A stretch of DNA of 64,000 bases, from contig NZ_CP128361.1 in assembly GCF_030345075.1 (NCBI RefSeq), forward strand, positions 992,001 through 1,056,000. The letters run 5' to 3'. Origin of the DNA: Solwaraspora sp. WMMA2065. Its GTDB lineage: Bacteria > Actinomycetota > Actinomycetes > Mycobacteriales > Micromonosporaceae. The notes below the pieces were generated by a model, which did no database searches, was not told where the DNA came from, and saw only the letters and a list, made by a program, of their open reading frames with translations. The position numbers were made by a program, and so were the translations under genes. This document shows, one piece after another, positions 1 through 64,000 of the stretch (position 1 is the first letter of the stretch; each line of letters starts with the position of its first letter).

Positions 1-300
1 GCCGCAGCGGCGCACGTCCTCGACGTACGGTGCCTTCAGGAAGGTGTTGATCCCGGCGAAGTGCGGCAGCTCGCCACGGGAGAACGTCGGGATCCGCTTG
101 TCGACGATCGAATCGGCACCGGGCAGGCCGTACTCCAGGCCCCGGGCGATCTCCTCTTCCCACTTGGTGGTGGGCAGTTCGGCCTCGCGGGCGACCGCGT
201 ACGCTGCCTCCGGGCCGTAGTTGCCGTGCAGCTCGGGTTGGTCGCTGGGCTGCTGGTCGCGGTGCTGGTGATAGTGGTGATGATGGTGGTGCAAGCCCAC
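1..300 (-). CDS. Ureohydrolase (agmatinase/guanidine hydrolase family), N-terminal part, runs off the left edge
   Basis: The first 100 residues of a ureohydrolase are visible; the catalytic metal-binding half lies outside the window. Residues about 65-95 carry RIPTFSRGELPHFAG and NTFLKAPYVEDV, the N-terminal signature of agmatinase/guanidinobutyrase/guanidine hydrolase proteins. The start is GTG at 300, with GGAGGT five bases upstream. Right after the start come six histidines in a row and then YHQH, a likely metal-binding tail. The guanidine-I riboswitch just upstream argues for guanidine as substrate (guanidine to urea plus ammonia, as in the nickel enzyme GdmH) rather than agmatine. Family call is firm; the exact substrate is inferred from the riboswitch, since the active site is not visible. 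Confidence 0.8.
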   Translation of the reverse strand, partial: MGLHHHHHHYHQHRDQQPSDQPELHGNYGPEAAYAVAREAELPTTKWEEEIARGLEYGLPGADSIVDKRIPTFSRGELPHFAGINTFLKAPYVEDVRRCG

Positions 301-321
301 GGGGCACCTCCGAATGAGGGC

Positions 322-340
322 CTGGCTGAGGCACAGCCAG
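322..340 (-). promoter_or_regulatory. Hairpin of the riboswitch expression platform
   Basis: A perfect 7-bp stem CTGGCTG/CAGCCAG with a 5-base loop lies between the aptamer and the GGAGG ribosome binding site (about 306-311). No T-run follows, so control is more likely at ribosome access than by intrinsic termination. The mechanism is inferred from position only. Confidence 0.5.
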
Positions 341-349
341 ACATCCGGC

Positions 350-480
350 TGCCTCCCGGGCTTTTGTCCCGCCGTGGAACGCCGCCCGCCACGCTGGCGG
401 CCCGACGCCTGCACCTCTCGGACCTGTCCCGTCCCCGGCTGCCCGTGCCTGGCTGCCCGGCGGCGGCGGAACCCTAGGTG
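350..480 (-). promoter_or_regulatory. Guanidine-I (ykkC) riboswitch
   Basis: Read on the minus strand, the three most conserved blocks of the guanidine-I aptamer occur in order and spacing: CTAGGGTTCC (477-468), GGTCCGAGAG (about 425-416) and GGCGGGACAAAAGCCCGGGAG (about 374-353). They lie 50 bases upstream of the ureohydrolase start at 300. This class senses free guanidine and turns on guanidine export, carboxylation or hydrolysis genes. The ykkC variants that sense ppGpp or PRPP differ at a few core bases, so the ligand should be confirmed by covariance model. Confidence 0.9.
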
Positions 481-530
481 CGCCTCACCGTTGGTGAGTC
501 ACCCCGGAGTAGACGCCGCTGTGGTTTCGG

Positions 531-1478
531 TCACTTTGCCGACCCGTTGCCGTCGGGTATCGGCTGCGCCCGGGCGGCCAGGTCGGACCAGACCCGCTCG
601 TACGCAACGACGTGCGCCGGCTGGTCGAGGTGCATCGTCCCGGTCAGGGTGTCGAGCCGGACCAGCCCCGACCCGGCCGGCCGCCGTCCGGGGACCGTCG
701 TGGCGGCGGCGAAGCGCAGCAGGGTGAACGGGTTGGTCATGCCGGCGTGCGCGCCGCCGGACAGCGGCAGGACCCGTACCGAGATCCCCGGCCTGATCGC
801 GAGCGCCCGCAGGTGGTCGAGTTGCGCCCGCGCCGTCGCGTCGTTGCCGACGGTACGCCGCAGCGCCCCCTCGCCGACGATCGCCTGCACCGCCGGCGGA
901 TGCGGGTGGGTCAGCAGGTGCCGCTGCCGCGCCGCCAGCTGGTCGAGGCGGGCGGCGATGTCGTCGTCGCTGCGCAGACCGGCCGGGCAGCGCAGCAGCG
1001 CCTCGGCGTACCCCGGGGTCTGCAGCAGGTCCGGCAGCGTCGCCTGGCCGTAGCAGCGGATGAGCGTCGCGGACTGTTCGAACACCGGGTACGGGTCGGC
1101 GTCGATCGGCAGTCCGGCCAGCCCGTCGTGCCACCAGCGCCCGCCGCTGGGGCGGTCGATCTCCGCCGCGAGGGCGAGCAGCCGTTCCCGGGTCTCGTCG
1201 TCGGCCCGGTACAGCCGGCACATCGCTGACATGTCCGCTTCGGTCCAGCGCACCCGCGGGTCGCCGGCCTCGATTCGCCAGAGCGTGCTGTTGCCGCGTC
1301 GCAGCTTGTCGGCGGCGACGTCCTGGGACAGCCCGGCCTCGTACCGCAACGCCGCCAGGCACCGTCCCACCTGCCGCCGCAGCAGGGCCGTCCCGCCGGC
1401 CTGCGCGTTGATGCCCGCCGTCCGGGCAGCTCTCCCGTTGTACGTCTTCGCCCGTCGGCCGTCACCCCTGCCAGTCAT
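531..1478 (-). CDS. XRE-family helix-turn-helix regulator with DUF5753
   Basis: A 315-residue protein with a Cro/C1-type helix-turn-helix at about residues 35-90 (around RYEAGLSQDVAADKL and RIEAGDPRVRW), followed by a DUF5753 domain to the C-terminus. This architecture is abundant in streptomycetes and Micromonosporaceae, often as the regulator of a small toxin-like or developmental partner. The N-terminal 30 residues before the helix-turn-helix are basic and may not be translated if a later start is used. It is divergent from the AlpA-like gene at 1546, with direct repeats between them, suggesting mutual control. Confidence 0.85.
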   Translation of the reverse strand: MTGRGDGRRAKTYNGRAARTAGINAQAGGTALLRRQVGRCLAALRYEAGLSQDVAADKLRRGNSTLWRIEAGDPRVRWTEADMSAMCRLYRADDETRERLLALAAEIDRPSGGRWWHDGLAGLPIDADPYPVFEQSATLIRCYGQATLPDLLQTPGYAEALLRCPAGLRSDDDIAARLDQLAARQRHLLTHPHPPAVQAIVGEGALRRTVGNDATARAQLDHLRALAIRPGISVRVLPLSGGAHAGMTNPFTLLRFAAATTVPGRRPAGSGLVRLDTLTGTMHLDQPAHVVAYERVWSDLAARAQPIPDGNGSAK

Positions 1479-1507
1479 ACCCGATAGCGTGAAGCATTAG
1501 TTGCTCA

Positions 1508-1535
1508 AAGGCAATGCCTTAGGGCAACTCCTTAG
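1508..1535. promoter_or_regulatory. Candidate operator: palindrome and tandem 12-mers between divergent regulators
   Basis: The 67-bp gap between the DUF5753 gene and the AlpA-like gene holds a palindrome AAGGCA-A-TGCCTT (1508-1520) and two direct repeats GCAATGCCTTAG (1511-1522) and GCAACTCCTTAG (1524-1535), 10 of 12 identical and 13 bp apart. A binding site for one of the two flanking DNA-binding proteins is the simplest reading. Confidence 0.45.
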
Positions 1536-1545
1536 CGTCTGTTGA

Positions 1546-1743
1546 GTGGACCTGGTCGGCACCTCGGAGTTGCGCGCGATGCTGGGTACGCCCGAGAAGC
1601 CGGTGAGCAAGCAGCGGGCGTACGTGGTCAGCCGGTCCAAGGGATTTCCCGATCCGGTAGCGCGGCTGGCGCAAGGCCCGGTGTGGTTGAAGGCCGATGT
1701 CGAGCGGTGGATTCAGGAGAACCGGCCGCCCCGGGTCAGCTGA
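1546..1743 (+). CDS. Small AlpA/excisionase-like helix-turn-helix protein
   Basis: A 65-residue protein whose sequence (GTSELRAMLG, then SRSKGFPDPVARLAQG and VWLKADVERWI) fits the winged MerR/excisionase-like AlpA fold common in actinobacteria. The start is GTG at 1546. Such proteins usually act as small transcription factors; there is no integrase or other phage gene nearby, so an excision role is unlikely here. It is transcribed away from the DUF5753 regulator, with which it shares a repeat-rich promoter region. Confidence 0.7.
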   Translation: MDLVGTSELRAMLGTPEKPVSKQRAYVVSRSKGFPDPVARLAQGPVWLKADVERWIQENRPPRVS

Positions 1744-1826
1744 GCCGCGTACCGTCGTGATCCCGCGGTGGCCATAATGTGGGAAGCTGCTCCCGAATTG
1801 CGAGACAGCCGGTCTATCGTCGGAGC

Positions 1827-2627
1827 ATGTCAGCTGTATACACGCACGGTCATCACGAGTCGGTGCTGCGCTCCCACCGCTGGCGTACCGCCGAGAACTC
1901 GGCCGCGTACCTGCTGCCGCACCTGCGGCCCGGCCAGGCGTTGCTCGACATCGGCGCCGGTCCCGGCACCATCACCATGGACCTCGCCGCGCTCGTCGCT
2001 CCCGGCCGGGTCACCGCCACCGAGGTCACCGACGAAGCGCTCGCCCTGTCCCGCGCCGAGGCGCAGGCCCGGGGCGTCACGACTGTCGACTTCACCACGG
2101 CCGACGTACACGATCTGCCCTTCCCCGACGACGCGTTCGACGTGGTCCACGCCCACCAGGTCCTCCAGCACGTCGGCGACCCGGTCCGCGCGCTCGCCGA
2201 GATGCGCCGCGTCTGCCGGCCCGGGGGAGTGGTCGCGGCCCGCGACAGTGACTACGACCGTTTCGCCTGGCACCCCGCCGTACCCGAGCTCGACGAATGG
2301 CTCGCGCTCTACCAGGCGACCGCCCGCGCCAACGGCGGCGAACCGGACGCCGGTCGCCGCCTGCTCTCCTGGGCGCGGGCCGCCGGGTTCGGTGACGTCA
2401 CGCCCGGCGCCTCCGCCTGGTGCTACGCCACCGACGAGGACCGCCGCTGGTGGGGGACCATGTGGTCGGAGCGCATCGTCGCCTCCGAGATGGCCCGGCA
2501 GATCCTCGCCGCCGGCACCGCCACCCCCGCCGACCTGCAGCGCCTCTCCGCCGGCTGGCTCCGCTGGGCCGACGCGCCCGACGGCTGGTTCGCCATCCTG
2601 CACGGCGAGATCCTCTGCCGTCCCTGA
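1827..2627 (+). CDS. Class I SAM-dependent methyltransferase
   Basis: A 266-residue protein with the SAM-binding motif I LLDIGAGPGTITMDLA at about residues 37-52, an acidic motif II (ATEVTDEAL) and a post-I region FPDDAFDVVHAHQVLQH typical of the UbiE/Methyltransf_11 group. ATG at 1827 gives a start just before the conserved core. The substrate cannot be read from sequence. It lies 60 bp upstream of the enolase-superfamily gene on the same strand and may be the first gene of that transcription unit, or an independent housekeeping methyltransferase. Confidence 0.85.
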   Translation: MSAVYTHGHHESVLRSHRWRTAENSAAYLLPHLRPGQALLDIGAGPGTITMDLAALVAPGRVTATEVTDEALALSRAEAQARGVTTVDFTTADVHDLPFPDDAFDVVHAHQVLQHVGDPVRALAEMRRVCRPGGVVAARDSDYDRFAWHPAVPELDEWLALYQATARANGGEPDAGRRLLSWARAAGFGDVTPGASAWCYATDEDRRWWGTMWSERIVASEMARQILAAGTATPADLQRLSAGWLRWADAPDGWFAILHGEILCRP

Positions 2628-2686
2628 CCCGGACGCCAGATCGATCACCGTGGATTATCGGCGTGGTGCGTGACAAGCTGATCCGC

Positions 2687-3772
2687 ATGGAGCTCGACGT
2701 CCGTCGGATGACCCTGCGCCTGTTGACGGTGTTCCGGAGTTCACAGCACTCCTACGACTCGACGGACACCTGCCTCGTCGCCGTCGTCCACGACGGCGTC
2801 ACCGGCCTGGGTGAGGGCACACCGGCCTGGGCGCACGGCGAAACCGTCGAGCAGGTCGTCGCGGCGGTCGCCGAACACGGCAGAGACGTCCTCGGCCCGG
2901 ACCTGTCCGATCCGGACCGGGTCCTGGACCGGGTGGCCGACTGGGACGGACCGGTCGGCGCGCGGATGGCACTCGACGGCGCGGTGCACGACTGGGTGGG
3001 CCGGTCCGCCGGCGTGCCGACATGGCAGTTGTACGGCGTACCGCGCATCCTGCCCGAGCCGACCGGGTACACGATCGGGCTCGGCAGCGTCGCGCAGACC
3101 CTGGAGCTGGTCGCGAACGCCCCTGCGGTCGGCGCGTTCAAGATGAAGGTACGCGGCGCCGAGGACCTCGACCGGCTGGCCGCCGTCCGCGCGGTCACCG
3201 ACCTGCCGGTGCGGATCGACCCCAACGAGGCGTGGGACCTGCGGACCGCGCAGGAACTGACCCCGGCCCTGCGCGCCCTCGACATCCAGCTCGTCGAGCA
3301 GCCGTTCCCGAGAGACGCGGTCGAGGCGTACCGCCGCTACCGTGACGTGCCCGACCGGCTGCCGGTCTTCCTGGACGAGGGCTGCACCGACGTGGACAGT
3401 GTCCGGGCGGCCGCCGGCCTGGCCGACGGGGTGGTGGTCAAGCTGGCCAAGTCCGGCGGGGTCCGGGCCACCCGACGGGTGATGGAGGCCGCCCGCCAGG
3501 CGGGCCTGTCGGTGATGCTCAGCTGCAACTGCGAGTCGGAGCTAGCGCTGAGCCAGGCCGCCCTACTGGCCCCGCTGGCCGAGCGCATCGACATCGACAG
3601 CCAGTTCCTCCTGCGCGACCCCCCGTTCCGGGGGCTGGGCCTCGACCAGGGGCGGATCGTTCTCGGCGACGCCCCAGGGCTGGGCGTGCTGCCGTCCGAC
3701 CAGCATGCCTTCGGCGGCGTCGACCCGTCGACCGGGGTCGGTGTCCGATCCGACGGCGGGCCGGCCGACTGA
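2687..3772 (+). CDS. Enolase-superfamily enzyme, dipeptide epimerase-like
   Basis: A 361-residue member of the mandelate racemase/muconate lactonising group. Visible are the KMKVR acid-base lysine motif (about residue 153), metal ligands in RIDPNEAW (about 178), LVEQPF (about 204) and LDEG (about 229), and the second lysine in KLAKSGG (about 251). The spacing and the KxK motif fit the dipeptide epimerase (Ala-Glu epimerase) and muconate cycloisomerase subgroups. The ATG at 2687 is chosen; GTG at 2666 is possible. The stop overlaps the next start (TGATG), so it is coupled to the MFS gene. A role in epimerising a dipeptide made by the neighbouring ATP-grasp enzyme is plausible but inferred. Confidence 0.8.
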   Translation: MELDVRRMTLRLLTVFRSSQHSYDSTDTCLVAVVHDGVTGLGEGTPAWAHGETVEQVVAAVAEHGRDVLGPDLSDPDRVLDRVADWDGPVGARMALDGAVHDWVGRSAGVPTWQLYGVPRILPEPTGYTIGLGSVAQTLELVANAPAVGAFKMKVRGAEDLDRLAAVRAVTDLPVRIDPNEAWDLRTAQELTPALRALDIQLVEQPFPRDAVEAYRRYRDVPDRLPVFLDEGCTDVDSVRAAAGLADGVVVKLAKSGGVRATRRVMEAARQAGLSVMLSCNCESELALSQAALLAPLAERIDIDSQFLLRDPPFRGLGLDQGRIVLGDAPGLGVLPSDQHAFGGVDPSTGVGVRSDGGPAD

Positions 3773-5002
3773 TGGCCGCACCGGCCACCCCCCGCGCGGC
3801 TGCGGGCAACCGCCCCTGGTCGGCGTTGCGCAGGGGTTCCTTCACCCGTGCCCAGTGGGCCGTGCTGATCGGCGGATTCCTGGTCAACGTCGGCTCGTTC
3901 TCGATCTATCCGTACCTGGCCGTGCTGCTGCGGGAACGCATGGGCGTGGGCATGGCGCAGGTCGGGGTGGTGCTCGGGGCGGCGACCCTGGTGCAGTTCG
4001 CCAGCGCCCCGGCGACCGCTGCGGTGGCCGAGCGGGTCGGTCTCAAGCGGGCCCTGGTGGCGGCCCTCACGCTGTACAGCCTCGGCGGGGCGGCGTTCCT
4101 CGCGGGACAGCGGTTCCCGGTGCTGACCGTCGCCGGCCTGTTGCTCATCTCCGGCGGCGGATCACTGTACTCGCCGGCGTACCGCAGCTATCTGGTGCAC
4201 GAGGTGGGCGACGAGCAGCGGCCCCGGCTGGTGTCGGCAGGCAACGCCGCAGGCAACCTCGGTATAGCGGTGGGGCCGGTGGTGGGGGCGTTGTTCGTGC
4301 ACCGGCCGACCGTGATGTTCGCGGCCGTGACGACGGTGTACGCCGGTGTGGCGCTCGGTCACGTCTTTCTCCGCCGGGAGCGGCAGGTCGCCGACGCGCC
4401 ACCGGTGGAGCCGTTCCGGCGGATGCTGCACGGGGTGGCGGTGCTGCCGTTCGTCGTCACCGCCGTGTCGTTCTACGTGCACATGCAGTTCTACCAGTAC
4501 CTCTCCAGTTACGCCCAGGGCCGGATGGCGACCCTGTTGTTCGGGGCGGCGAATGATGGGCTATTCGCTCGGCCTGGTGGTGGTGCAGCCCCTGGTCGCC
4601 GAGCGGGTGGGGAGGATGAGCTACCCGGCGGCGATGGCCATCGGATTCGGTGCCCTGGCGACCGGGATGGCCGCGTTCGCGGTTGGCAACGGTCCGGCGG
4701 TGGTCTGCGGGGTCGCCGCGATCAGCGCCGGCAGCGCCGTGTTGTTCCTCAAGAACGACCTCGAAGCGTTGGCGGGGTCGAGAAGGTCGGCGACGGTGGC
4801 CTTCGGCCAGCAACGGCTCGCGGTGGGGGTCGGTTCGTTCCTCAGTGGCGTCGCCGGGGGCAGCGTGTACGGGGCGTTCGAACAAGTCGGGTTCCTACCC
4901 GGCTTCTGGCTGGTCGTCGCCGCCCAGTGTGTCATCCTTCCGGTGCTGGTGCTCACTGTCGGGCGATGGCTGGGACGCCGCGTACCGCAGCAGGGTTCCT
5001 AG
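3772..5002 (+). pseudogene. MFS transporter disrupted by a one-base frameshift
   Basis: The first frame (from ATG 3772) encodes the N-terminal half of a 12-helix MFS transporter up to QYLSSYAQGRMATLLFGA; family-like sequence then continues only in the +1 frame from about 4553 (GYSLGLVVVQPLVAERVGRM) to a TAG at 5000-5002. The whole span is 1231 bases, one more than a multiple of three, so removing one base near 4546-4560 gives an ordinary 409-residue transporter. It may be a true inactivating mutation, a sequencing error, or two separately translated halves: ATGATG at 4553 follows a weak purine stretch. It is coupled to the epimerase-like gene and would be the natural exporter of the cluster product. 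Confidence 0.7.
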
Positions 5003-5008
5003 CTGCGC

Positions 5009-6130
5009 TCATCCGGCCGTCGCGGGCCGGTCTGTTGCGGGCCGGTCTGTTCCTGGGCCGCCGGTGACGGCGGCGGGGTGCAGGTCCTGGCCGGCTGACG
5101 GCGGATGGGCGCGTCGCGCCCACGGCAAGGTCGACCAGGGCGGGGCCAGCTCGTCGAGAGAGGCAATCTCCACCGGCTCCAACGTCTCCATGTCGAGGGC
5201 TTCGCGGTGGCGGGCGAAGACCTTGTCGACGTACCGATGGCCGGTGTCGGCTCCGATCAGCAGATGCACCCGTTCCGGGTGACGGCGGGCCTCCCACCGC
5301 GCTGCGAGGTACGCCGCACCGGTGGAGAGGCCGGCGAAGACCGCATGAGACCGCATCAGCGCGATGGTGCCGGCCATGGCGTGGCGAAAGCCGATCCAGT
5401 GCACCTGGTCGTACAGTTCGTGGTGGACGTTGTCGAAAGGGATGGCGCTGCCGATCCCGGCGATGATCGCGTCCGGATCCGGAAACCGTTCACTGCCGAA
5501 GCTGACGCTGCCGAACGGTTGGACACCTACGAGCCGGGTCGACGGGTCGTGGGCGCGGATCGGCAGAATCAGTCCGGCGCTGGACGCACCGGTGCCGACG
5601 CTGGCGACGAGGGTCAGCGGGACCTGCGGTACGGCGGCCCGGACGAGTGTCGCCAGTTCGGCATAGCCGAGTCGGTGCACCGGGTCGTGGTACTGGCGCA
5701 TCCAGTGCATGCCGGGGTTGGCGCGCAGGAGCTCCCGTATCCGCGCCACGCGTCGGTGCTGGTCCAGTCGCAGATCGCTCTCGACGGGCATCTGGTGCAC
5801 GGTGGCGCCGAGGATCTCCAACTGCGACCGGATGGTCGGGGTCACCGTGGTCGAGGCGACGATGTGGCAGCGCAGTCCGTACCGGTGACAGGCCATGGCC
5901 AGCGCGAGGGCGTAAATTCCGCTGGAGCTGTCGACGAGGGTGTCGCCGGGGCGGACGGTCCCCGCCGCCAGCAGGGCCCGTACCGCGCCGAGGGCGGCGT
6001 AGACCTTCAGGGTCTCGAACCGGGCCAGGATCATGGTGTCCGACAGGCGGATGAGGCTCGGTGTCTTGATGGCGTCTGTGACGTGCAGGTGTACCGGCGG
6101 CGGGGGCGTCGACGGGCCCGTGGACGGCAT
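5009..6130 (-). CDS. Fold-type-II PLP enzyme, divergent cysteine synthase/SbnA relative
   Basis: A 373-residue protein of the cysteine synthase/threonine deaminase fold. The putative Schiff-base lysine lies in ETLKVYAALGAVR (about residue 43), the substrate loop is DSSSGIYALALA instead of the usual TSGNTGIALA, and the phosphate-binding loop is GTGASSAG instead of GTGGT. These changes suggest a substrate other than O-acetylserine, for example phosphoserine or another beta-substituted amino acid. A GAGGAG ribosome site lies 10 bases before ATG 6130. The C-terminus has a short TDRPATDRPA repeat. It is divergent from the methyltransferase/ATP-grasp operon and probably supplies a non-standard amino acid for it. 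Confidence 0.75.
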   Translation of the reverse strand: MPSTGPSTPPPPVHLHVTDAIKTPSLIRLSDTMILARFETLKVYAALGAVRALLAAGTVRPGDTLVDSSSGIYALALAMACHRYGLRCHIVASTTVTPTIRSQLEILGATVHQMPVESDLRLDQHRRVARIRELLRANPGMHWMRQYHDPVHRLGYAELATLVRAAVPQVPLTLVASVGTGASSAGLILPIRAHDPSTRLVGVQPFGSVSFGSERFPDPDAIIAGIGSAIPFDNVHHELYDQVHWIGFRHAMAGTIALMRSHAVFAGLSTGAAYLAARWEARRHPERVHLLIGADTGHRYVDKVFARHREALDMETLEPVEIASLDELAPPWSTLPWARRAHPPSAGQDLHPAAVTGGPGTDRPATDRPATAG

Positions 6131-6277
6131 GGGCTGATCGCTCCTCTGATGTTCATCACATTGTCGTTGGAGAATGTGCCTGCTCGGTGTCGAGGCGTTC
6201 CGTTGACATGTTGGTCGCTCCGAGTGGTGGATTGGTTCCTGTTGTCGTGCGAATCAGGACGCTGGTAGTCGAGCGCT

Positions 6278-6302
6278 GGACAATGTCCGACATCGATATA
6301 AT
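6278..6302 (+). promoter_or_regulatory. Promoter with overlapping palindromes upstream of the methyltransferase/ATP-grasp operon
   Basis: A perfect -10 hexamer TATAAT (6297-6302), unusual in such GC-rich DNA, is preceded by two overlapping inverted repeats, GGACA-A-TGTCC (6278-6288) and TGTC-C-GACA (6284-6292). There is no convincing -35 at 17 bp, which fits a promoter needing an activator or held by a repressor at the palindromes. The rest of the 279-bp intergenic region (6131-6409) holds no gene; a TTGACA at 6203-6208 has no matching -10. Confidence 0.5.
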
Positions 6303-6409
6303 GATCCAGGATTCATTTGCTTCACCCTGATGTGGAGGTAATCAGTTTTCTTCGGTCGGCGGGGAACTTCCGCACGTCGTTGAGCGACCTGCAAGGCGTC
6401 AGTCGTCGC

Positions 6410-7207
6410 ATGAGTTCGGAGCTGCCGATGGAGTGGTTTGCAGACGACGGGTTCTGGGTGGACTTCGCCGGCGCGTTGTTCGCCCCGCACCGTCAGCAGG
6501 AGGCCCGGAACTGGGTGGCGACCTCGCCGCTGCTGGAGGTCGCAGCCGGGACCAGAGTGCTGGACCTCGGCTGCGGTCCAGGTACCTACGCCGTGCCGCT
6601 CGCCGCACGCGGTGCCCTGGTCACCGGGGTGGACCTGAGCGCGACCATGCTGGACCGAGCCGACCTCGCCGGCGAGCAGGCCGGAGTGACGCTACGTCTG
6701 GTCCGCGCCGACATGCGGGAGTTCGTCGAGCGGGACAGCTACGACCTGATCATCAGCATGTACACCTCGTTCGGGTATTTCACCGACCCGGCCCAGAACC
6801 AGCTCGTACTGCGCAACGCCTGGCAGAGCCTGGTGCCAGGCGGGCGACTTTTGCTGGATCTGTTCAGCAAGGAGATCTTCGCCCGGTGGGCGGGCACCCC
6901 GAAGGTCGTCGAGGTGAGCGGCGGACATCTGGTCATGCGGGACACCATCCTGGACGACTGGACCCGGTTTCGTAGCGACTGGACCCTGATCCGGGGCGAC
7001 ACCGCCCGGCACGCGTACTTCGAACAGTTCGTCTACAGCGCCGCCGAGATCCGCACCATGCTGGACACCGCCGGATTCACCGGCATCACCTGCTTCGGCG
7101 GCTTCGCCGGTGAACCGTACGACAATCACGCGCAGCGGCTGATCGTGCAGGCGAGCCGTCCTGCGCAGGCGAGCCGTCCCCGGCAGGCCGAGGAGGCGGG
7201 GGCGTGA
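6410..7207 (+). CDS. Class I SAM-dependent methyltransferase
   Basis: A 265-residue methyltransferase with motif I VLDLGCGPGTYAVPLA at about residues 50-65, motif II GVDLSATML, and a Methyltransf_25-like core followed by a long C-terminal half rich in beta-type sequence. ATG 6410 is used; TTG 6317 or GTG 6332 would extend the N-terminus. Near the end the DNA repeats GCGAGCCGTCC twice (encoding ASRPAQASRP). The stop overlaps the ATP-grasp start (GTGA at 7204-7207), so the two are translationally coupled and should act on the same product. The methyl acceptor is unknown. Confidence 0.85.
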   Translation: MSSELPMEWFADDGFWVDFAGALFAPHRQQEARNWVATSPLLEVAAGTRVLDLGCGPGTYAVPLAARGALVTGVDLSATMLDRADLAGEQAGVTLRLVRADMREFVERDSYDLIISMYTSFGYFTDPAQNQLVLRNAWQSLVPGGRLLLDLFSKEIFARWAGTPKVVEVSGGHLVMRDTILDDWTRFRSDWTLIRGDTARHAYFEQFVYSAAEIRTMLDTAGFTGITCFGGFAGEPYDNHAQRLIVQASRPAQASRPRQAEEAGA

Positions 7208-8427
7208 CCATCGTGTCGCTGGAGGCGTTGACGTTCGGCCTCGCCCGGCTGCGCGACGCCGCCGCCGAGTCCGGGCACCGGCTGTGCCTGCTCACCGGGG
7301 ACCGGTCGATCTACGCGTACGAACTCGACCGGCTCGGACCCGACGACGTGACGGTGATCGACGTCGACACCACCGATGTGGCCGCCTGCGCCGCCGTGCT
7401 CGACCGGCTGCCCGACCTCGCCGGGCTGGTCAACTCCACCGACACGTGGATGCTGCCCGGTGCGACGCTGGCGGCCCGGTACGGCCTGGCCACGCTCGGC
7501 CCGCAGGTAGCCCACACTCTGCGGGACAAGGCACAGGTCCGTACCCTGCTGCACCGGGCCGGACTCAGCCGCGCCGACGCGCTCCGCGTGGAGCCCACCG
7601 GCGAGGCGGTCGCCGGGGCGGTCGCGGCGATCGGCTACCCGGTGATAGTGAAGGACTCGGCGGGCACATCGTCCCGGTCGGTGTGGCTGATCCGCGACGA
7701 CGCCGAACGCGACCGGACCGCCCGCGAGGTCGCCGAAGCCACCCTGCTGGGTCGACACCTGGTGGTCGAACCGTACTTCCCGGGCCCGGTGTACAGCGCC
7801 GAGACCGTCAGCTGGCGTGGGCACACCAGACTGCTCGGGATCGCTGTGCACATTCACACCCCCGAGCCGGTCCGCCGGGAGGAGGCCGTCGCTTTTCCAG
7901 TCGCGCTCCCGCCAGCCGAGTCGGAGCGGCTGGCGACCTGGATCGGGGAGGTCCTCGCCGCCGTCGGGTTCACCGACGGCGTGGCACACACCGAGTTCGC
8001 CCACACCCCGGCCGGCCCCGAGGTCGTGGAGATCAACGGCCGGATCGCCGGGGCGGTCATCGGGGAGATGATGTGCCGGTCGCTCGGGGTGAACGTGTAC
8101 GCGGCGGTGACCGACACCGCGCTCGGCCGACGGCCCCGGCTGCTCGACGCACCACTGAGTGCCGACCGTGGCTACGGCATGACGTTCCTGCATCCACCGG
8201 CGGCCGGCCGACTCGCCGGCTGGCGCGGACCCGAACGGCTACCGATGTTCCCCGGCGGCCCGGAGTTCTTCCCGACCGCCCAGCCCGGTGACCGGATCGT
8301 CCACCTCGCCGACCAACGCGGCTGCACCGCCCTGGTGATGGCCGAAGGGCCCACCGCCGAGATCGGGCTCTACCACTCGCTGGCCGCCGCCGGCACCGTC
8401 ACCCACGACATGCGACCGCTGCACTGA
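7204..8427 (+). CDS. ATP-grasp carboxylate-amine ligase
   Basis: A 407-residue ATP-grasp enzyme. An N-terminal Rossmann-like domain (residues 1-110) precedes the ATP-grasp core with the lysine of YPVIVKDSAGTSSRSVW (about 148), the adenine loop VVEPYFPG, and the magnesium ligands in EVVEINGRIAG (about 276). The family joins a carboxylate to an amine through an acyl phosphate, as in dipeptide antibiotics and some siderophores. It starts at GTG 7204, overlapping the upstream methyltransferase stop. Together with the PLP enzyme and the epimerase-like protein it points to a short peptide-like product made without an NRPS. Confidence 0.85.
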   Translation: MTIVSLEALTFGLARLRDAAAESGHRLCLLTGDRSIYAYELDRLGPDDVTVIDVDTTDVAACAAVLDRLPDLAGLVNSTDTWMLPGATLAARYGLATLGPQVAHTLRDKAQVRTLLHRAGLSRADALRVEPTGEAVAGAVAAIGYPVIVKDSAGTSSRSVWLIRDDAERDRTAREVAEATLLGRHLVVEPYFPGPVYSAETVSWRGHTRLLGIAVHIHTPEPVRREEAVAFPVALPPAESERLATWIGEVLAAVGFTDGVAHTEFAHTPAGPEVVEINGRIAGAVIGEMMCRSLGVNVYAAVTDTALGRRPRLLDAPLSADRGYGMTFLHPPAAGRLAGWRGPERLPMFPGGPEFFPTAQPGDRIVHLADQRGCTALVMAEGPTAEIGLYHSLAAAGTVTHDMRPLH

Positions 8428-8446
8428 AGCCTCGGACAGGAGCCTC

Positions 8447-9205
8447 ATGACCACGTACGGACCGGAGACCTACGGTGAGCGCAACGCCGACGTCTACGAC
8501 GAGTGGCACGCCGACCTCGACCCGACCGATGCCGTCGACTGCCTGGCCGACCTGATCGGGCACGGGCCGGCCGGGCCGGTCCTCGAACTGGCGGTCGGCA
8601 CCGGCCGGGTCACCGTTCCGTTGGCGGGTCGCGGGATCGATCTGCGGGGCATCGACGCCTCCGAGGCGATGGTGGCCCGGATGCGGGCCAAGCCAGGCGG
8701 CGACCGGATTCCCGTCACCATCGGCGACATGGCCGACGTCGATCCCGGCACCGACGACCGGTTCGCCATGGTCTTCGTCGTCTTCACCACCTTCTTCTTC
8801 CTGATGACCCAGGAGGAGCAGGTACGGTGCTTCGCCAACGTCGCCCGACGACTGTTGCCGGGCGGGCTGTTCGTGCTGGAGTGCCTGGTGCCCGACCTCG
8901 CCCGCTACCAGCGGCAGCAGAGCGTCGACGCCCACCGTGTCGACCACGACCACGTCCGCCTGGTCGCGGTCCGCCACGACCCCGTAGACCAGCGTTTCGA
9001 CGGCCAGCACATCCTGATCAGCAACGACGGGATGCGGCTGGCCCCGGTGTCGATGCGCTACGCCTGGCCGTCCGAGCTCGACCTGATGGCCCGCCTCGCC
9101 GGTCTGCGCCGTCGGCACCGCTGGGGTGGCTGGCGCCGGGAGCCCTACCTCGGCACCGGCACCCACGTCACCGTCTACGACAACCCGGCCGGCTCGGACG
9201 CGTGA
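8447..9205 (+). CDS. Class I SAM-dependent methyltransferase
   Basis: A 252-residue methyltransferase with motif I VLELAVGTGRVTVPLA (about residues 45-60) and motif II RGIDASEAM; the central FVVFTTFFFLMTQEEQ segment is the hydrophobic post-I region. It follows the ATP-grasp gene by 19 bp with a CAGGAG ribosome site before ATG 8447, so it is the third gene of the operon. Its last 31 bp overlap the 3' end of the convergent nikE-like gene. Substrate unknown; two methyltransferases in one operon suggest a doubly methylated product. Confidence 0.85.
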   Translation: MTTYGPETYGERNADVYDEWHADLDPTDAVDCLADLIGHGPAGPVLELAVGTGRVTVPLAGRGIDLRGIDASEAMVARMRAKPGGDRIPVTIGDMADVDPGTDDRFAMVFVVFTTFFFLMTQEEQVRCFANVARRLLPGGLFVLECLVPDLARYQRQQSVDAHRVDHDHVRLVAVRHDPVDQRFDGQHILISNDGMRLAPVSMRYAWPSELDLMARLAGLRRRHRWGGWRREPYLGTGTHVTVYDNPAGSDA

Positions 9206-9993
9206 CGTCGTGGCCGGTCGGTGGCGCCGAGGTCGATGGTGGGGGTCGCCGCGAGCAGCGCCCGGGTGTACGGATGGCGCGGGCCGCCGGTGACCTGCCC
9301 GGTCGGTCCCTGCTCGACGATGCGGCCGCGCCGCATGACCGCGACGCGGTTGGCGAGTTGCCGGACGACGGCGAGATCGTGGGAGATGAACAGGCAGGCC
9401 AGGCCGAGCCGGTCGCGCAGATCGCACAGCAGGTTGAGGATCTTCGCCTGCACCGAGACGTCGAGCGCGGTGACGGGTTCGTCGCACACCAGCAGGCGTG
9501 GTCCCAGCGCCAGCGCGCGGGCGATCGCCACCCGTTGCTGCTGACCGCCGGACAGCTGCCGGGGCCGGTGTCCGCCGACCCCGGGGCCGAGCCCGACGAG
9601 GTCGAGCAGCTCGTCCACCCGTGCGGCGCGGGACCGGCCGTTGCCGATCCGGTGGATGTGCAGTGGCTCGGCGACGGCCTGGCGCACCGTCTGGACAGGG
9701 CTGAGGGTCAGGTACGGGTCCTGAAACACCATCTGGACCTGTCGTCGGTGTGCCCGCAGCGCGCGACCGCGCAGGGCGTGGATGTCGACACCCTCGAACC
9801 GCACCGATCCGACCCGGGGCCGGTGCAGTCCGGTGGCCACGCGGGCGAGAGTTGTCTTGCCGCAGCCCGATTCGCCGACGAGCCCGACGATCTCGCTGGC
9901 GGCGACCCGGAGCGTGACGTCCTCGACCACACTGAGCCGGCCCCGGCCGTGCCGCCGGGGGTGGTCGGCGGTGAGCTGTTCGATCTCCAGCAT
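9175..9993 (-). CDS. Nickel/peptide ABC transporter ATP-binding protein (NikE/DppF type)
   Basis: A 272-residue ABC ATPase with Walker A GESGCGKTT (about residue 40), signature LSGGQQQRVAIARAL, Walker B LLVCDEPVTALDVSVQA and H-loop ISHDLAVVR. The DEP(T/V)xALDVSVQA form is diagnostic for the oligopeptide/nickel importer subfamily. It is the last gene of the importer operon, three bases after the fused permease/ATPase gene, and its 3' end overlaps the convergent methyltransferase gene. It pairs with the ATPase half of the fusion to drive import. Confidence 0.9.
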   Translation of the reverse strand: MLEIEQLTADHPRRHGRGRLSVVEDVTLRVAASEIVGLVGESGCGKTTLARVATGLHRPRVGSVRFEGVDIHALRGRALRAHRRQVQMVFQDPYLTLSPVQTVRQAVAEPLHIHRIGNGRSRAARVDELLDLVGLGPGVGGHRPRQLSGGQQQRVAIARALALGPRLLVCDEPVTALDVSVQAKILNLLCDLRDRLGLACLFISHDLAVVRQLANRVAVMRRGRIVEQGPTGQVTGGPRHPYTRALLAATPTIDLGATDRPRRHASEPAGLS

Positions 9994-9996
9994 CGG

Positions 9997-11982
9997 TCAG
10001 TCTCCGTCCAGGTCGCCGAGTGCCACGCGCCGCAGCGACGCGTCGGCCGTCCGGGTCGGCGGGCACGCCGACCGGTGCGCCGGGTCCGCTCCCACCGCCA
10101 ACAGCACGGGCTGCTCGTGCCCGCATCCGGCTACGGCGATCGGACACCGGGGAGCGAACGCGCAACCTGACGTGTCGTCCGGCCCGGCACCGGAGCGTCC
10201 CGGCATGGTGCGGAACCGGGTGCCCGGTGCCGCACCGGGACGCGGCACGGCGTCGAGCAGACCCCGGGTGTACGGATGGTCGGGATGACGGACCACGGTG
10301 TCGAGCGGCCCGTACTCCACGATCCGGCCGGCGTACATCACGGCCACGGCGTCGGCCAGCCGGGTGACCACCGCCAGATCGTGGCTGACGACGACCATGG
10401 CCATACGCAGCTCGTCGCGGAGCTGCCCGAGCAGGTCGAGTAGGCGCGCCTGGACGGTGACGTCGAGCGCGGAGGTTGGTTCGTCGGCGACGAGCAGCTC
10501 CGGCTCACCGGCGATTGCGACGGCGATCTGGACCCGTTGCCGCATCCCGCCGGAGAGCTGGTGGGGATACTGGCCGGCGACCGCCGTCGGGTCGGGCAGA
10601 CCGGCGAGGCGCAGCAGGTCCTCACTGACCCGGCGGACCGCCGCCCGCCGGCCCCGGCCGCCCGCGTTGCGGACCGCCTCGTCGACGTGCGCGCCGATGC
10701 TGCGCAGCGGATCGAACACGGCGAGACTGTCCTGGAACACCACCCCGACCCGGCGGCCGTTGACCCGGCGGCGTTGCAGGAGGGCGAGTCCGACGAGCTC
10801 ACGTGCCGTTGGCCCGGTCCGCAGCTGCGCAGAACCGGAGACTAGCGCGCTCGGGTCCAGCAGCCCGAAGGGCGCCAACGCGGAGGTGGTCTTGCCGCTG
10901 CCGGACTCGCCGACGATCGCCAGCGTCTCGCCACGGCGTACCGCGTAGGAGACGTCGGCGACGGCGCGCCGGAAGCCACCGGCACGTGGATAGGCTACGG
11001 ACAGGTCGCGCACCCGCAGCAGTACGTCGTCGTCGGCAGCGGCCCTCGACGTGACGGTGGCCGTGGTCTCCGTGCTGCCGGTTGCGGGCACCCCGGGCCC
11101 CGGCCGCCTGGGTCGCGGCACCCGCAGCCGGGCCGGAAGTATCCAACGCAGCACCGACGGGCGCTTGTCGCCGACCGCCAGCCGTTCGCCGAGCAGGTTG
11201 CTCGCGAACACGACGGCGGTGATCGCGATTCCGGGCGGGTAGGCCAGCCACCAGGCGGAGGCAAGGTAGGGCCGGCCTTCGATGAGCATCTGGCCCCACT
11301 CCGCCTGCGGTGGTGGGATGCCGAGGCCGAGGAAGCTCAGCGTGGCGACGCCGAGGACGATGGAGCCGACGTCGGTGCTGGCATAGACCAGGCACGGGGC
11401 GAGGGCGCTCGGAAGCAGATGACGGCCGATGACGCGCACCGGGCCGGCGCCGAGCAGCCGCAGCGCGTCCAGGTGCGGACTGGCCCGCAGACCCGCGACG
11501 CGGGCGCGGGCGATCCGCGCGTACGGGGCCCACGTCCACAGCGACATCGCGACGACGAGATTCTCCACACCGGGGCCACGTATGCCGATGACCGCCAGCG
11601 CCACCAGCATTCCCGGTAGCGAGACCGCCATGTCGATGACCCGGGCGACGATTCGGTCGACCCAGCCACCCAGGTATCCGGCGACAGCGCCGGCGAGCAC
11701 CCCGATGGTCACCGAGACCAGCAGGACCGCCGCCGTGACGGCGAGTGAGATTCGCGCACCGTGCAGGAGCCGGCTGAGCTGGTCACGGCCCAGCTGGTCG
11801 GTGCCGAGCAGATGGGCCGCCGACGGCGGCAGCAGACTGGCCGACAGATCGTTGGCCGCCGGGTCGGCCGGCGCCAGCACCGGTGCGAGCAGCCCCACGA
11901 TCGCGAACCCGGCCAACGGCAGGCCGACCAGCGCCGTCCGTACCGGGGCGGGCATCGTCCACTTTCCATGTCCGGCCGTCAT
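9997..11982 (-). CDS. Fused permease/ATP-binding subunit of nickel/peptide ABC transporter (NikC-NikD type)
   Basis: A 661-residue fusion. Residues about 1-285 are a DppC/NikC-type permease (LLGTDQLGRDQLSRLLHGARISL near the N-terminus, the EAA-like stretch LRLLGAGPVRVIGRHLLPS, several membrane helices). After a charged proline-rich linker (about 285-320) comes a NikD/DppD ATPase with GESGSGKTT, LSGGMRQRV, DEPTSALDVTVQA and the cysteine-containing C-terminal oligopeptide-transporter tail (CAFAPRCPIA...C). ATGA overlaps the nikB-like stop. Such permease-ATPase fusions are known in actinobacteria. It fixes a 1:1 ratio of one permease to one ATPase. Confidence 0.9.
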   Translation of the reverse strand: MTAGHGKWTMPAPVRTALVGLPLAGFAIVGLLAPVLAPADPAANDLSASLLPPSAAHLLGTDQLGRDQLSRLLHGARISLAVTAAVLLVSVTIGVLAGAVAGYLGGWVDRIVARVIDMAVSLPGMLVALAVIGIRGPGVENLVVAMSLWTWAPYARIARARVAGLRASPHLDALRLLGAGPVRVIGRHLLPSALAPCLVYASTDVGSIVLGVATLSFLGLGIPPPQAEWGQMLIEGRPYLASAWWLAYPPGIAITAVVFASNLLGERLAVGDKRPSVLRWILPARLRVPRPRRPGPGVPATGSTETTATVTSRAAADDDVLLRVRDLSVAYPRAGGFRRAVADVSYAVRRGETLAIVGESGSGKTTSALAPFGLLDPSALVSGSAQLRTGPTARELVGLALLQRRRVNGRRVGVVFQDSLAVFDPLRSIGAHVDEAVRNAGGRGRRAAVRRVSEDLLRLAGLPDPTAVAGQYPHQLSGGMRQRVQIAVAIAGEPELLVADEPTSALDVTVQARLLDLLGQLRDELRMAMVVVSHDLAVVTRLADAVAVMYAGRIVEYGPLDTVVRHPDHPYTRGLLDAVPRPGAAPGTRFRTMPGRSGAGPDDTSGCAFAPRCPIAVAGCGHEQPVLLAVGADPAHRSACPPTRTADASLRRVALGDLDGD

Positions 11983-12944
11983 CCGATGCCCGACCGGGCC
12001 CGGGGATCGACGAGGACCTGCACGACGTCGGCGAGCCGATTGGCCAGGATGAAACCTCCGCCGAGCACGAGCGCGCTGGCCTGCAGGGCCGGCACGTCAC
12101 GGGCGGCGGCGGCGTGGACGAAGTACGCCCCGAGACCGGGCCAGCCGAAGATTTGTTCCACCACGACCGTGCCAACCAGCAGACCGCCGATGATCACCCC
12201 GGTTACGGACAGGATCGGCCCGGCCGCGTTCGGCAGACCGTCCCGGAGCACGATAGACATCGGCCCGCTGCCCCGGGCCAGCGCCGCCAGGACGTAGGGC
12301 CGGTCGATCGCTTCCCGTAACGTGACAGCCACCACCCGGCTGAGCACTCCGGCCGCCGGCAGCCCGAGCACCGCCATCGGCATCACCCAGGTGGCGGGAC
12401 CGGCCATGCCTGACGTCGGCACCAGTTGCCACCGTAGAGCCAGCAGCAGAACCAGGAGGTAGCTCAGCCAGAACGCCGGCACCGACGTCGCCAGCAGCGC
12501 CCCGATCCGCAGTACCCCACGCAGCGGCCCCCGCCCGGCCACCGCCCCGGCGACGCCGACGGTCATCCCCACCACCACGGCCACCACGACCGATCCCGCC
12601 ACCAGCCCCGCCGTCACGGCCAGCCGGTCGGCGACCTCGGGGCCGATCGGCAGGTTCGTCCGCAGTGACAGTCCGAAGTCGCCGGTGGCGGCGTCGGCCA
12701 GCCACCGCACGTACCGCACCGGGGCGGGAGCGTTCAGCCCAAGTTCGGAGCGGACGGCCTCGACCTGCTCCGGAGTCGCCGGCCGGCCGGCCCGGGTGGC
12801 CGCCAGCACCGCGGCGGGATCGCCGCGGGCCAGCAGCACCAGCGCGAACGTTCCGGCCGACAGCGCGAGCAGCACGCCGACGGTGTCGACGGTCCACCGT
12901 ACGAGGTGGCCGCCGACGGACCGTGGCCGCAGGGACACGCTCAC
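11979..12944 (-). CDS. Nickel/peptide ABC transporter permease (NikB/DppB type)
   Basis: A 321-residue inner-membrane permease, starting at GTG 12944 whose GTGA overlaps the stop of the substrate-binding protein gene. It has the N-terminal helix (VDTVGVLLALSAGTFALVLL), a LGLNAPAPVRYVRWL loop as in DppB/NikB, and an EAA-like loop YVLAALARGSGPMSIVLRDGLPN before the last helices. An upstream in-frame extension to 13025 lies inside nikA and is not needed. It forms the channel with the permease half of the fused gene downstream. Confidence 0.9.
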   Translation of the reverse strand: MSVSLRPRSVGGHLVRWTVDTVGVLLALSAGTFALVLLARGDPAAVLAATRAGRPATPEQVEAVRSELGLNAPAPVRYVRWLADAATGDFGLSLRTNLPIGPEVADRLAVTAGLVAGSVVVAVVVGMTVGVAGAVAGRGPLRGVLRIGALLATSVPAFWLSYLLVLLLALRWQLVPTSGMAGPATWVMPMAVLGLPAAGVLSRVVAVTLREAIDRPYVLAALARGSGPMSIVLRDGLPNAAGPILSVTGVIIGGLLVGTVVVEQIFGWPGLGAYFVHAAAARDVPALQASALVLGGGFILANRLADVVQVLVDPRARSGIG

Positions 12945-14497
12945 CCGACGGTGACCCCGGTCAGTTCGAGATCTACGTCGGTGGGCGGCACCGCGAAGCC
13001 GTTCACCCCGTCGCGCACCGCCCACAGTCGGGGCCGGTACACCAACGGGACGAACCCGGTATCAGCGGCCACCGCCTCGTAGAGGTCCTGGTAGGCCTCG
13101 GAACGTTCAGCGGGGTCGGTGGCGAACAACGCCTTGTCGACCAGGTCCTCGGTGGTCGGCGTCACCCACAGCGGCGCCCGGGCCCCGTCGGTGAACAGGG
13201 ACACGATCGAGCTGGACGGGTCGTACGGGGCGCCGAGGGTTTCGAAGAAGGTCAGGTCGTACCTGCCCTCGGCCCGCTCGTCGTAGTAGGCGGCGGCGTC
13301 GACCGGGACCAGTTCCACGCCGATCCCCACCTCCTGCAGAGCGGAGGCGATCGCGGCGGCCATGGTGCGCGGATCGAGCTGCCCCTCGGCCGGTGCGGCC
13401 GGGATGAGCAGCCGCAACGACAGCGGCTCGCCGTCGCGGGTCCGGATCTCCCCTTCGCGGAGGTAGCCTGCGGTGTCTAGCACCCGCCCTGCGGCGGCCC
13501 GGTCGAAGCCGACCGGCAGATCGGTACCGGAGTCCGGCACGCTCGGCGGGAACACCCGACGGGCCGGTTCCGCTTGGCCCAGGAACAACGCCGTCGCTAG
13601 CGCCTCGGTGTCGATCGCCCGGCCGACGGCCTCTCGGACCGCCCGGTCGCCGGCGGGGCCGTCGGGGTTGAACCCGAGCAGGATCGAGACGTCCGCCGCG
13701 CCGGTGATCAGCCGTACGCCGGCGCGATCGCGCAAGGACTGCGCCTCCACCGGCGTGATCGGGGCCAGGTAGGCGCCGCCGATCAGATCGATCTCGCCGT
13801 TGGTGAGTGCGTCGACGCGGGCCTGCGAATCCGGGATCACCTTGAACTCGAGCCGTTCCAGACTGGGCTTCGGCCCCCAGTAGTCGTCGTTGCGCTCCAG
13901 CACGGTGCCGGTGGCGCCGTTGGACACCAGCTTCCACGCCCCGGTGCCCACCGGGTCCTGGAAGGTGCCGTCGGCGCCGGCGGACTCCGGGCTGAGCAGC
14001 CGGACAGGACGGACGATCGACAACTCCTGCAGCAGCGGTTCGTACGGTTCGGACAGGGTGAGCACGACTGTGTCCGGATCCGGGGCGTCCACAGCGGAGA
14101 CGACCTGCGAGGCCCGGAAGAACGAGAAGCGTTCGTTGCCCACCCACCGGTCGAAGTTCCACTTGACGGCCATGGCGTCGACCGGCGTCCCGTCGGTGAA
14201 GTGCACGTCGTCGCGTAGGTCGAAACTCACTTGCCGTCCGTCCGGTGCCACCGTCCAGGACTCGGCCAGGCCCGGCTCCAGTTGCCCGTCCTCGCCGTAG
14301 CTGACCAGTGGCTCGTAGATGGCGTCGAGGAGCAGGAAGTTGCCGGTGAACGCGTGCGGGTCCAGTGCGCCCGACTCGGTGCCCAACCCGATCCGCAATG
14401 TCGTCGAGGTGGCGCCACCACCGGAGTCAGCGCTGCAGGCTGTGGTGAGTCCGATCGACGCGGCGAGGACGGCGGCAAGCATGCGGGGTCGCGGCAC
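12941..14497 (-). CDS. NikA-like extracellular solute-binding lipoprotein
   Basis: A 518-residue family 5 binding protein. GTG 14497 has GGAG six bases upstream and gives a lipoprotein signal: basic n-region PRPR, hydrophobic stretch and lipobox LTTAC about 20 residues in. The body carries IYEPLVSYGEDGQLEPGLAESW, LRDDVHFTDGTPVDA, DPVGTGAWKLVSN, ERNDDYWGPKPSLERLEF, LGAPYDPSSSIVSLF; from memory several of these blocks resemble E. coli NikA more than DppA or OppA. It is the first gene of the importer operon. Substrate may be nickel, a metal-metallophore complex, or a peptide; family assignment alone does not settle this. Confidence 0.85.
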   Translation of the reverse strand: MPRPRMLAAVLAASIGLTTACSADSGGGATSTTLRIGLGTESGALDPHAFTGNFLLLDAIYEPLVSYGEDGQLEPGLAESWTVAPDGRQVSFDLRDDVHFTDGTPVDAMAVKWNFDRWVGNERFSFFRASQVVSAVDAPDPDTVVLTLSEPYEPLLQELSIVRPVRLLSPESAGADGTFQDPVGTGAWKLVSNGATGTVLERNDDYWGPKPSLERLEFKVIPDSQARVDALTNGEIDLIGGAYLAPITPVEAQSLRDRAGVRLITGAADVSILLGFNPDGPAGDRAVREAVGRAIDTEALATALFLGQAEPARRVFPPSVPDSGTDLPVGFDRAAAGRVLDTAGYLREGEIRTRDGEPLSLRLLIPAAPAEGQLDPRTMAAAIASALQEVGIGVELVPVDAAAYYDERAEGRYDLTFFETLGAPYDPSSSIVSLFTDGARAPLWVTPTTEDLVDKALFATDPAERSEAYQDLYEAVAADTGFVPLVYRPRLWAVRDGVNGFAVPPTDVDLELTGVTVG

Positions 14498-14667
14498 GGA
14501 GCGCTCCAGATAGACGTCAGTCAATAATGTGTCCCGGGGTTCGATAGGAGTAGTCGGTGCAACGGCGTCGCTGGTTCCCGGCACAACCGTTTCGATGTCG
14601 CGGACCGGCGGCGCGCCGGACCCGGGTCGCCGGGTTCTACGGTCGCGGGCGGAGTGACGAGCTGGCT

Positions 14668-15222
14668 CTACGGGCGCGGGCCGGGGGTGACGAGCCGGCG
14701 TACGGCGGTGGTCACGCTGGCCCGGCGCGCGGCCACCGACGTCGGCGCCGGATCGTCGTAGGCCCGGGCGACGGCGAGAACGACGGCGAGCAGTTCGGCG
14801 GGCGGGAGCGTGTCGTCGACCAGGCCGGCGGCCTGGGCCTCGGCCAGGGCGGCCAGTTTCCGTCGGGTCGTGTGGTGGTTCTGCTCCATCCGGGCGAGCT
14901 CGCCGGGCCGTTCGAGGGTGTGCCACTGCAGCAGTCGGAGCAGGTCCGGGTGCGTGACGCCGAAGTCGAACATCGCGGTGGCGTAGCCGGGTATGTCGTC
15001 TGCGTCGAAGGGCACCGCTTCCATGAAGCGCTCCAGGTGGGTGGCGAGGGTGGTGTCGAAGAGCCGTTCCTTGCTGCCGAAGTACGCGTAGATCAGCTGC
15101 TTGTTGGCGCCGGCGCGCTCGGCTACCCGGTCGACCCGGGCGCCGGCCAGGCCGTGGGCGGCGAACTCGACGGTGGCGGCGTCGAGGATCCGGTGCTTGG
15201 TGGCGGTGGAGTCGCGGACCAT
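14668..15222 (-). CDS. TetR-family transcriptional regulator
   Basis: A 184-residue protein with an N-terminal TetR helix-turn-helix (ILDAATVEFAAHGLAGARVDRVAERAGANKQLIYAYFGSK is the DNA-binding block, residues about 11-50) and a variable ligand domain. It is divergent from the SDR gene, and two near-identical 16-bp operator-like sites lie in the 93-bp gap, so it most likely represses the SDR gene and itself. The 170 bp between its stop and the nikA-like start (14498-14667) hold no recognisable gene. Ligand unknown. Confidence 0.9.
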   Translation of the reverse strand: MVRDSTATKHRILDAATVEFAAHGLAGARVDRVAERAGANKQLIYAYFGSKERLFDTTLATHLERFMEAVPFDADDIPGYATAMFDFGVTHPDLLRLLQWHTLERPGELARMEQNHHTTRRKLAALAEAQAAGLVDDTLPPAELLAVVLAVARAYDDPAPTSVAARRASVTTAVRRLVTPGPRP

Positions 15223-15239
15223 GCCGCCAGCCTACCCAA

Positions 15240-15300
15240 AACCAACTGGTTGGTTGACAACTGCGCGGGTAGCGCCGATGATGTAACTATCTAGTTGGTT
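15240..15300. promoter_or_regulatory. Twin operator and promoter between the TetR and SDR genes
   Basis: Site 1 AACCAACTGGTTGGTT (15240-15255) is a near-perfect palindrome; site 2 AACTATCTAGTTGGTT (15285-15300) matches it at 13 of 16 positions. A TTGACA -35 (15254-15259) overlaps site 1, and a GATGAT -10 (15277-15282, 17-bp spacer) places the start of transcription in site 2. Binding of the TetR dimer to either site would block the SDR promoter. Confidence 0.65.
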
Positions 15301-15315
15301 ACCAAGGGAGAGATC

Positions 15316-16194
15316 ATGAGCGACAAGGTCGCCGTCGTCACCGGCGCCTCCTCCGGCATCGGCGAGGCCACCGCCCGCAAGCTGCGCGCCATGGGCTACC
15401 ACGTCTACGCCGTCGCCCGCCGGCTCGACCGGATCACCCCGTTGGCCGACGTCGGCATCCGGCCCGTGCGGGCCGACATCACCGACGACGCCGCGCTGGT
15501 CGACCTCGTCAAACAGGTACTGGCCGAATCCGGGCGGGTCGACGTGCTGGTCAACAACGCCGGGTATGGTTCGTTCGGCGCGGTCGAGGACGTGCCCTTG
15601 GACGAGGCCCGCCGCCAGTTCGACGTCAACGTGTTCGGCCTGGCCCGGCTGACGCAACTCGTGCTGCCGCAGATGCGCCGGCAGGGCAGTGGACGCATCG
15701 TCAACATCTCGTCAATCGGTGGGAAGATCCACGAGCCGCTCGGCGGCTGGTACCACGCCACCAAGTTCGCCGTCGAAGGACTCAGCGACTCGATGCGGAT
15801 GGAGCTCGCCCCACTCGGCATCGACGTGGTCGTCATCCAGCCCGGTGCGATCGCCACCGAGTGGCCCGCCATCGCCGGCCAGCATCTCCTCGACACCTCG
15901 GGTCGCGGCCCGTACGCCGACCAGGCGGCACTTGGCGCGGCCATCCTCGCGGTCGAGGACGGCCCGGCGTCGCCGCCCTCGGTGGTCGCCGACGCCGTCG
16001 CCAGAGCGGTGCGCGCCCGCCGGCCACGGACCCGCTACCCCGTCGGCCGGGCCGCCAGGGTGATCCTGGCGGCCCGGCGGATTCTGCCCGACCGTGTCTT
16101 CGACCGCTTCGTCCGTACCATGCTGCGCACCCTCGCCCGTGTCGTCGCCAGGCGCGACCCCGGCCAGGGTCGGCTCATCGGAAATCGCGCATGA
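15316..16194 (+). CDS. Short-chain dehydrogenase/reductase (SDR) oxidoreductase
   Basis: A 292-residue classical SDR with the nucleotide loop TGASSGIGEATARKL (about residues 8-22), NNAGYGSFG, the catalytic serine region VNISSIGG and the YHATK catalytic Tyr-Lys pair. The arginines after the second strand (YAVARRLDRI) suggest NADP(H). ATG 15316 has AAGGGAG seven bases upstream. It is controlled, by context, by the divergent TetR repressor. Substrate unknown; such TetR/SDR pairs often handle aldehydes, ketones or xenobiotics. Confidence 0.9.
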   Translation: MSDKVAVVTGASSGIGEATARKLRAMGYHVYAVARRLDRITPLADVGIRPVRADITDDAALVDLVKQVLAESGRVDVLVNNAGYGSFGAVEDVPLDEARRQFDVNVFGLARLTQLVLPQMRRQGSGRIVNISSIGGKIHEPLGGWYHATKFAVEGLSDSMRMELAPLGIDVVVIQPGAIATEWPAIAGQHLLDTSGRGPYADQAALGAAILAVEDGPASPPSVVADAVARAVRARRPRTRYPVGRAARVILAARRILPDRVFDRFVRTMLRTLARVVARRDPGQGRLIGNRA

Positions 16195-16246
16195 AACGCG
16201 CAACGTCAAGGAACACTGTCGACGCAGCCGGTGCCACGATCACCGG

Positions 16247-17125
16247 ATGAGTTTCGTTGTGCCCGTTGACCGCTGGACCCTGGCCCGTACGGCGTTGAGT
16301 GTCCTCACCGACCGATTCCAATCACTGCTGACAGTCGACAGTCAGCCGAAGGCGATGGCGACCCGCGACTGGACGGTGTCGGACACCGCCGCGCACGTGG
16401 TGAGCATCGCGATGCTGTACGTCACCCTCGTCGAGGGTGACGAGCCGCCGCTGCAGATCCCCGACATCCGCGCGGCCCTGTCCGCCGCGAACGTCGACAC
16501 CGTCGCCGACGTCAACGACCATGTGCTGCGGCACTTCACCGAACGCGACCCGGCTCGCCTCGCCGAACTGCTCGGCGAGGCGACCGACGCGATTCTCGCG
16601 GCGACCGCCCAGCTGCCGCCGGAAAGGACCGTCCAGTGGCTGGGCGACGCGCGGGTGCCGATCGCCGGCATGGTGGCACACCTGGTCAACGAGCTGCTGG
16701 TGCACGGCTGGGACATCGCCCGGGTGTTGCGCCGCCCCTGGTCGATGCCCGACGACTACGCGTCGCTGTACTTCGACCAGTTCTTTCTCGGGATGCTGCA
16801 CCACGACTACGGCGTCCTGCTGGACACCTCGCGGGCAATGCCGAAACGGCCGATCGCGGTGCAGTTCCGTTCTGCGTACACCCCGACCGCGACCGTCGTG
16901 CTCGGTGACGGACGGATCCGGCTCGCCCCACCGGACGACCCGGTCGACGTCCGGCTGCGGTTCCGTCCGGCCCGGTTCAACCTGATGCTGTTCGGTCGGA
17001 CCGGCACCGCCGTCGCCGCTCTGCGTCGCGACGTCGTCGTCGGAGGGCCGCGGCCGTGGCGCCTGCCCGCCTTCCTACGTGTCGTTCACATGCCGAACGC
17101 ACGCTACGCTCCCGCCGCACCGTAG
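16247..17125 (+). CDS. Maleylpyruvate isomerase family (mycothiol-dependent, DinB-like) protein
   Basis: A 292-residue protein with an N-terminal four-helix DinB/MDMPI_N domain. The characteristic metal-binding pattern is visible: WTVSDTAAHVV (His about 50), then AHLVNELLVHGWDIAR (Glu about 148, His about 152). The C-terminal third resembles an SCP2-like sterol-carrier domain. Members are mycothiol-dependent isomerases or transferases, consistent with an actinobacterial host. Start ATG 16247. It stands between the SDR gene and an AraC-type regulator; no clear operon partner. Confidence 0.8.
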   Translation: MSFVVPVDRWTLARTALSVLTDRFQSLLTVDSQPKAMATRDWTVSDTAAHVVSIAMLYVTLVEGDEPPLQIPDIRAALSAANVDTVADVNDHVLRHFTERDPARLAELLGEATDAILAATAQLPPERTVQWLGDARVPIAGMVAHLVNELLVHGWDIARVLRRPWSMPDDYASLYFDQFFLGMLHHDYGVLLDTSRAMPKRPIAVQFRSAYTPTATVVLGDGRIRLAPPDDPVDVRLRFRPARFNLMLFGRTGTAVAALRRDVVVGGPRPWRLPAFLRVVHMPNARYAPAAP

Positions 17126-17177
17126 GTTGGGCCGCGCCGGGCGGGAAGTGCCGACGGGGTGTGGCAGCATCGCCCGG

Positions 17178-17623
<446 letters not shown>

Positions 17624-17627
<4 letters not shown>

Positions 17628-18043
17628 CCGCCATGGACATCACGATTCACTCCAGCTTCCTGCCGCATGACGACGCCGACGCCGCGTTGGCCTTCTGGCG
17701 TGACCTGCTCGGCTTCGAACTGCGCCTGGACGTCGGCTACGACGGGATGCGCTGGCTCACCGTCGGCCCGGTCGACCAGCCCGGCACCGCGATCGTGCTG
17801 CACCCGCCGGGTGTCGACCCCGGCATCACCGACGACGAGCGCCGTACCATCACCGAGATGATGGCCAAGGGCACCTACGCCGGCATCCTGTTGGCCACCA
17901 GCGACCTCGACGGGGTCTTCGAGCGGCTGCAGGCCGGCGACGCGGACATCGTCCAGGAGCCGACCGAGCAGCCGTACGGGGTCCGCGACTGCGCCGTGCG
18001 GGATCCCGCCGGCAACCTGATCCGCATCCAGCAGACTCGATAG
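17624..18043 (+). CDS. VOC/glyoxalase-fold protein
   Basis: A 139-residue vicinal-oxygen-chelate protein (136 if ATG 17633 is the start). The N-terminal AALAFWRDLLGFELRLDVG and C-terminal CAVRDPAGNLIRIQQ are the two halves of the paired beta-alpha-beta-beta-beta fold found in glyoxalase I, bleomycin-binding and fosfomycin-resistance proteins. It sits between the AraC regulator and the UvrA-like ATPase; this suggests it binds or modifies a toxic small molecule. Specific activity cannot be read from sequence. Confidence 0.85.
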
Positions 18044-18056
18044 GTAGGGGATTTCG

Positions 18057-20428
<2,372 letters not shown>

Positions 20429-20444
<16 letters not shown>

Positions 20445-21217
20445 GCCCCGGCCCGGTCGGGTTCGGCCCGGTCGGGTTCGGCCCGGTCGAGTTCGGTGCG
20501 GACGCCGCGGGCGGTCGGGCCGGTCGTGGTGACCAGCACCGCCGGCCCGCCGGCCAGCGGCAGCCGGGCCGCGCCGGGGCCGAGCGGGCCGGCCGCCGGG
20601 GGCCCGCCGGCTGCCCACTCCGGCCGGACCACCAGCACCGAACCGGTCGCCTTCGCCCCGGCGAGCACCGCCGGCCCGGCCCAGCCGTCGGCGCGCGGCC
20701 CCACCGCCAGGTCGGTACGCAGCACCGTGCGGCCCGCGTACCGGACGGTGGTGTCGATCCGGGCGTCGCCGGACGGCTCACCGTCGCGCCCGCAGACCAG
20801 CTCCTCCCGCCACACCACGGCCGCGCCGTCGGCCAGCTCCACCACCGACCGGGACAGGTGGTGGCAGCCGGCGGCGGCGATCAACGGCTCCGGCAGCCAG
20901 CGCAGCTCGCCGCCGGTCGCAACCCGGACCAGCATCTGCAGCCTCGACCGGCGGCCGTCGGGTCCGGGCAACGCCAGCGACGCTGCGACAGTACGCAGAC
21001 ACACCCGCGCCCCCGGCCCGACGTCGACGTCCAGCCGCAGGTCGTCGCCGCCGAGCGGGCCGGCCGCCGCGCCGACCAGATGCACCTGGACCTCGTCGCC
21101 GGCGGCCGCTGCCGGGCCGGTACGGCGCAGCACCAGCGGCGGCTCGCCGCGCAGGCAGACCAGCCGGGTCCGCCCGGCGGCGTCGACCTCGGCGACCAGC
21201 CGGGCGTGGGCCCGCAT
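20429..21217 (-). CDS. ureD: Urease accessory protein UreD
   Basis: A 262-residue UreD/UreH, the scaffold that binds apo-urease and passes nickel to it together with UreF and UreG. ATG 21217 overlaps the ureG stop (TGATG), so it is the last gene of the operon. Visible family features are the FLRRTGPA-like N-terminal strand, GARVCLRTVAASLALPG, and WLPEPLIAAAGCHH. The C-terminus is tailed by three EPDRA-type repeats that come from a 15-bp DNA repeat and are probably disordered. The 3' end overlaps the convergent UvrA-like gene. Confidence 0.9.
20450..20494. repeat. 15-bp tandem repeat, three copies, inside the 3' end of ureD
   Basis: Three head-to-tail copies of GGCCCGGTCGGGTTC, the third with one change. 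In the ureD frame they encode a repeated EPDRA/ELDRA tail, so copy number can change without a frameshift. Confidence 0.9.
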
Positions 21218-21975
21218 CAGCCGGCGACCTCCGCCGGGGTCTGGGCGCGGGCCCGCAGCAGCCCCCGGATCCATTCGGCCACCGGCGTCGCCGTCCGGTC
21301 CTGCACCAGCGACAGGAACACCGTCGGCAGCTCGCCCCGGCGGGCGGCGGCGTCGCGTTGCATCACCGACAGGTCGGCGTTGACCAGCGGCGCCAGGTCC
21401 GTCTTGTTGATCACCAGCAGGTCGGCGGTGCTCACCCCGGGCCCGCCCTTACGCGGCACCTTGTCACCGCCGGCCACGTCGACCACGAAGATCTGCTGGT
21501 CGACCAGGCCCCGGCTGAACGTGGCGGTCAGGTTGTCCCCGCCACTTTCCACCAGCACCAGATCGAGGGTGCCCAACTGGTCGGACAGGTCCTCGATGGC
21601 GTCAAGGTTGGCGGAGATGTCGTCGCGGATCGCGGTGTGCGGGCAGCAGCCGGTCTCCACCGCCCGGACCCGCTCCGCCGGCAGGACGCCGTTGCGCAGC
21701 AGGAAGTCGGCGTCCTCGGTGGTGTAGATGTCGTTGGTGACCACGGCCAGCCGCAACTCGTCGGCGAGCGCCCGGCACAGCGCGGCGACCAGCGCGGTCT
21801 TGCCGGAGCCGACCGGCCCGCCGATGCCGATCCGCAGCGCGGGGGAGCCGTCCGGCAGCCGGGGCGGGTGCGGGTCGACCCCCGGATCGGGGTGGGTGTG
21901 CGGTACCTCCCCGTCGGTGTGCGCGTGCGGTTCGGCGGACCCGCCGTGGACGTGGGTGTGTGGTTCAGGACGCAA
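21217..21975 (-). CDS. ureG: Urease accessory GTPase UreG with histidine-rich N-terminus
   Basis: A 252-residue SIMIBI GTPase that delivers nickel during urease activation. Walker [17 protein letters not shown] (about residue 50), [13 protein letters not shown], the invariant nickel-binding [13 protein letters not shown] (Cys-Pro-His) and the NKTDLAP guanine-specificity motif are all present. TTG 21975 is chosen since GGGAGGT lies eight bases upstream inside the end of ureF. The first 40 residues hold about nine histidines (HTHVHGG, HAHTDG, HTHPDPG), as in UreG/HypB proteins that store nickel. It overlaps ureF by 11 bp and ureD by 3. Confidence 0.95.
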
Positions 21976-22672
21976 AGAGACGCACCTCCCAGGTGGCGTG
22001 GTGTTCGGCGTCGACCTCCGGGATCGGGGCCGAGCCGGCGGGCAGGTCGTCGACCGGCCGGTCGGCCAGGGCGGCCGCCCCGGCGGCGACCGCGTCGATG
22101 TCCGGCGCGAGCCGGGCCAGCAGGCCGTGCACCGCGTACGGGTCGAGGCCGAGCAGCCGCACGGCGGCGCTGGCCGGTCCGGTGACGGCGGTGTATGCGG
22201 CGGCCAGCGCCGCATCGGCCGGGCCGAGGCCGGCGGCGGCGGCGACCACGCCGAGCGCGACCGGCTGGTGGCGGTCCCGGGGGCCGCCCGCCGGCAGCGC
22301 CCAGATGCCCCGTCCGGCGCGCAGCAACGCCCGGCCCTGTGCCCGCGACGCGCGGCGCAGCGCGGGCGACGGGGTGCGGGCGTCGATACCGTCGTCGAGC
22401 GCGTCCAGCCGGCCGGCGGCTCCGGTCGCGGTGGCACCGTGGGCTGCCGCTGCGCTGGCCGTGGCAGCCGCAGCGAACGCGGCGGCGGTACGCCCACCGG
22501 TGGTGAGCCGGCCGGTCAGGTACGCCGCCACGCCGGCCAGGTCACGGACCCGGCCGGCGACGACGGCCGCCTCCAGCCCGCTGGAGTGGGCATGCCCGCC
22601 GGCCGGCAACCGGCCATCGGCCAGCACCAGCAGCGTGGCGAGCCCGCTCATCGGCGGGTCCGGGCGTGACAC
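21965..22672 (-). CDS. ureF: Urease accessory protein UreF
   Basis: A 235-residue all-alpha UreF, which joins UreD and UreG in the urease activation complex. [21 protein letters not shown] near the N-terminus is the typical family start (usually LxDSRLPxGGHxHSxGLE). GTG 22672 is used, but ATG 22651 (MSGLATLLV) is equally possible; neither has a strong ribosome site. The middle is alanine-rich and low in complexity. It is 20 bp downstream of ureC and overlaps ureG. Confidence 0.9.
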
Positions 22673-22692
22673 ATCGTCATCATCGCCGGCGG

Positions 22693-24429
22693 TCAGAACA
22701 GGAAGTAGCGCTGCGCCATCGGCAGCTCCACCGCCGGAGCCGGCTCGATCGTCTCCCCGTCGATGCGTACCGTGAACGTGTCCGCGTCGATCTCGATCCG
22801 GGGGGTGGCGTCGTTCAGCGGCATGTCGGCCTTGCCCCGCCGCCGGGTGTCGGCGACCGGGGCGAGCCGGCGACGGATCCCGAGCCGGTCACCGAGCAGC
22901 GCGTCGATCGCAGCCGGCGCGACGAACGCCAGGCTGGTGGCGGCCGGCACGGTGCCGTACGCGCCGAACATGGGCCTCGGCAGCATCGGCTGCGGGGTCG
23001 GGATGGACGCGTTCGCGTCGCCCATCTGCGCCCAGGCGATCATGCCGCCCTTGATCACCAGATGCGGCCGTACGCCGAAGAACGCCGGATCCCACAGCAC
23101 CAGGTCGGCCAGCTTGCCCGGCTCGACCGAGCCGACCTCGCCCTCGACGCCGTGCGCCACCGCCGGGCAGATCGTGTACTTAGCCACGTACCGTCGGGCC
23201 CGCATGTTGTCGGCCGGCCCGTCGCCGGGCAGCGCGCCACGGCGCGCCTTCATCACGTGCGCGGTCTGCCAGGTCCGCATGACCACCTCGCCGACGCGCC
23301 CCATCGCCTGCGAGTCGGAGCCGATCATCGAGATGGCGCCGAGGTCGTGCAGGATGTCCTCCCCGGCCATCGTGCTGGGCCGGATCCGGCTCTCGGCGAA
23401 CGCCAGGTCCTCCGGCACGCTCGGGTTCAGATGGTGGCAGACCATCAGCATGTCGAGGTGCTCGTCGAGGGTGTTGACGGTGTGCGGGCGGGTCGGGTTG
23501 GTCGACGACGGCAGCACGTTCGGCTCGGCGGCGACCCGCATGATGTCCGGCGCGTGCCCGCCGCCGGCCCCTTCGGTGTGGTACGCGTGGATCGACCGGC
23601 CGGCGATCGCGCCCAGGGTGGACTCCACGTACCCGGCTTCGTTGAGGGTGTCGGTGTGGATCGCCACCTGCACACCGGAGGCGTCGGCCACCCGCAGGCA
23701 GGCGTCGATCGCCGCCGGGGTGGTGCCCCAGTCCTCGTGCAGCTTGAACCCGCCGGCGCCGCCGCGCAGCTGCTCCCACATGGATTCTTCGCTGACCGTG
23801 TTGCCCTTGCCGAGCAGCAGCACGTTGACCGGCCACGGGTCGAGCGCGGCGAGCATCATGCCCAGGTGCCACGGGCCGGGGGTGACCGTGGTCGCCTTGC
23901 TGCCCTCGGCCGGCCCGGTGCCGCCGCCCATGATGGTGGTGACGCCGCTGGCCAGCGCTGTCTCCAGGATCTGCGGGCAGATCAGGTGTACGTGGCTGTC
24001 GATCGCCCCGGCGGTGAGGATCTTGCCGTTGCCGGCGATTATCTCGGTGCCCGGCCCGATCACCAGGTCGGGGTGCACCCCGTCCATCGTGTCCGGGTTG
24101 CCGGCCTTGCCGAGCGCGACGATCCGGCCGTCTCGGATGCCGACGTCGGCCTTGACGACGCCCCAGTGGTCGAGCACCACCGCGCCGGTGATCACCGTGT
24201 CGGGTGCCCCTTCGGCCCGGGTGGCCAGGGACTGGCCCATCGACTCGCGGATCACCTTCCCGCCGCCGAAGACCACCTCGTCGCCGTACGCCGGGGTTCC
24301 GTCGGCGCCGGGCGGCGCGCAGCGGTCCTCCTCGACCTCGATCAGCAGGTTGGTGTCCGCCAGCCGGATCCGGTCACCGGTGGTCGGGCCGAGCAGTGCG
24401 GCGTACCGCCGCCGGTCCAGGGTGCTCAC
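22693..24429 (-). CDS. ureC: Urease subunit alpha
   Basis: A 578-residue catalytic subunit, hydrolysing urea to ammonia and carbamate at a di-nickel centre. Visible are the HxH ligand pair in [12 protein letters not shown] (about residue 143), the lysine that becomes carbamylated in [10 protein letters not shown] (about 226), HTDTLNE (about 255) and the mobile-flap Cys-His in [20 protein letters not shown] (about 330). GTG 24429 overlaps the ureB stop. Length is normal and all nickel ligands seem intact, so the enzyme should be functional. Confidence 0.97.
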
Positions 24430-24854
24430 GCCGTGCCTCCCGTCTCACCGGTGCCCGCCTGGTCGGCCGGGCGCCCGGCGCCCGTACCGCCGGCCGGGCC
24501 GCGCCCGTCCAGCTCGCCGCCGCATTCGCCGCGCAGCCCGGCGACGATCCGCCGACCGCCGAACGGCACCAGGGTGACCTCCCGGTCGACGCCGGGCTCG
24601 AAGCGCACCGAGGTGCCGGCCGGCACCGCCAGCCGGTGACCCCACGCGGCGGACCGGTCGAAGTCCAGCGCCGGGTTGGCCTCGGCGAAGTGGTAGTGCG
24701 AGCCGACCTGCACCGGCCGGTCGCCAGTGTTGACGACCGGCAGGGTCAGCACCGGACGGCCGGGATGGAGGGTGACCGGCCCGTCGCCGGGGATCAGTTC
24801 ACCGGGAACGACTGTGCCGCCGTCGGTGCCCGACGGCGTGGATGGTGCGCTCAA
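24426..24854 (-). CDS. ureB: Urease subunit beta
   Basis: A 142-residue UreB. The conserved core [35 protein letters not shown] and [17 protein letters not shown] through [10 protein letters not shown] is intact; about 30 extra glycine-rich residues follow at the C-terminus compared with the usual 100-110. The start appears to be TTG 24854, 8 bp after the ureA stop. The beta subunit forms the trimeric urease shell with UreA and UreC. It overlaps ureC by 4 bp. Confidence 0.95.
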
Positions 24855-24862
24855 TCTCGCTC

Positions 24863-25165
24863 CTAGGAGATCGGCTCGTGTACGGTGACCAGCTTCGTCC
24901 CGTCGGGGAAGGTGGCTTCCACCTGCACCTCGGGGAGCATCTCCGGCACTCCGTCGAGCACGTCCTCGCGGCCGAGCACGGTGCGCCCGGCCTCCATCAG
25001 CTCCGCCACGCTGCGGCCGTCCCGGGCACCTTCCAGCAGGAAGGCGGTGATCACCGCGGTCGCCTCCGGGTGGTTGAGCCGGATGCCCCTCTCACGGCGC
25101 TTCCAGGCCACGTCGGCTGCGACGTGGATGAGCAGTCGCTCCTGCTCGTGCCGGGTGAGAAACAA
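24863..25165 (-). CDS. ureA: Urease subunit gamma
   Basis: Exactly 100 residues, the normal UreA length, when translation begins at TTG 25165, which has GGAGGT five bases upstream. [26 protein letters not shown] at the N-terminus and a C-terminal [21 protein letters not shown] are the family hallmarks. An in-frame extension to 25228 is unsupported. It is the first gene of the urease operon and the candidate GlnR box lies 57-72 bp upstream. Confidence 0.95.
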
Positions 25166-25221
25166 GCCGGACCTCCATGAGCGATCGAGACCTGGGTCGT
25201 GCCAGATGCTGGCATTCTGAC

Positions 25222-25237
25222 ATTTCAATCACGTTAC
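25222..25237 (-). promoter_or_regulatory. Candidate GlnR box upstream of ureA
   Basis: On the minus strand the sequence reads GTAAC-GTGATT-GAAAT, matching the a-site/b-site pair of the actinobacterial nitrogen regulator GlnR (gTnAC, six bases, GaAAc) at 9 of 10 informative bases. It sits 57-72 bp before the ureA start codon, a normal place for an activator. No second pair is evident. The rest of 25166-25416 shows no gene. Confidence 0.55.
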
Positions 25238-25416
25238 GTACGCGTATCCGCTGTCTGGGTGTCACCTGCTGTCCGGCCTGGTACGCACGGGTCGGCTCAC
25301 CTGCGGCGACTTCGCAGGGCAGCCCGTCCGAAGTCCGGGTGCGATGCAACCAGGCAGGGTCGAGCCGGCCGAACGGGCGGAAGCTGCGGCCACGGCGTAC
25401 CGGCTAGCCTGCCGTT

Positions 25417-26028
25417 ATGGCAAGCGCCGAGTTGGACGAGTTGATCGTCGCGGACGCCGAGGCGTTGCGCGGGTGGTTGTCGGCCAACCACGGCACATCG
25501 CCCGGAGTGTGGCTCGCCCTGACCAGGAAGGGCGGCACAGTCACCACCCTGACCTGGCAGCAGGCGGTCGACGAGGCGCTGTGCTTCGGCTGGATCGATG
25601 GGCAGGCTCGGAAGCGGGATGAGCAGACTTCCTGGATCCGGTTCACCCCGCGCCGGACCCGCAGCTCCTGGTCACAGCGCAACGTCGCCCACGTGGCCCG
25701 GTTGGAGGCACAGGGGCGGATGATGCCGTCCGGCCGTGCTGCGGTGGACGCGGCGAAGGGAGACGGACGGTGGGCGGCCGCCTATGCGCCGCCTTCGGAA
25801 GCCGTGGTGCCGGCCGATCTGCTCGCTGCGATCGCCGCTGACCCCGCCGCCCAGGCAATGTTCGACGTACTCACCAGGACCAACCGTTTTGCCCTCATCA
25901 ACCGGGTGATTGGCGTCAAACGGGCGCAGACCCGCGAGCGGAAGATCGGCGAGATCGTCGCCATGCTGGCCCGGCACGAAACGATCTACCCGCAGAGAGC
26001 CAGGCCGCCGCAGTCGGCCACGTCGTGA
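25417..26028 (+). CDS. YdeI/OmdA-like family protein
   Basis: A 203-residue protein matching the YdeI family (bacteriocin-protection or OmdA type): SANHGTSPGVWLALTRKGG, the core VDEALCFGWIDGQARKRDEQTSWIRFTPRR (residues about 48-80), W-S-x-R-N and a C-terminal region containing LTRTNRFALINRVIG and the RERKIGEIVAMLARHE helix. The biochemical role of the family is not settled. It is monocistronic, with an ATG at 25417, and converges on the antiporter gene. Confidence 0.75.
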   Translation: MASAELDELIVADAEALRGWLSANHGTSPGVWLALTRKGGTVTTLTWQQAVDEALCFGWIDGQARKRDEQTSWIRFTPRRTRSSWSQRNVAHVARLEAQGRMMPSGRAAVDAAKGDGRWAAAYAPPSEAVVPADLLAAIAADPAAQAMFDVLTRTNRFALINRVIGVKRAQTRERKIGEIVAMLARHETIYPQRARPPQSATS

Positions 26029-26064
26029 TGGCCGTACGCGGTCCGGCGTGCCGCGACCCTGTCG

Positions 26065-27297
26065 TCAGTCTTCCGACGACTGATCCGGGCCGTGGCTGGT
26101 GTCGGCCCTTGGGCGCCGGAAGCGGTCGTGCCAGGCCGGTGTCTCCCGTTCGTCGTCGAACGCGTTGGCGATCACCACGTCGGTCGACGAGTGCAGCAGG
26201 ATCGAGATCACGATGGTCAGGGCGACCAGGTGGAACACCTCGTCGGCGGCGTCGATGCCGGACTTGAGCACGATCAGGCCGTACACCACCGACGCGAAGC
26301 CCTTCGGCCCGAACCACATGGCCGCCGCCTGCTCCCGGGGTGCCAGGCCGGAGCGGACGAACGCGATCGCCAGCGCCACCGGCCGGGCGACGAAGATGGC
26401 CAGCACCGCGAAGACCCAGCCCGGCCAGGAGATCTCGCCGAGGAACTCGATCGAGATGAGCGCGCCGAAGACCAACAGCGCGGCGAGTTTGAGCAACTCG
26501 GAGACGCTCTCGCCGAAATGCTCGAACGCGGCCCGCTGACGCGGGCCGAAGGTGGCGATGGTGCTGCCGGCGGCGAACGCGGCCAGGAACAGGTTGCCGT
26601 GGGTGGCCTGCCCGAGCGCCAGTACCAGCAGGCCGATCGCCACCCCGTTGAGCGGCGCGTACAGGGCCGACGCGGAGAACCACCGGGTCCGTTCCAGGGC
26701 GATCGCCAGTGCGGGGACGGCGACTCCGATGGCCAGGCCGACGGCGAGTTCGGTGGCCAGTTCGTCGAGGTGCAGGTCGCCGGAGCCGGTGGCGATCGCC
26801 AGGAACAGGATCACGAACGGCAATGCGAGGCCGTCGTTGATCCCGGACTCGACGTTGAGCAGATGCCGCAGCCGGTACGGCACCTTCTCGTTGCCGACCA
26901 GCGCGGCGGCGAACACCGGGTCGGTCGGGGCCAGCACCGCGCCGATCAGCAGCGATTCCGCCCAGCCCAGCCCAGCCACGTAGTGGGCCAGCACCGCGGT
27001 GATCAACAGGGTGAGTGGCAGCCCCCAGCCCAGCGCCCGACCGGGCAGCCGCCAGGCGGAGCGCAGGTCCTGCCAGCCGACCCGCATCCCGTCGGTGAAC
27101 AGCACGGCGAACAGCGCCAGCTCGGCGAGGGTGTTGACGATCGACGAGTCGGCCTGCACGTCCAGCACGCCGGTGGTCTGCGGCCCGAGTAGGAAGCCGG
27201 CCACCAGGAACAACGCCGCCGTGGACAGGATGGTGCGGTGGGCCAGCGCCGACACCAGCACGGCGAGTAGCAGTACGGCGGCGAAACTCAGCAGCAT
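26065..27297 (-). CDS. CPA1-family Na+(K+)/H+ antiporter
   Basis: A 410-residue membrane protein with about 12 predicted helices. APTDPVFAAALVG and the ESGINDGLALPFV ion-binding motif (Asn-Asp pair, about residues 150-160) identify a CPA1/NhaP-type cation:proton antiporter; GPKGFASVVYGL near the C-terminus is also conserved. ATG 27297 has GGAG five bases upstream. The short basic, acidic C-terminal tail is cytoplasmic. It is divergent from aspS, 150 bp apart. Confidence 0.9.
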   Translation of the reverse strand: MLLSFAAVLLLAVLVSALAHRTILSTAALFLVAGFLLGPQTTGVLDVQADSSIVNTLAELALFAVLFTDGMRVGWQDLRSAWRLPGRALGWGLPLTLLITAVLAHYVAGLGWAESLLIGAVLAPTDPVFAAALVGNEKVPYRLRHLLNVESGINDGLALPFVILFLAIATGSGDLHLDELATELAVGLAIGVAVPALAIALERTRWFSASALYAPLNGVAIGLLVLALGQATHGNLFLAAFAAGSTIATFGPRQRAAFEHFGESVSELLKLAALLVFGALISIEFLGEISWPGWVFAVLAIFVARPVALAIAFVRSGLAPREQAAAMWFGPKGFASVVYGLIVLKSGIDAADEVFHLVALTIVISILLHSSTDVVIANAFDDERETPAWHDRFRRPRADTSHGPDQSSED

Positions 27298-27447
27298 GTG
27301 AACTCCGGGACCGGCGGCGAGCGGTGGTGATGGTGTCGGGCCCGGTGATGGTACGTGCCGGCGGGGTCGGGATCGGCGCGGACCGGTACCGGACGGGCTG
27401 ACACAATGCGGAAGCAGTCCCGTACCCGCGATGAGGAGTTCCGTGCC

Positions 27448-29268
27448 GTGATTCGTACCCATGACGCCGGCGGCCTGCGCGCCACGCACGCCGGCACGAC
27501 GGTGACGCTTGCCGGGTGGGTGGCCCGCCGGCGCGACCACGGCGGGGTCATCTTCGTCGACCTGCGCGACGCCTCCGGCGTGGCGCAGGTGGTGTTCCGC
27601 GAGGAGATGCAGCTGGCCCACGCACTGCGTAACGAGTTCTGCGTACGGGTGACCGGCGTCGTGGACCGTCGCCCGGAGGGCAACGACAACCCGGAGCTGG
27701 CCACCGGCGAGGTCGAGGTCACCGCGACCGAGCTGACCGTGCTGTCCGAGGCCGCGCCGCTGCCGCTGCCGATCGACGACCAGGTCGACGCCGGCGACGA
27801 CGTGCGGCTGCGGTACCGCTACCTGGACCTGCGGCGTAGCGGTCCGGCCGGGGCGCTGCGGCTGCGGTCGCGGGCCAACCAGATCGCCCGTACGGTGCTG
27901 CACGACCGTGACTTCGTGGAGATCGAGACCCCGACGCTGACCCGGTCCACCCCGGAGGGGGCCCGCGACTTCCTGGTGCCGGTGCGGCTGCAGCCCGGCA
28001 CCTGGTACGCCCTGCCGCAGTCGCCGCAGCTGTTCAAGCAGCTGCTGATGGTCGCCGGGATGGAGCGGTACTACCAGATCGCCCGCTGCTACCGCGACGA
28101 GGACTTCCGGGCCGACCGGCAGCCGGAGTTCACCCAGCTTGACATCGAGATGTCGTTCGTCACCCAGGACGACGTGATCGAGCTGGGCGAGTCGATCGTC
28201 GGCGCGCTGTGGCGCGAGCTGGCCGGGCACGAGATCACCGGGCCGGTGCCGCGGATCACCTGGCACGAGGCGATGGACCGGTACGGTTCCGACAAGCCGG
28301 ACCTGCGCTACGGCGTGGAGCTGACCGAGCTGACTGGCTACCTGCGCGGCACGGCGTTCCGGGTGTTCGCCGGGGCGATCGACGCGGGCGGCTACGTCGG
28401 TGCGGTGGTGATGCCCGGCGGTGCCGCGCAGACCCGCAAGGAGCTCGACGGCTGGCAGGACTGGGCCAAGGCGCGCGGCGCGCGGGGCCTCGCGTACGTG
28501 GTGCTGGACGCCGAGACCGGCGAACCGCGCGGCCCGGTGGCGAAGAACCTGTCGGCCGAGCACCTGGGTGGGCTGGCCGACGCGGTCGGCGCCAAGCCCG
28601 GCGACGCGATTTTCTTCGCCGCCTCGACCAACCGGCGGGAGGCGCAGGAACTGCTCGGCGCCGCCCGGATCGAGATCGCCCGGCGGGCCAACCTGGTCGA
28701 CGAGAGCGCGTGGGCGTTCTGCTGGGTGGTGGACGCGCCGATGTTCGAGCCGACGGAGGAGGGCGGCTGGACGGCGGTGCACCACCCGTTCACCTCGCCG
28801 ACCGACGAGTGGCTGGACCGCTTCGACGGCGCGCCCGGCGAGGCCCTGGCGTACGCGTACGACATCGTCTGCAACGGCAACGAGATCGGCGGCGGCTCGG
28901 TCCGCATCCACCGCGCCGACGTGCAGCGGCGGGTGTTCGACCTGCTGGGCATCGGCGAGCAGGAGGCGGCCGACAAGTTCGGCTTCCTGCTGGAGGCGTT
29001 CAAGTACGGCCCGCCGCCGCACGGCGGCATCGCGTTCGGCTGGGACCGGATCTGCATGCTGCTGGCCGGCGTGGACTCGATCCGTGAGGTGATCGCGTTC
29101 CCGAAGACGCGCGGCGGGTTCGACCCGCTGACCCAGGCACCGACGCCGATCACCGCGCAGCAGCGCGCGGAGGCCGGGGTGGACGCCAAGCCGAAGCCGC
29201 CGGCCGGTGTCGCGCCGACCCCGGCCGCCGGTACGGCAGGGGTGGCCGCCCCGGTCGAACCCTCCTGA
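27448..29268 (+). CDS. aspS: Aspartyl-tRNA synthetase
   Basis: A 606-residue class II synthetase of the bacterial type. The OB-fold anticodon domain ([23 protein letters not shown]) begins near residue 15; motif 2 is [20 protein letters not shown] and motif 3 is [15 protein letters not shown], separated by the bacterial GAD insertion domain (about 285-420). GTG 27448 preceded by GAGGAG gives the usual MIRTHDAG start; ATG 27406 is a longer alternative. The C-terminus carries a 30-residue proline/alanine tail. A strong hairpin terminator follows. Confidence 0.95.
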
Positions 29269-29287
29269 TCCGACGACCCTGACCCTC

Positions 29288-29334
29288 GCGGGCCGGGTCC
29301 ACGGGCGTTTCGCACGCCCGTGGACCCGGCCCGC
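29288..29334 (+). terminator. Strong hairpin terminator after aspS
   Basis: A perfect 21-bp inverted repeat with a 5-base loop (TTCGC) begins 20 bp after the aspS stop. No T-run follows, as is common for actinobacterial terminators. Confidence 0.85.
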
Positions 29335-29378
29335 TTCTGTCCGACCGGAGCGAACCGCAGAGAAAGCTTGCAAAGAAG

Positions 29379-29415
29379 TTGTGCACACAATCTCTGCAAA
29401 GCTATCGTGCATGGC
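29379..29415 (+). promoter_or_regulatory. Promoter/operator of a probably leaderless ArsR-type gene
   Basis: TTGTGC (29379-29384) and TATCGT (29403-29408) with an 18-bp spacer place the transcription start within a base or two of ATG 29416, and there is no ribosome binding site. The promoter contains the inverted repeat TTGTG-CA-CACAA and two TGCAAAG direct repeats (about 29369 and 29395), likely sites for autoregulation. Confidence 0.5.
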
Positions 29416-30036
29416 ATGGACGAACAGTTGTCGACGGTCTGGCTCAGCGCGGAGCAGGTCCGCACCCTGGCCCACCCGCTGCGGTTGCGCCTGCTCGGCG
29501 CGCTGCGGCTGGACGGACCCGCCACCGCCACCGCACTCGCCCACGAGCTGGGCACCAACACCGGAGCGACCAGCTACCACCTGCGCAAGCTCGCCGATGT
29601 CGGGCTGGTCCGCGAGGAGCCGGCCCGGGGCACCGGCCGTGAGCGCTGGTGGCGCTCGGTGCACCAGGTCTCCTCGTGGCGCGGCACCTCGTTCGACGAC
29701 GACCCGGACGCCCGGGCCGCCGCCGACTGGCTCACCAGCTACTTCGTCCAGCAGTTCGTCCGGCTGGCCGAGGACTGGCACATGGCCCGTGACGGCTACC
29801 CGATCGAGTGGCGGGACGCCGCCGAGTACTCCGACTACATCCTGACCCTCACCTCGGACCAGCTGCGGCGGCTCAACGCCGACCTGCACGCGGTCGTCGA
29901 GCGCTACCGCGCCGACCCCGGCCCCGGCGACGGCGTGGCCGAGCAGGTGATGCTCTACACCTACGGCTTCCCCCGCGTCGTCAACGGCGACCGGGGCGGG
30001 TCTGCCGGGGACGGGTCGGTCGGAGGCGAGCCGTGA
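29416..30036 (+). CDS. ArsR-family winged helix-turn-helix regulator
   Basis: A 206-residue protein. Residues about 10-80 form the ArsR/HTH_20 winged helix (LAHPLRLRLLGALRLDGPATATALAHELGTNTGATSYHLRKLADVGLV); the remainder is a helical domain common to actinobacterial ArsR-like regulators, with a disordered glycine-rich end. No metal-binding cysteine pair is visible, so this is not a metal sensor of the classic kind. GTGA overlap with the following MFS gene indicates that it controls that transporter. Confidence 0.85.
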   Translation: MDEQLSTVWLSAEQVRTLAHPLRLRLLGALRLDGPATATALAHELGTNTGATSYHLRKLADVGLVREEPARGTGRERWWRSVHQVSSWRGTSFDDDPDARAAADWLTSYFVQQFVRLAEDWHMARDGYPIEWRDAAEYSDYILTLTSDQLRRLNADLHAVVERYRADPGPGDGVAEQVMLYTYGFPRVVNGDRGGSAGDGSVGGEP

Positions 30037-31325
30037 CCGGGCTGACCGCCCGGCAGGTGCATCGGCGCTACCTGATCCTGCACGGCCTGCGCTGGGCACC
30101 CGTCGGGCTGCTGATCCCCGTCTGGGTGCTGCTGATGCTGGAGCGCGGGCTGGCGCTGCCGCAGATCGGCCTGGTCGTCGCCGCGCAGGGGCTGGCCGTG
30201 CTGCTGCTGGAGCTGCCCACCGGCGGCCTGGCCGACGCGATCGGTCGCAAGCCGGTGCTGATCGGCGCGGCGGCGGCGAACCTGGCGTCACTGTCGCTGC
30301 TCGCCGTCGCGGACTCCTTCGCCTTGTTCGTCGCTGTGATGCTGCTGCAGGGTCTCTACCGGGCGTTGGAGAGCGGGCCACTGGAGTCCTGGTACGTCGA
30401 CGCCACGCTCGCCGCCGACCCCGACGCGCGGTACGAGCATGGTCTCAGCCATGGGGCGGTGGTGGGCGGTCTGGCGATCGCCGCCGGTGCCCTGGCCTGC
30501 GGTGCGTTGGTGGCGATCGGGCCGGTCAGTCCGGTGAGCGCGTTGACCGGACCGGTCGTGGTCGCCGGGGTGCTGCAGGTCGTCGGCCTGGTCGGCCTGG
30601 CGCTACTGCTGGTCGAGGTGCGGCCGCCGGGCGGGGCACCGACACTCACCGCTTCGGTTCGGCAGGTGCCGTCCGTGGTGCTCGGCGCGCTGGGGCTACT
30701 GCGGCGTTCCCGGGTGCTGGTCGCACTGGTCGCCGTCGAGTTGTTCTGGGGGTTCGGCATGATCTCCTTCGAGACGCTGATGCCGGTGCGGCTGGCGGAG
30801 GTGGCTGGCGATGCCGACCGGGCGGCGGCACTGCTCGGCCCGGTCGGCGCGGTCGCCTGGTTGGCGTCGGCCGGTGGCGCGGCCCTGGTGCCGGCGCTCA
30901 GCCGGCGGCTCGGCGCACCGGTGACCGCTGCGGCGTTTCGGATTCTGCAAGGGGCGACCGTGGTCGCGATGGCGCTGCTCGCCGGGCCGGTCGGGGTGAT
31001 CGTGGCCTATCTGGCCTGCTACGCCATCCACGGTGCGTCGAACCCGGTGCACATGGGCCTGCTGCACCGGCAGGTGGACGGCCCGCACCGGACCAGCGTC
31101 GTCTCGCTCAACTCGATGGTCGCTCAACCGGCTGGTGCCCTCGGCGGGGTGGTGCTGATGGCGATCGCCGGTGCCGCCTCGGTCAGCCTGGCGATGCTGG
31201 TCGGCGCGGCCGTGCTGGCCGCGGCCGCACCGCTGTACCTGGTCTCGCCTGGTCCAAGCTGGATTGGCCGGCGCGGCCGTTGGGTATGGAACGGCCGACC
31301 GACTGAACCCCCCAGGAGGATCTGA
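30033..31325 (+). CDS. MFS transporter
   Basis: A 430-residue major facilitator with about 12 helices. The cytoplasmic loop 2 motif GGLADAIGRKPVLIG (about residues 63-77) is the family motif A. GTG 30033 overlaps the regulator stop. The pairing with an ArsR-like repressor is typical of drug or metabolite efflux. The stop overlaps the start of the next small membrane protein gene (TGATG at 31323-31327). Confidence 0.9.
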   Translation: MTGLTARQVHRRYLILHGLRWAPVGLLIPVWVLLMLERGLALPQIGLVVAAQGLAVLLLELPTGGLADAIGRKPVLIGAAAANLASLSLLAVADSFALFVAVMLLQGLYRALESGPLESWYVDATLAADPDARYEHGLSHGAVVGGLAIAAGALACGALVAIGPVSPVSALTGPVVVAGVLQVVGLVGLALLLVEVRPPGGAPTLTASVRQVPSVVLGALGLLRRSRVLVALVAVELFWGFGMISFETLMPVRLAEVAGDADRAAALLGPVGAVAWLASAGGAALVPALSRRLGAPVTAAAFRILQGATVVAMALLAGPVGVIVAYLACYAIHGASNPVHMGLLHRQVDGPHRTSVVSLNSMVAQPAGALGGVVLMAIAGAASVSLAMLVGAAVLAAAAPLYLVSPGPSWIGRRGRWVWNGRPTEPPRRI

Positions 31326-31519
31326 TGTTCGCCATCGCTGCGGCTGTCGTTTTCGGCTTCGCCCTGCTGCTCGACCTGCTCGACACCGATCTCGGTGCGC
31401 CCGACCTGTTCAACTGGAACACCATGGTGCTGATCGGCCTGCTCTGCCTGGCCCTGTTCTTCGCCGGGGTCGGTCGTGGCACCGGCGGCGGTTGGGCCCG
31501 ACGCCGTCGGCGCAGCTGA
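31325..31519 (+). CDS. Small two-helix membrane protein
   Basis: A 64-residue hydrophobic protein with two membrane segments (about residues 2-18 and 33-48) joined by a short acidic loop ([17 protein letters not shown]), ending in a polyarginine tail that should stay in the cytoplasm. A good ribosome site AGGAGG precedes ATG 31325. It belongs to a family of small conserved actinobacterial membrane proteins without known function. Possibly coupled to the MFS gene. Confidence 0.75.
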
Positions 31520-31534
31520 CCCCGGCTGTTCACT

Positions 31535-31574
31535 GGCCCGATCTCGGTGCATTTCCGGCGTCCGAGATCGGGCC
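31535..31574. terminator. Hairpin between the small membrane protein gene and rarA
   Basis: Inverted repeat GGCCCGATCTCGG (31535-31547) and CCGAGATCGGGCC (31562-31574), a perfect 13-bp stem with a 14-base loop, ends 15 bp before the rarA start. It probably terminates the MFS unit, though so close to the start it could affect rarA translation. Confidence 0.65.
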
Positions 31575-31589
31575 GGTACTGTCTTGCTG

Positions 31590-33119
31590 ATGGAGTCCGA
31601 CGTCCTCTTCTCCTACCCCTCCGCCGAGCAGCGCCGCGACGCGCCGCCGGTCGGTGGCGGCGTGGCGGCGGGCGACTCCGGCTCCGGCCCGCCCGCGTCG
31701 GCGCCGTTGCCGGTACGGATGCGTCCGGCGAGCCTCGACGAGCTGGTCGGCCAGGAGCATCTACTGGCCCCGGGCGCGCCGCTGCGGCAGTTGGTGACCG
31801 GCACCGCGCCGATGTCGGTCATCCTCTGGGGGCCGCCGGGCTGCGGCAAGACGACGATCGCCCACCTGGTGGCCCGGGCCACCGACCGTCGTTTCGTGGC
31901 GATGTCGGCGCTGTCCGCCGGAGTCAAGGACGTCCGCGCGGTGATCGACGAGGCCCGACGGCAGCGGCGTACCGGTGGGTTGCCGACGGTGCTGTTCATC
32001 GACGAGGTGCACCGTTTCAGTAAGACCCAGCAGGACTCGCTGCTCGCGGCGGTCGAGGACCGTACCGTGACGTTGCTGGCGGCAACCACCGAAAACCCCC
32101 ATTTTTCGGTCATCTCGCCGTTACTGTCGCGGTGTGTCCTGCTCACCCTGCGGCCGCTCGGCGACGAGGCGGTCCGTGACCTGCTCCGGCGCGCGGTGAC
32201 CGACGAACGTGGACTCGGCGGCGCGCTGCGGCTGTCCCCGCCGGCCGAGGACCACCTGGTCCGGTTGGCCGGTGGCGACGTGCGCAAGGCACTCACCGCC
32301 CTGGAGGCGGCGGCCTCGGCGGCCACCGCGACCGACACCGGGGAGATCGACCTGCGTACCGCCGAGCAGGCAATCGACGTCGCTGCGGTGCGCTACGACC
32401 GCGACGGCGACGCCCACTATGACGTGACCAGCGCGTTCATCAAGAGCATGCGTGGCTCGGACGTCGACGCCGCGCTGCACTGGCTGGCCCGGATGCTGGT
32501 CGCCGGGGAGGACGCCAGGTTCATCGCCCGCCGGATCGTGATCTTCGCCAGCGAGGACGTCGGGATGGCCGATCCGGGTGCGCTGTCGGTGGCAACCGCG
32601 GCCGCCCACGCCGTGGAGTACGTGGGGCTGCCGGAGGCACAACTCAACCTCGCCCAGGCGGTGATCCACCTGGCCACCGCCCCGAAATCCAACTCGACCA
32701 CGGCAGCGCTGGCGGCGGCCGTCGCCGACGTACGGGCCGGCCGGGGTGGGACAGTGCCGGCACATCTACGGGACAGCCACTACTCGGGGGCGCGGCGGAT
32801 CGGCCACGGAGGCGGCTACCGTTACCCTCACGACGACCACCGGGGGGTGGTCACTCAGCAGTACCCGCCCGACGAACTCGCCGGTGTCGACTACTACCGG
32901 CCGACTGAGCACGGCGCCGAGCGGACGGTCTCCGCGCGGTTGCCGGTGCTCCGCCGGATCGTGCGTGGCCTGCCGCCCGACATCCGGGCGTTCGCTGGAC
33001 GCACCGCCTCCGGCGCGTCCGCTGGTGCCGCCGAACCTGATCCATCCGTCCCAGCGTCCGAGGCTGGTCCGGTGCCCGATGACAGCGGCAGCGTTGCTGC
33101 CGGGGAGGTACAGCAGTGA
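31590..33119 (+). CDS. rarA: Replication-associated recombination AAA+ ATPase RarA
   Basis: A 509-residue RarA/MgsA, a clamp-loader-like AAA+ protein acting at stalled forks. [17 protein letters not shown], Walker [16 protein letters not shown] (about residue 84), Walker [13 protein letters not shown] and sensor 1 [10 protein letters not shown] are present, and the C-terminal tetramerisation region ([30 protein letters not shown]) is intact. About 50 disordered residues extend the end. The stop overlaps the start of the proline-rich membrane protein (GTGA). Confidence 0.95.
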
Positions 33120-35596
33120 GAGCGCGCGGTTCTGACCGCCCCGATCACCCCGACGAGCGTCGTGAGGGCAAGCCGAAGGGCCGTCGGTGGGGCCGGGCAC
33201 AGGTCGAGGAAGAGGTCAGCGGCGAGGAGACCGGCTGGCTGGACGATCTGCGGACCGCCAAGGAACAGCGGATCGACATCGGACCCGGTGGTGCCCGAGT
33301 ATCCGGAGACTCCTCGACGGACGGCCCGCCGTCCCGCTCGGCAGTTTCCCGGTCCGCTGCCCCGTCCCGTCCGCAGCCGCAGCCGCAGCCGTCAGCGGGT
33401 CCGGGTCCGCAGCCGACTGCCGGATCGCAGCCGCCTCCGGGTCCGCGGCCAGGTCCGGCCGCGCGGCCGCGCACCGGGCCGGGGCCGGCTGAGCCCGTCT
33501 TCCCGGCTGGCGCGAAACCGTCCGAACCCCCACCCGTCAGCCCCGCACCCGGTGGGCCGGCCCCGGTCTCCGGTGGGCCGGCCCCGACCCCGGGTGGGCC
33601 GAGCCCGGCACCGGGCCGGTACCAGCGACCGCCCCAACGCCTGCCAGCGGCGGACACGGTCGTGCCGCGGTCCGGCAACGCACCGCCGTTGCCGCCGTCC
33701 GCGCCGCAGCGGCCATCCGGCGACCCCTTCGGCGGGCCCCGTTCAGCGCCGGGCACCCCGACCCGACCAACGTCCGGCCCCAGCGCCGATGGGCGCGACG
33801 AGACCCGGATCATTGCGCCGGTCAGGCCGTCCGGCGGGCGTCGACGCGCCCCGGAACCGGCGGACGAGACCGACGGCCGGGAGCGCCGTCCGGAGATGCC
33901 GCAACGTGGCCCGGCCGCCGGGGCGGACCGGGCGGGTCAGACCCGGCAGGGGGACGGCCCGGCACCATCGCGGCCGTCGGCCGGCCGGCATGCCTCGGCC
34001 GGTCAGCCGTTCGAGTCGGCCCGGCCGACCTCGGGCGGGCCCCGCCCGGCGCGGTCCGCGCCGATCCCCGGCCAGCCGTCCCGGGGCGGCTCCGGCGGCC
34101 CGTTGGCCGCTCCCGTGGTACCCGGGCCGGGCGGTGCCGTGCCACCGGCCCGTGGTCCGCAGCCTGACCCGGGCACCGACCAGCCGCCCCGGCCGGGGAC
34201 CCGCCCGGCCGGCCCGCCGCCCGGCCACCCGGCCGGCCCGCCGCCCGCCACCCGCCCCGGCCCCGGCCGGGCGACGGTCCCGGCAGCCGGGCCGGCGTCG
34301 GCCGGCGTCGGCGGCGGGCCGCGGCCACCCGTGACCGGGCCGCCGGCCATCGACCGACGGGATCCGTACGCCACCGGTCCGATCCGCCCCGGCCAGCCGG
34401 GCCGATCCGATCCGCCGGGCCGTCCCAACGAGGCCGGCACCTTCGGTCATCCCGGTCATCCCGGTCATCCCGGTCATCCCGGCCGACCCGGCCAACCCGG
34501 CCGACCAGCTCAACCCGGGCCCGGCGGCATCGCGACAATGCCCGGCGCGCCCGCCCCGGCATCTGGCCGGCCGGTGTCCGGTGGGCCTGCCGGTGCCGTC
34601 GCGCCGCCGCACCACGATCGGCCGGTGCCTGCTCCGGCCCGCCCCGTTTCCGGTGCCGGCGGTGGGGCGACGGTGGCGCGGTCGGCGTCGGTACCGGTGC
34701 GGCCGGGTGGACCGGTGCGGCCGGGTGGTGTCGCCCCGGTGTCCGGCGGCGCCGCGCCGGTGCCGGGAGCCCCGCCGGTGCCGGGAGCCGCGCCGGTCTC
34801 TGGAGGGGGCGCCCCGGCCTCCGGTGGGGGTGGCACACCGGTCCGGTCCGGGCCGTACCGCCCCGACCGGTCGGGACCCGAGCCCTCCGACCCCGAGTCC
34901 TCCGGTGCCGGCCAGTCGGGTTCCGAGCAGGGTGGCCCGAACCTGCAGCAGCGTCGGCTGCGGGCGATGGCCCTGATCCTGGTCGCCGTCGTGGTGCTGG
35001 CCGCGCTTCCGCTCTACTTCGGCATCCGGGCGGCGACCCGCGACCCGGTCTTCAACTCCCTGGACGGGCTCGACGTGCCCGAGTGGGCGGCGCAGGAGCG
35101 TACCGACGCGGTCAGCGGGAGCCGTTGGTGCCTCATCGACTGCCGTTTCCGCGAGCGGACGATGACCTCCGAACGCGGTACGGAGGAGACCGCTCAGGTG
35201 TACACCGCGGCGCTGACCGACGCCGGATGGCTGCCGTGGGACGCCGAGTTGTGCCCGTCCCAGCCGGTCGACGGCCAGTACAACTGCTGGACCCGCGACG
35301 AACTCACTCTCGACCTGTGGGTCCGGCCGCCGGCCTGCTCGGACGACCTGCTGCTGCAACGGCCGACGGTGGAGCCGCCGTCCGGGGAGTCGACCGACGG
35401 CGAGTCGGCCGACTCGCCGCCGGTCACCGAGGCCGAGACCTGCACCGGTTCGGTCGTGTCGATCAAGGTACGCAACGCCATCGGCGACGACCGGATGAAG
35501 CCACAGCCGAGCATCGATCCGTCGCTCACCGGTGAGGATCCGGATCCGGTCTTCACCGACGACCCGCTGCTGGATCTGGAGGTCGAACCGTCGTGA
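33116..35596 (+). CDS. Large proline-rich single-pass membrane protein, unknown function
   Basis: An 826-residue protein. Residues about 1-610 are a low-complexity, proline/glycine/arginine-rich cytoplasmic region with GHPG repeats, one membrane segment ([18 protein letters not shown]) lies at about 617-637, and the 190-residue extracellular part carries six cysteines (in [37 protein letters not shown]) that could form three disulfides. GTG 33116 overlaps the rarA stop. Its place between rarA and the DUF948/alaS genes hints at an envelope or divisome role, but no function is known. Confidence 0.75.
34445..34507. repeat. 9-bp tandem repeats encoding GHP/GRP/GQP units
   Basis: Four perfect copies of GGTCATCCC (34445-34480) are followed by three degenerate copies (to 34507). 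In frame they encode [12 protein letters not shown] and then GRPGQPGRP within the disordered part of the membrane protein. The unit is a multiple of three, so length variation keeps the frame. Confidence 0.9.
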
Positions 35597-35701
35597 GCGG
35601 ACGACCATCACTGACGGTAGGGTCTGCACGGTGGTGCGGCGCGAGCTGACCGCCGTCAGGTGAGCAGCGGCGGCGAGGCGTCGTGACAGAGGAGGACAGG
35701 C

Positions 35702-36163
35702 ATGGACGGTGGACAGATCGCGGCGCTGGTGGCGGCCGGAGCGTTCCTGATGCTCGTGCTGGTGCTCGCGGTGCCGATCCTGCGGCTGCGGCACACGGTC
35801 GACGCGGCGACGAGAGCGATCAACGACCTGAACGACCGCACCGGTCCGCTGCTCGGGCAGGTCAACACCTCGGTGGAGAACGTGAACACCGCGCTGGGGC
35901 AGGTGCACACCACGCTGGACGGCGTGAACGTCCAGCTCGCCAAGATCGACACGATGACCGGCCACGCGCAGAACGTCACCGCCAACGTGGCGAACCTCGC
36001 CACCGTCGTCTCGGCAGCGGCGGCCAACCCACTGGTCAAGGTCGCCGCCTTCGGGTACGGCGTACGCCGGGCCGCGTCCGCCCGCCGGCATGCCGAGCAG
36101 GAGCGCGACGTACGGGCGGAACTCAAGCAGCGGCGCCGGGCAGCCCGGCGCAACGCCGGATGA
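35702..36163 (+). CDS. DUF948-family membrane protein
   Basis: A 153-residue protein: N-terminal membrane helix (about residues 7-28), a long coiled-coil or helical stretch with repeating N/V/T pattern (VNTSVENVNTALGQVHTTLDG) typical of DUF948, a second hydrophobic patch (SAAAANPLVKVAAFGYG) and a basic C-terminus. ATG 35702 follows GAGGAGGAC. It lies in the conserved string DUF948/DUF6167-like/alaS seen in many actinobacteria. Function unknown, probably envelope-associated. Confidence 0.8.
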   Translation: MDGGQIAALVAAGAFLMLVLVLAVPILRLRHTVDAATRAINDLNDRTGPLLGQVNTSVENVNTALGQVHTTLDGVNVQLAKIDTMTGHAQNVTANVANLATVVSAAAANPLVKVAAFGYGVRRAASARRHAEQERDVRAELKQRRRAARRNAG

Positions 36164-36179
36164 CCGGGAGGACGCCGTC

Positions 36180-36485
36180 ATGAAACGCCTGCTCTGGCTC
36201 GGTGTCGGCATCGCCGTCGGCGCGGTCGTGGTCCGCAAGCTGGCCCGGACCGCCCAGTCCTACACCCCGTCCGGGATCGCCTCCTCGGTGTCGGAATCCG
36301 CTGGTGGCCTCGTCGAGTCGGTCCGTACCTTCGTGGAGGACGTCCGCGAGGGCATGGCAGAGCGCGAGCAGCAGATCCAGGCCGCGTTCGCTGAGGGCGT
36401 GGCGTTCGACGACCAGTTCGCCGACCTGCGGGGTGACCCGAGCGTCGGTGACGTGGAGATATTCCCCCAGGAGGACGTTCGGTGA
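36180..36485 (+). CDS. Small membrane-anchored protein (DUF6167-like)
   Basis: A 101-residue protein starting with a membrane helix ([16 protein letters not shown], residues 3-18), then an amphipathic helix rich in E, Q and R ([23 protein letters not shown]). ATG 36180 is 17 bp after the DUF948 gene and its stop overlaps the alaS start (GTGA). Function unknown; position before alaS is conserved in actinobacteria. Confidence 0.8.
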
Positions 36486-39166
36486 AAACGGCGGAGATCA
36501 AGCGGCGGTTCCTCGCGCACTTCGAGGCCAACGGCCATGCCGTGGTGCCGTCAGCTCCGCTGCCCGCGATCGATGACCCGAACCTGCTGTTCATCAACGC
36601 GGGCATGGTGCAGTTCGTGCCGTACTTCCTCGGCCAGCGGACCCCGCCGTACCAGCGGGCGACGAGCGTGCAGAAGTGCATCCGTACCCCGGACATCGAC
36701 GAGGTCGGCAAGACGTCGCGGCACGGCACCTTCTTCCAGATGAACGGCAACTTCTCGTTCGGCGACTACTTCAAGGAGGGCGCGATCCCGCTGGCCTGGG
36801 ACCTGGCCACCGGGCCGGTCGACGCGGGCGGGTTCGGCATGGACCCGGAACGGATCTGGGTCACCGTCTACCTCGACGACGACGAGGCGGCCGACATCTG
36901 GCGGCGCACCGGCGTACCGGCGGCGCGGATCGTGCGCCGGGGCAACAAGGACAACTTCTGGTCGATGGGCATCCCCGGGCCGGCCGGGCCGTGCTCGGAG
37001 CTGTACTACGACCGGGGCCCGGCGTACGGCCCGGACGGCGGCCCGGAGGTCGACGAGGACCGCTTCCTGGAGTTCTGGAATCTCGTCTTCATGCAGTACG
37101 AGATCACCGACGTGCGGAGCAAAGAGGTCTTCGACATCGTCGGCGACCTGCCGAAGAAGAACATCGACACCGGCATGGGCCTGGAGCGGATCGCGTCGAT
37201 CCTGCAGGGGGTGGACAACCTCTACGAGATCGACGAGGTGCGTCCGATCCTGGACCGGGCGGCCGAGCTGACCGGCAAGCGGTACGGCGCGGGCTCCGGG
37301 CAGGCGGCGAGCGAGTCGCACCCCGACGACGTACGGCTGCGGGTGATCGCCGACCACGTGCGGACCGCGCTGATGCTGATCGGTGACGGGGTGACCCCGT
37401 CCAACGAGGGCCGTGGCTACGTGCTGCGCCGGATCATGCGCCGGGCGATCCGCTCGGTGCGGCTGCTCGGCTGGCAGGACCGTGCTCTGCCGGAGCTGCT
37501 GCCGGTGGCCCGGGACTGCATGGCGCCGTCGTACCCCGAGCTGGCCGCCGACTTCGAGCGGATCTCCTCGTACGCGTACGCCGAGGAGGACGCCTTCCTG
37601 TCCACGCTGCGCGCCGGTACCACGATCCTGGACACGGCGATCGCCCAGACCAGGTCGGCCGGCGGCGGCAAACTCTCCGGCGACCAGGCCTTCCAGCTGC
37701 ACGACACCTACGGGTTCCCGATCGACCTCACCCTGGAGATCGCCGCCGAGCAGGGGCTCTCGGTCGACCAGGACGGCTTCCGCCGGCTGATGTCCGAGCA
37801 GCGGGCCCGGGCCAAGGCGGACGCGCAGGCCCGCAAGACCGGGCACGTGGACATGTCCGCGTACCGCGGGGTGCTGGACAGCGGTGGGCCGGTGGAGTTC
37901 ACCGGCTACGCCGAGGTGTCCCGTGAGTCGCGGGTCCGGGCGCTGCTCGGCGCCGGCGGCGCCGCACTGCCCGCGGCCGGCGAGGGCGACGTGGTGGAGC
38001 TGGTACTGGACAGCACCCCGTTCTACGCCGAGGGCGGCGGCCAGCAGCCGGACACCGGCCTGCTCACCGTCGGCGCCGGCCGGGTGGAGATCTTCGACGT
38101 GCAGCAGCCGGTGCCGGGCCTGATTGTGCACCGGGCGCGGGTGGTCAGCGGCGAGCTGCGCGCCGGGGAGTCCGGCTACGCCGAGATCGACATCCCGCGG
38201 CGGCGGGCGATCTCCCGGTCGCATACCGCGACGCATCTGGTGCACCAGACGATGCGCAACGTTCTCGGCGAGTCGGCGACCCAGGCGGGGTCGCTGAACG
38301 CGCCGGGCCGGCTGCGGTTCGACTTCAACACCCCCGGCTCGGTCGCGCCGTCGGTGCTGCACGACATCGAGCAGCAGGTCAACGAGGTGCTGCTGCGTGA
38401 CCTGGAGGTGAACGCGTTCATCACCTCCCAGGAGGAGGCGCGCCGGCTGGGCGCGATGGCGCTGTTCGGGGAGAAGTACGGCGACGAGGTCCGGGTGGTC
38501 GAGGTCGGTGACTACGCCCGGGAGCTGTGCGGTGGCACGCATGTGACCCGCTCCGGTCAGCTCGGTGTGGTGAAGATCCTCTCCGAGTCGTCGATCGGCT
38601 CCGGTGTGCGTCGGGTGGAGGCACTGGTCGGCATCGACGCGTTCAACTTCCTGGCCCGCGAGCACCTGCTGGTGGCGCGGCTCGCTGAGCTGTACCGGGT
38701 GCCGGCAGACCAGGTCGCGGACCGGGTCCAGCAGACTGTCACCCAGCTACGCGACGCCGAGAAGGAGCTGGAGAAACTGCGCGCCCAGCTGGTGCTCGGC
38801 GGCGCGGCGGCGATCGCCGGCCAGGCGCGTGACGTGCGCGGGGTTGCCTTCGTCGGCACCGAGGCGCCCGAAGGCGCGGCCGGCAACGACGTACGGACCC
38901 TGGCGCAGGAGATCCGAGGCAAGATCGACCCGGCCCGGCCGGCGGTGGTCGCGGTGGCGGTCCGGGCCAACGGCAAGGCGGCGCTGGTGGTGGCGGTGAA
39001 CGCGGCCGGCAGGTCACGCGGAGTGTCCGCCGCAGAGCTGGTCAAGGGGGCGCTGCACGGCCGGGGTGGCGGCAACGCTGACCTGGCGCAGGGCGGCGGG
39101 CTGCCGGCGGCCGAGGCGGCGAACCTGCTGGTCGCGGTCGAAAAGGCGATCGCCGAAACGGCCTGA
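36482..39166 (+). CDS. alaS: Alanyl-tRNA synthetase
   Basis: An 894-residue enzyme, normal length. The class II aminoacylation core spans about residues 1-400 ([41 protein letters not shown]), the editing domain carries the zinc ligands HTATHL (about 580) and [10 protein letters not shown] (about 680), and a coiled-coil plus C-Ala dimerisation domain follow. GTG 36482 overlaps the upstream stop. First housekeeping gene of the alaS-ruvX-mltG-aroE run. Confidence 0.97.
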
Positions 39167-39181
39167 GATGAGCGATACGAG

Positions 39182-39652
39182 GTGAGCGGATTCGTCCGTG
39201 GACGCCGGCTGGGCGTCGACGTGGGGCAGGTCCGGGTCGGTCTGGCGATCAGCGACCCGGACGGCATTCTCGCCACCCCGTTGCTGACGGTGCGTCGGGA
39301 CCTGTCGACCGGCGGCGCGACGGCACCGGCCGACCTGCCTACGGACATCGCGAAAATTGTCCAGATAGTCCATGAGTACGAGGTCATTGCGGTTATTGTC
39401 GGTCTGCCGGTGAACCTCGCCGGCCGCCACGGACCGGCCGCCGACGCTGTCAGCGCATACGTACGGTTACTCGAAGTGGCGGTGTCGCCGATTTCAGTCC
39501 TGACGACCGACGAAAGGATGTCGACGGTGGTCGCTAGCCGTAGGCTGTCCGAGCGGGGCGTCCGAGGACGGCGTCAACGTACGGTGGTCGACCAGGCGGC
39601 CGCCGTGGAGATCCTGCAGAGCTGGCTGGACGCGCAGCGGAGGCAGAAGTGA
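39182..39652 (+). CDS. ruvX: Holliday junction resolvase-like RuvX (YqgF)
   Basis: A 156-residue RNase H-fold protein with the YqgF motifs RLGVDVGQVRVGLAISD (first aspartate about residue 13), VIVGLPVNLAGRHGPAA, DERMSTV and the C-terminal VDQAAAVEILQSWL. It acts in 16S rRNA maturation and possibly recombination. GTG 39182 follows alaS by 15 bp; the stop overlaps the mltG start (GTGATG). Confidence 0.92.
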   Translation: MSGFVRGRRLGVDVGQVRVGLAISDPDGILATPLLTVRRDLSTGGATAPADLPTDIAKIVQIVHEYEVIAVIVGLPVNLAGRHGPAADAVSAYVRLLEVAVSPISVLTTDERMSTVVASRRLSERGVRGRRQRTVVDQAAAVEILQSWLDAQRRQK

Positions 39653-40848
39653 TGATCGACGAACTGGACCTCGCCTTCGAGGACCGGGCAGACAAGGGCC
39701 GGCACCGTCGGGGCGCGCGGCGCAAGAAGGTGTCCGGCAGCGGCGGCCGGGGCAAGACCTTTGCCGCGCTGCTGGTCACCATGCTGCTGCTCGGAGTGCT
39801 CGGCGGCGGTGTCTGGTACGGCTTCGACCGGGTACAGGGCTACTTCGCGACCCCGGACTACGACGGCGGCGGCACCGGTGAGGTGGTGGTCCAGGTCCGG
39901 GCCGGCGACACCGCCACCGACATCGGCAACACCCTCGTCGAGGCCGGCGTGGTCAAGAGCACCAAGGCGTTCGTCAACGAGGCCCGGGACAACTCCCGCA
40001 GCCAGAACATCCAGCCGGGCTTCTACACGCTGCGTCTGGAGATGAGCGCGGCGACCGCGCTCGGCCTGCTGCTGGACCTGGAGAACAAGGTCTCCAACCG
40101 GGTGACCATCCCGGAGGGCCGTACCGCCAAGCAGATCTACCGGCTGCTGGCCGAGTCGACGGACATCCCCGCGGAGGAGTTCGCCACCGCAGCCGAGGAC
40201 CCGCTGGCCCTGGGCGTGCCCGAGTGGTGGATGACCCGCACCGACGGGCAGGAGGTGACGGTCTCCGCCGAAGGGTTCCTCTTCCCGGACACCTACGACT
40301 TCGATCCCGACGTCACCGCCCCGGAGATCCTCCGGGTGATGGTCAACCGGTTCCTGACCGTCACCGGTGAGCTGGAATACGCCGACCGGGTGCAGGCCGA
40401 ACGCGGCGGGATCAGCCCGTACGAGGCGTTGATCGTCGCGTCACTGGCGCAGGCCGAGGCCGGTATCGCCGAGGACCTCGCCAAGGTCTCCCGGGTGGCG
40501 TACAACCGGGTGTACAGCGAGACCTTCCCGTGCAGCTGCCTGCAGTTTGATGTGACGGTCAACTACTACTGGGAGCTGACCGGCCAGGAGACCAAGGCGT
40601 CCAAGGACATGACCCGCGAGGAGCTGTACGACGAGAGCAATCCGTACAGCACCCACGCGCACAGCGGGCTGCCGCCCACGCCTATCAACAACCCGGGCAA
40701 GGCCGCCCTGGAAGGGTCGATCAACCCGCCGGACGAGGACTGGGTCTACTTCGTGGCGATCGACAAGGAGGGCCGCTCGGCGTTCGCCGAGACCCTCGAC
40801 CAGCACAACCAGAACATCGAGATCGCCGAGCAGAACGGCATCCTCTGA
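39649..40848 (+). CDS. mltG: Endolytic transglycosylase MltG
   Basis: A 399-residue YceG-like protein that cuts nascent peptidoglycan strands. A basic cytoplasmic N-terminus (RGARRKKVSGSGG) precedes a membrane helix at about residues 38-60, then a LysM-like subdomain (VVVQVRAGDTATDIGNTLVEAGVV) and the catalytic YceG region with VASLAQAEAG (catalytic Glu about 270) and YSTHAHSGLPPTPINNPG near the end. GTG 39649 or ATG 39652 may be used. It is one base from aroE, so one operon. Confidence 0.93.
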   Translation: MMIDELDLAFEDRADKGRHRRGARRKKVSGSGGRGKTFAALLVTMLLLGVLGGGVWYGFDRVQGYFATPDYDGGGTGEVVVQVRAGDTATDIGNTLVEAGVVKSTKAFVNEARDNSRSQNIQPGFYTLRLEMSAATALGLLLDLENKVSNRVTIPEGRTAKQIYRLLAESTDIPAEEFATAAEDPLALGVPEWWMTRTDGQEVTVSAEGFLFPDTYDFDPDVTAPEILRVMVNRFLTVTGELEYADRVQAERGGISPYEALIVASLAQAEAGIAEDLAKVSRVAYNRVYSETFPCSCLQFDVTVNYYWELTGQETKASKDMTREELYDESNPYSTHAHSGLPPTPINNPGKAALEGSINPPDEDWVYFVAIDKEGRSAFAETLDQHNQNIEIAEQNGIL

Positions 40849-40849
40849 G

Positions 40850-41761
40850 GTGTCCGCCCCCCGACCGTCCACCGCCGTCCGGCGGCGGGCCGCGGTGCTC
40901 GGCATGCCGATCGGGCACTCACTGTCGCCGGTGATCCACAACGCCGGCTACCAGGCCGCCGGGCTGACCGGCTGGAGCTACACCGCGATCGAATGCGCCG
41001 AGGCGCAGTTGGCGGGCCTGGTCGCCGGTCTCGGCCCGGAGTGGGCCGGGCTGTCGGTCACCATGCCGTTGAAGGAGGCGGCGCTCGCCCTGGCCGGGCG
41101 GGCCTCCTCGGTGGCCACCGCGGTCGGGGCGGCCAACACCCTGGTACGCCGGGCCGACGGCACCTGGTTCGCCGACAACACCGACGTGGCGGGGATGGTC
41201 GCGGTGCTGCGCGACGCCGGTGTCGGCACCGGTGCCCGGTTCACCGTGCTCGGCGCTGGCGGCACCGCCCGGGCCGCGTTGGCGGCCGCCGCCGCGCTGG
41301 CCGCCGCATCGGTCACCGTGGCGGCCCGGCGACCGGCGGCGGTCGACGAGCTGGTGCCGGTCGCCGGCGCGCTCGGCGTGTCGATGACCGGTACCGCCCT
41401 GTCGGCGGCCCCGGCGGCGGCCGGCACCGACGTACTGGTCTCCACCCTGCCGAAGGGGGCTGCCGACCCGTACGCCGGCCAGCTGCCGTGGGCATCCGGC
41501 ACGGTCTGCTTCGACGCGCTCTACGATCCCTGGCCGACTCCACTGGCCTCGGCGGCGGCCGCCGCCGGTTGCCGGGTGGTCTCCGGGCTGGATCTGCTGC
41601 TGGCCCAGGCGGTCGGGCAGTTCGAACAGTTCACCGGGGTCGCCGCGCCGGTGGCGGCGATGCGAGCCGCGTTGTCCGCCGCGCGGTCGGCCGGCCCGGC
41701 CGGTGAGCTGGCGCGCTCAGCCGCCGCGGTCACGGGTCAGCGCCCACGCGGCGACCAGTGA
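40850..41761 (+). CDS. aroE: Shikimate dehydrogenase
   Basis: A 303-residue NADPH-dependent enzyme for 3-dehydroshikimate to shikimate. SLSPVIHNAGYQAAG (shikimate binding, residues about 23-37), the catalytic lysine in SVTMPLKEAAL, NTDVAGM and the dinucleotide loop VLGAGGTARAAL (about 130) are all present. GTG 40850. Its last 45 bp overlap the 3' end of the convergent Bcr/CflA gene. Confidence 0.93.
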   Translation: MSAPRPSTAVRRRAAVLGMPIGHSLSPVIHNAGYQAAGLTGWSYTAIECAEAQLAGLVAGLGPEWAGLSVTMPLKEAALALAGRASSVATAVGAANTLVRRADGTWFADNTDVAGMVAVLRDAGVGTGARFTVLGAGGTARAALAAAAALAAASVTVAARRPAAVDELVPVAGALGVSMTGTALSAAPAAAGTDVLVSTLPKGAADPYAGQLPWASGTVCFDALYDPWPTPLASAAAAAGCRVVSGLDLLLAQAVGQFEQFTGVAAPVAAMRAALSAARSAGPAGELARSAAAVTGQRPRGDQ

Positions 41762-42907
41762 CAGCCCCGCCGCGCCGAGGATGATCAGCGCCATCGGGGT
41801 GGCGCTGGCCGTGCCGGCCAGCCCGACCACCGGCGCGGCCAGCGAGGCGATTCCCGACTGGACCGCGCCGAGCAGGGCGGCGGCGGTGCCGGCGTGCCGG
41901 GCGTGCTCCTGCAGGGCCAGCGCGGTCCCGTTCGGCATCAGCATCCCGATCGTGGCGACGTAGCCGGCCAGCGCCGGCACGATCAGCCACAGCTGGCCGG
42001 TGGTCGCGCCGGCCACCAGCAGCGCCGCAGCGCAGGCTCCGGCGGTCAACGCGCCGACGAACAACGGCCGGGTCCGGTACCGGCCGACCAGTCGGGCGTT
42101 GACCTGCCCGAGCGCGATCAGCCCGACCGCGTTGGCCCCGAACACCAGGCTGAACATGGTCGGCGACAGCCCGAAGCCGTCCTGCAGCACGTACGGCGAT
42201 CCGGAGATGTAGGCGAACAAGCCGGCGAACGCCAGACCCTGGGTGGACGCGTACCCGACGAACGCCCGGTCGGTGAGGACCAGCCGGGCCGCCCGGGCGG
42301 CGCCAGCCAGACCGTCCGGGTTTCGGCGCTCCTCCGGCAGGGTCTCCGGTAGCCAGCGGGCCATGACGATGGTGAGCAGCGCGGCGAGTACCGCGAGGGC
42401 GACGAAGATCTCCCGCCAGGAGGCCACCCGCAGCACCGCCGCGCCGAGCACCGGCGCGGCGATCGGTGCCACCCCGAAGATGATCAGCAGGCGGGAGAAG
42501 AACCGGGCCGCGTCGGCACCCGAGTAGAGGTCGCGCACCACCGCGCGGGCGACGACCACCCCTACCCCGCCGGCGAAGCCCTGGAGCAGCCGCAACCCGG
42601 CCAGTGCCTCGGCGTTCGGGGCCAGCGCGCAGGCCAGCGAGACGACGATGTAGCCGGTGGTGCCGGCCAGCGCCGGACGCCGCCGCCCCCACCGGTCACT
42701 CACCGGCCCGCCGACCAGCTGGCCGAACGCGACGCCGATCAGGCACGCGGTCAGTGACAGTTGCACCCGGGCAGGGGTGGTGGTGAGGTCCTCGCTGATC
42801 GCCGGGAACGCCGGCAGGTACATGTCGATCGACAGCGGCCCCACCGCGGTGACCGCGCCGAGCAGGATGAGTAGCACCGCTGGTCGGCGGCGGATGTCGT
42901 ACGGCAC
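41717..42907 (-). CDS. Bcr/CflA-family MFS multidrug exporter
   Basis: A 396-residue 12-helix transporter. [16 protein letters not shown] in helix 1, [19 protein letters not shown] (motif A) and FQGFAGG-like [24 protein letters not shown] (motif C-like) are the hallmarks of the Bcr/CflA drug efflux subfamily. The start is GTG 42907. It is inserted on the opposite strand between aroE and aroC, breaking up the aro run. Likely substrates are drugs such as chloramphenicol or small peptides; not readable from sequence. Confidence 0.88.
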
Positions 42908-43029
42908 GAAGCCACCACCCCCCGAAACCGACCAACCGTACGTTAGGGCGGCTCGGGTGGTGTCCGGAGGGCGGGACGCGGGCGACGTGGGTCACCTGGC
43001 CCCGACCCCGCCGTGCCACACTTTCCGAC

Positions 43030-44208
43030 GTGTTGCGTTGGCTGACCGCAGGTGAATCCCACGGCCCCGCGCTGGTCGCACTCCTCGAAGGCGTCCCCGC
43101 GGGCGTCGAGGTGACCAGTGCCGAGATCGGTCGCGAGCTGGCCCGGCGCCGGCTCGGCTACGGCCGGGGTGCCCGGATGAGTTTCGAGCAGGACGAGATC
43201 GAGATCGTCGGCGGCCTGCGGCACGGGGTGACGCTGGGCAGCCCGGTCGCGATCCGGGTGGGCAACTCGGAGTGGCCGAAGTGGCGCACCGTGATGGCGG
43301 CCGACCCAGTCGACCCGGTCGAGTTGGCCGGGCAGGCCCGCAACGCCCCGCTGACCCGGCCCCGACCGGGGCACGCCGACCTGGCCGGGATGCAGAAGTA
43401 CGGCCATACCGACGCCCGGCCGATCCTGGAGCGGGCCAGCGCCAGGGAGACCGCCGCCCGGGTCGCCGTCGGTACGGTCGCCCGGGCGCTGTGCCGGCAG
43501 GCACTGGGGATCGAGATCGTGTCGCACGTGGTCGAGCTCGGTTCGGTGGCCGCCAAACCCGGACTGCAGCCCCGCCCGGAGGACGCCGAGCGGGTCGACG
43601 CCGACCCGCTGCGCTGCCTCGACCCCGAGGCAAGCGCCCGGATGGTCGCCGAGGTGGACGCCGCCAAGTCCGACGCCGACACCCTCGGCGGCATCGTCGA
43701 GGTGCTCGCCTACGGGGTGCCGCCGGGGCTGGGCAGCCACGTCCAGTGGGACCGCAAGCTCGACGCCCGGCTGGCCGCCGCGGTGCTGTCGATCCAGGCG
43801 GTCAAGGGTGTGGAGATCGGCGACGCCTGGCAGCAGGCCCGGTCGCGGGGCTCGGTCGCGCACGACGAGATCATTCCGACTGCGGCCGGGGTGCGCCGGG
43901 CGACCGACCGGGCCGGCGGGCTGGAGGGCGGCATCACCACCGGCGAGCCGGTGCGGGTGCGGGCCGCGATGAAGCCGATCTCCTCGTTGAACCGGGCGTT
44001 GTCGACCGTCGACGTCGTCACCGGCGAGCCGGCGACCGCGATCAACCAGCGGTCCGACGTCTGCGCGGTGCCGGCCGCCGCGGTGGTGGCCGAGGCGATG
44101 GTGGCGCTGGTGCTGGCCGAGGCGGCCACCGAGAAGTTCGGCGGTGACTCGGTCGCCGAGATCCGCCGCAACCTTGCCGGGTACCTGGACCACCTGGTGA
44201 TCCGCTGA
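43030..44208 (+). CDS. aroC: Chorismate synthase
   Basis: A 392-residue FMN-dependent enzyme converting EPSP to chorismate. [20 protein letters not shown] at the N-terminus, [35 protein letters not shown] and [14 protein letters not shown] are family signatures. GTG 43030. The stop overlaps the aroK start (TGATG), so the four aro genes here are cotranslated. Confidence 0.97.
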
Positions 44209-44732
44209 TGGCCCCGGCCTGCGTGCTGGTCGGCGCACCCGGTGCGGGCAAGACCAGCACCGGTACCGTGCTGGCCGGGCTGCTCAACTGTGAGTTCCGC
44301 GACACCGACACCGACATCGTGGCGGCGGCCGGCAAGCCGATCCCGGAGATCTTCGTCGATGACGGCGAGGAGCACTTCCGGGCCTTGGAGCGGGCGGCGG
44401 TCCGGGCGGCACTGCGCGGCTTCGACGGTGTGCTCGCGCTCGGCGGCGGTGCGGTGCTGGCCGACGAGAACCGCGCCGCGCTCGCCGGACACACCGTGGT
44501 CCATCTCGGCGTCGAGCTGGCCGACGCGGTCCGTCGGGTCGGCCTCGACGCCGGCCGTCCGCTGCTGGCGATCAACCCGCGGGCCACGCTGCGGCACCTG
44601 CTGGAGCAGCGTCGCCCGCTCTACGAGCGGGTCGCCACGCACCGGGTGGCAACCGACGGCCGTACCCCGGAGCAGGTCGCCGAGGAGATCGCGACAATGC
44701 TGCGCACACCGGCCGACCGGCCCGGGTACTAG
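44208..44732 (+). CDS. aroK: Shikimate kinase
   Basis: A 174-residue P-loop kinase: Walker [12 protein letters not shown] (residues 9-19), shikimate-binding [11 protein letters not shown] and [15 protein letters not shown], and the lid arginine region in [16 protein letters not shown]. Starts at ATG 44208 overlapping aroC and ends 5 bp before aroB. Confidence 0.95.
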
Positions 44733-44737
44733 GCTCG

Positions 44738-45820
44738 GTGCCGATGGACTCGACGACCTGTATCCCGGTGCCCGGCGACCGACCGTACGACGTGCTGGTC
44801 GGTCGGGGACTGCTCGACCAGCTGCCCGACCTGCTGCCCGGCGCGGACCGGGTGGCGGTGCTGCACGCACCCCCGCTGCAGGGCCAGGCCGACCGGATCG
44901 CCGCCGGTTGCGCCGCGGCCGGTGTCAAGCCGCTGCTGGTCGAGGTGCCGGACGCCGAGGCCGGCAAGTCGATCGAGGTCGCCGGGCAGGCGTGGGCGCA
45001 GCTCGGCGCGGCCGGCTTCACCCGTACTGACGCGGTGGTCGGGGTCGGCGGCGGCGCGGTGACCGATCTGGCGGGTTTCGTGGCCGCCTGCTGGCTGCGT
45101 GGGGTCCGCTGGGTGCCGGTGGCGACCAGCCTGCTCGGCATGGTCGACGCGGCGGTGGGTGGCAAGACCGGGATCAATACGGCGGCCGGCAAGAACCTGG
45201 TGGGCGCGTTCCACCCGCCGGCCGGGGTGCTGGCCGACCTGGACCTGCTGACCAGCCTTGCGCCGGTGGACCTGGCCGCCGGGTTGGCCGAGGTGGTCAA
45301 GTGCGGGTTCATCGCCGATCCGGCGATCCTGGGGCTGATCGAGACCGATCCGGCGGCGGCCACCGACCCGACCGGGCCGCAGGTGCGTGAGCTGATCGAG
45401 CGCGCCGTGCGGGTCAAGGCCGACGTGGTCGGTGACGACCTGCGCGAGTCGGGGCTGCGTGAGGTGCTCAACTACGGGCACACGCTGGCCCACGCGATCG
45501 AGAAGGTGGAAGGCTACCGCTGGCGTCACGGGCACGCGGTGTCGGTGGGCCTGGTCTACGCGGCGACCCTGGCCCGGCTGGCCGGCCGGCTCGACGCAAC
45601 GGTCGCCGATCGGCACGCGTCGGTACTCGCCGCCCTGGGGCTGCCCACCACGTACCGGGCAGACGCGTGGCCACAGCTGCTGGCCACGATGCGGGTGGAC
45701 AAGAAGGCCCGGGGCAGCCGGCTGCGGCTGGTGGTGCTCGACGCGCTGGCCCGACCCGGGATTCTCGACGGCCCGGCCGACACGTTGCTCGCCGAGGCGT
45801 ACCGGCAGGTGGCGGCGTGA
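44738..45820 (+). CDS. aroB: 3-Dehydroquinate synthase
   Basis: A 360-residue (358 from ATG 44744) NAD- and metal-dependent cyclase. [21 protein letters not shown] and [16 protein letters not shown] (about residues 95-150), with metal ligands Glu in [10 protein letters not shown] and His in [11 protein letters not shown] and HGHAVSVGL, mark a functional enzyme. The stop overlaps aroQ (GTGA). Confidence 0.96.
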
Positions 45821-46281
45821 CGGGAGACGGCACGGCGTTGCGGACGTACGTGCTGAACGGCCCGAACCTGGGCCGGCTGGGCAGCCGTCAGGTCGACGTG
45901 TACGGGCTGACCAGCTACGCCGACCTGGTGGCGATGTGCGAGCAGGTGGGCCGGGACGCCGGGCTCGACGTCGAGGTGCGCCAGACCGACGCCGAGCACG
46001 AGATGCTCAGCTGGCTGCACACGGCGGCCGACGCCGAGGCCGCCGTGGTGATCAACCCGGGTGCCTGGTCGCACTACTCGTACGCGGTCCGCGACGCCTG
46101 CGCGCTGCTGCGCGGACCACTCGTCGAGGTGCACATCTCCAACATCCACGCCCGCGAGCAGTTCCGGCACCACTCGGTGGTGTCGGCGGTCGCCACCGGG
46201 GTGATCTGCGGGCTCGGGGTGGACGGCTACCGGTTGGCGCTGCTGCACGTCGCCCGGTTGGCCGCGGCCCGTCCCCGCTGA
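45817..46281 (+). CDS. aroQ: Type II 3-dehydroquinate dehydratase
   Basis: A 154-residue dodecamer-type dehydratase. [17 protein letters not shown], the catalytic tyrosine in that segment, [16 protein letters not shown], and [18 protein letters not shown] are complete. GTG 45817 overlaps aroB. Last gene of the aro run; a gap of 134 bp with a TAGACT -10 (46372-46377) precedes efp. Confidence 0.95.
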
Positions 46282-46415
46282 GCCGGCCCGGTTGCCGGTC
46301 GTGGGCCGCACCCGACCGCGTCGGGACGGGTAGGGGTCCGGGCCGTGCCGGCTGAGCAGGGTCCGGCCCGATAGACTTGGTAGATCCGTCCGTACATTGA
46401 TGATCAAGGCAGGAA

Positions 46416-46973
46416 ATGGCGACCACCAACGACCTGAAGAACGGGCTGGTTCTCAACCTCGACGGCGAGCTGTGGGCCGTCGTGGAGTTCCAGCACGTCA
46501 AGCCCGGCAAGGGCGGCGCTTTCGTGCGCACCACCCTGAAGAACGTGCTCTCCGGCAAGGTGGTCGACAAGACCTTCAACGCGGGCACCAAGGTCGACAC
46601 CGCGACCGTCGACAAGCGGACCATGCAGTACCTGTACGCCGACGGCGAGGACTACGTCTTCATGGATCTGGAGACCTTCGACCAGATCATGGTGCCCGGT
46701 GGCACCGTCGGCGAGGCAGCGAACTACCTGCTGCCCGAGGCTGAGGCGATCGTGGCGACCCACGAGGGCGTGCCGCTGTACGTCGAGCTGCCGACCAGCG
46801 TGGTCCTCGAGGTTACCTACACCGAGCCGGGCCTGCAGGGTGACCGGTCGACCGGCGGAAACAAGCCGGCCACGATGGAGACGGGGGCCACCGTCCAGGT
46901 GCCGTTGTTCGTCACCACCGGGGAGAAGATCAAGGTCGACACCCGCGACGGCCGCTACCTCGGCCGAGCCTGA
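46416..46973 (+). CDS. efp: Translation elongation factor P
   Basis: A 185-residue EF-P that relieves ribosome stalling at polyproline. The domain I loop [13 protein letters not shown] carries lysine at the tip, without a nearby EpmA or DHS-type modification gene. Domain III ends in [19 protein letters not shown]. Its own promoter is suggested by TAGACT at 46372-46377 and AGGAA before ATG 46416. The stop overlaps nusB (TGATG). Polyproline-rich products such as the 826-residue protein upstream are natural clients. Confidence 0.96.
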
Positions 46974-47404
46974 TGGCCGAGGGGCCGAAGACCTCGATGC
47001 CAGCGCGTCGCAAGGCGCGCAAACGGGCCCTGGACGTGCTCTACGAGGCGGACATGCGCAGTCTGCCGCCGACCCAGGTGCTGGTCGGGTACCTGGCCCG
47101 GTTGTCCCCGCGTCCGGAGCATCTCGACTACGCGGTCGGCCTGGTCGAAGGGGTGGCGACGCACCGGGACCGGATCGACGAGCTGATCGGCAGCTACGCC
47201 GAGGGGTGGACGCTGGACCGGATGCCGGTGGTCGACCGCAACCTGGCCCGGATCGCCGTCTACGAGTTGCTCTACGTCGACGAGATCGACGACCCGGTGG
47301 CGATCACCGAGGCGGTCGAGTTGGCCCGGCAGATGTCCACTGACGATTCGCCGCGGTTCCTCAACGGTCTGCTGGACCGGATCGCCGAGTACACCCCGCA
47401 CTAG
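46973..47404 (+). CDS. nusB: Transcription antitermination factor NusB
   Basis: A 143-residue helical protein binding boxA RNA with NusE. ARRKARKRALDVLYEADMRS at the start and the ALAR-type VVDRNLARIAVYELLY, ITEAVELARQMSTDDSPRFLNGLLDRIA core are typical. Coupled to efp; followed by a bidirectional terminator. Confidence 0.95.
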   Translation: MAEGPKTSMPARRKARKRALDVLYEADMRSLPPTQVLVGYLARLSPRPEHLDYAVGLVEGVATHRDRIDELIGSYAEGWTLDRMPVVDRNLARIAVYELLYVDEIDDPVAITEAVELARQMSTDDSPRFLNGLLDRIAEYTPH

Positions 47405-47444
47405 CGGCTCCCGCCGCCATTCCGCGACCACGGTGCCACGCGGC

Positions 47445-47488
47445 ACCGCTGACGGGCCCGATCCAGTTGGATCGGGCCCGTCAGCGGT
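47445..47488. terminator. Bidirectional terminator between nusB and bldD
   Basis: A perfect 20-bp inverted repeat with an AGTT loop sits between the convergent nusB and bldD stops, serving both. Confidence 0.9.
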
Positions 47489-47502
47489 TGGGCGCGCAGC
47501 CG

Positions 47503-47991
47503 TCAGGAGGCGAAGAACGCCCGCGGGTCGGCGACCAGTACGCCGTGCTCGTTCAGCCGCTCGATGAGGCCGGACGGCGACGAGTCGTACACGATCGCCA
47601 GCGCCCGCAGGTCATCGGCGCGGATGGACAGCACCCGACCGTTGTAGTCACCACGCTGCTGCTGGATCGCCCGGGCGTACCGGGCGACGTAGGCGAGGTC
47701 CTCGCCGACCTCGTCGTACAGCCGCTCCAGGTCCAGGACGATCTTGCTGGTGGGTTCGTGACGTACCCCACTGCCGTCCGGCAGCAGTTCCGACACGGGT
47801 ACCCGGTAGAAGTCGGCCAGCTCGGCGAGGCGGGAGACGGTGACTGCCCGGTCCCCACGCTCGTAGGAACCGACGACGACAGCCTTCCAACGCCCGTTCG
47901 ACTTCTCCTCCACCCCCTGCAGGGACAGCCCCTGCTGCTGACGGATGGAGCGCAGGCGGGCGCCCAACGACTTGGCGTACTCAGAGGGCAT
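47503..47991 (-). CDS. bldD: Developmental master regulator BldD
   Basis: A 162-residue protein. N-terminal XRE-type helix-turn-helix (residues about 8-68: LGARLRSIRQQQGLSLQGVEEKS, VVVGSYERGDRAVTVSRL) and a C-terminal domain with the bipartite cyclic-di-GMP signature RGD-eight residues-RADD (about 112-126). BldD-(c-di-GMP) represses sporulation genes in Streptomyces. ATG 47991 is chosen; the longer in-frame extension upstream lacks support. A candidate BldD operator lies 45-57 bp upstream. Confidence 0.96.
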   Translation of the reverse strand: MPSEYAKSLGARLRSIRQQQGLSLQGVEEKSNGRWKAVVVGSYERGDRAVTVSRLAELADFYRVPVSELLPDGSGVRHEPTSKIVLDLERLYDEVGEDLAYVARYARAIQQQRGDYNGRVLSIRADDLRALAIVYDSSPSGLIERLNEHGVLVADPRAFFAS

Positions 47992-48035
47992 ACGGACTCT
48001 CCCAGTGCTTTGCCCGGGGCTTTCCCCAGCGATCG

Positions 48036-48048
48036 CTACGGAGCGTGA
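48036..48048. promoter_or_regulatory. Candidate BldD autoregulatory operator
   Basis: CTAC-GGAGC-GTGA (TCAC-GCTCC-GTAG on the bldD strand) matches the BldD consensus TnAC-five bases-GTnA at all but one fixed position and lies 45 bp upstream of the bldD start. BldD autorepression is known in Streptomyces. Confidence 0.45.
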
Positions 48049-48239
48049 CGGTACGGCGGTTCGCAAGCGCGGTCAAGTGGTGAATAGCTACCAGTGAACA
48101 AGATCGTGACGACTTGCCCCAAATTTCGTCTTACTGATGCGACACTCAGCGCCCCATATCGGCTCGGCAACGGGACGCTGGTAACGTTCGGCGTGACCGC
48201 TGACCAGCCGGGTGCTGGCCGGCGGCACCCAAGACGTCC

Positions 48240-48279
48240 TTTAACGACCCGTCCCGTGAGGCGGGGAAGGGGGTCCGCT
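48240..48279 (+). promoter_or_regulatory. PyrR-binding hairpin in the pyr operon leader
   Basis: CCCGTCCCGTGAGGCGGGG (about 48248-48266) forms a short hairpin exposing TCCCGTGAGGC, matching the PyrR loop consensus (UCCnGnGAGGy). It lies just before the AAGGGGG ribosome site of pyrR, as in mycobacteria where PyrR-UMP blocks translation. The rest of 47992-48240 has no gene. Confidence 0.7.
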
Positions 48280-48906
48280 GTGGCCTACCCGTCGGCCACC
48301 CAATCATCGGCGACGATGCCACCGTCAGTTAAGAGCATCCTGACCAGCGCCGACATTCAACGCGTTGTGGACCGGATCGCCCATCAGGTGCTGGAAAAGA
48401 CCAACGGGGCGCAACGCACCGTACTGCTCGGAATTCCCACCCGGGGTGTGCCGCTCGCCCGCCGTCTCGCCGACCGGATCCGCACCTTCGAAGGAGTCGG
48501 CGTCCCGGTCGGTGTGCTCGACATCACTCTCTACCGGGACGATCTCCGGTTGAAGGCCACCCGTGCGGTCGGGCCCACTGAACTGCCCGCCGGTGGCATC
48601 GACGGCCAGCGGGTCATCCTGGTCGACGACGTCCTCTACTCGGGTCGGACCGTACGGGCGGCGTTGGACGCGATCAGCGACCTCGGCCGGCCCAGTTCGG
48701 TGCAGTTGGCGGTGCTGGTCGACCGGGGCCACCGGGAGCTGCCGATCCGCGCCGACTACGTCGGCAAGAACATCCCCACCGCGCTCACCGAGAACGTCAA
48801 GGTGCTGCTCGCCGAGACCGACGACACCGACGAGGTACGGCTGTTCAGTTCACCCGGCAGGACCGAGGCGGCGGACGGCCCGCAGCGGGGGAGGGACCAG
48901 CGATGA
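48280..48906 (+). CDS. pyrR: Bifunctional pyrimidine regulator/uracil phosphoribosyltransferase PyrR
   Basis: A 208-residue PRTase-fold RNA-binding regulator. [43 protein letters not shown] and the PRPP loop [18 protein letters not shown] (about residue 110) are present. GTG 48280 follows AAGGGGG; ATG 48316 would give the more usual length but lacks a ribosome site. The stop overlaps pyrB (ATGA). It heads the pyr operon and should autoregulate through the leader hairpin. Confidence 0.93.
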
Positions 48907-49826
48907 TCAGGCATCTGCTGTCCGGCGCCGATCTGGACGCGGCGGACGCCACCCGGATTCTGGACACCGCGGTCGAACTCGCCTCGCTGGCCGGCCGCGA
49001 GGTGAAGAAGCTGCCCACCCTGCGGGGGCGGACCGTGGTGAACCTGTTCTACGAGGATTCCACCCGGACCCGGATCTCGTTCGAGGCCGCCGCCAAACGA
49101 CTCTCCGCCGACGTGATCAACTTCTCGGCCAAGGGATCCAGCGTCTCCAAGGGCGAGAGCCTCAAGGACACCGCGCTCACCCTGCAGGCGATGGGGGCCG
49201 ACGCGGTGGTGATCCGCCACCCCGCCTCCGGTGCCCCGCACCGGCTGGCCAACTGGGTGGACGGGTCTGTGGTCAACGCCGGCGACGGCACCCACGAGCA
49301 TCCCACCCAGGCATTGCTCGACGCGTACACCATGCGGGCCCGGCTGGGCCGGCTCGCCGGCCTGCACGTGGTGATCGTCGGCGACGTGCTGCACAGCCGG
49401 GTGGCCCGGTCCAACGTCCTGCTGCTGGCCACCCTCGGCGCCAAGGTGACCCTGGTCGGGCCGCCGCCGCTGATCCCGGTCGACATCGCCACCGCGCTCA
49501 CCCCCGGCGTCGGGGTCGGCTACGACCTCGACGCCGTGCTGCCCACCGCCGACGTGGTGATGATGCTGCGGGTGCAGCACGAGCGGATGGCCGACTCCTA
49601 CTTCCCGTCCGCCCGTGAGTACGCCCGCCGGTACGGCTTGGACGGGGCTCGGCTGCGCCGGCTGCCCGGACACGCCATCGTGATGCACCCCGGTCCGATG
49701 AACCGGGGCATGGAGATCTCCGCCGAGGTCGCCGACTCGCCCCGCTCCACGATCGTGGAACAGGTCGCCAACGGGGTAAGCGTCCGGATGGCCGTGCTCT
49801 ACCTGCTGCTCGGCGGCCGCGGTTGA
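48903..49826 (+). CDS. pyrB: Aspartate carbamoyltransferase catalytic subunit
   Basis: A 307-residue ATCase: carbamoyl-phosphate loop [16 protein letters not shown] (about residue 50), [15 protein letters not shown] and the C-terminal [12 protein letters not shown]. Normal length. No regulatory PyrI is encoded nearby; in actinobacteria PyrB may work with PyrC. ATG 48903 overlaps pyrR; pyrC follows after 70 bp. Confidence 0.96.
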
Positions 49827-49896
49827 TGCGGCCAACCGGTCACCGACATTCTCACCGGCACCACCGATTCCACGCGCACGACGAAAGGACCTCGCT

Positions 49897-51195
49897 GTGA
49901 GCGCGTACCTGATCAAGGGCGTCCGGGTCCTCGGCCGGGACCCCGTCGACCTGCTGTTGCGCGACGGTGTGGTCGCCGACGCCGGCACCGGGCTGAGCGC
50001 ACCGGGGGCGCAGGTGCTCGACGCCGACGGCCTGATCGCCTTGCCCGGGCTGGTCGATCTCCATACCCACCTGCGTGAACCCGGCCGGGAGGACGCCGAA
50101 ACGGTGGAGACCGGGTCGCGGGCCGCCGCGCTCGGCGGCTACACCGCGGTCTGCGCGATGGCGAACACCTCCCCGGTGGCCGACACCGCCGGCGTCGTCG
50201 AACAGGTCTGGCGGCTCGGCCGCCAGGCCGGGCTGGTCGACGTGCAGCCGATCGGCGCGGTCACCGTCGGTCTGGCCGGCGAGCGTCTCGCCGAGCTGGG
50301 CGCGATGGCCGACTCCGCCGCCGCGGTGCGGGTCTTCTCCGACGACGGGCACTGCGTCGCCGACCCCCGGCTGATGCGCCGTGCCCTGGAGTACGTCAAG
50401 GCGTTCGACGGTGTCGTCGCCCAGCACGCCGAGGAGCCCCGGCTGACCGAGGGCGCCCAGATGCACGAGGGCGAGGTCTCCACCCGGCTCGGCCTGACCG
50501 GCTGGCCGGCCGTCGCCGAGGAGGCGATCATCGCCCGCGACGCGCTGCTCGCCGAACACGTCGGCAGCCGGCTGCACGTCTGCCACCTGTCCACCGCCGG
50601 CAGCGTGGAGATCGTGCGGCAGGCCAAGGCCCGTGGGGTCCGGATCACCGCCGAGGTCACCCCGCACCACCTGCTGCTCACCCACGAGGCGCCGACCAGC
50701 TACGACCCGGTCTTCAAGGTCAATCCGCCGCTGCGGACCGGCGAGGATGTCGCCGCGCTGCGCGCCGCGCTCGCCGAGGGCGTCATCGACATCGTCGCCA
50801 CCGACCACGCCCCGCACGCGGTGGAGGACAAGGAGTGCGAGTGGGCGTACGCCCGGCCCGGCATGCTCGGGTTGGAGACCGCCCTGTCGGTGGTGCTGCT
50901 CACGACCGCGTTGCACGACGCCGATGGTGTACCAGACTGGGAGCTGATCGCGGAGCGGATGTCCCGGGCCCCGGCCCGGATCGCCGGGCTGACCGGGCAC
51001 GGGCACGACCCCGCGCCGGGCGTCCCGGCGAACCTCACCCTGATCGACCCGGCCGCCAGCCGCACCGTCGACCCGGCCGAGTCGGCCAGCCGCAGCCGCA
51101 ACACGCCGTACGCGCGGATGGTGCTGCCCGGCCAGGTGGTCGCCACCTTCCTGCGCGGCGACGCGACCGTGCTCGACGGAAAGGCCGTGCGATGA
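49897..51195 (+). CDS. pyrC: Dihydroorotase
   Basis: A 432-residue class I dihydroorotase. Zinc ligands are seen in [13 protein letters not shown] (about residue 55), [18 protein letters not shown] and the catalytic aspartate in [16 protein letters not shown] 49897 follows GAAAGGA. The stop overlaps carA (ATGA). Confidence 0.96.
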
Positions 51196-52329
51196 ACGAC
51201 ACCGCCGCCACCGCAGCAACCCGCCAGCGGGTTCCGGCGCTGCTGGTGCTCGAGGACGGCCGGGTCTTCCCCGGCGAGAGTTACGGCGCGGTCGGGGAGA
51301 CCTTCGGCGAGGCGGTGTTCACCACCGCGATGACCGGCTACCAGGAGACCCTGACCGACCCGTCCTACCACCGGCAGGTGGTGGTGCAGACGGCACCGCA
51401 CATCGGCAACACCGGGGTCAACGTCGACGACGACGAGTCGGACCGGATCCGGGTGGCCGGCTACGTGGTCCGGGATCCGGCCCGCCGCCCGTCGAACTGG
51501 CGGGCCACCGGTGACCTGGAGGACCGGCTGGCCGCCGAAGGGGTGGTCGGCATCTGCGGGGTCGACACCCGGGCACTGACCCGGCACCTGCGCGACCGGG
51601 GGGTGATGCGGGTCGGCGTCTCCACCCTGACCGGCGACCCGCAGGAGCTGCTGGACCGGGTCCGGCGGGCCCCGCAGATGGTCGGTGCCGACCTGTCCGC
51701 CGAGGTGACCACCGCCGAGCCGTACACGGTCACCGCGCAGGGCGAGCACCGCTACACCGTCGCCGCGCTGGACCTGGGCATCAAACGCAACGTGCCGCGC
51801 CGGCTCGCCGAGCGTGGGGTGACCACCCACGTGCTGCCGGCGACCTCGACGCTGGAGCAGGTCCTGGCGACCGGCCCGGACGCGGTGTTCTTCTCACCCG
51901 GGCCGGGTGACCCGGCCACCGCCGACCATCCGGTCGCGCTGGCCCGCCAGGTGATGGGGCGCCGGATCCCGCTGTTCGGCATCTGTTTCGGCTCGCAGAT
52001 CCTCGGCCGGGCGCTGGGCTTCGGCACCTACAAGCTCGGCTACGGCCACCGCGGCATCAACCAGCCGGTGCTCGACCGCACCACCGGCAAGGTCGAGGTG
52101 ACCAGCCACAACCACGGGTTCGCCGTGGACGCCCCGCTGAACACGGTGATCGACACCGACTTCGGCGGCGTCGAGGTGAGCCACGTGTGCCTCAACGACG
52201 ACGTGGTCGAGGGGCTGCGGGCCCGTGAGGTGCCGGCGTTCACCGTCCAGTACCACCCGGAAGCGGCGGCCGGTCCGCACGACGCGGACTACCTGTTCGA
52301 CCGGTTCGTCGAGCTGATCGAGGGAAAAC

Positions 52330-52337
<8 letters not shown>
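51192..52337 (+). CDS. carA: Carbamoyl-phosphate synthase small subunit
   Basis: A 381-residue glutaminase subunit. The N-terminal CPSase domain ([18 protein letters not shown]) is followed by the class I amidotransferase domain with the nucleophile elbow [14 protein letters not shown] (Cys about 261), HNHGFAVD, and [11 protein letters not shown] for the His-Glu pair. It starts at ATG 51192 overlapping pyrC and ends 8 bp inside carB. Confidence 0.96.
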
Positions 52338-55667
<3,330 letters not shown>

Positions 55668-55671
<4 letters not shown>

Positions 55672-56738
55672 CCCGATCCGGCGGGTACGGGCTGGCCCGG
55701 TCGGCGTTGTTCCGGCTCGGTGGTGGTGACGCCGAGACGGCCCATGAGTGGACGCTGCGCCGGTTGGCCGCCCTGTCCCGCAGCCGGGTGGCGCTGGCCG
55801 CGTTGCGCACCCGGTACGCGGTGGCCGCGCCGCGTACCGTCTTCGGGGTCGACTTCCCCAACCCGGTCGGCCTGGCCGCCGGGATGGACAAGGACGGCTT
55901 GGCGCTGCCCGCCTGGCCGGCGTTGGGTTTCGGTTTCGTCGAGGTCGGTACCGTCACCGCTCGTCCCCAGCCGGGCAACCCCCGACCCCGACTGTTCCGG
56001 TTGCCGGCCAGCGAGGCGGTGATCAACCGGATGGGCTTCAACAACGCCGGTGCCGAGGCGCTCGCCGACCGGCTCGCGGTGCTCGGCCGGCTGGACGAGC
56101 GGGCCGGGTTCGGCCGTTCGCATCCGGCGCACGCCGACCGCCCGGTGCCGTTGGGCATCTCGCTCGGCAAGTCGAAGGTGGTGCCGATCGAGGAGGCGGT
56201 CGACGACTACCTGTCGGCCTACAAGGCACTCAGTGGCTACGGCCAGTACTTCGTGATCAATGTCTCCTCGCCGAACACCCCGGGGCTACGGCAGCTGCAG
56301 GACCGTGGCCATCTCGACACCCTGCTGGCGACCCTGGTGGGGGAGCGGCCGATCCTGGTCAAGATCGCGCCGGACCTGTCCGAGCCGGCCATCGCCGAGT
56401 TGCTGGAGGTGTGCCTGGCCCGGGGCGCGGCCGGGGTGATCGCCACCAACACCACCCTGTCCCGCTCCGGCCTGGCCGGCGCCGACGCGGATCAGGCCGA
56501 TCAGGCCGGCGGGCTGTCCGGCCGGCCGCTGACCGGCCGGGCCCGGGAGGTGGTCTCCTTCGTCCACCGGGAGACCGGTGGCGCGCTGCCGGTCATCGGG
56601 GTCGGCGGCATCCTCGACCCGGACGACGCGGCCCGGATGTTCGACGCCGGCGCCAGCCTGGTGCAGCTCTACACCGGCTTCATCTACCGTGGTCCGGGGC
56701 TGGTCCGGGCGATCGCCCGGCAGGCCCGGGGCCGATGA
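55668..56738 (+). CDS. pyrD: Quinone-dependent dihydroorotate dehydrogenase (class 2)
   Basis: A 356-residue membrane-associated FMN enzyme. The N-terminal amphipathic helix ([25 protein letters not shown]) typical of class 2 precedes [24 protein letters not shown], and the catalytic serine region [15 protein letters not shown]. It ends with the phosphate loop IGVGGI and [18 protein letters not shown] 55668 overlaps carB; bioA starts at 56735 inside its stop. Confidence 0.96.
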
Positions 56739-58144
56739 GCGCACCGCGTCCGGCGGGCCCGGGGCCGGTGAGCGCACAGCTGCCGGTGCCCGGCGACGGC
56801 CACCGCGCCGAGCGGTTACGGGAGCTGGACCGCCGGCACGTCTGGCATCCGTACGCCGCGCTGCCCCCGGCCATGGCGCCCCTGCTGGTCGACAGCGCCG
56901 CCGGAGTCCGGCTGCGGCTGGCCGACGGGCGGGAACTGGTCGACGGAATGTCGTCATGGTGGGCCGCCGTGCACGGCTACCAGCACCCGGTGCTGGACGC
57001 GGCCGTCACCGACCAGCTGGGTCGGATGGCGCACGTGATGTTCGGCGGGCTCACCCACGAGCCGGCGGTCCGCCTCGCACAGACCCTGGTGGAGATCACC
57101 CCGTCCGGCCTGGAGCACGTGTTCCTCTGCGACTCGGGCTCGGTGAGCGTCGAGGTCGCCATCAAAATGGGCCTGCAGTACCAGCTGGGTCGGGGTCGGC
57201 CCGGCCGGCGCAAGTTGGCCACCTGGCGCGGCGGCTACCACGGGGACACCTTCCACCCGATGAGCGTCTGCGACCCCGAGGGCGGGATGCACCATCTGTG
57301 GCGCGGAGTGCTGCCGGCGCAGGTGTTCGTGTCCGCCCCGCCGGGCGACTTCGCGGGGGCGCCGGACGAGCGGTACCTGGCCGAGCTGGTCGACGCGGTG
57401 GCCCGGTACGCGGACGAGATCGCCGCGGTGATCGTCGAGCCGGTGGTGCAGGGCACCGGCGGCATGCGGTTCCACCATCCGGCGTACCTGCGCGCCCTGC
57501 GCGAGGCGACCGCCGCGCACGACGTACTGCTGATCTTCGACGAGATCGCCACCGGGTTCGGCCGGACCGGCGCGTTCTTCGCAGCCGAGCACGCCGGGGT
57601 GACACCGGACGTGCTCTGCCTGGGCAAGGCGTTGACCGGTGGCTACCTCACACTGGCGGCCGCGCTGTGCACCCCGGAGGTGGCCGCCGGGATCTCCGCC
57701 AGCGGGGTCCTCGCCCACGGGCCGACCTTCATGGGCAATCCGTTGGCCTGCGCGGTCGCCAACGCCTCGATCGGACTGCTGCGCGCCGCCGCGCCGACGG
57801 CGGGGGCCGAGCCGGTTGCGGCCACCGGTCCGGCGCCGGCTGGGGTCGTCCCGGCCTGGCAGGTCGCCGTACGGCGGATCGAGGCCGGGCTGCGCGACGG
57901 CTTGGCCCCGGTCGCGACGCTGCCCGGCGTGCGCGACGTCCGGGTGCTCGGCGCGATCGGGGTGGTCCAGCTGGACCGGCCGGTCGACCTGGCAGCGGCG
58001 ACTGCGGCGGCGGTGGACGCCGGGGTGTGGCTGCGGCCGTTCCGGGACCTGATCTACACCATGCCGCCCTATCCGGCGGACGACGATGACATCGCGCGGA
58101 TCGCCCGCGCGATGGCGGCTGCGGCCGTCGCGGTACCGCGCTGA
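56735..58144 (+). CDS. bioA: Adenosylmethionine-8-amino-7-oxononanoate aminotransferase
   Basis: A 469-residue class III aminotransferase that makes diaminopelargonate in biotin synthesis using SAM as amino donor. [41 protein letters not shown] and the PLP lysine in [12 protein letters not shown] (about residue 296) define BioA. A 25-residue alanine/proline insertion (about 350-375) is unusual. ATG 56735 overlaps the pyrD stop, so a biotin gene sits within the pyrimidine operon. Other biotin genes are not in the window. Confidence 0.9.
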
Positions 58145-58181
58145 GGTCCGCCCGGCGGTACCGCCGAGGAAGGGAGAGCCG

Positions 58182-59021
58182 ATGGAGACCTTTGGTCAGC
58201 GACTGCACCGGGCCGTCAGCGTCCGGGGCCCGCTGTGCGTGGGTGTCGACCCGCATCCGGAGCTGTTGACCCGGTGGGGGCTGCCGGACGACGTCGATGG
58301 GCTGGCCCGGTTCGCCGCGACGGCGGTCGACGCGCTTGGCGACGTGGCTGCGGTGGTGAAGCCTCAATCGGCCTTCTTCGAACGATTCGGGGCTGCGGGC
58401 ATCGGCGTCCTAGAGTCAACTATCCGACAGTTTCGCGAGGCTGGGGCCCTCGTCCTGCTTGACGTGAAGCGCGGCGACATCGGTTCGACGGTCGCCGCGT
58501 ACGCCGCCGCCTACCTCGATCCGGCGAGCCCGTTGGCGGTCGACGCGGTCACGGCCAACCCGTATCTGGGCGTCGGGGCGCTCGCTCCGATGTTCGATCT
58601 CGCCGGCCGGCACGGCGGCGGCGTCTTCGTGGTCGCGCTGACCTCGAATCCCGAGGGGCGGGCCGTGCAGCACGCCCGGCTGTCCGATGGACGCACCGTC
58701 GCTCAGACGGTGATCGATGAGATTTCGCAGCTCAACGTGGGTGCGGAGCCGATTGGCAGTTTCGGTCTGGTGGTCGGTGCGACCGTTGGTGACACCGGCC
58801 ATGAACTGTCGCATGTCAATGGCCCAATGCTTGCCCCCGGGCTGGGTGCGCAAGGTGGACGGCCCGAGGACCTGCGGACAGTGTTCGGGCAAGCGCTTTC
58901 CGCAGTCCTTCCGTCGTACTCCCGTGAGGTGCTGAAATCCGGTCCGGACCCGTCGGCGTTGCGGGCCGCAGCCGAACAGACGCTTGTTAAGTGTCGGGAG
59001 GCTCTCGGGGTTCTGGTCTGA
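58182..59021 (+). CDS. pyrF: Orotidine-5'-phosphate decarboxylase (type II)
   Basis: A 279-residue TIM-barrel decarboxylase. FFERFGAAGIGVLE, the catalytic LDVKRGDIGSTVAAYA (Asp-Lys pair about residue 95) and LAPGLGAQGGRPEDL are the group II (actinobacterial/fungal-like PyrF) motifs. ATG 58182 has AGGAAGGGAGAG upstream. Last gene of the pyr operon. Confidence 0.95.
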   Translation: METFGQRLHRAVSVRGPLCVGVDPHPELLTRWGLPDDVDGLARFAATAVDALGDVAAVVKPQSAFFERFGAAGIGVLESTIRQFREAGALVLLDVKRGDIGSTVAAYAAAYLDPASPLAVDAVTANPYLGVGALAPMFDLAGRHGGGVFVVALTSNPEGRAVQHARLSDGRTVAQTVIDEISQLNVGAEPIGSFGLVVGATVGDTGHELSHVNGPMLAPGLGAQGGRPEDLRTVFGQALSAVLPSYSREVLKSGPDPSALRAAAEQTLVKCREALGVLV

Positions 59022-59030
59022 GTGAGTGAC

Positions 59031-59050
59031 CGATCACCCCCGCGTGATCG
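59031..59050 (+). terminator. Hairpin after pyrF
   Basis: CGATCAC/GTGATCG, a 7-bp stem with a 6-base loop, lies 10 bp after the pyrF stop. Confidence 0.6.
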
Positions 59051-59063
59051 TGGTGCGGCCACG

Positions 59064-59092
59064 TTGCCGAAAACGTCGCTGACCGCTAGTTT
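59064..59092 (+). promoter_or_regulatory. Promoter of mihF
   Basis: TTGCCG (59064-59069) and TAGTTT (59087-59092) are separated by a 17-bp spacer. A second inverted repeat GGGAACCA/TGGTTCCC (59103-59128) lies in the leader just after the predicted transcription start and could be a regulatory hairpin or operator. Confidence 0.5.
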
Positions 59093-59195
59093 TCCCCGCG
59101 CTGGGAACCACATGCCCCTTTGGTTCCCGGCCACACCACGTTTCACAGAGCGGCGGTGCGATCCGCCCGTCGCGATAGGGACCTGAGGAGAACTG

Positions 59196-59513
59196 GTGCC
59201 GCTCCCGTCACTGACCCCCGAACAGCGCGCAGCCGCGCTGGAGAAGGCTGCGGAGATCCGTAAGGCCCGTGCTGAGTTGAAGGAGCAACTCAAGCAGGGC
59301 AAGACCACCCTCGCCGCCGTGCTCGACCGGGCGGAGTCCGACGACGTTGTCGGCAAGCTGAAGGTTTCCGCCGTGCTGCAGGCGATGCCGGGCATCGGCA
59401 AGATCCGGGCGACCCAGATCATGGAGAAGCTCAAGATCGCCGACAGCCGTCGCCTCCGTGGCCTCGGCGACCAGCAGCGCAAGGCCCTGCTCGGGGAGTT
59501 CGCCGCGAACTGA
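59196..59513 (+). CDS. mihF: Actinobacterial integration host factor
   Basis: A 105-residue basic nucleoid protein of the mIHF family, unrelated to enterobacterial IHF. The long N-terminal helix (LTPEQRAAALEKAAEIRKARAELKEQLKQG) leads to a helix-turn-helix with MPGIGKIRATQIMEKLKI. GTG 59196 follows GAGGAGA. Position between pyrF and gmk is conserved in actinobacteria and it is highly expressed and essential in mycobacteria. Confidence 0.95.
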   Translation: MPLPSLTPEQRAAALEKAAEIRKARAELKEQLKQGKTTLAAVLDRAESDDVVGKLKVSAVLQAMPGIGKIRATQIMEKLKIADSRRLRGLGDQQRKALLGEFAAN

Positions 59514-59539
59514 TTCGCGGCAGGGTGTAGAAACAAGCA

Positions 59540-60148
59540 GTGACCATGTATGACGACGCGCGCCCGGCAGCTCGGCTCACGGTCCTCTCCGGCCCTTCCG
59601 GGGTCGGCAAGGACAGCGTGATCGAGCTGATCCGGGCGCGCTCGCCCTGGATCTGGCTGTCCGTCTCGGTGACCACCCGCCCGATGCGGGACTACGAGGT
59701 CGACGGCGTCCACTACTACTTCGTCGACCGGCCCGAGTTCGAGCGGATGGCTGCCACCGGGCAGCTGCTGGAGTGGGCCGAGTTCGCCGGCAACCTCTAC
59801 GGCACTCCGCGCTCGGCGGTCGAGCAACGACTACGCGCCGGCGAGCCGGTGCTGCTGAAGATCGACCTGCAGGGTGCCCGGCAGGTGCGGGCGGCGATGC
59901 CCGAGGCCCAGCTGGTCTTCCTCGCGCCACCCAGCGTCGAGGAGCTGAAACGGCGCCTCGTCGGTCGGGGGACCGACGACGAGGAGACGATCCGTCGCCG
60001 GCTGGAGCACGCCGACGAGGAGCTGGCCGCCGAGCAGGAGTTCGACGTCACGGTGGTCAACGACGATGTGACGCGAGCCGCAATCGAGCTGGTAGGATTG
60101 CTCGGTTCGTCATTATTGACCGACGCCCAGTCGCACCGCCCGGTCTGA
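59540..60148 (+). CDS. gmk: Guanylate kinase
   Basis: A 202-residue kinase for GMP to GDP (200 from ATG 59546). P-loop [14 protein letters not shown] (residues about 17-30), GMP-binding [20 protein letters not shown] and lid region [14 protein letters not shown] are complete. It follows mihF by 26 bp. The 3' end runs into a short tandem repeat. Confidence 0.95.
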
Positions 60149-60176
60149 CAGCCCGGTCTGACAGCCCGGTCTGGTC
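60138..60176. repeat. 13-bp tandem repeat at the gmk 3' end
   Basis: GCCCGGTCTGACA occurs twice in tandem, followed by a partial third copy; the first copy contains the gmk stop codon. Confidence 0.85.
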
Positions 60177-60252
60177 TGGCAGCACCGGTTCACGACGTTG
60201 GTTAGACGATGACACCCAGCGACAGAGCCCGACGACACAAAGGTTGCATCCC

Positions 60253-60516
60253 GTGGGATCCATTGCCAGCCCGGAAGGCATCACCAACCCGCCCATCGAC
60301 GAGCTGCTGGAGAAGACCTCGTCGAAGTACGCCCTGGTGATCTTCGCCGCCAAGCGTGCCCGCCAGGTCAACGCGTACTACAGCCAGCTCGGTGAGGGCC
60401 TGCTGGAGTACGTCGGACCGCTGGTGGAGACCACGCCGCAGGAGAAGCCGCTCTCCATCGCCATGCGAGAGATCAACTCCAACCTGCTCACCGCCGAGCC
60501 CACCGACCAGCCCTGA
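60253..60516 (+). CDS. rpoZ: RNA polymerase omega subunit
   Basis: An 87-residue omega subunit that helps assemble the beta' subunit. [34 protein letters not shown] and the C-terminal [11 protein letters not shown] are characteristic. GTG 60253. Its stop codon overlaps the apparent CTG start of coaBC. Confidence 0.96.
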
Positions 60517-61739
60517 GCGCCGGTACGCCGGCCCGCGTCCCGCCCCGGGTCGTTCTCGGCGTCGGTGGCGGGATCGCTGCGTACAAGGCGTGCGAGCTGC
60601 TCCGGCTGCTGACCGAGTCGGGCCACCAGGTCAAGGTGGTGCCGACTGCGGCGGCGTTGCGTTTCGTCGGTGCGCCGACCTGGTCGGCGCTGTCCGGGCA
60701 GCCGGTCGCCGATGATGTCTTCAGCGACGTCCATGACGTGCCGCACGTGCGGCTCGGCCAGCAGGCCGACCTGGTGCTGGTTGCCCCGGCCACAGCGGAC
60801 CTGATCGCCCGGGCCGCGCACGGGCTCGCCGACGACCTGCTCACCAACACCCTGCTGACCGCCCGGTGTCCGGTGCTGTTCGCCCCGGCGATGCACACCG
60901 AGATGTGGGAGCATCCGGCCACCGCCGACAACGTGGCGCTGCTGCGCCGCCGCGGGGTGCTGGTCATTGACCCGGCGACCGGCCGGCTGACCGGGTCCGA
61001 CACCGGCAAGGGCCGGCTGCCCGACCCCGGGGAGATCTTCGCCGTCGCCCGCCGGGTCCTGGCCCGCCCGCCCGGTGCTGTCGCCGACCTCACCGGCCGT
61101 CGGGTGGTGGTCACCGCCGGCGGCACCCGTGAACCGCTCGACCCGGTGCGGTTCCTCGGCAACCGGTCGTCCGGCAAGCAGGGGTACGCCTTCGCCCGTA
61201 CCGCCGTCGCCCGTGGCGCGCAGGTGACGGTGATCGCCGCGAACGTGTCGCTGCCGGATCCGGCCGGTGTCCGGCTGATTCGGGTGGGCAGCACCGAGGA
61301 GCTGCGGGTCGCCACGCTCGCCGCAGCAGCCGAAGCCGACGTGGTCGTGATGGCCGCGGCGCCGGCCGACTTCCGGCCGGCGAGCTACGCACCCACGAAG
61401 ATCAAGAAAGACGACGGCGGGCGACCGCCAGTGATCGAACTGGTCACCAACCCGGACATTGCCGCCGAACTCGGCGCGGCAAAGCGACCCGGACAGCTCC
61501 TCGTCGCGTTCGCCGCGGAAACCGGGGACCTGCTGACCAACGCCCGGGCGAAGCTGGCGCGCAAGAACGCGGACCTGATCGTCGCCAACCAGGTGGGTGT
61601 CGACCGGGTGTTCGGCGCGGATGTCAACTCGGCCACAGTGCTCGACGCCGACGGTCCGGTCGCGGTGCTCGACGAACGGGGCAAGGAGCAGCTCGCCGAC
61701 GACATATGGGATCTGGTAGTGGCCCGACTGTCGCAGTGA
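60513..61739 (+). CDS. coaBC: Bifunctional phosphopantothenoylcysteine decarboxylase/synthetase
   Basis: A 408-residue CoaBC for coenzyme A synthesis. CoaC half: [37 protein letters not shown] and the [15 protein letters not shown] loop; CoaB half: [22 protein letters not shown] (about residue 200) and the CTP-site lysines in TKIKKDDG. The conserved N-terminal domain begins only 15 residues after the rpoZ stop, and this frame has no ATG, GTG or TTG until GTG 60636, which would remove the flavin-binding start. CTG 60513, overlapping the rpoZ stop as CTGA, is therefore the likely start, with translation coupled to rpoZ. Confidence 0.93.
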
Positions 61740-61851
61740 GCTGCGCTACGTCGGTCGGCGAACCGCCGGATTCCTTGGTCGGCACGGCACCAGACCCCAA
61801 CGTGGATGACTAGACTGCCGGGAACCATTGCTTTCGGATTCAAGGAGTACC

Positions 61852-63048
61852 GTGGCACGCCGTCTCTTCACCTCCGAGTCTGTCACGGAGGGCCACCCGG
61901 ACAAGATCGCCGACCAGATCAGCGACGGGATCCTCGACGCGCTGCTGACCCAGGACCCCCGGTCCCGGGTCGCGGTCGAGACCCTGATCACCACCGGCCA
62001 GGTACACGTCGCGGGGGAGGTCACCACCCAGGCGTACGCGGACATCCCGGCCATCGTTCGCGAGACGATCCTGGGGATCGGCTATGACTCCTCCAAGAAA
62101 GGGTTCGACGGCGCGTCCTGCGGCGTGAGCGTGTCGATCGGCGCACAGTCGCCGGACATCGCCCAGGGCGTCGACACCGCCATCGAGCGCCGGGTCGGCG
62201 AGTCGGCCGACGACGCGCTCGACGCCCAGGGCGCCGGCGACCAGGGCATGATGTTCGGATTCGCCTGCTCGGAGACGCCGGAGCTGATGCCGCTGCCGAT
62301 CGCGTTGGCGCACCGGCTGGCGAGACGGCTGTCGGCGACCCGCAAGGACGGCACCATCCCGTACCTGCGGCCGGACGGCAAGACCCAGGTCACCGTCGAG
62401 TACGACGGGCTGCGGCCGGCGCGGCTGGACACCGTGGTCGTCTCGAGCCAGCACGCCGCCGACATCTCGCTGGAGTCACTGCTCACCCCGGACGTGCGCG
62501 AGCACGTGATCGCCCCCGAGCTGGAGGGCCTCGGTTTGGACACCGATGGCTACCGGCTGCTGGTCAACCCGACCGGGCGCTTCGAGATCGGCGGACCGAT
62601 GGGCGACGCCGGCCTGACCGGCCGGAAGATCATCGTGGACACCTACGGTGGGTACGCCCGGCACGGTGGCGGCGCGTTCTCCGGCAAGGACCCGTCTAAG
62701 GTGGACCGCTCGGCGGCGTACGCGATGCGCTGGGTCGCCAAGAACGTCGTGGCCGCCGGGCTGGCGGAGCGGTGCGAGGCGCAGGTCGCGTACGCGATCG
62801 GCAAGGCCCACCCGGTGAGCCTGTTCGTGGAGACGTTCGGCACCGAGAACGTGCCGGTGGACCGGATCGAACGGGCGATCGGCGAGGTGTTCGACCTGCG
62901 GCCGGCCGCGATCATCCGCGACCTGGACCTGCTGCGGCCGATCTACCGGCCGACCGCCGCCTACGGCCACTTTGGTCGGGAAACGCCGGAGTTCGCCTGG
63001 GAGCGCACCGACCGGGCTGCGGACCTGAAGGCCGCCGCCGGAGCCTGA
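61852..63048 (+). CDS. metK: S-adenosylmethionine synthetase
   Basis: A 398-residue [22 protein letters not shown] (methionine/ATP site), [12 protein letters not shown] (about residue 120) and [20 protein letters not shown] are complete. GTG 61852 has AAGGAG five bases upstream; a TAGACT -10 lies at 61811-61816. It supplies the methyl donor used by the three methyltransferases on the left, although that is not a specific link. No SAM riboswitch is seen in its 112-bp leader. Confidence 0.97.
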
Positions 63049-63119
63049 CCTGTCGCCGCTGGACGACCATCGGGGGTGGCGGGTCGCCGGCCAGTCCGGC
63101 AGCCGGGCAGGATGGCCCG

Positions 63120-64000
63120 GTGAGCACCCGCGCGGCATGCGACCGACAGCCGGCCGACCGGCTGCCGGTCGCGCGCATCTGCGTCGACGTGCCGCTGCCG
63201 CACCTGGACCGACCGTTCGACTACCTGGTCCCAGCGGAGCTCGACGACGGTGTGCAGCCGGGCACCCGGGTCCGGGTCCGCTTCGCCGGCCAACTGGTGG
63301 CCGGGTGGGTGCTGGACCGGGTGGCCGCCTCCGGCCACGACGGCAAGCTCGCCTTCCTCGACAAGCTGGTTTCGCCGGAACGGGTGCTCAGCGCCGAGAT
63401 CGCGGCTCTGGCCCGCACCGTCGCCGACCGGTACGCCGGGCACCTGGCCGACGTGCTGCGGCTGGCCGTGCCGCCGAGACACGCCCGCGTCGAGCAGGAG
63501 CCCAGCGAACCGGAGCCCGGTCCCGCCACCGCGCCACTGGCCGCCGCGCCACCGGCCGCTGTGCCATCCGACGCTGCGCCGACCGACGCCGCCGGATGGG
63601 CGGCGTACCCGTCCGGACCCGCGTTTCTACGTGCCGTCGCCGACGGCCGGCCGGCCCGCGCCGTCTGGGCGCCGCTGCCCGGCGAGGACTGGCCGGCCCG
63701 GTACGCCGAGGCGATCGCCGCCACCGTACGGGCCGGTCGGGGCGCGATCGCGGTGTTGCCGGACGGACGTGACGTCGACCGGCTCGACGCGGCCCTGCGC
63801 CGGGTCCTCGGTGCCGGTCGGCACGTGGTGCTCACCGCGGCGCTCGGCCCGGCCCGGCGCTACCGGGCGTTCCTCGCGGCGAGACGCGGCCTGGTCAAGG
63901 TGGTCGTCGGCACCCGGGCCGCGATGTTCGCCCCGGTCGCCGATCTGGGCCTGGTCGCCATCTGGGACGACGGCGACGACGTGCACGCCGAACCGCGTGC
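63120..64000 (+). CDS. priA: Primosomal protein PriA-like, N-terminal part, runs off the right edge
   Basis: The first 293 residues of a PriA homologue from GTG 63120. The 3'BD DNA-binding domain (RICVDVPLPHLDRPFDYLVPAEL, GTRVRVRFAGQLVAGWVL) is typical, followed by an alanine/proline-rich linker (about 125-160) and the start of the degenerate helicase-like region (VWAPLPGEDWPARYAEAI, VVVGTRAAMFAPVADLGLVAIWDDGDD). Actinobacterial PriA proteins usually lack working Walker motifs; the place where Walker A should be (TAALGPARRYRAF region) shows none, consistent with that. Confidence 0.92.
   Translation, partial: MSTRAACDRQPADRLPVARICVDVPLPHLDRPFDYLVPAELDDGVQPGTRVRVRFAGQLVAGWVLDRVAASGHDGKLAFLDKLVSPERVLSAEIAALARTVADRYAGHLADVLRLAVPPRHARVEQEPSEPEPGPATAPLAAAPPAAVPSDAAPTDAAGWAAYPSGPAFLRAVADGRPARAVWAPLPGEDWPARYAEAIAATVRAGRGAIAVLPDGRDVDRLDAALRRVLGAGRHVVLTAALGPARRYRAFLAARRGLVKVVVGTRAAMFAPVADLGLVAIWDDGDDVHAEPR

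Follow-up and report, generated by a model that had tools for sequence, protein, structure and literature searches.

A candidate guanidine hydrolase operon behind a guanidine-I riboswitch and a GlnR-like promoter box in Solwaraspora sp. WMMA2065

Locus and guanidine-I aptamer

The window, the whole stretch of 64,000 nucleotides analysed here (Solwaraspora sp. WMMA2065, Micromonosporaceae; NZ_CP128361.1, positions 992,001 to 1,056,000), opens within a minus-strand ureohydrolase gene that exits at the left edge and was obtained in full from beyond it. The gene starts with a GTG at 298-300, preceded by GGAGG, and its leader carries, going upstream, a riboswitch aptamer, a short hairpin and a putative promoter with a GlnR-like triple box, which the 3′ end of a regulator gene overlaps (Table 1). 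Downstream on the same strand follow genes for an SsuA-family binding protein, a permease and an ATPase, which together encode an ABC importer, and urease genes lie 21-25 kb from the ureohydrolase gene within the same window.

Table 1 Features of the window, with positions counted from its first nucleotide.
Feature	Position	Strand	Remarks
Candidate guanidine hydrolase gene (gdmH-type), first 100 codons	1-300	minus	whole gene G000:C1:991119-992300
His-rich N-terminal tail, codons 1-27	220-300	minus	9 His in 27; rest of protein 10 in 366
Putative expression platform: conserved GGCUG strand, hairpin 322-340, Shine-Dalgarno GGAGG 307-311	301-350	minus	
Guanidine-I riboswitch aptamer	351-488	minus	RF00442 match; long inserts in two arms
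Aptamer core block 3, ACGGCGGGACAAAAGCCCGGGAG	353-375	minus	
Aptamer core block 2, GGTCCGAGAG	415-424	minus	
Aptamer core block 1, CTAGGGTTCCG	467-477	minus	
5′ hairpin CTCACC-AAC-GGTGAG directly before P1	484-498	minus	pair conservation
Weak -10-like TCTACT, 7 nt before GACTCA	508-513	minus	inference from aligned leaders
GlnR-like triple box GCAAC-n6-GCAAA-n6-GAAAC, 11-bp spaced	524-550	minus	half-site conservation, matrices
Helix-turn-helix/DUF5753 regulator gene, Sco1979-like (below cut-off)	531-1478	minus	3′ end overlaps GlnR-like box
Possible fourth half-site GATAC	557-561	minus	
ureG, urease accessory GTPase	21217-21900	minus	best HypB-model match
ureC	22693-24429	minus	ORF
ureB	24426-24854	minus	ORF
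ureA	24863-25228	minus	ORF
Second GlnR-like triple box GATAC-n6-GTAAC-n6-GAAAT before ureA	25222-25248	minus	matrices, pattern

An initial annotation of this DNA had reported the three core blocks of a guanidine-I aptamer in a minus-strand leader directly before the ureohydrolase, and both parts of that claim were borne out, since all three blocks were found and the GTG start lies downstream of the aptamer. In a cmscan (Infernal) comparison, RF00442 (Guanidine-I) matched the leader over the full model (1-107) with 45.9 bits and an E value of 6.5e-7, and it was the sole match up to E 1 when window positions 1-800 were compared with all Rfam families. The covariance check that the annotation had proposed named this family, but the score lies under the RF00442 gathering score of 63 bits, so that a search at the gathering threshold misses this aptamer. 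The shortfall is probably due to long inserts in two stems, which are seen in the alignment; an insert-rich aptamer of the same form is present in four leaders of the same genus (L091, L093-L095). The annotation had named a low covariance score as evidence against itself; we think that this objection touches the aptamer without overturning it, given related leaders that reach 83.7 bits. Across 34 genomes holding relatives of the enzyme (33 actinobacterial and one cyanobacterial), RF00442 matched in 31 and exceeded the gathering score in 25, and was absent from two Lentzea and one Mangrovihabitans. Across 39 actinobacterial leaders picked from those at hand, the cores vary little or not at all, and 8 of the 23 predicted helix pairs have changes in both partners. 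Elsewhere in the 6.74-Mb genome, no other RF00442 match at E ≤ 0.001 was found among 150 of 188 candidates scored, nor any guanidine-III riboswitch among 150 of 4578 candidates scored. Second, weaker guanidine-I matches occur in other actinobacterial genomes (L104:321, L102, L103 and L105), that of L104:321 lying before an MFS transporter gene that might encode an exporter.

Enzyme, gene neighbourhood and nickel

The complete product of 393 amino acids scores 723.5 bits against the Nitrospira inopinata guanidinase (9FEK) and 576.3 bits against Synechocystis GdmH (7ESR/7OI1), the next-best chain after the guanidinases being proclavaminate amidinohydrolase (PAH) at 188.6 bits. Identity over aligned residues is 83% (305/367) to the former and 67% (241/358) to the latter, and 28% (85/301) to E. 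coli agmatinase SpeB, with agmatinase, PAH, GbuA and GpuA spanning 28-37%; the genome's two other PF00491 proteins share 27-30% identity with it. Four residues of the N. inopinata enzyme proposed for guanidine hydrolysis, T105, H222, W313 and E344 (PMC11410670), have T116, H232, W323 and E353 as their equivalents here (our reading of the numbering sets published positions and chain index two apart), and T105 and W313 are those reported to set guanidine specificity. Their T, H and W are kept in all 80 fetched relatives and the E in 77, the three exceptions being one truncated match and two apparently frame-shifted rows. At the position of the guanidinase W, SpeB, PAH, GbuA and GpuA have T; T116 is not exclusive to guanidinases, as GpuA and one paralogue from the same genome also have T there. 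The guanidinase metal ligands (H, D, H, D, D, D; PMC11410670) are kept as H193, D217, H219, D221, D309 and D311.

In a tree that left out L072, L078 and L079 (truncated or frame-shifted), the protein groups with the characterised guanidinases, apart from SpeB, PAH, GbuA and GpuA (fork support 97/94, bootstrap not settled), and a second tree with 24 of the 80 loci gave the same placement (95/94, bootstrap likewise not settled). The proposal of a candidate guanidine hydrolase, for which the annotation had asked for the full gene and for a tree with agmatinase and guanidinobutyrase, is thus upheld by identity, by T116 and W323 and by tree placement. Its further suggestion, that the gene is likely misannotated as an agmatinase, is plausible because the best NCBIfam match by name is agmatinase and both solved guanidinases were deposited as putative or probable agmatinase 2, but the agmatinase models stay below cut-off (TIGR01230/PRK02190, 158.7 versus 174.3 and 215.5 versus 302 bits). 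More than a thousand hits above 50% identity were reported to be labelled, without exception, as arginase/agmatinase family (PMC8390497). Judged by its sequence, this gene, of a type commonly labelled agmatinase, very probably serves to break down guanidine for nitrogen. In the organism's own family, a close form (at least 89% identity) was found in 26 of 121 sampled genomes (own included), and in 7 the sole form is 58-66% identical. L106, L107 and L108 represent this second guanidinase-like form; the third riboswitch core and the ABC genes are absent from their fetched flanks, and L106 and L107 keep T and W, while L108 has T at the W position.

Of 53 fetched actinobacterial loci, 29 have the same three ABC genes downstream (some loci stop short of the point where this could be judged), and in the cyanobacterium Chlorogloeopsis the gene order is gdmH, hypA, hypB and then the same three genes. 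hypA and hypB are absent from the window operon. With a cyanobacterial HypA query, hypA was detected in the fetched flanks of 3 of 3 cyanobacterial versus 0 of 53 actinobacterial loci; a HypB query gave 14 actinobacterial places, 10 of which were checked and are UreG, with the remaining 4 sharing the UreG motif. In the genome itself HypA gave no match, and the best HypB-model match is UreG, encoded in the urease cluster. Of the 33 actinobacterial genomes with the enzyme that were tested, 19 have HypA at some place and 14, some of them draft assemblies, gave no match. No urea/guanidine carboxylase scored over its cut-off in the genome, and the one route for guanidine use found there combines guanidinase with urease. 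L007, L008, L010 and L072 have a UreG gene nearer to the guanidinase match than the window does, 1.5-2.2 kb upstream of it; its identity was confirmed in the first three and assigned by motif only in L072. On the plus strand at 23960-24252, antisense to ureC, the Rfam family 5_ureB_sRNA reaches its gathering score, a match that may reflect just conserved urease coding sequence.

Histidine makes up 23% of the stretch ahead of the conserved GPEA motif in 42 actinobacterial proteins encoded behind a riboswitch, the window's among them, versus 6.5% in 22 Nitrospira-type proteins, and 26 of the 42 have at least two His in their first nine residues, at least one of them at positions 2-4; start choices for these counts were rough, the window gene being counted from a start two codons inside the chosen one. 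The tail sequences are unlike between families, which suggests repeated selection, and the tail may help nickel loading. A role as a stand-in for missing HypA was not supported by the co-occurrence test, in which the His number did not differ between HypA-positive and HypA-negative genomes (19 versus 15, p 0.36). Together with the promoter box and the absence of chaperone genes from the operon, the tail goes beyond what the initial annotation had described.

Putative promoter box and expression platform

Upstream of the actinobacterial aptamers, the order is three GnAAC/GAAAC-type half-sites with 6-nt spacers, a weak -10-like stretch and GACTCA, the CTCA of which opens the hairpin directly before P1. 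Among 45 leaders at hand, 42 carry GAC[TC]CA; hairpin pairs 1-6 are kept in 42, 42, 41, 38, 39 and 31 of these 42, with both-side changes at pairs 2, 5 and 6. The half-sites stand 22-23 bp before GACTCA in 41 of the 42, with a shuffle p ≤ 0.05 in 37 (200 shuffles each), and the window box has 12 of the 13 letters of the three-site pattern (shuffle p 0.005). A sigma-70 consensus scan of 200-620 gave no promoter-like site, so that a transcript start near 500 is placed by conservation alone. GlnR boxes have been described as gTnAc-n6-GaAAc in Streptomyces coelicolor and t/gTAAC-n6-Gc/aAAC in Mycobacterium smegmatis (PMC10704036; see also PMC3087709), the Amycolatopsis mediterranei nas operon has a three-site layout, and urease, glnA and amtB are among the reported GlnR targets of S. 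coelicolor (PMC10704036).

A first matrix, built from 21 boxes hand-picked from the 42 (the 10 of the own family and 11 near copies or weaker boxes being left out), ranked the gdmH site first and the ureA site second of 127,948 window positions. This result stood on repetition: a matrix from all 32 boxes outside the own family gave 22.2 bits for gdmH, 21.6 for ureA and 12.1 for the third site in the window, and one from 20 named-taxa boxes gave 20.8, 22.0 and 12.9, the order of gdmH and ureA being swapped. The gdmH rank is partly expected because the matrices were trained on orthologous gdmH promoters; independent support for the GlnR reading comes from ureA, glnA (23.1 and 21.2 bits with the 32-box and 20-box matrices), amtB (16.2 and 17.0) and a second glutamine synthetase gene (15.0 and 16.1), against best background values of 12.1 and 12.9 among 977 randomly drawn 450-bp stretches. 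A GlnA-like gene below its family cut-off scored just 3.4 and 3.2 bits. A strict pattern matched at 9 places in the genome versus 0 for the reversed pattern, one of them 120 bp before an acetamidase/formamidase gene; the presence of gdmH and ureA among the nine is no test, because the pattern was written with both sites in view. Two identical GlnR-like triple boxes lie near the contig ends (G000:C1:34383-34409 and 6726072-6726098), apparently in a repeated stretch. The first matrix was also applied to 11 of the 12 actinobacterial loci that have no riboswitch directly upstream (all but L074), and the idea of a GlnR box there was rejected: the best value was 14.9, in L038, and the rest reached at most 11.4. 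Three Nitrospira, two cyanobacterial, one Chloroflexi and one Entotheonella loci gave at most 11.7, from a matrix whose high-GC background overrates AT-rich genomes. On these sequence statistics, the triple box is probably a GlnR site.

The RNA switching step is the weakest part of the mechanism, and control of transcription or of translation would both be possible. A translational switch by release of the Shine-Dalgarno sequence was rejected after 47 leaders had been folded with and without the aptamer 3′ strand, with no general change in the expected direction: by crude folding of this set, in which a few starts are mis-assigned (in Nitrospira), the mean unpaired value was 0.42 free versus 0.38 bound for the Shine-Dalgarno and 0.38 versus 0.29 for the start codon. 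A consensus platform fold from 30 leaders has 6 pairs, none with both-side changes, and a terminator scan of 200-620 found none on the gene's strand and one site on the opposite strand. In the own genus (window 285-300 minus, L091, L093-L095), the AAGCCC strand of the aptamer can form pairs with GGGCUU in codons 2-3, so RNA structure may restrict how the coding sequence begins; this pairing of the free strand with the start-codon region, seen in the own genus, does not hold across families. In the metagenome loci L015, L032 and L073, the aptamer is followed by strands like TCCCGGGCTTTT that by eye resemble ordinary intrinsic terminators, unlike the window leader.

Proposed mechanism, alternatives and known systems

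The reading that we favour, with a probability of roughly 0.87, is a guanidine-catabolic operon of riboswitch, guanidinase and ABC importer that is controlled by GlnR and guanidine together; the aptamer, the orthology of the enzyme, its specificity and metal residues and the gene order can be read off the DNA. Under nitrogen limitation GlnR would bind the triple box, with the transcript most likely starting near window position 500, and the leader would then need guanidine for guanidinase and importer to be expressed, so that the operon would work as an AND gate with nitrogen hunger and guanidine as its inputs. Guanidine would enter through the importer (binding protein, permease and ATPase), the nickel-type guanidine hydrolase would convert it to urea and ammonia, and the urease whose genes lie in the window would break down the urea; guanidinase activity, nickel and transport substrate are steps that we infer. 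Counting against this reading, the riboswitch is not directly upstream of the gene in 12 of the 53 actinobacterial loci.

An alternative interpretation is that the enzyme is an agmatinase or a guanidino-acid hydrolase of the guanidinobutyrase type that stands behind a guanidine riboswitch by chance, as its best NCBIfam name might suggest and as the metal ligands examined would allow, being common to SpeB, PAH, GbuA and GpuA as well; we consider this very improbable because both agmatinase cut-offs are missed, W323 and T116 are present together, and the enzyme that it resembles at 83% identity is reported to yield very minor urea from agmatine (PMC11410670). Harder still to credit is a leader that belongs to the ykkC variants sensing PRPP or ppGpp, which have the same fold family and the conserved stretch before P1 in their favour. 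In those variants, an extra helix P0 pairs both aptamer ends (PMC6031431), whereas the 5′ stretch here forms its own hairpin, and what tells the ykkC classes apart is an adenine in guanidine-I where the PRPP/ppGpp variants have a pyrimidine (PMC6031431; see also PMC5912903). Both adenines of GAGAG are present in the window and invariant in the 39 leaders, with no pyrimidine at the specificity position (A46, placed within GAGAG by our own reading), so the PRPP- or ppGpp-type core that the initial annotation had listed as counter-evidence was not what was found; RF00442 is moreover the sole Rfam match, and the downstream genes are guanidine genes. By these features the element is a guanidine-I aptamer, predicted to bind guanidine.

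The 11-bp repeats might bind another regulator (for example PhoP, AfsQ1, MtrA or GlnRII) or be kept by common descent alone, and we note that PhoP and AfsQ1 act on the same nitrogen promoters as GlnR according to a review (PMC10704036) and that the leaders behind the matrices are orthologues. We judge this unlikely, however, since spacers vary freely among leaders while half-sites and spacing stay constant, and since the same matrices pick glnA, amtB, the second synthetase gene and ureA and leave the GlnA-like gene far down. For the His-rich tail, we find it fairly probable that there is no nickel role and that it results from drift or from some feature of the start region at the RNA level: His number is unrelated to HypA in the genome, and Nitrospira and Lentzea manage with neither chaperones near the gene nor a His-rich tail, although the unlike tails of several families are His-rich, which the Nitrospira-type tails are not. 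We give rather low odds to the joint proposal that actinobacterial guanidinases load their own nickel, with unlike His tails in several families replacing HypA and HypB, and that a GlnR promoter and a guanidine-sensing messenger form a two-key circuit. If the operon is indeed one for guanidine catabolism under GlnR and guanidine, a set of actinobacterial 'agmatinases' would move to guanidine use and be linked to the global nitrogen regulator; it would also bear on how guanidinases without HypA and HypB get nickel, a situation that may apply to this genome and the 14 others without a HypA match, with Actinobacteria as cultured hosts for such work.

Guanidinases under guanidine-I control have been described in cyanobacteria and comammox Nitrospira (PMC12186494, PMC11410670, PMC8390497), and a published tree with tips coloured by phylum may already include actinobacterial guanidinases (PMC11410670). 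Guanidine riboswitches have been reported beside T-boxes (PMC12452182), and an agmatinase is reported to be raised in nitrogen-limited M. smegmatis, without mention of guanidine (PMC4617892); among the papers listed for GlnR with guanidine and riboswitch or with agmatinase, no title or abstract beginning reports GlnR paired with a guanidine riboswitch. What is known is thus the enzyme family and its guanidine-I control, and what appears to be new is the GlnR-fed, chaperone-free, His-tailed arrangement. The operon of Synechocystis GdmH (Sll1077) shares with the window the riboswitch, the ureohydrolase, the SsuA-like binding protein, the permease and the ATPase (PMC8390497), and its enzyme has both specificity residues at 67% identity, whereas the window operon is without hypA and hypB and has a His-rich tail and a GlnR-like box before the leader. 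The N. inopinata guanidinase has in common with the window protein 83% identity, the four proposed residues and the lack of nearby hypA and hypB, but there an APC permease gene lies between riboswitch and enzyme (PMC11410670), whereas here an ABC importer follows the enzyme, and Nitrospira tails are His-poor where the window tail is His-rich. Known actinomycete GlnR promoters (gTnAc-n6-GaAAc) share the half-sites and the 6-nt spacers, and the three-site layout is like that of the A. mediterranei nas operon; in contrast to these, the window promoter would feed a guanidine riboswitch.
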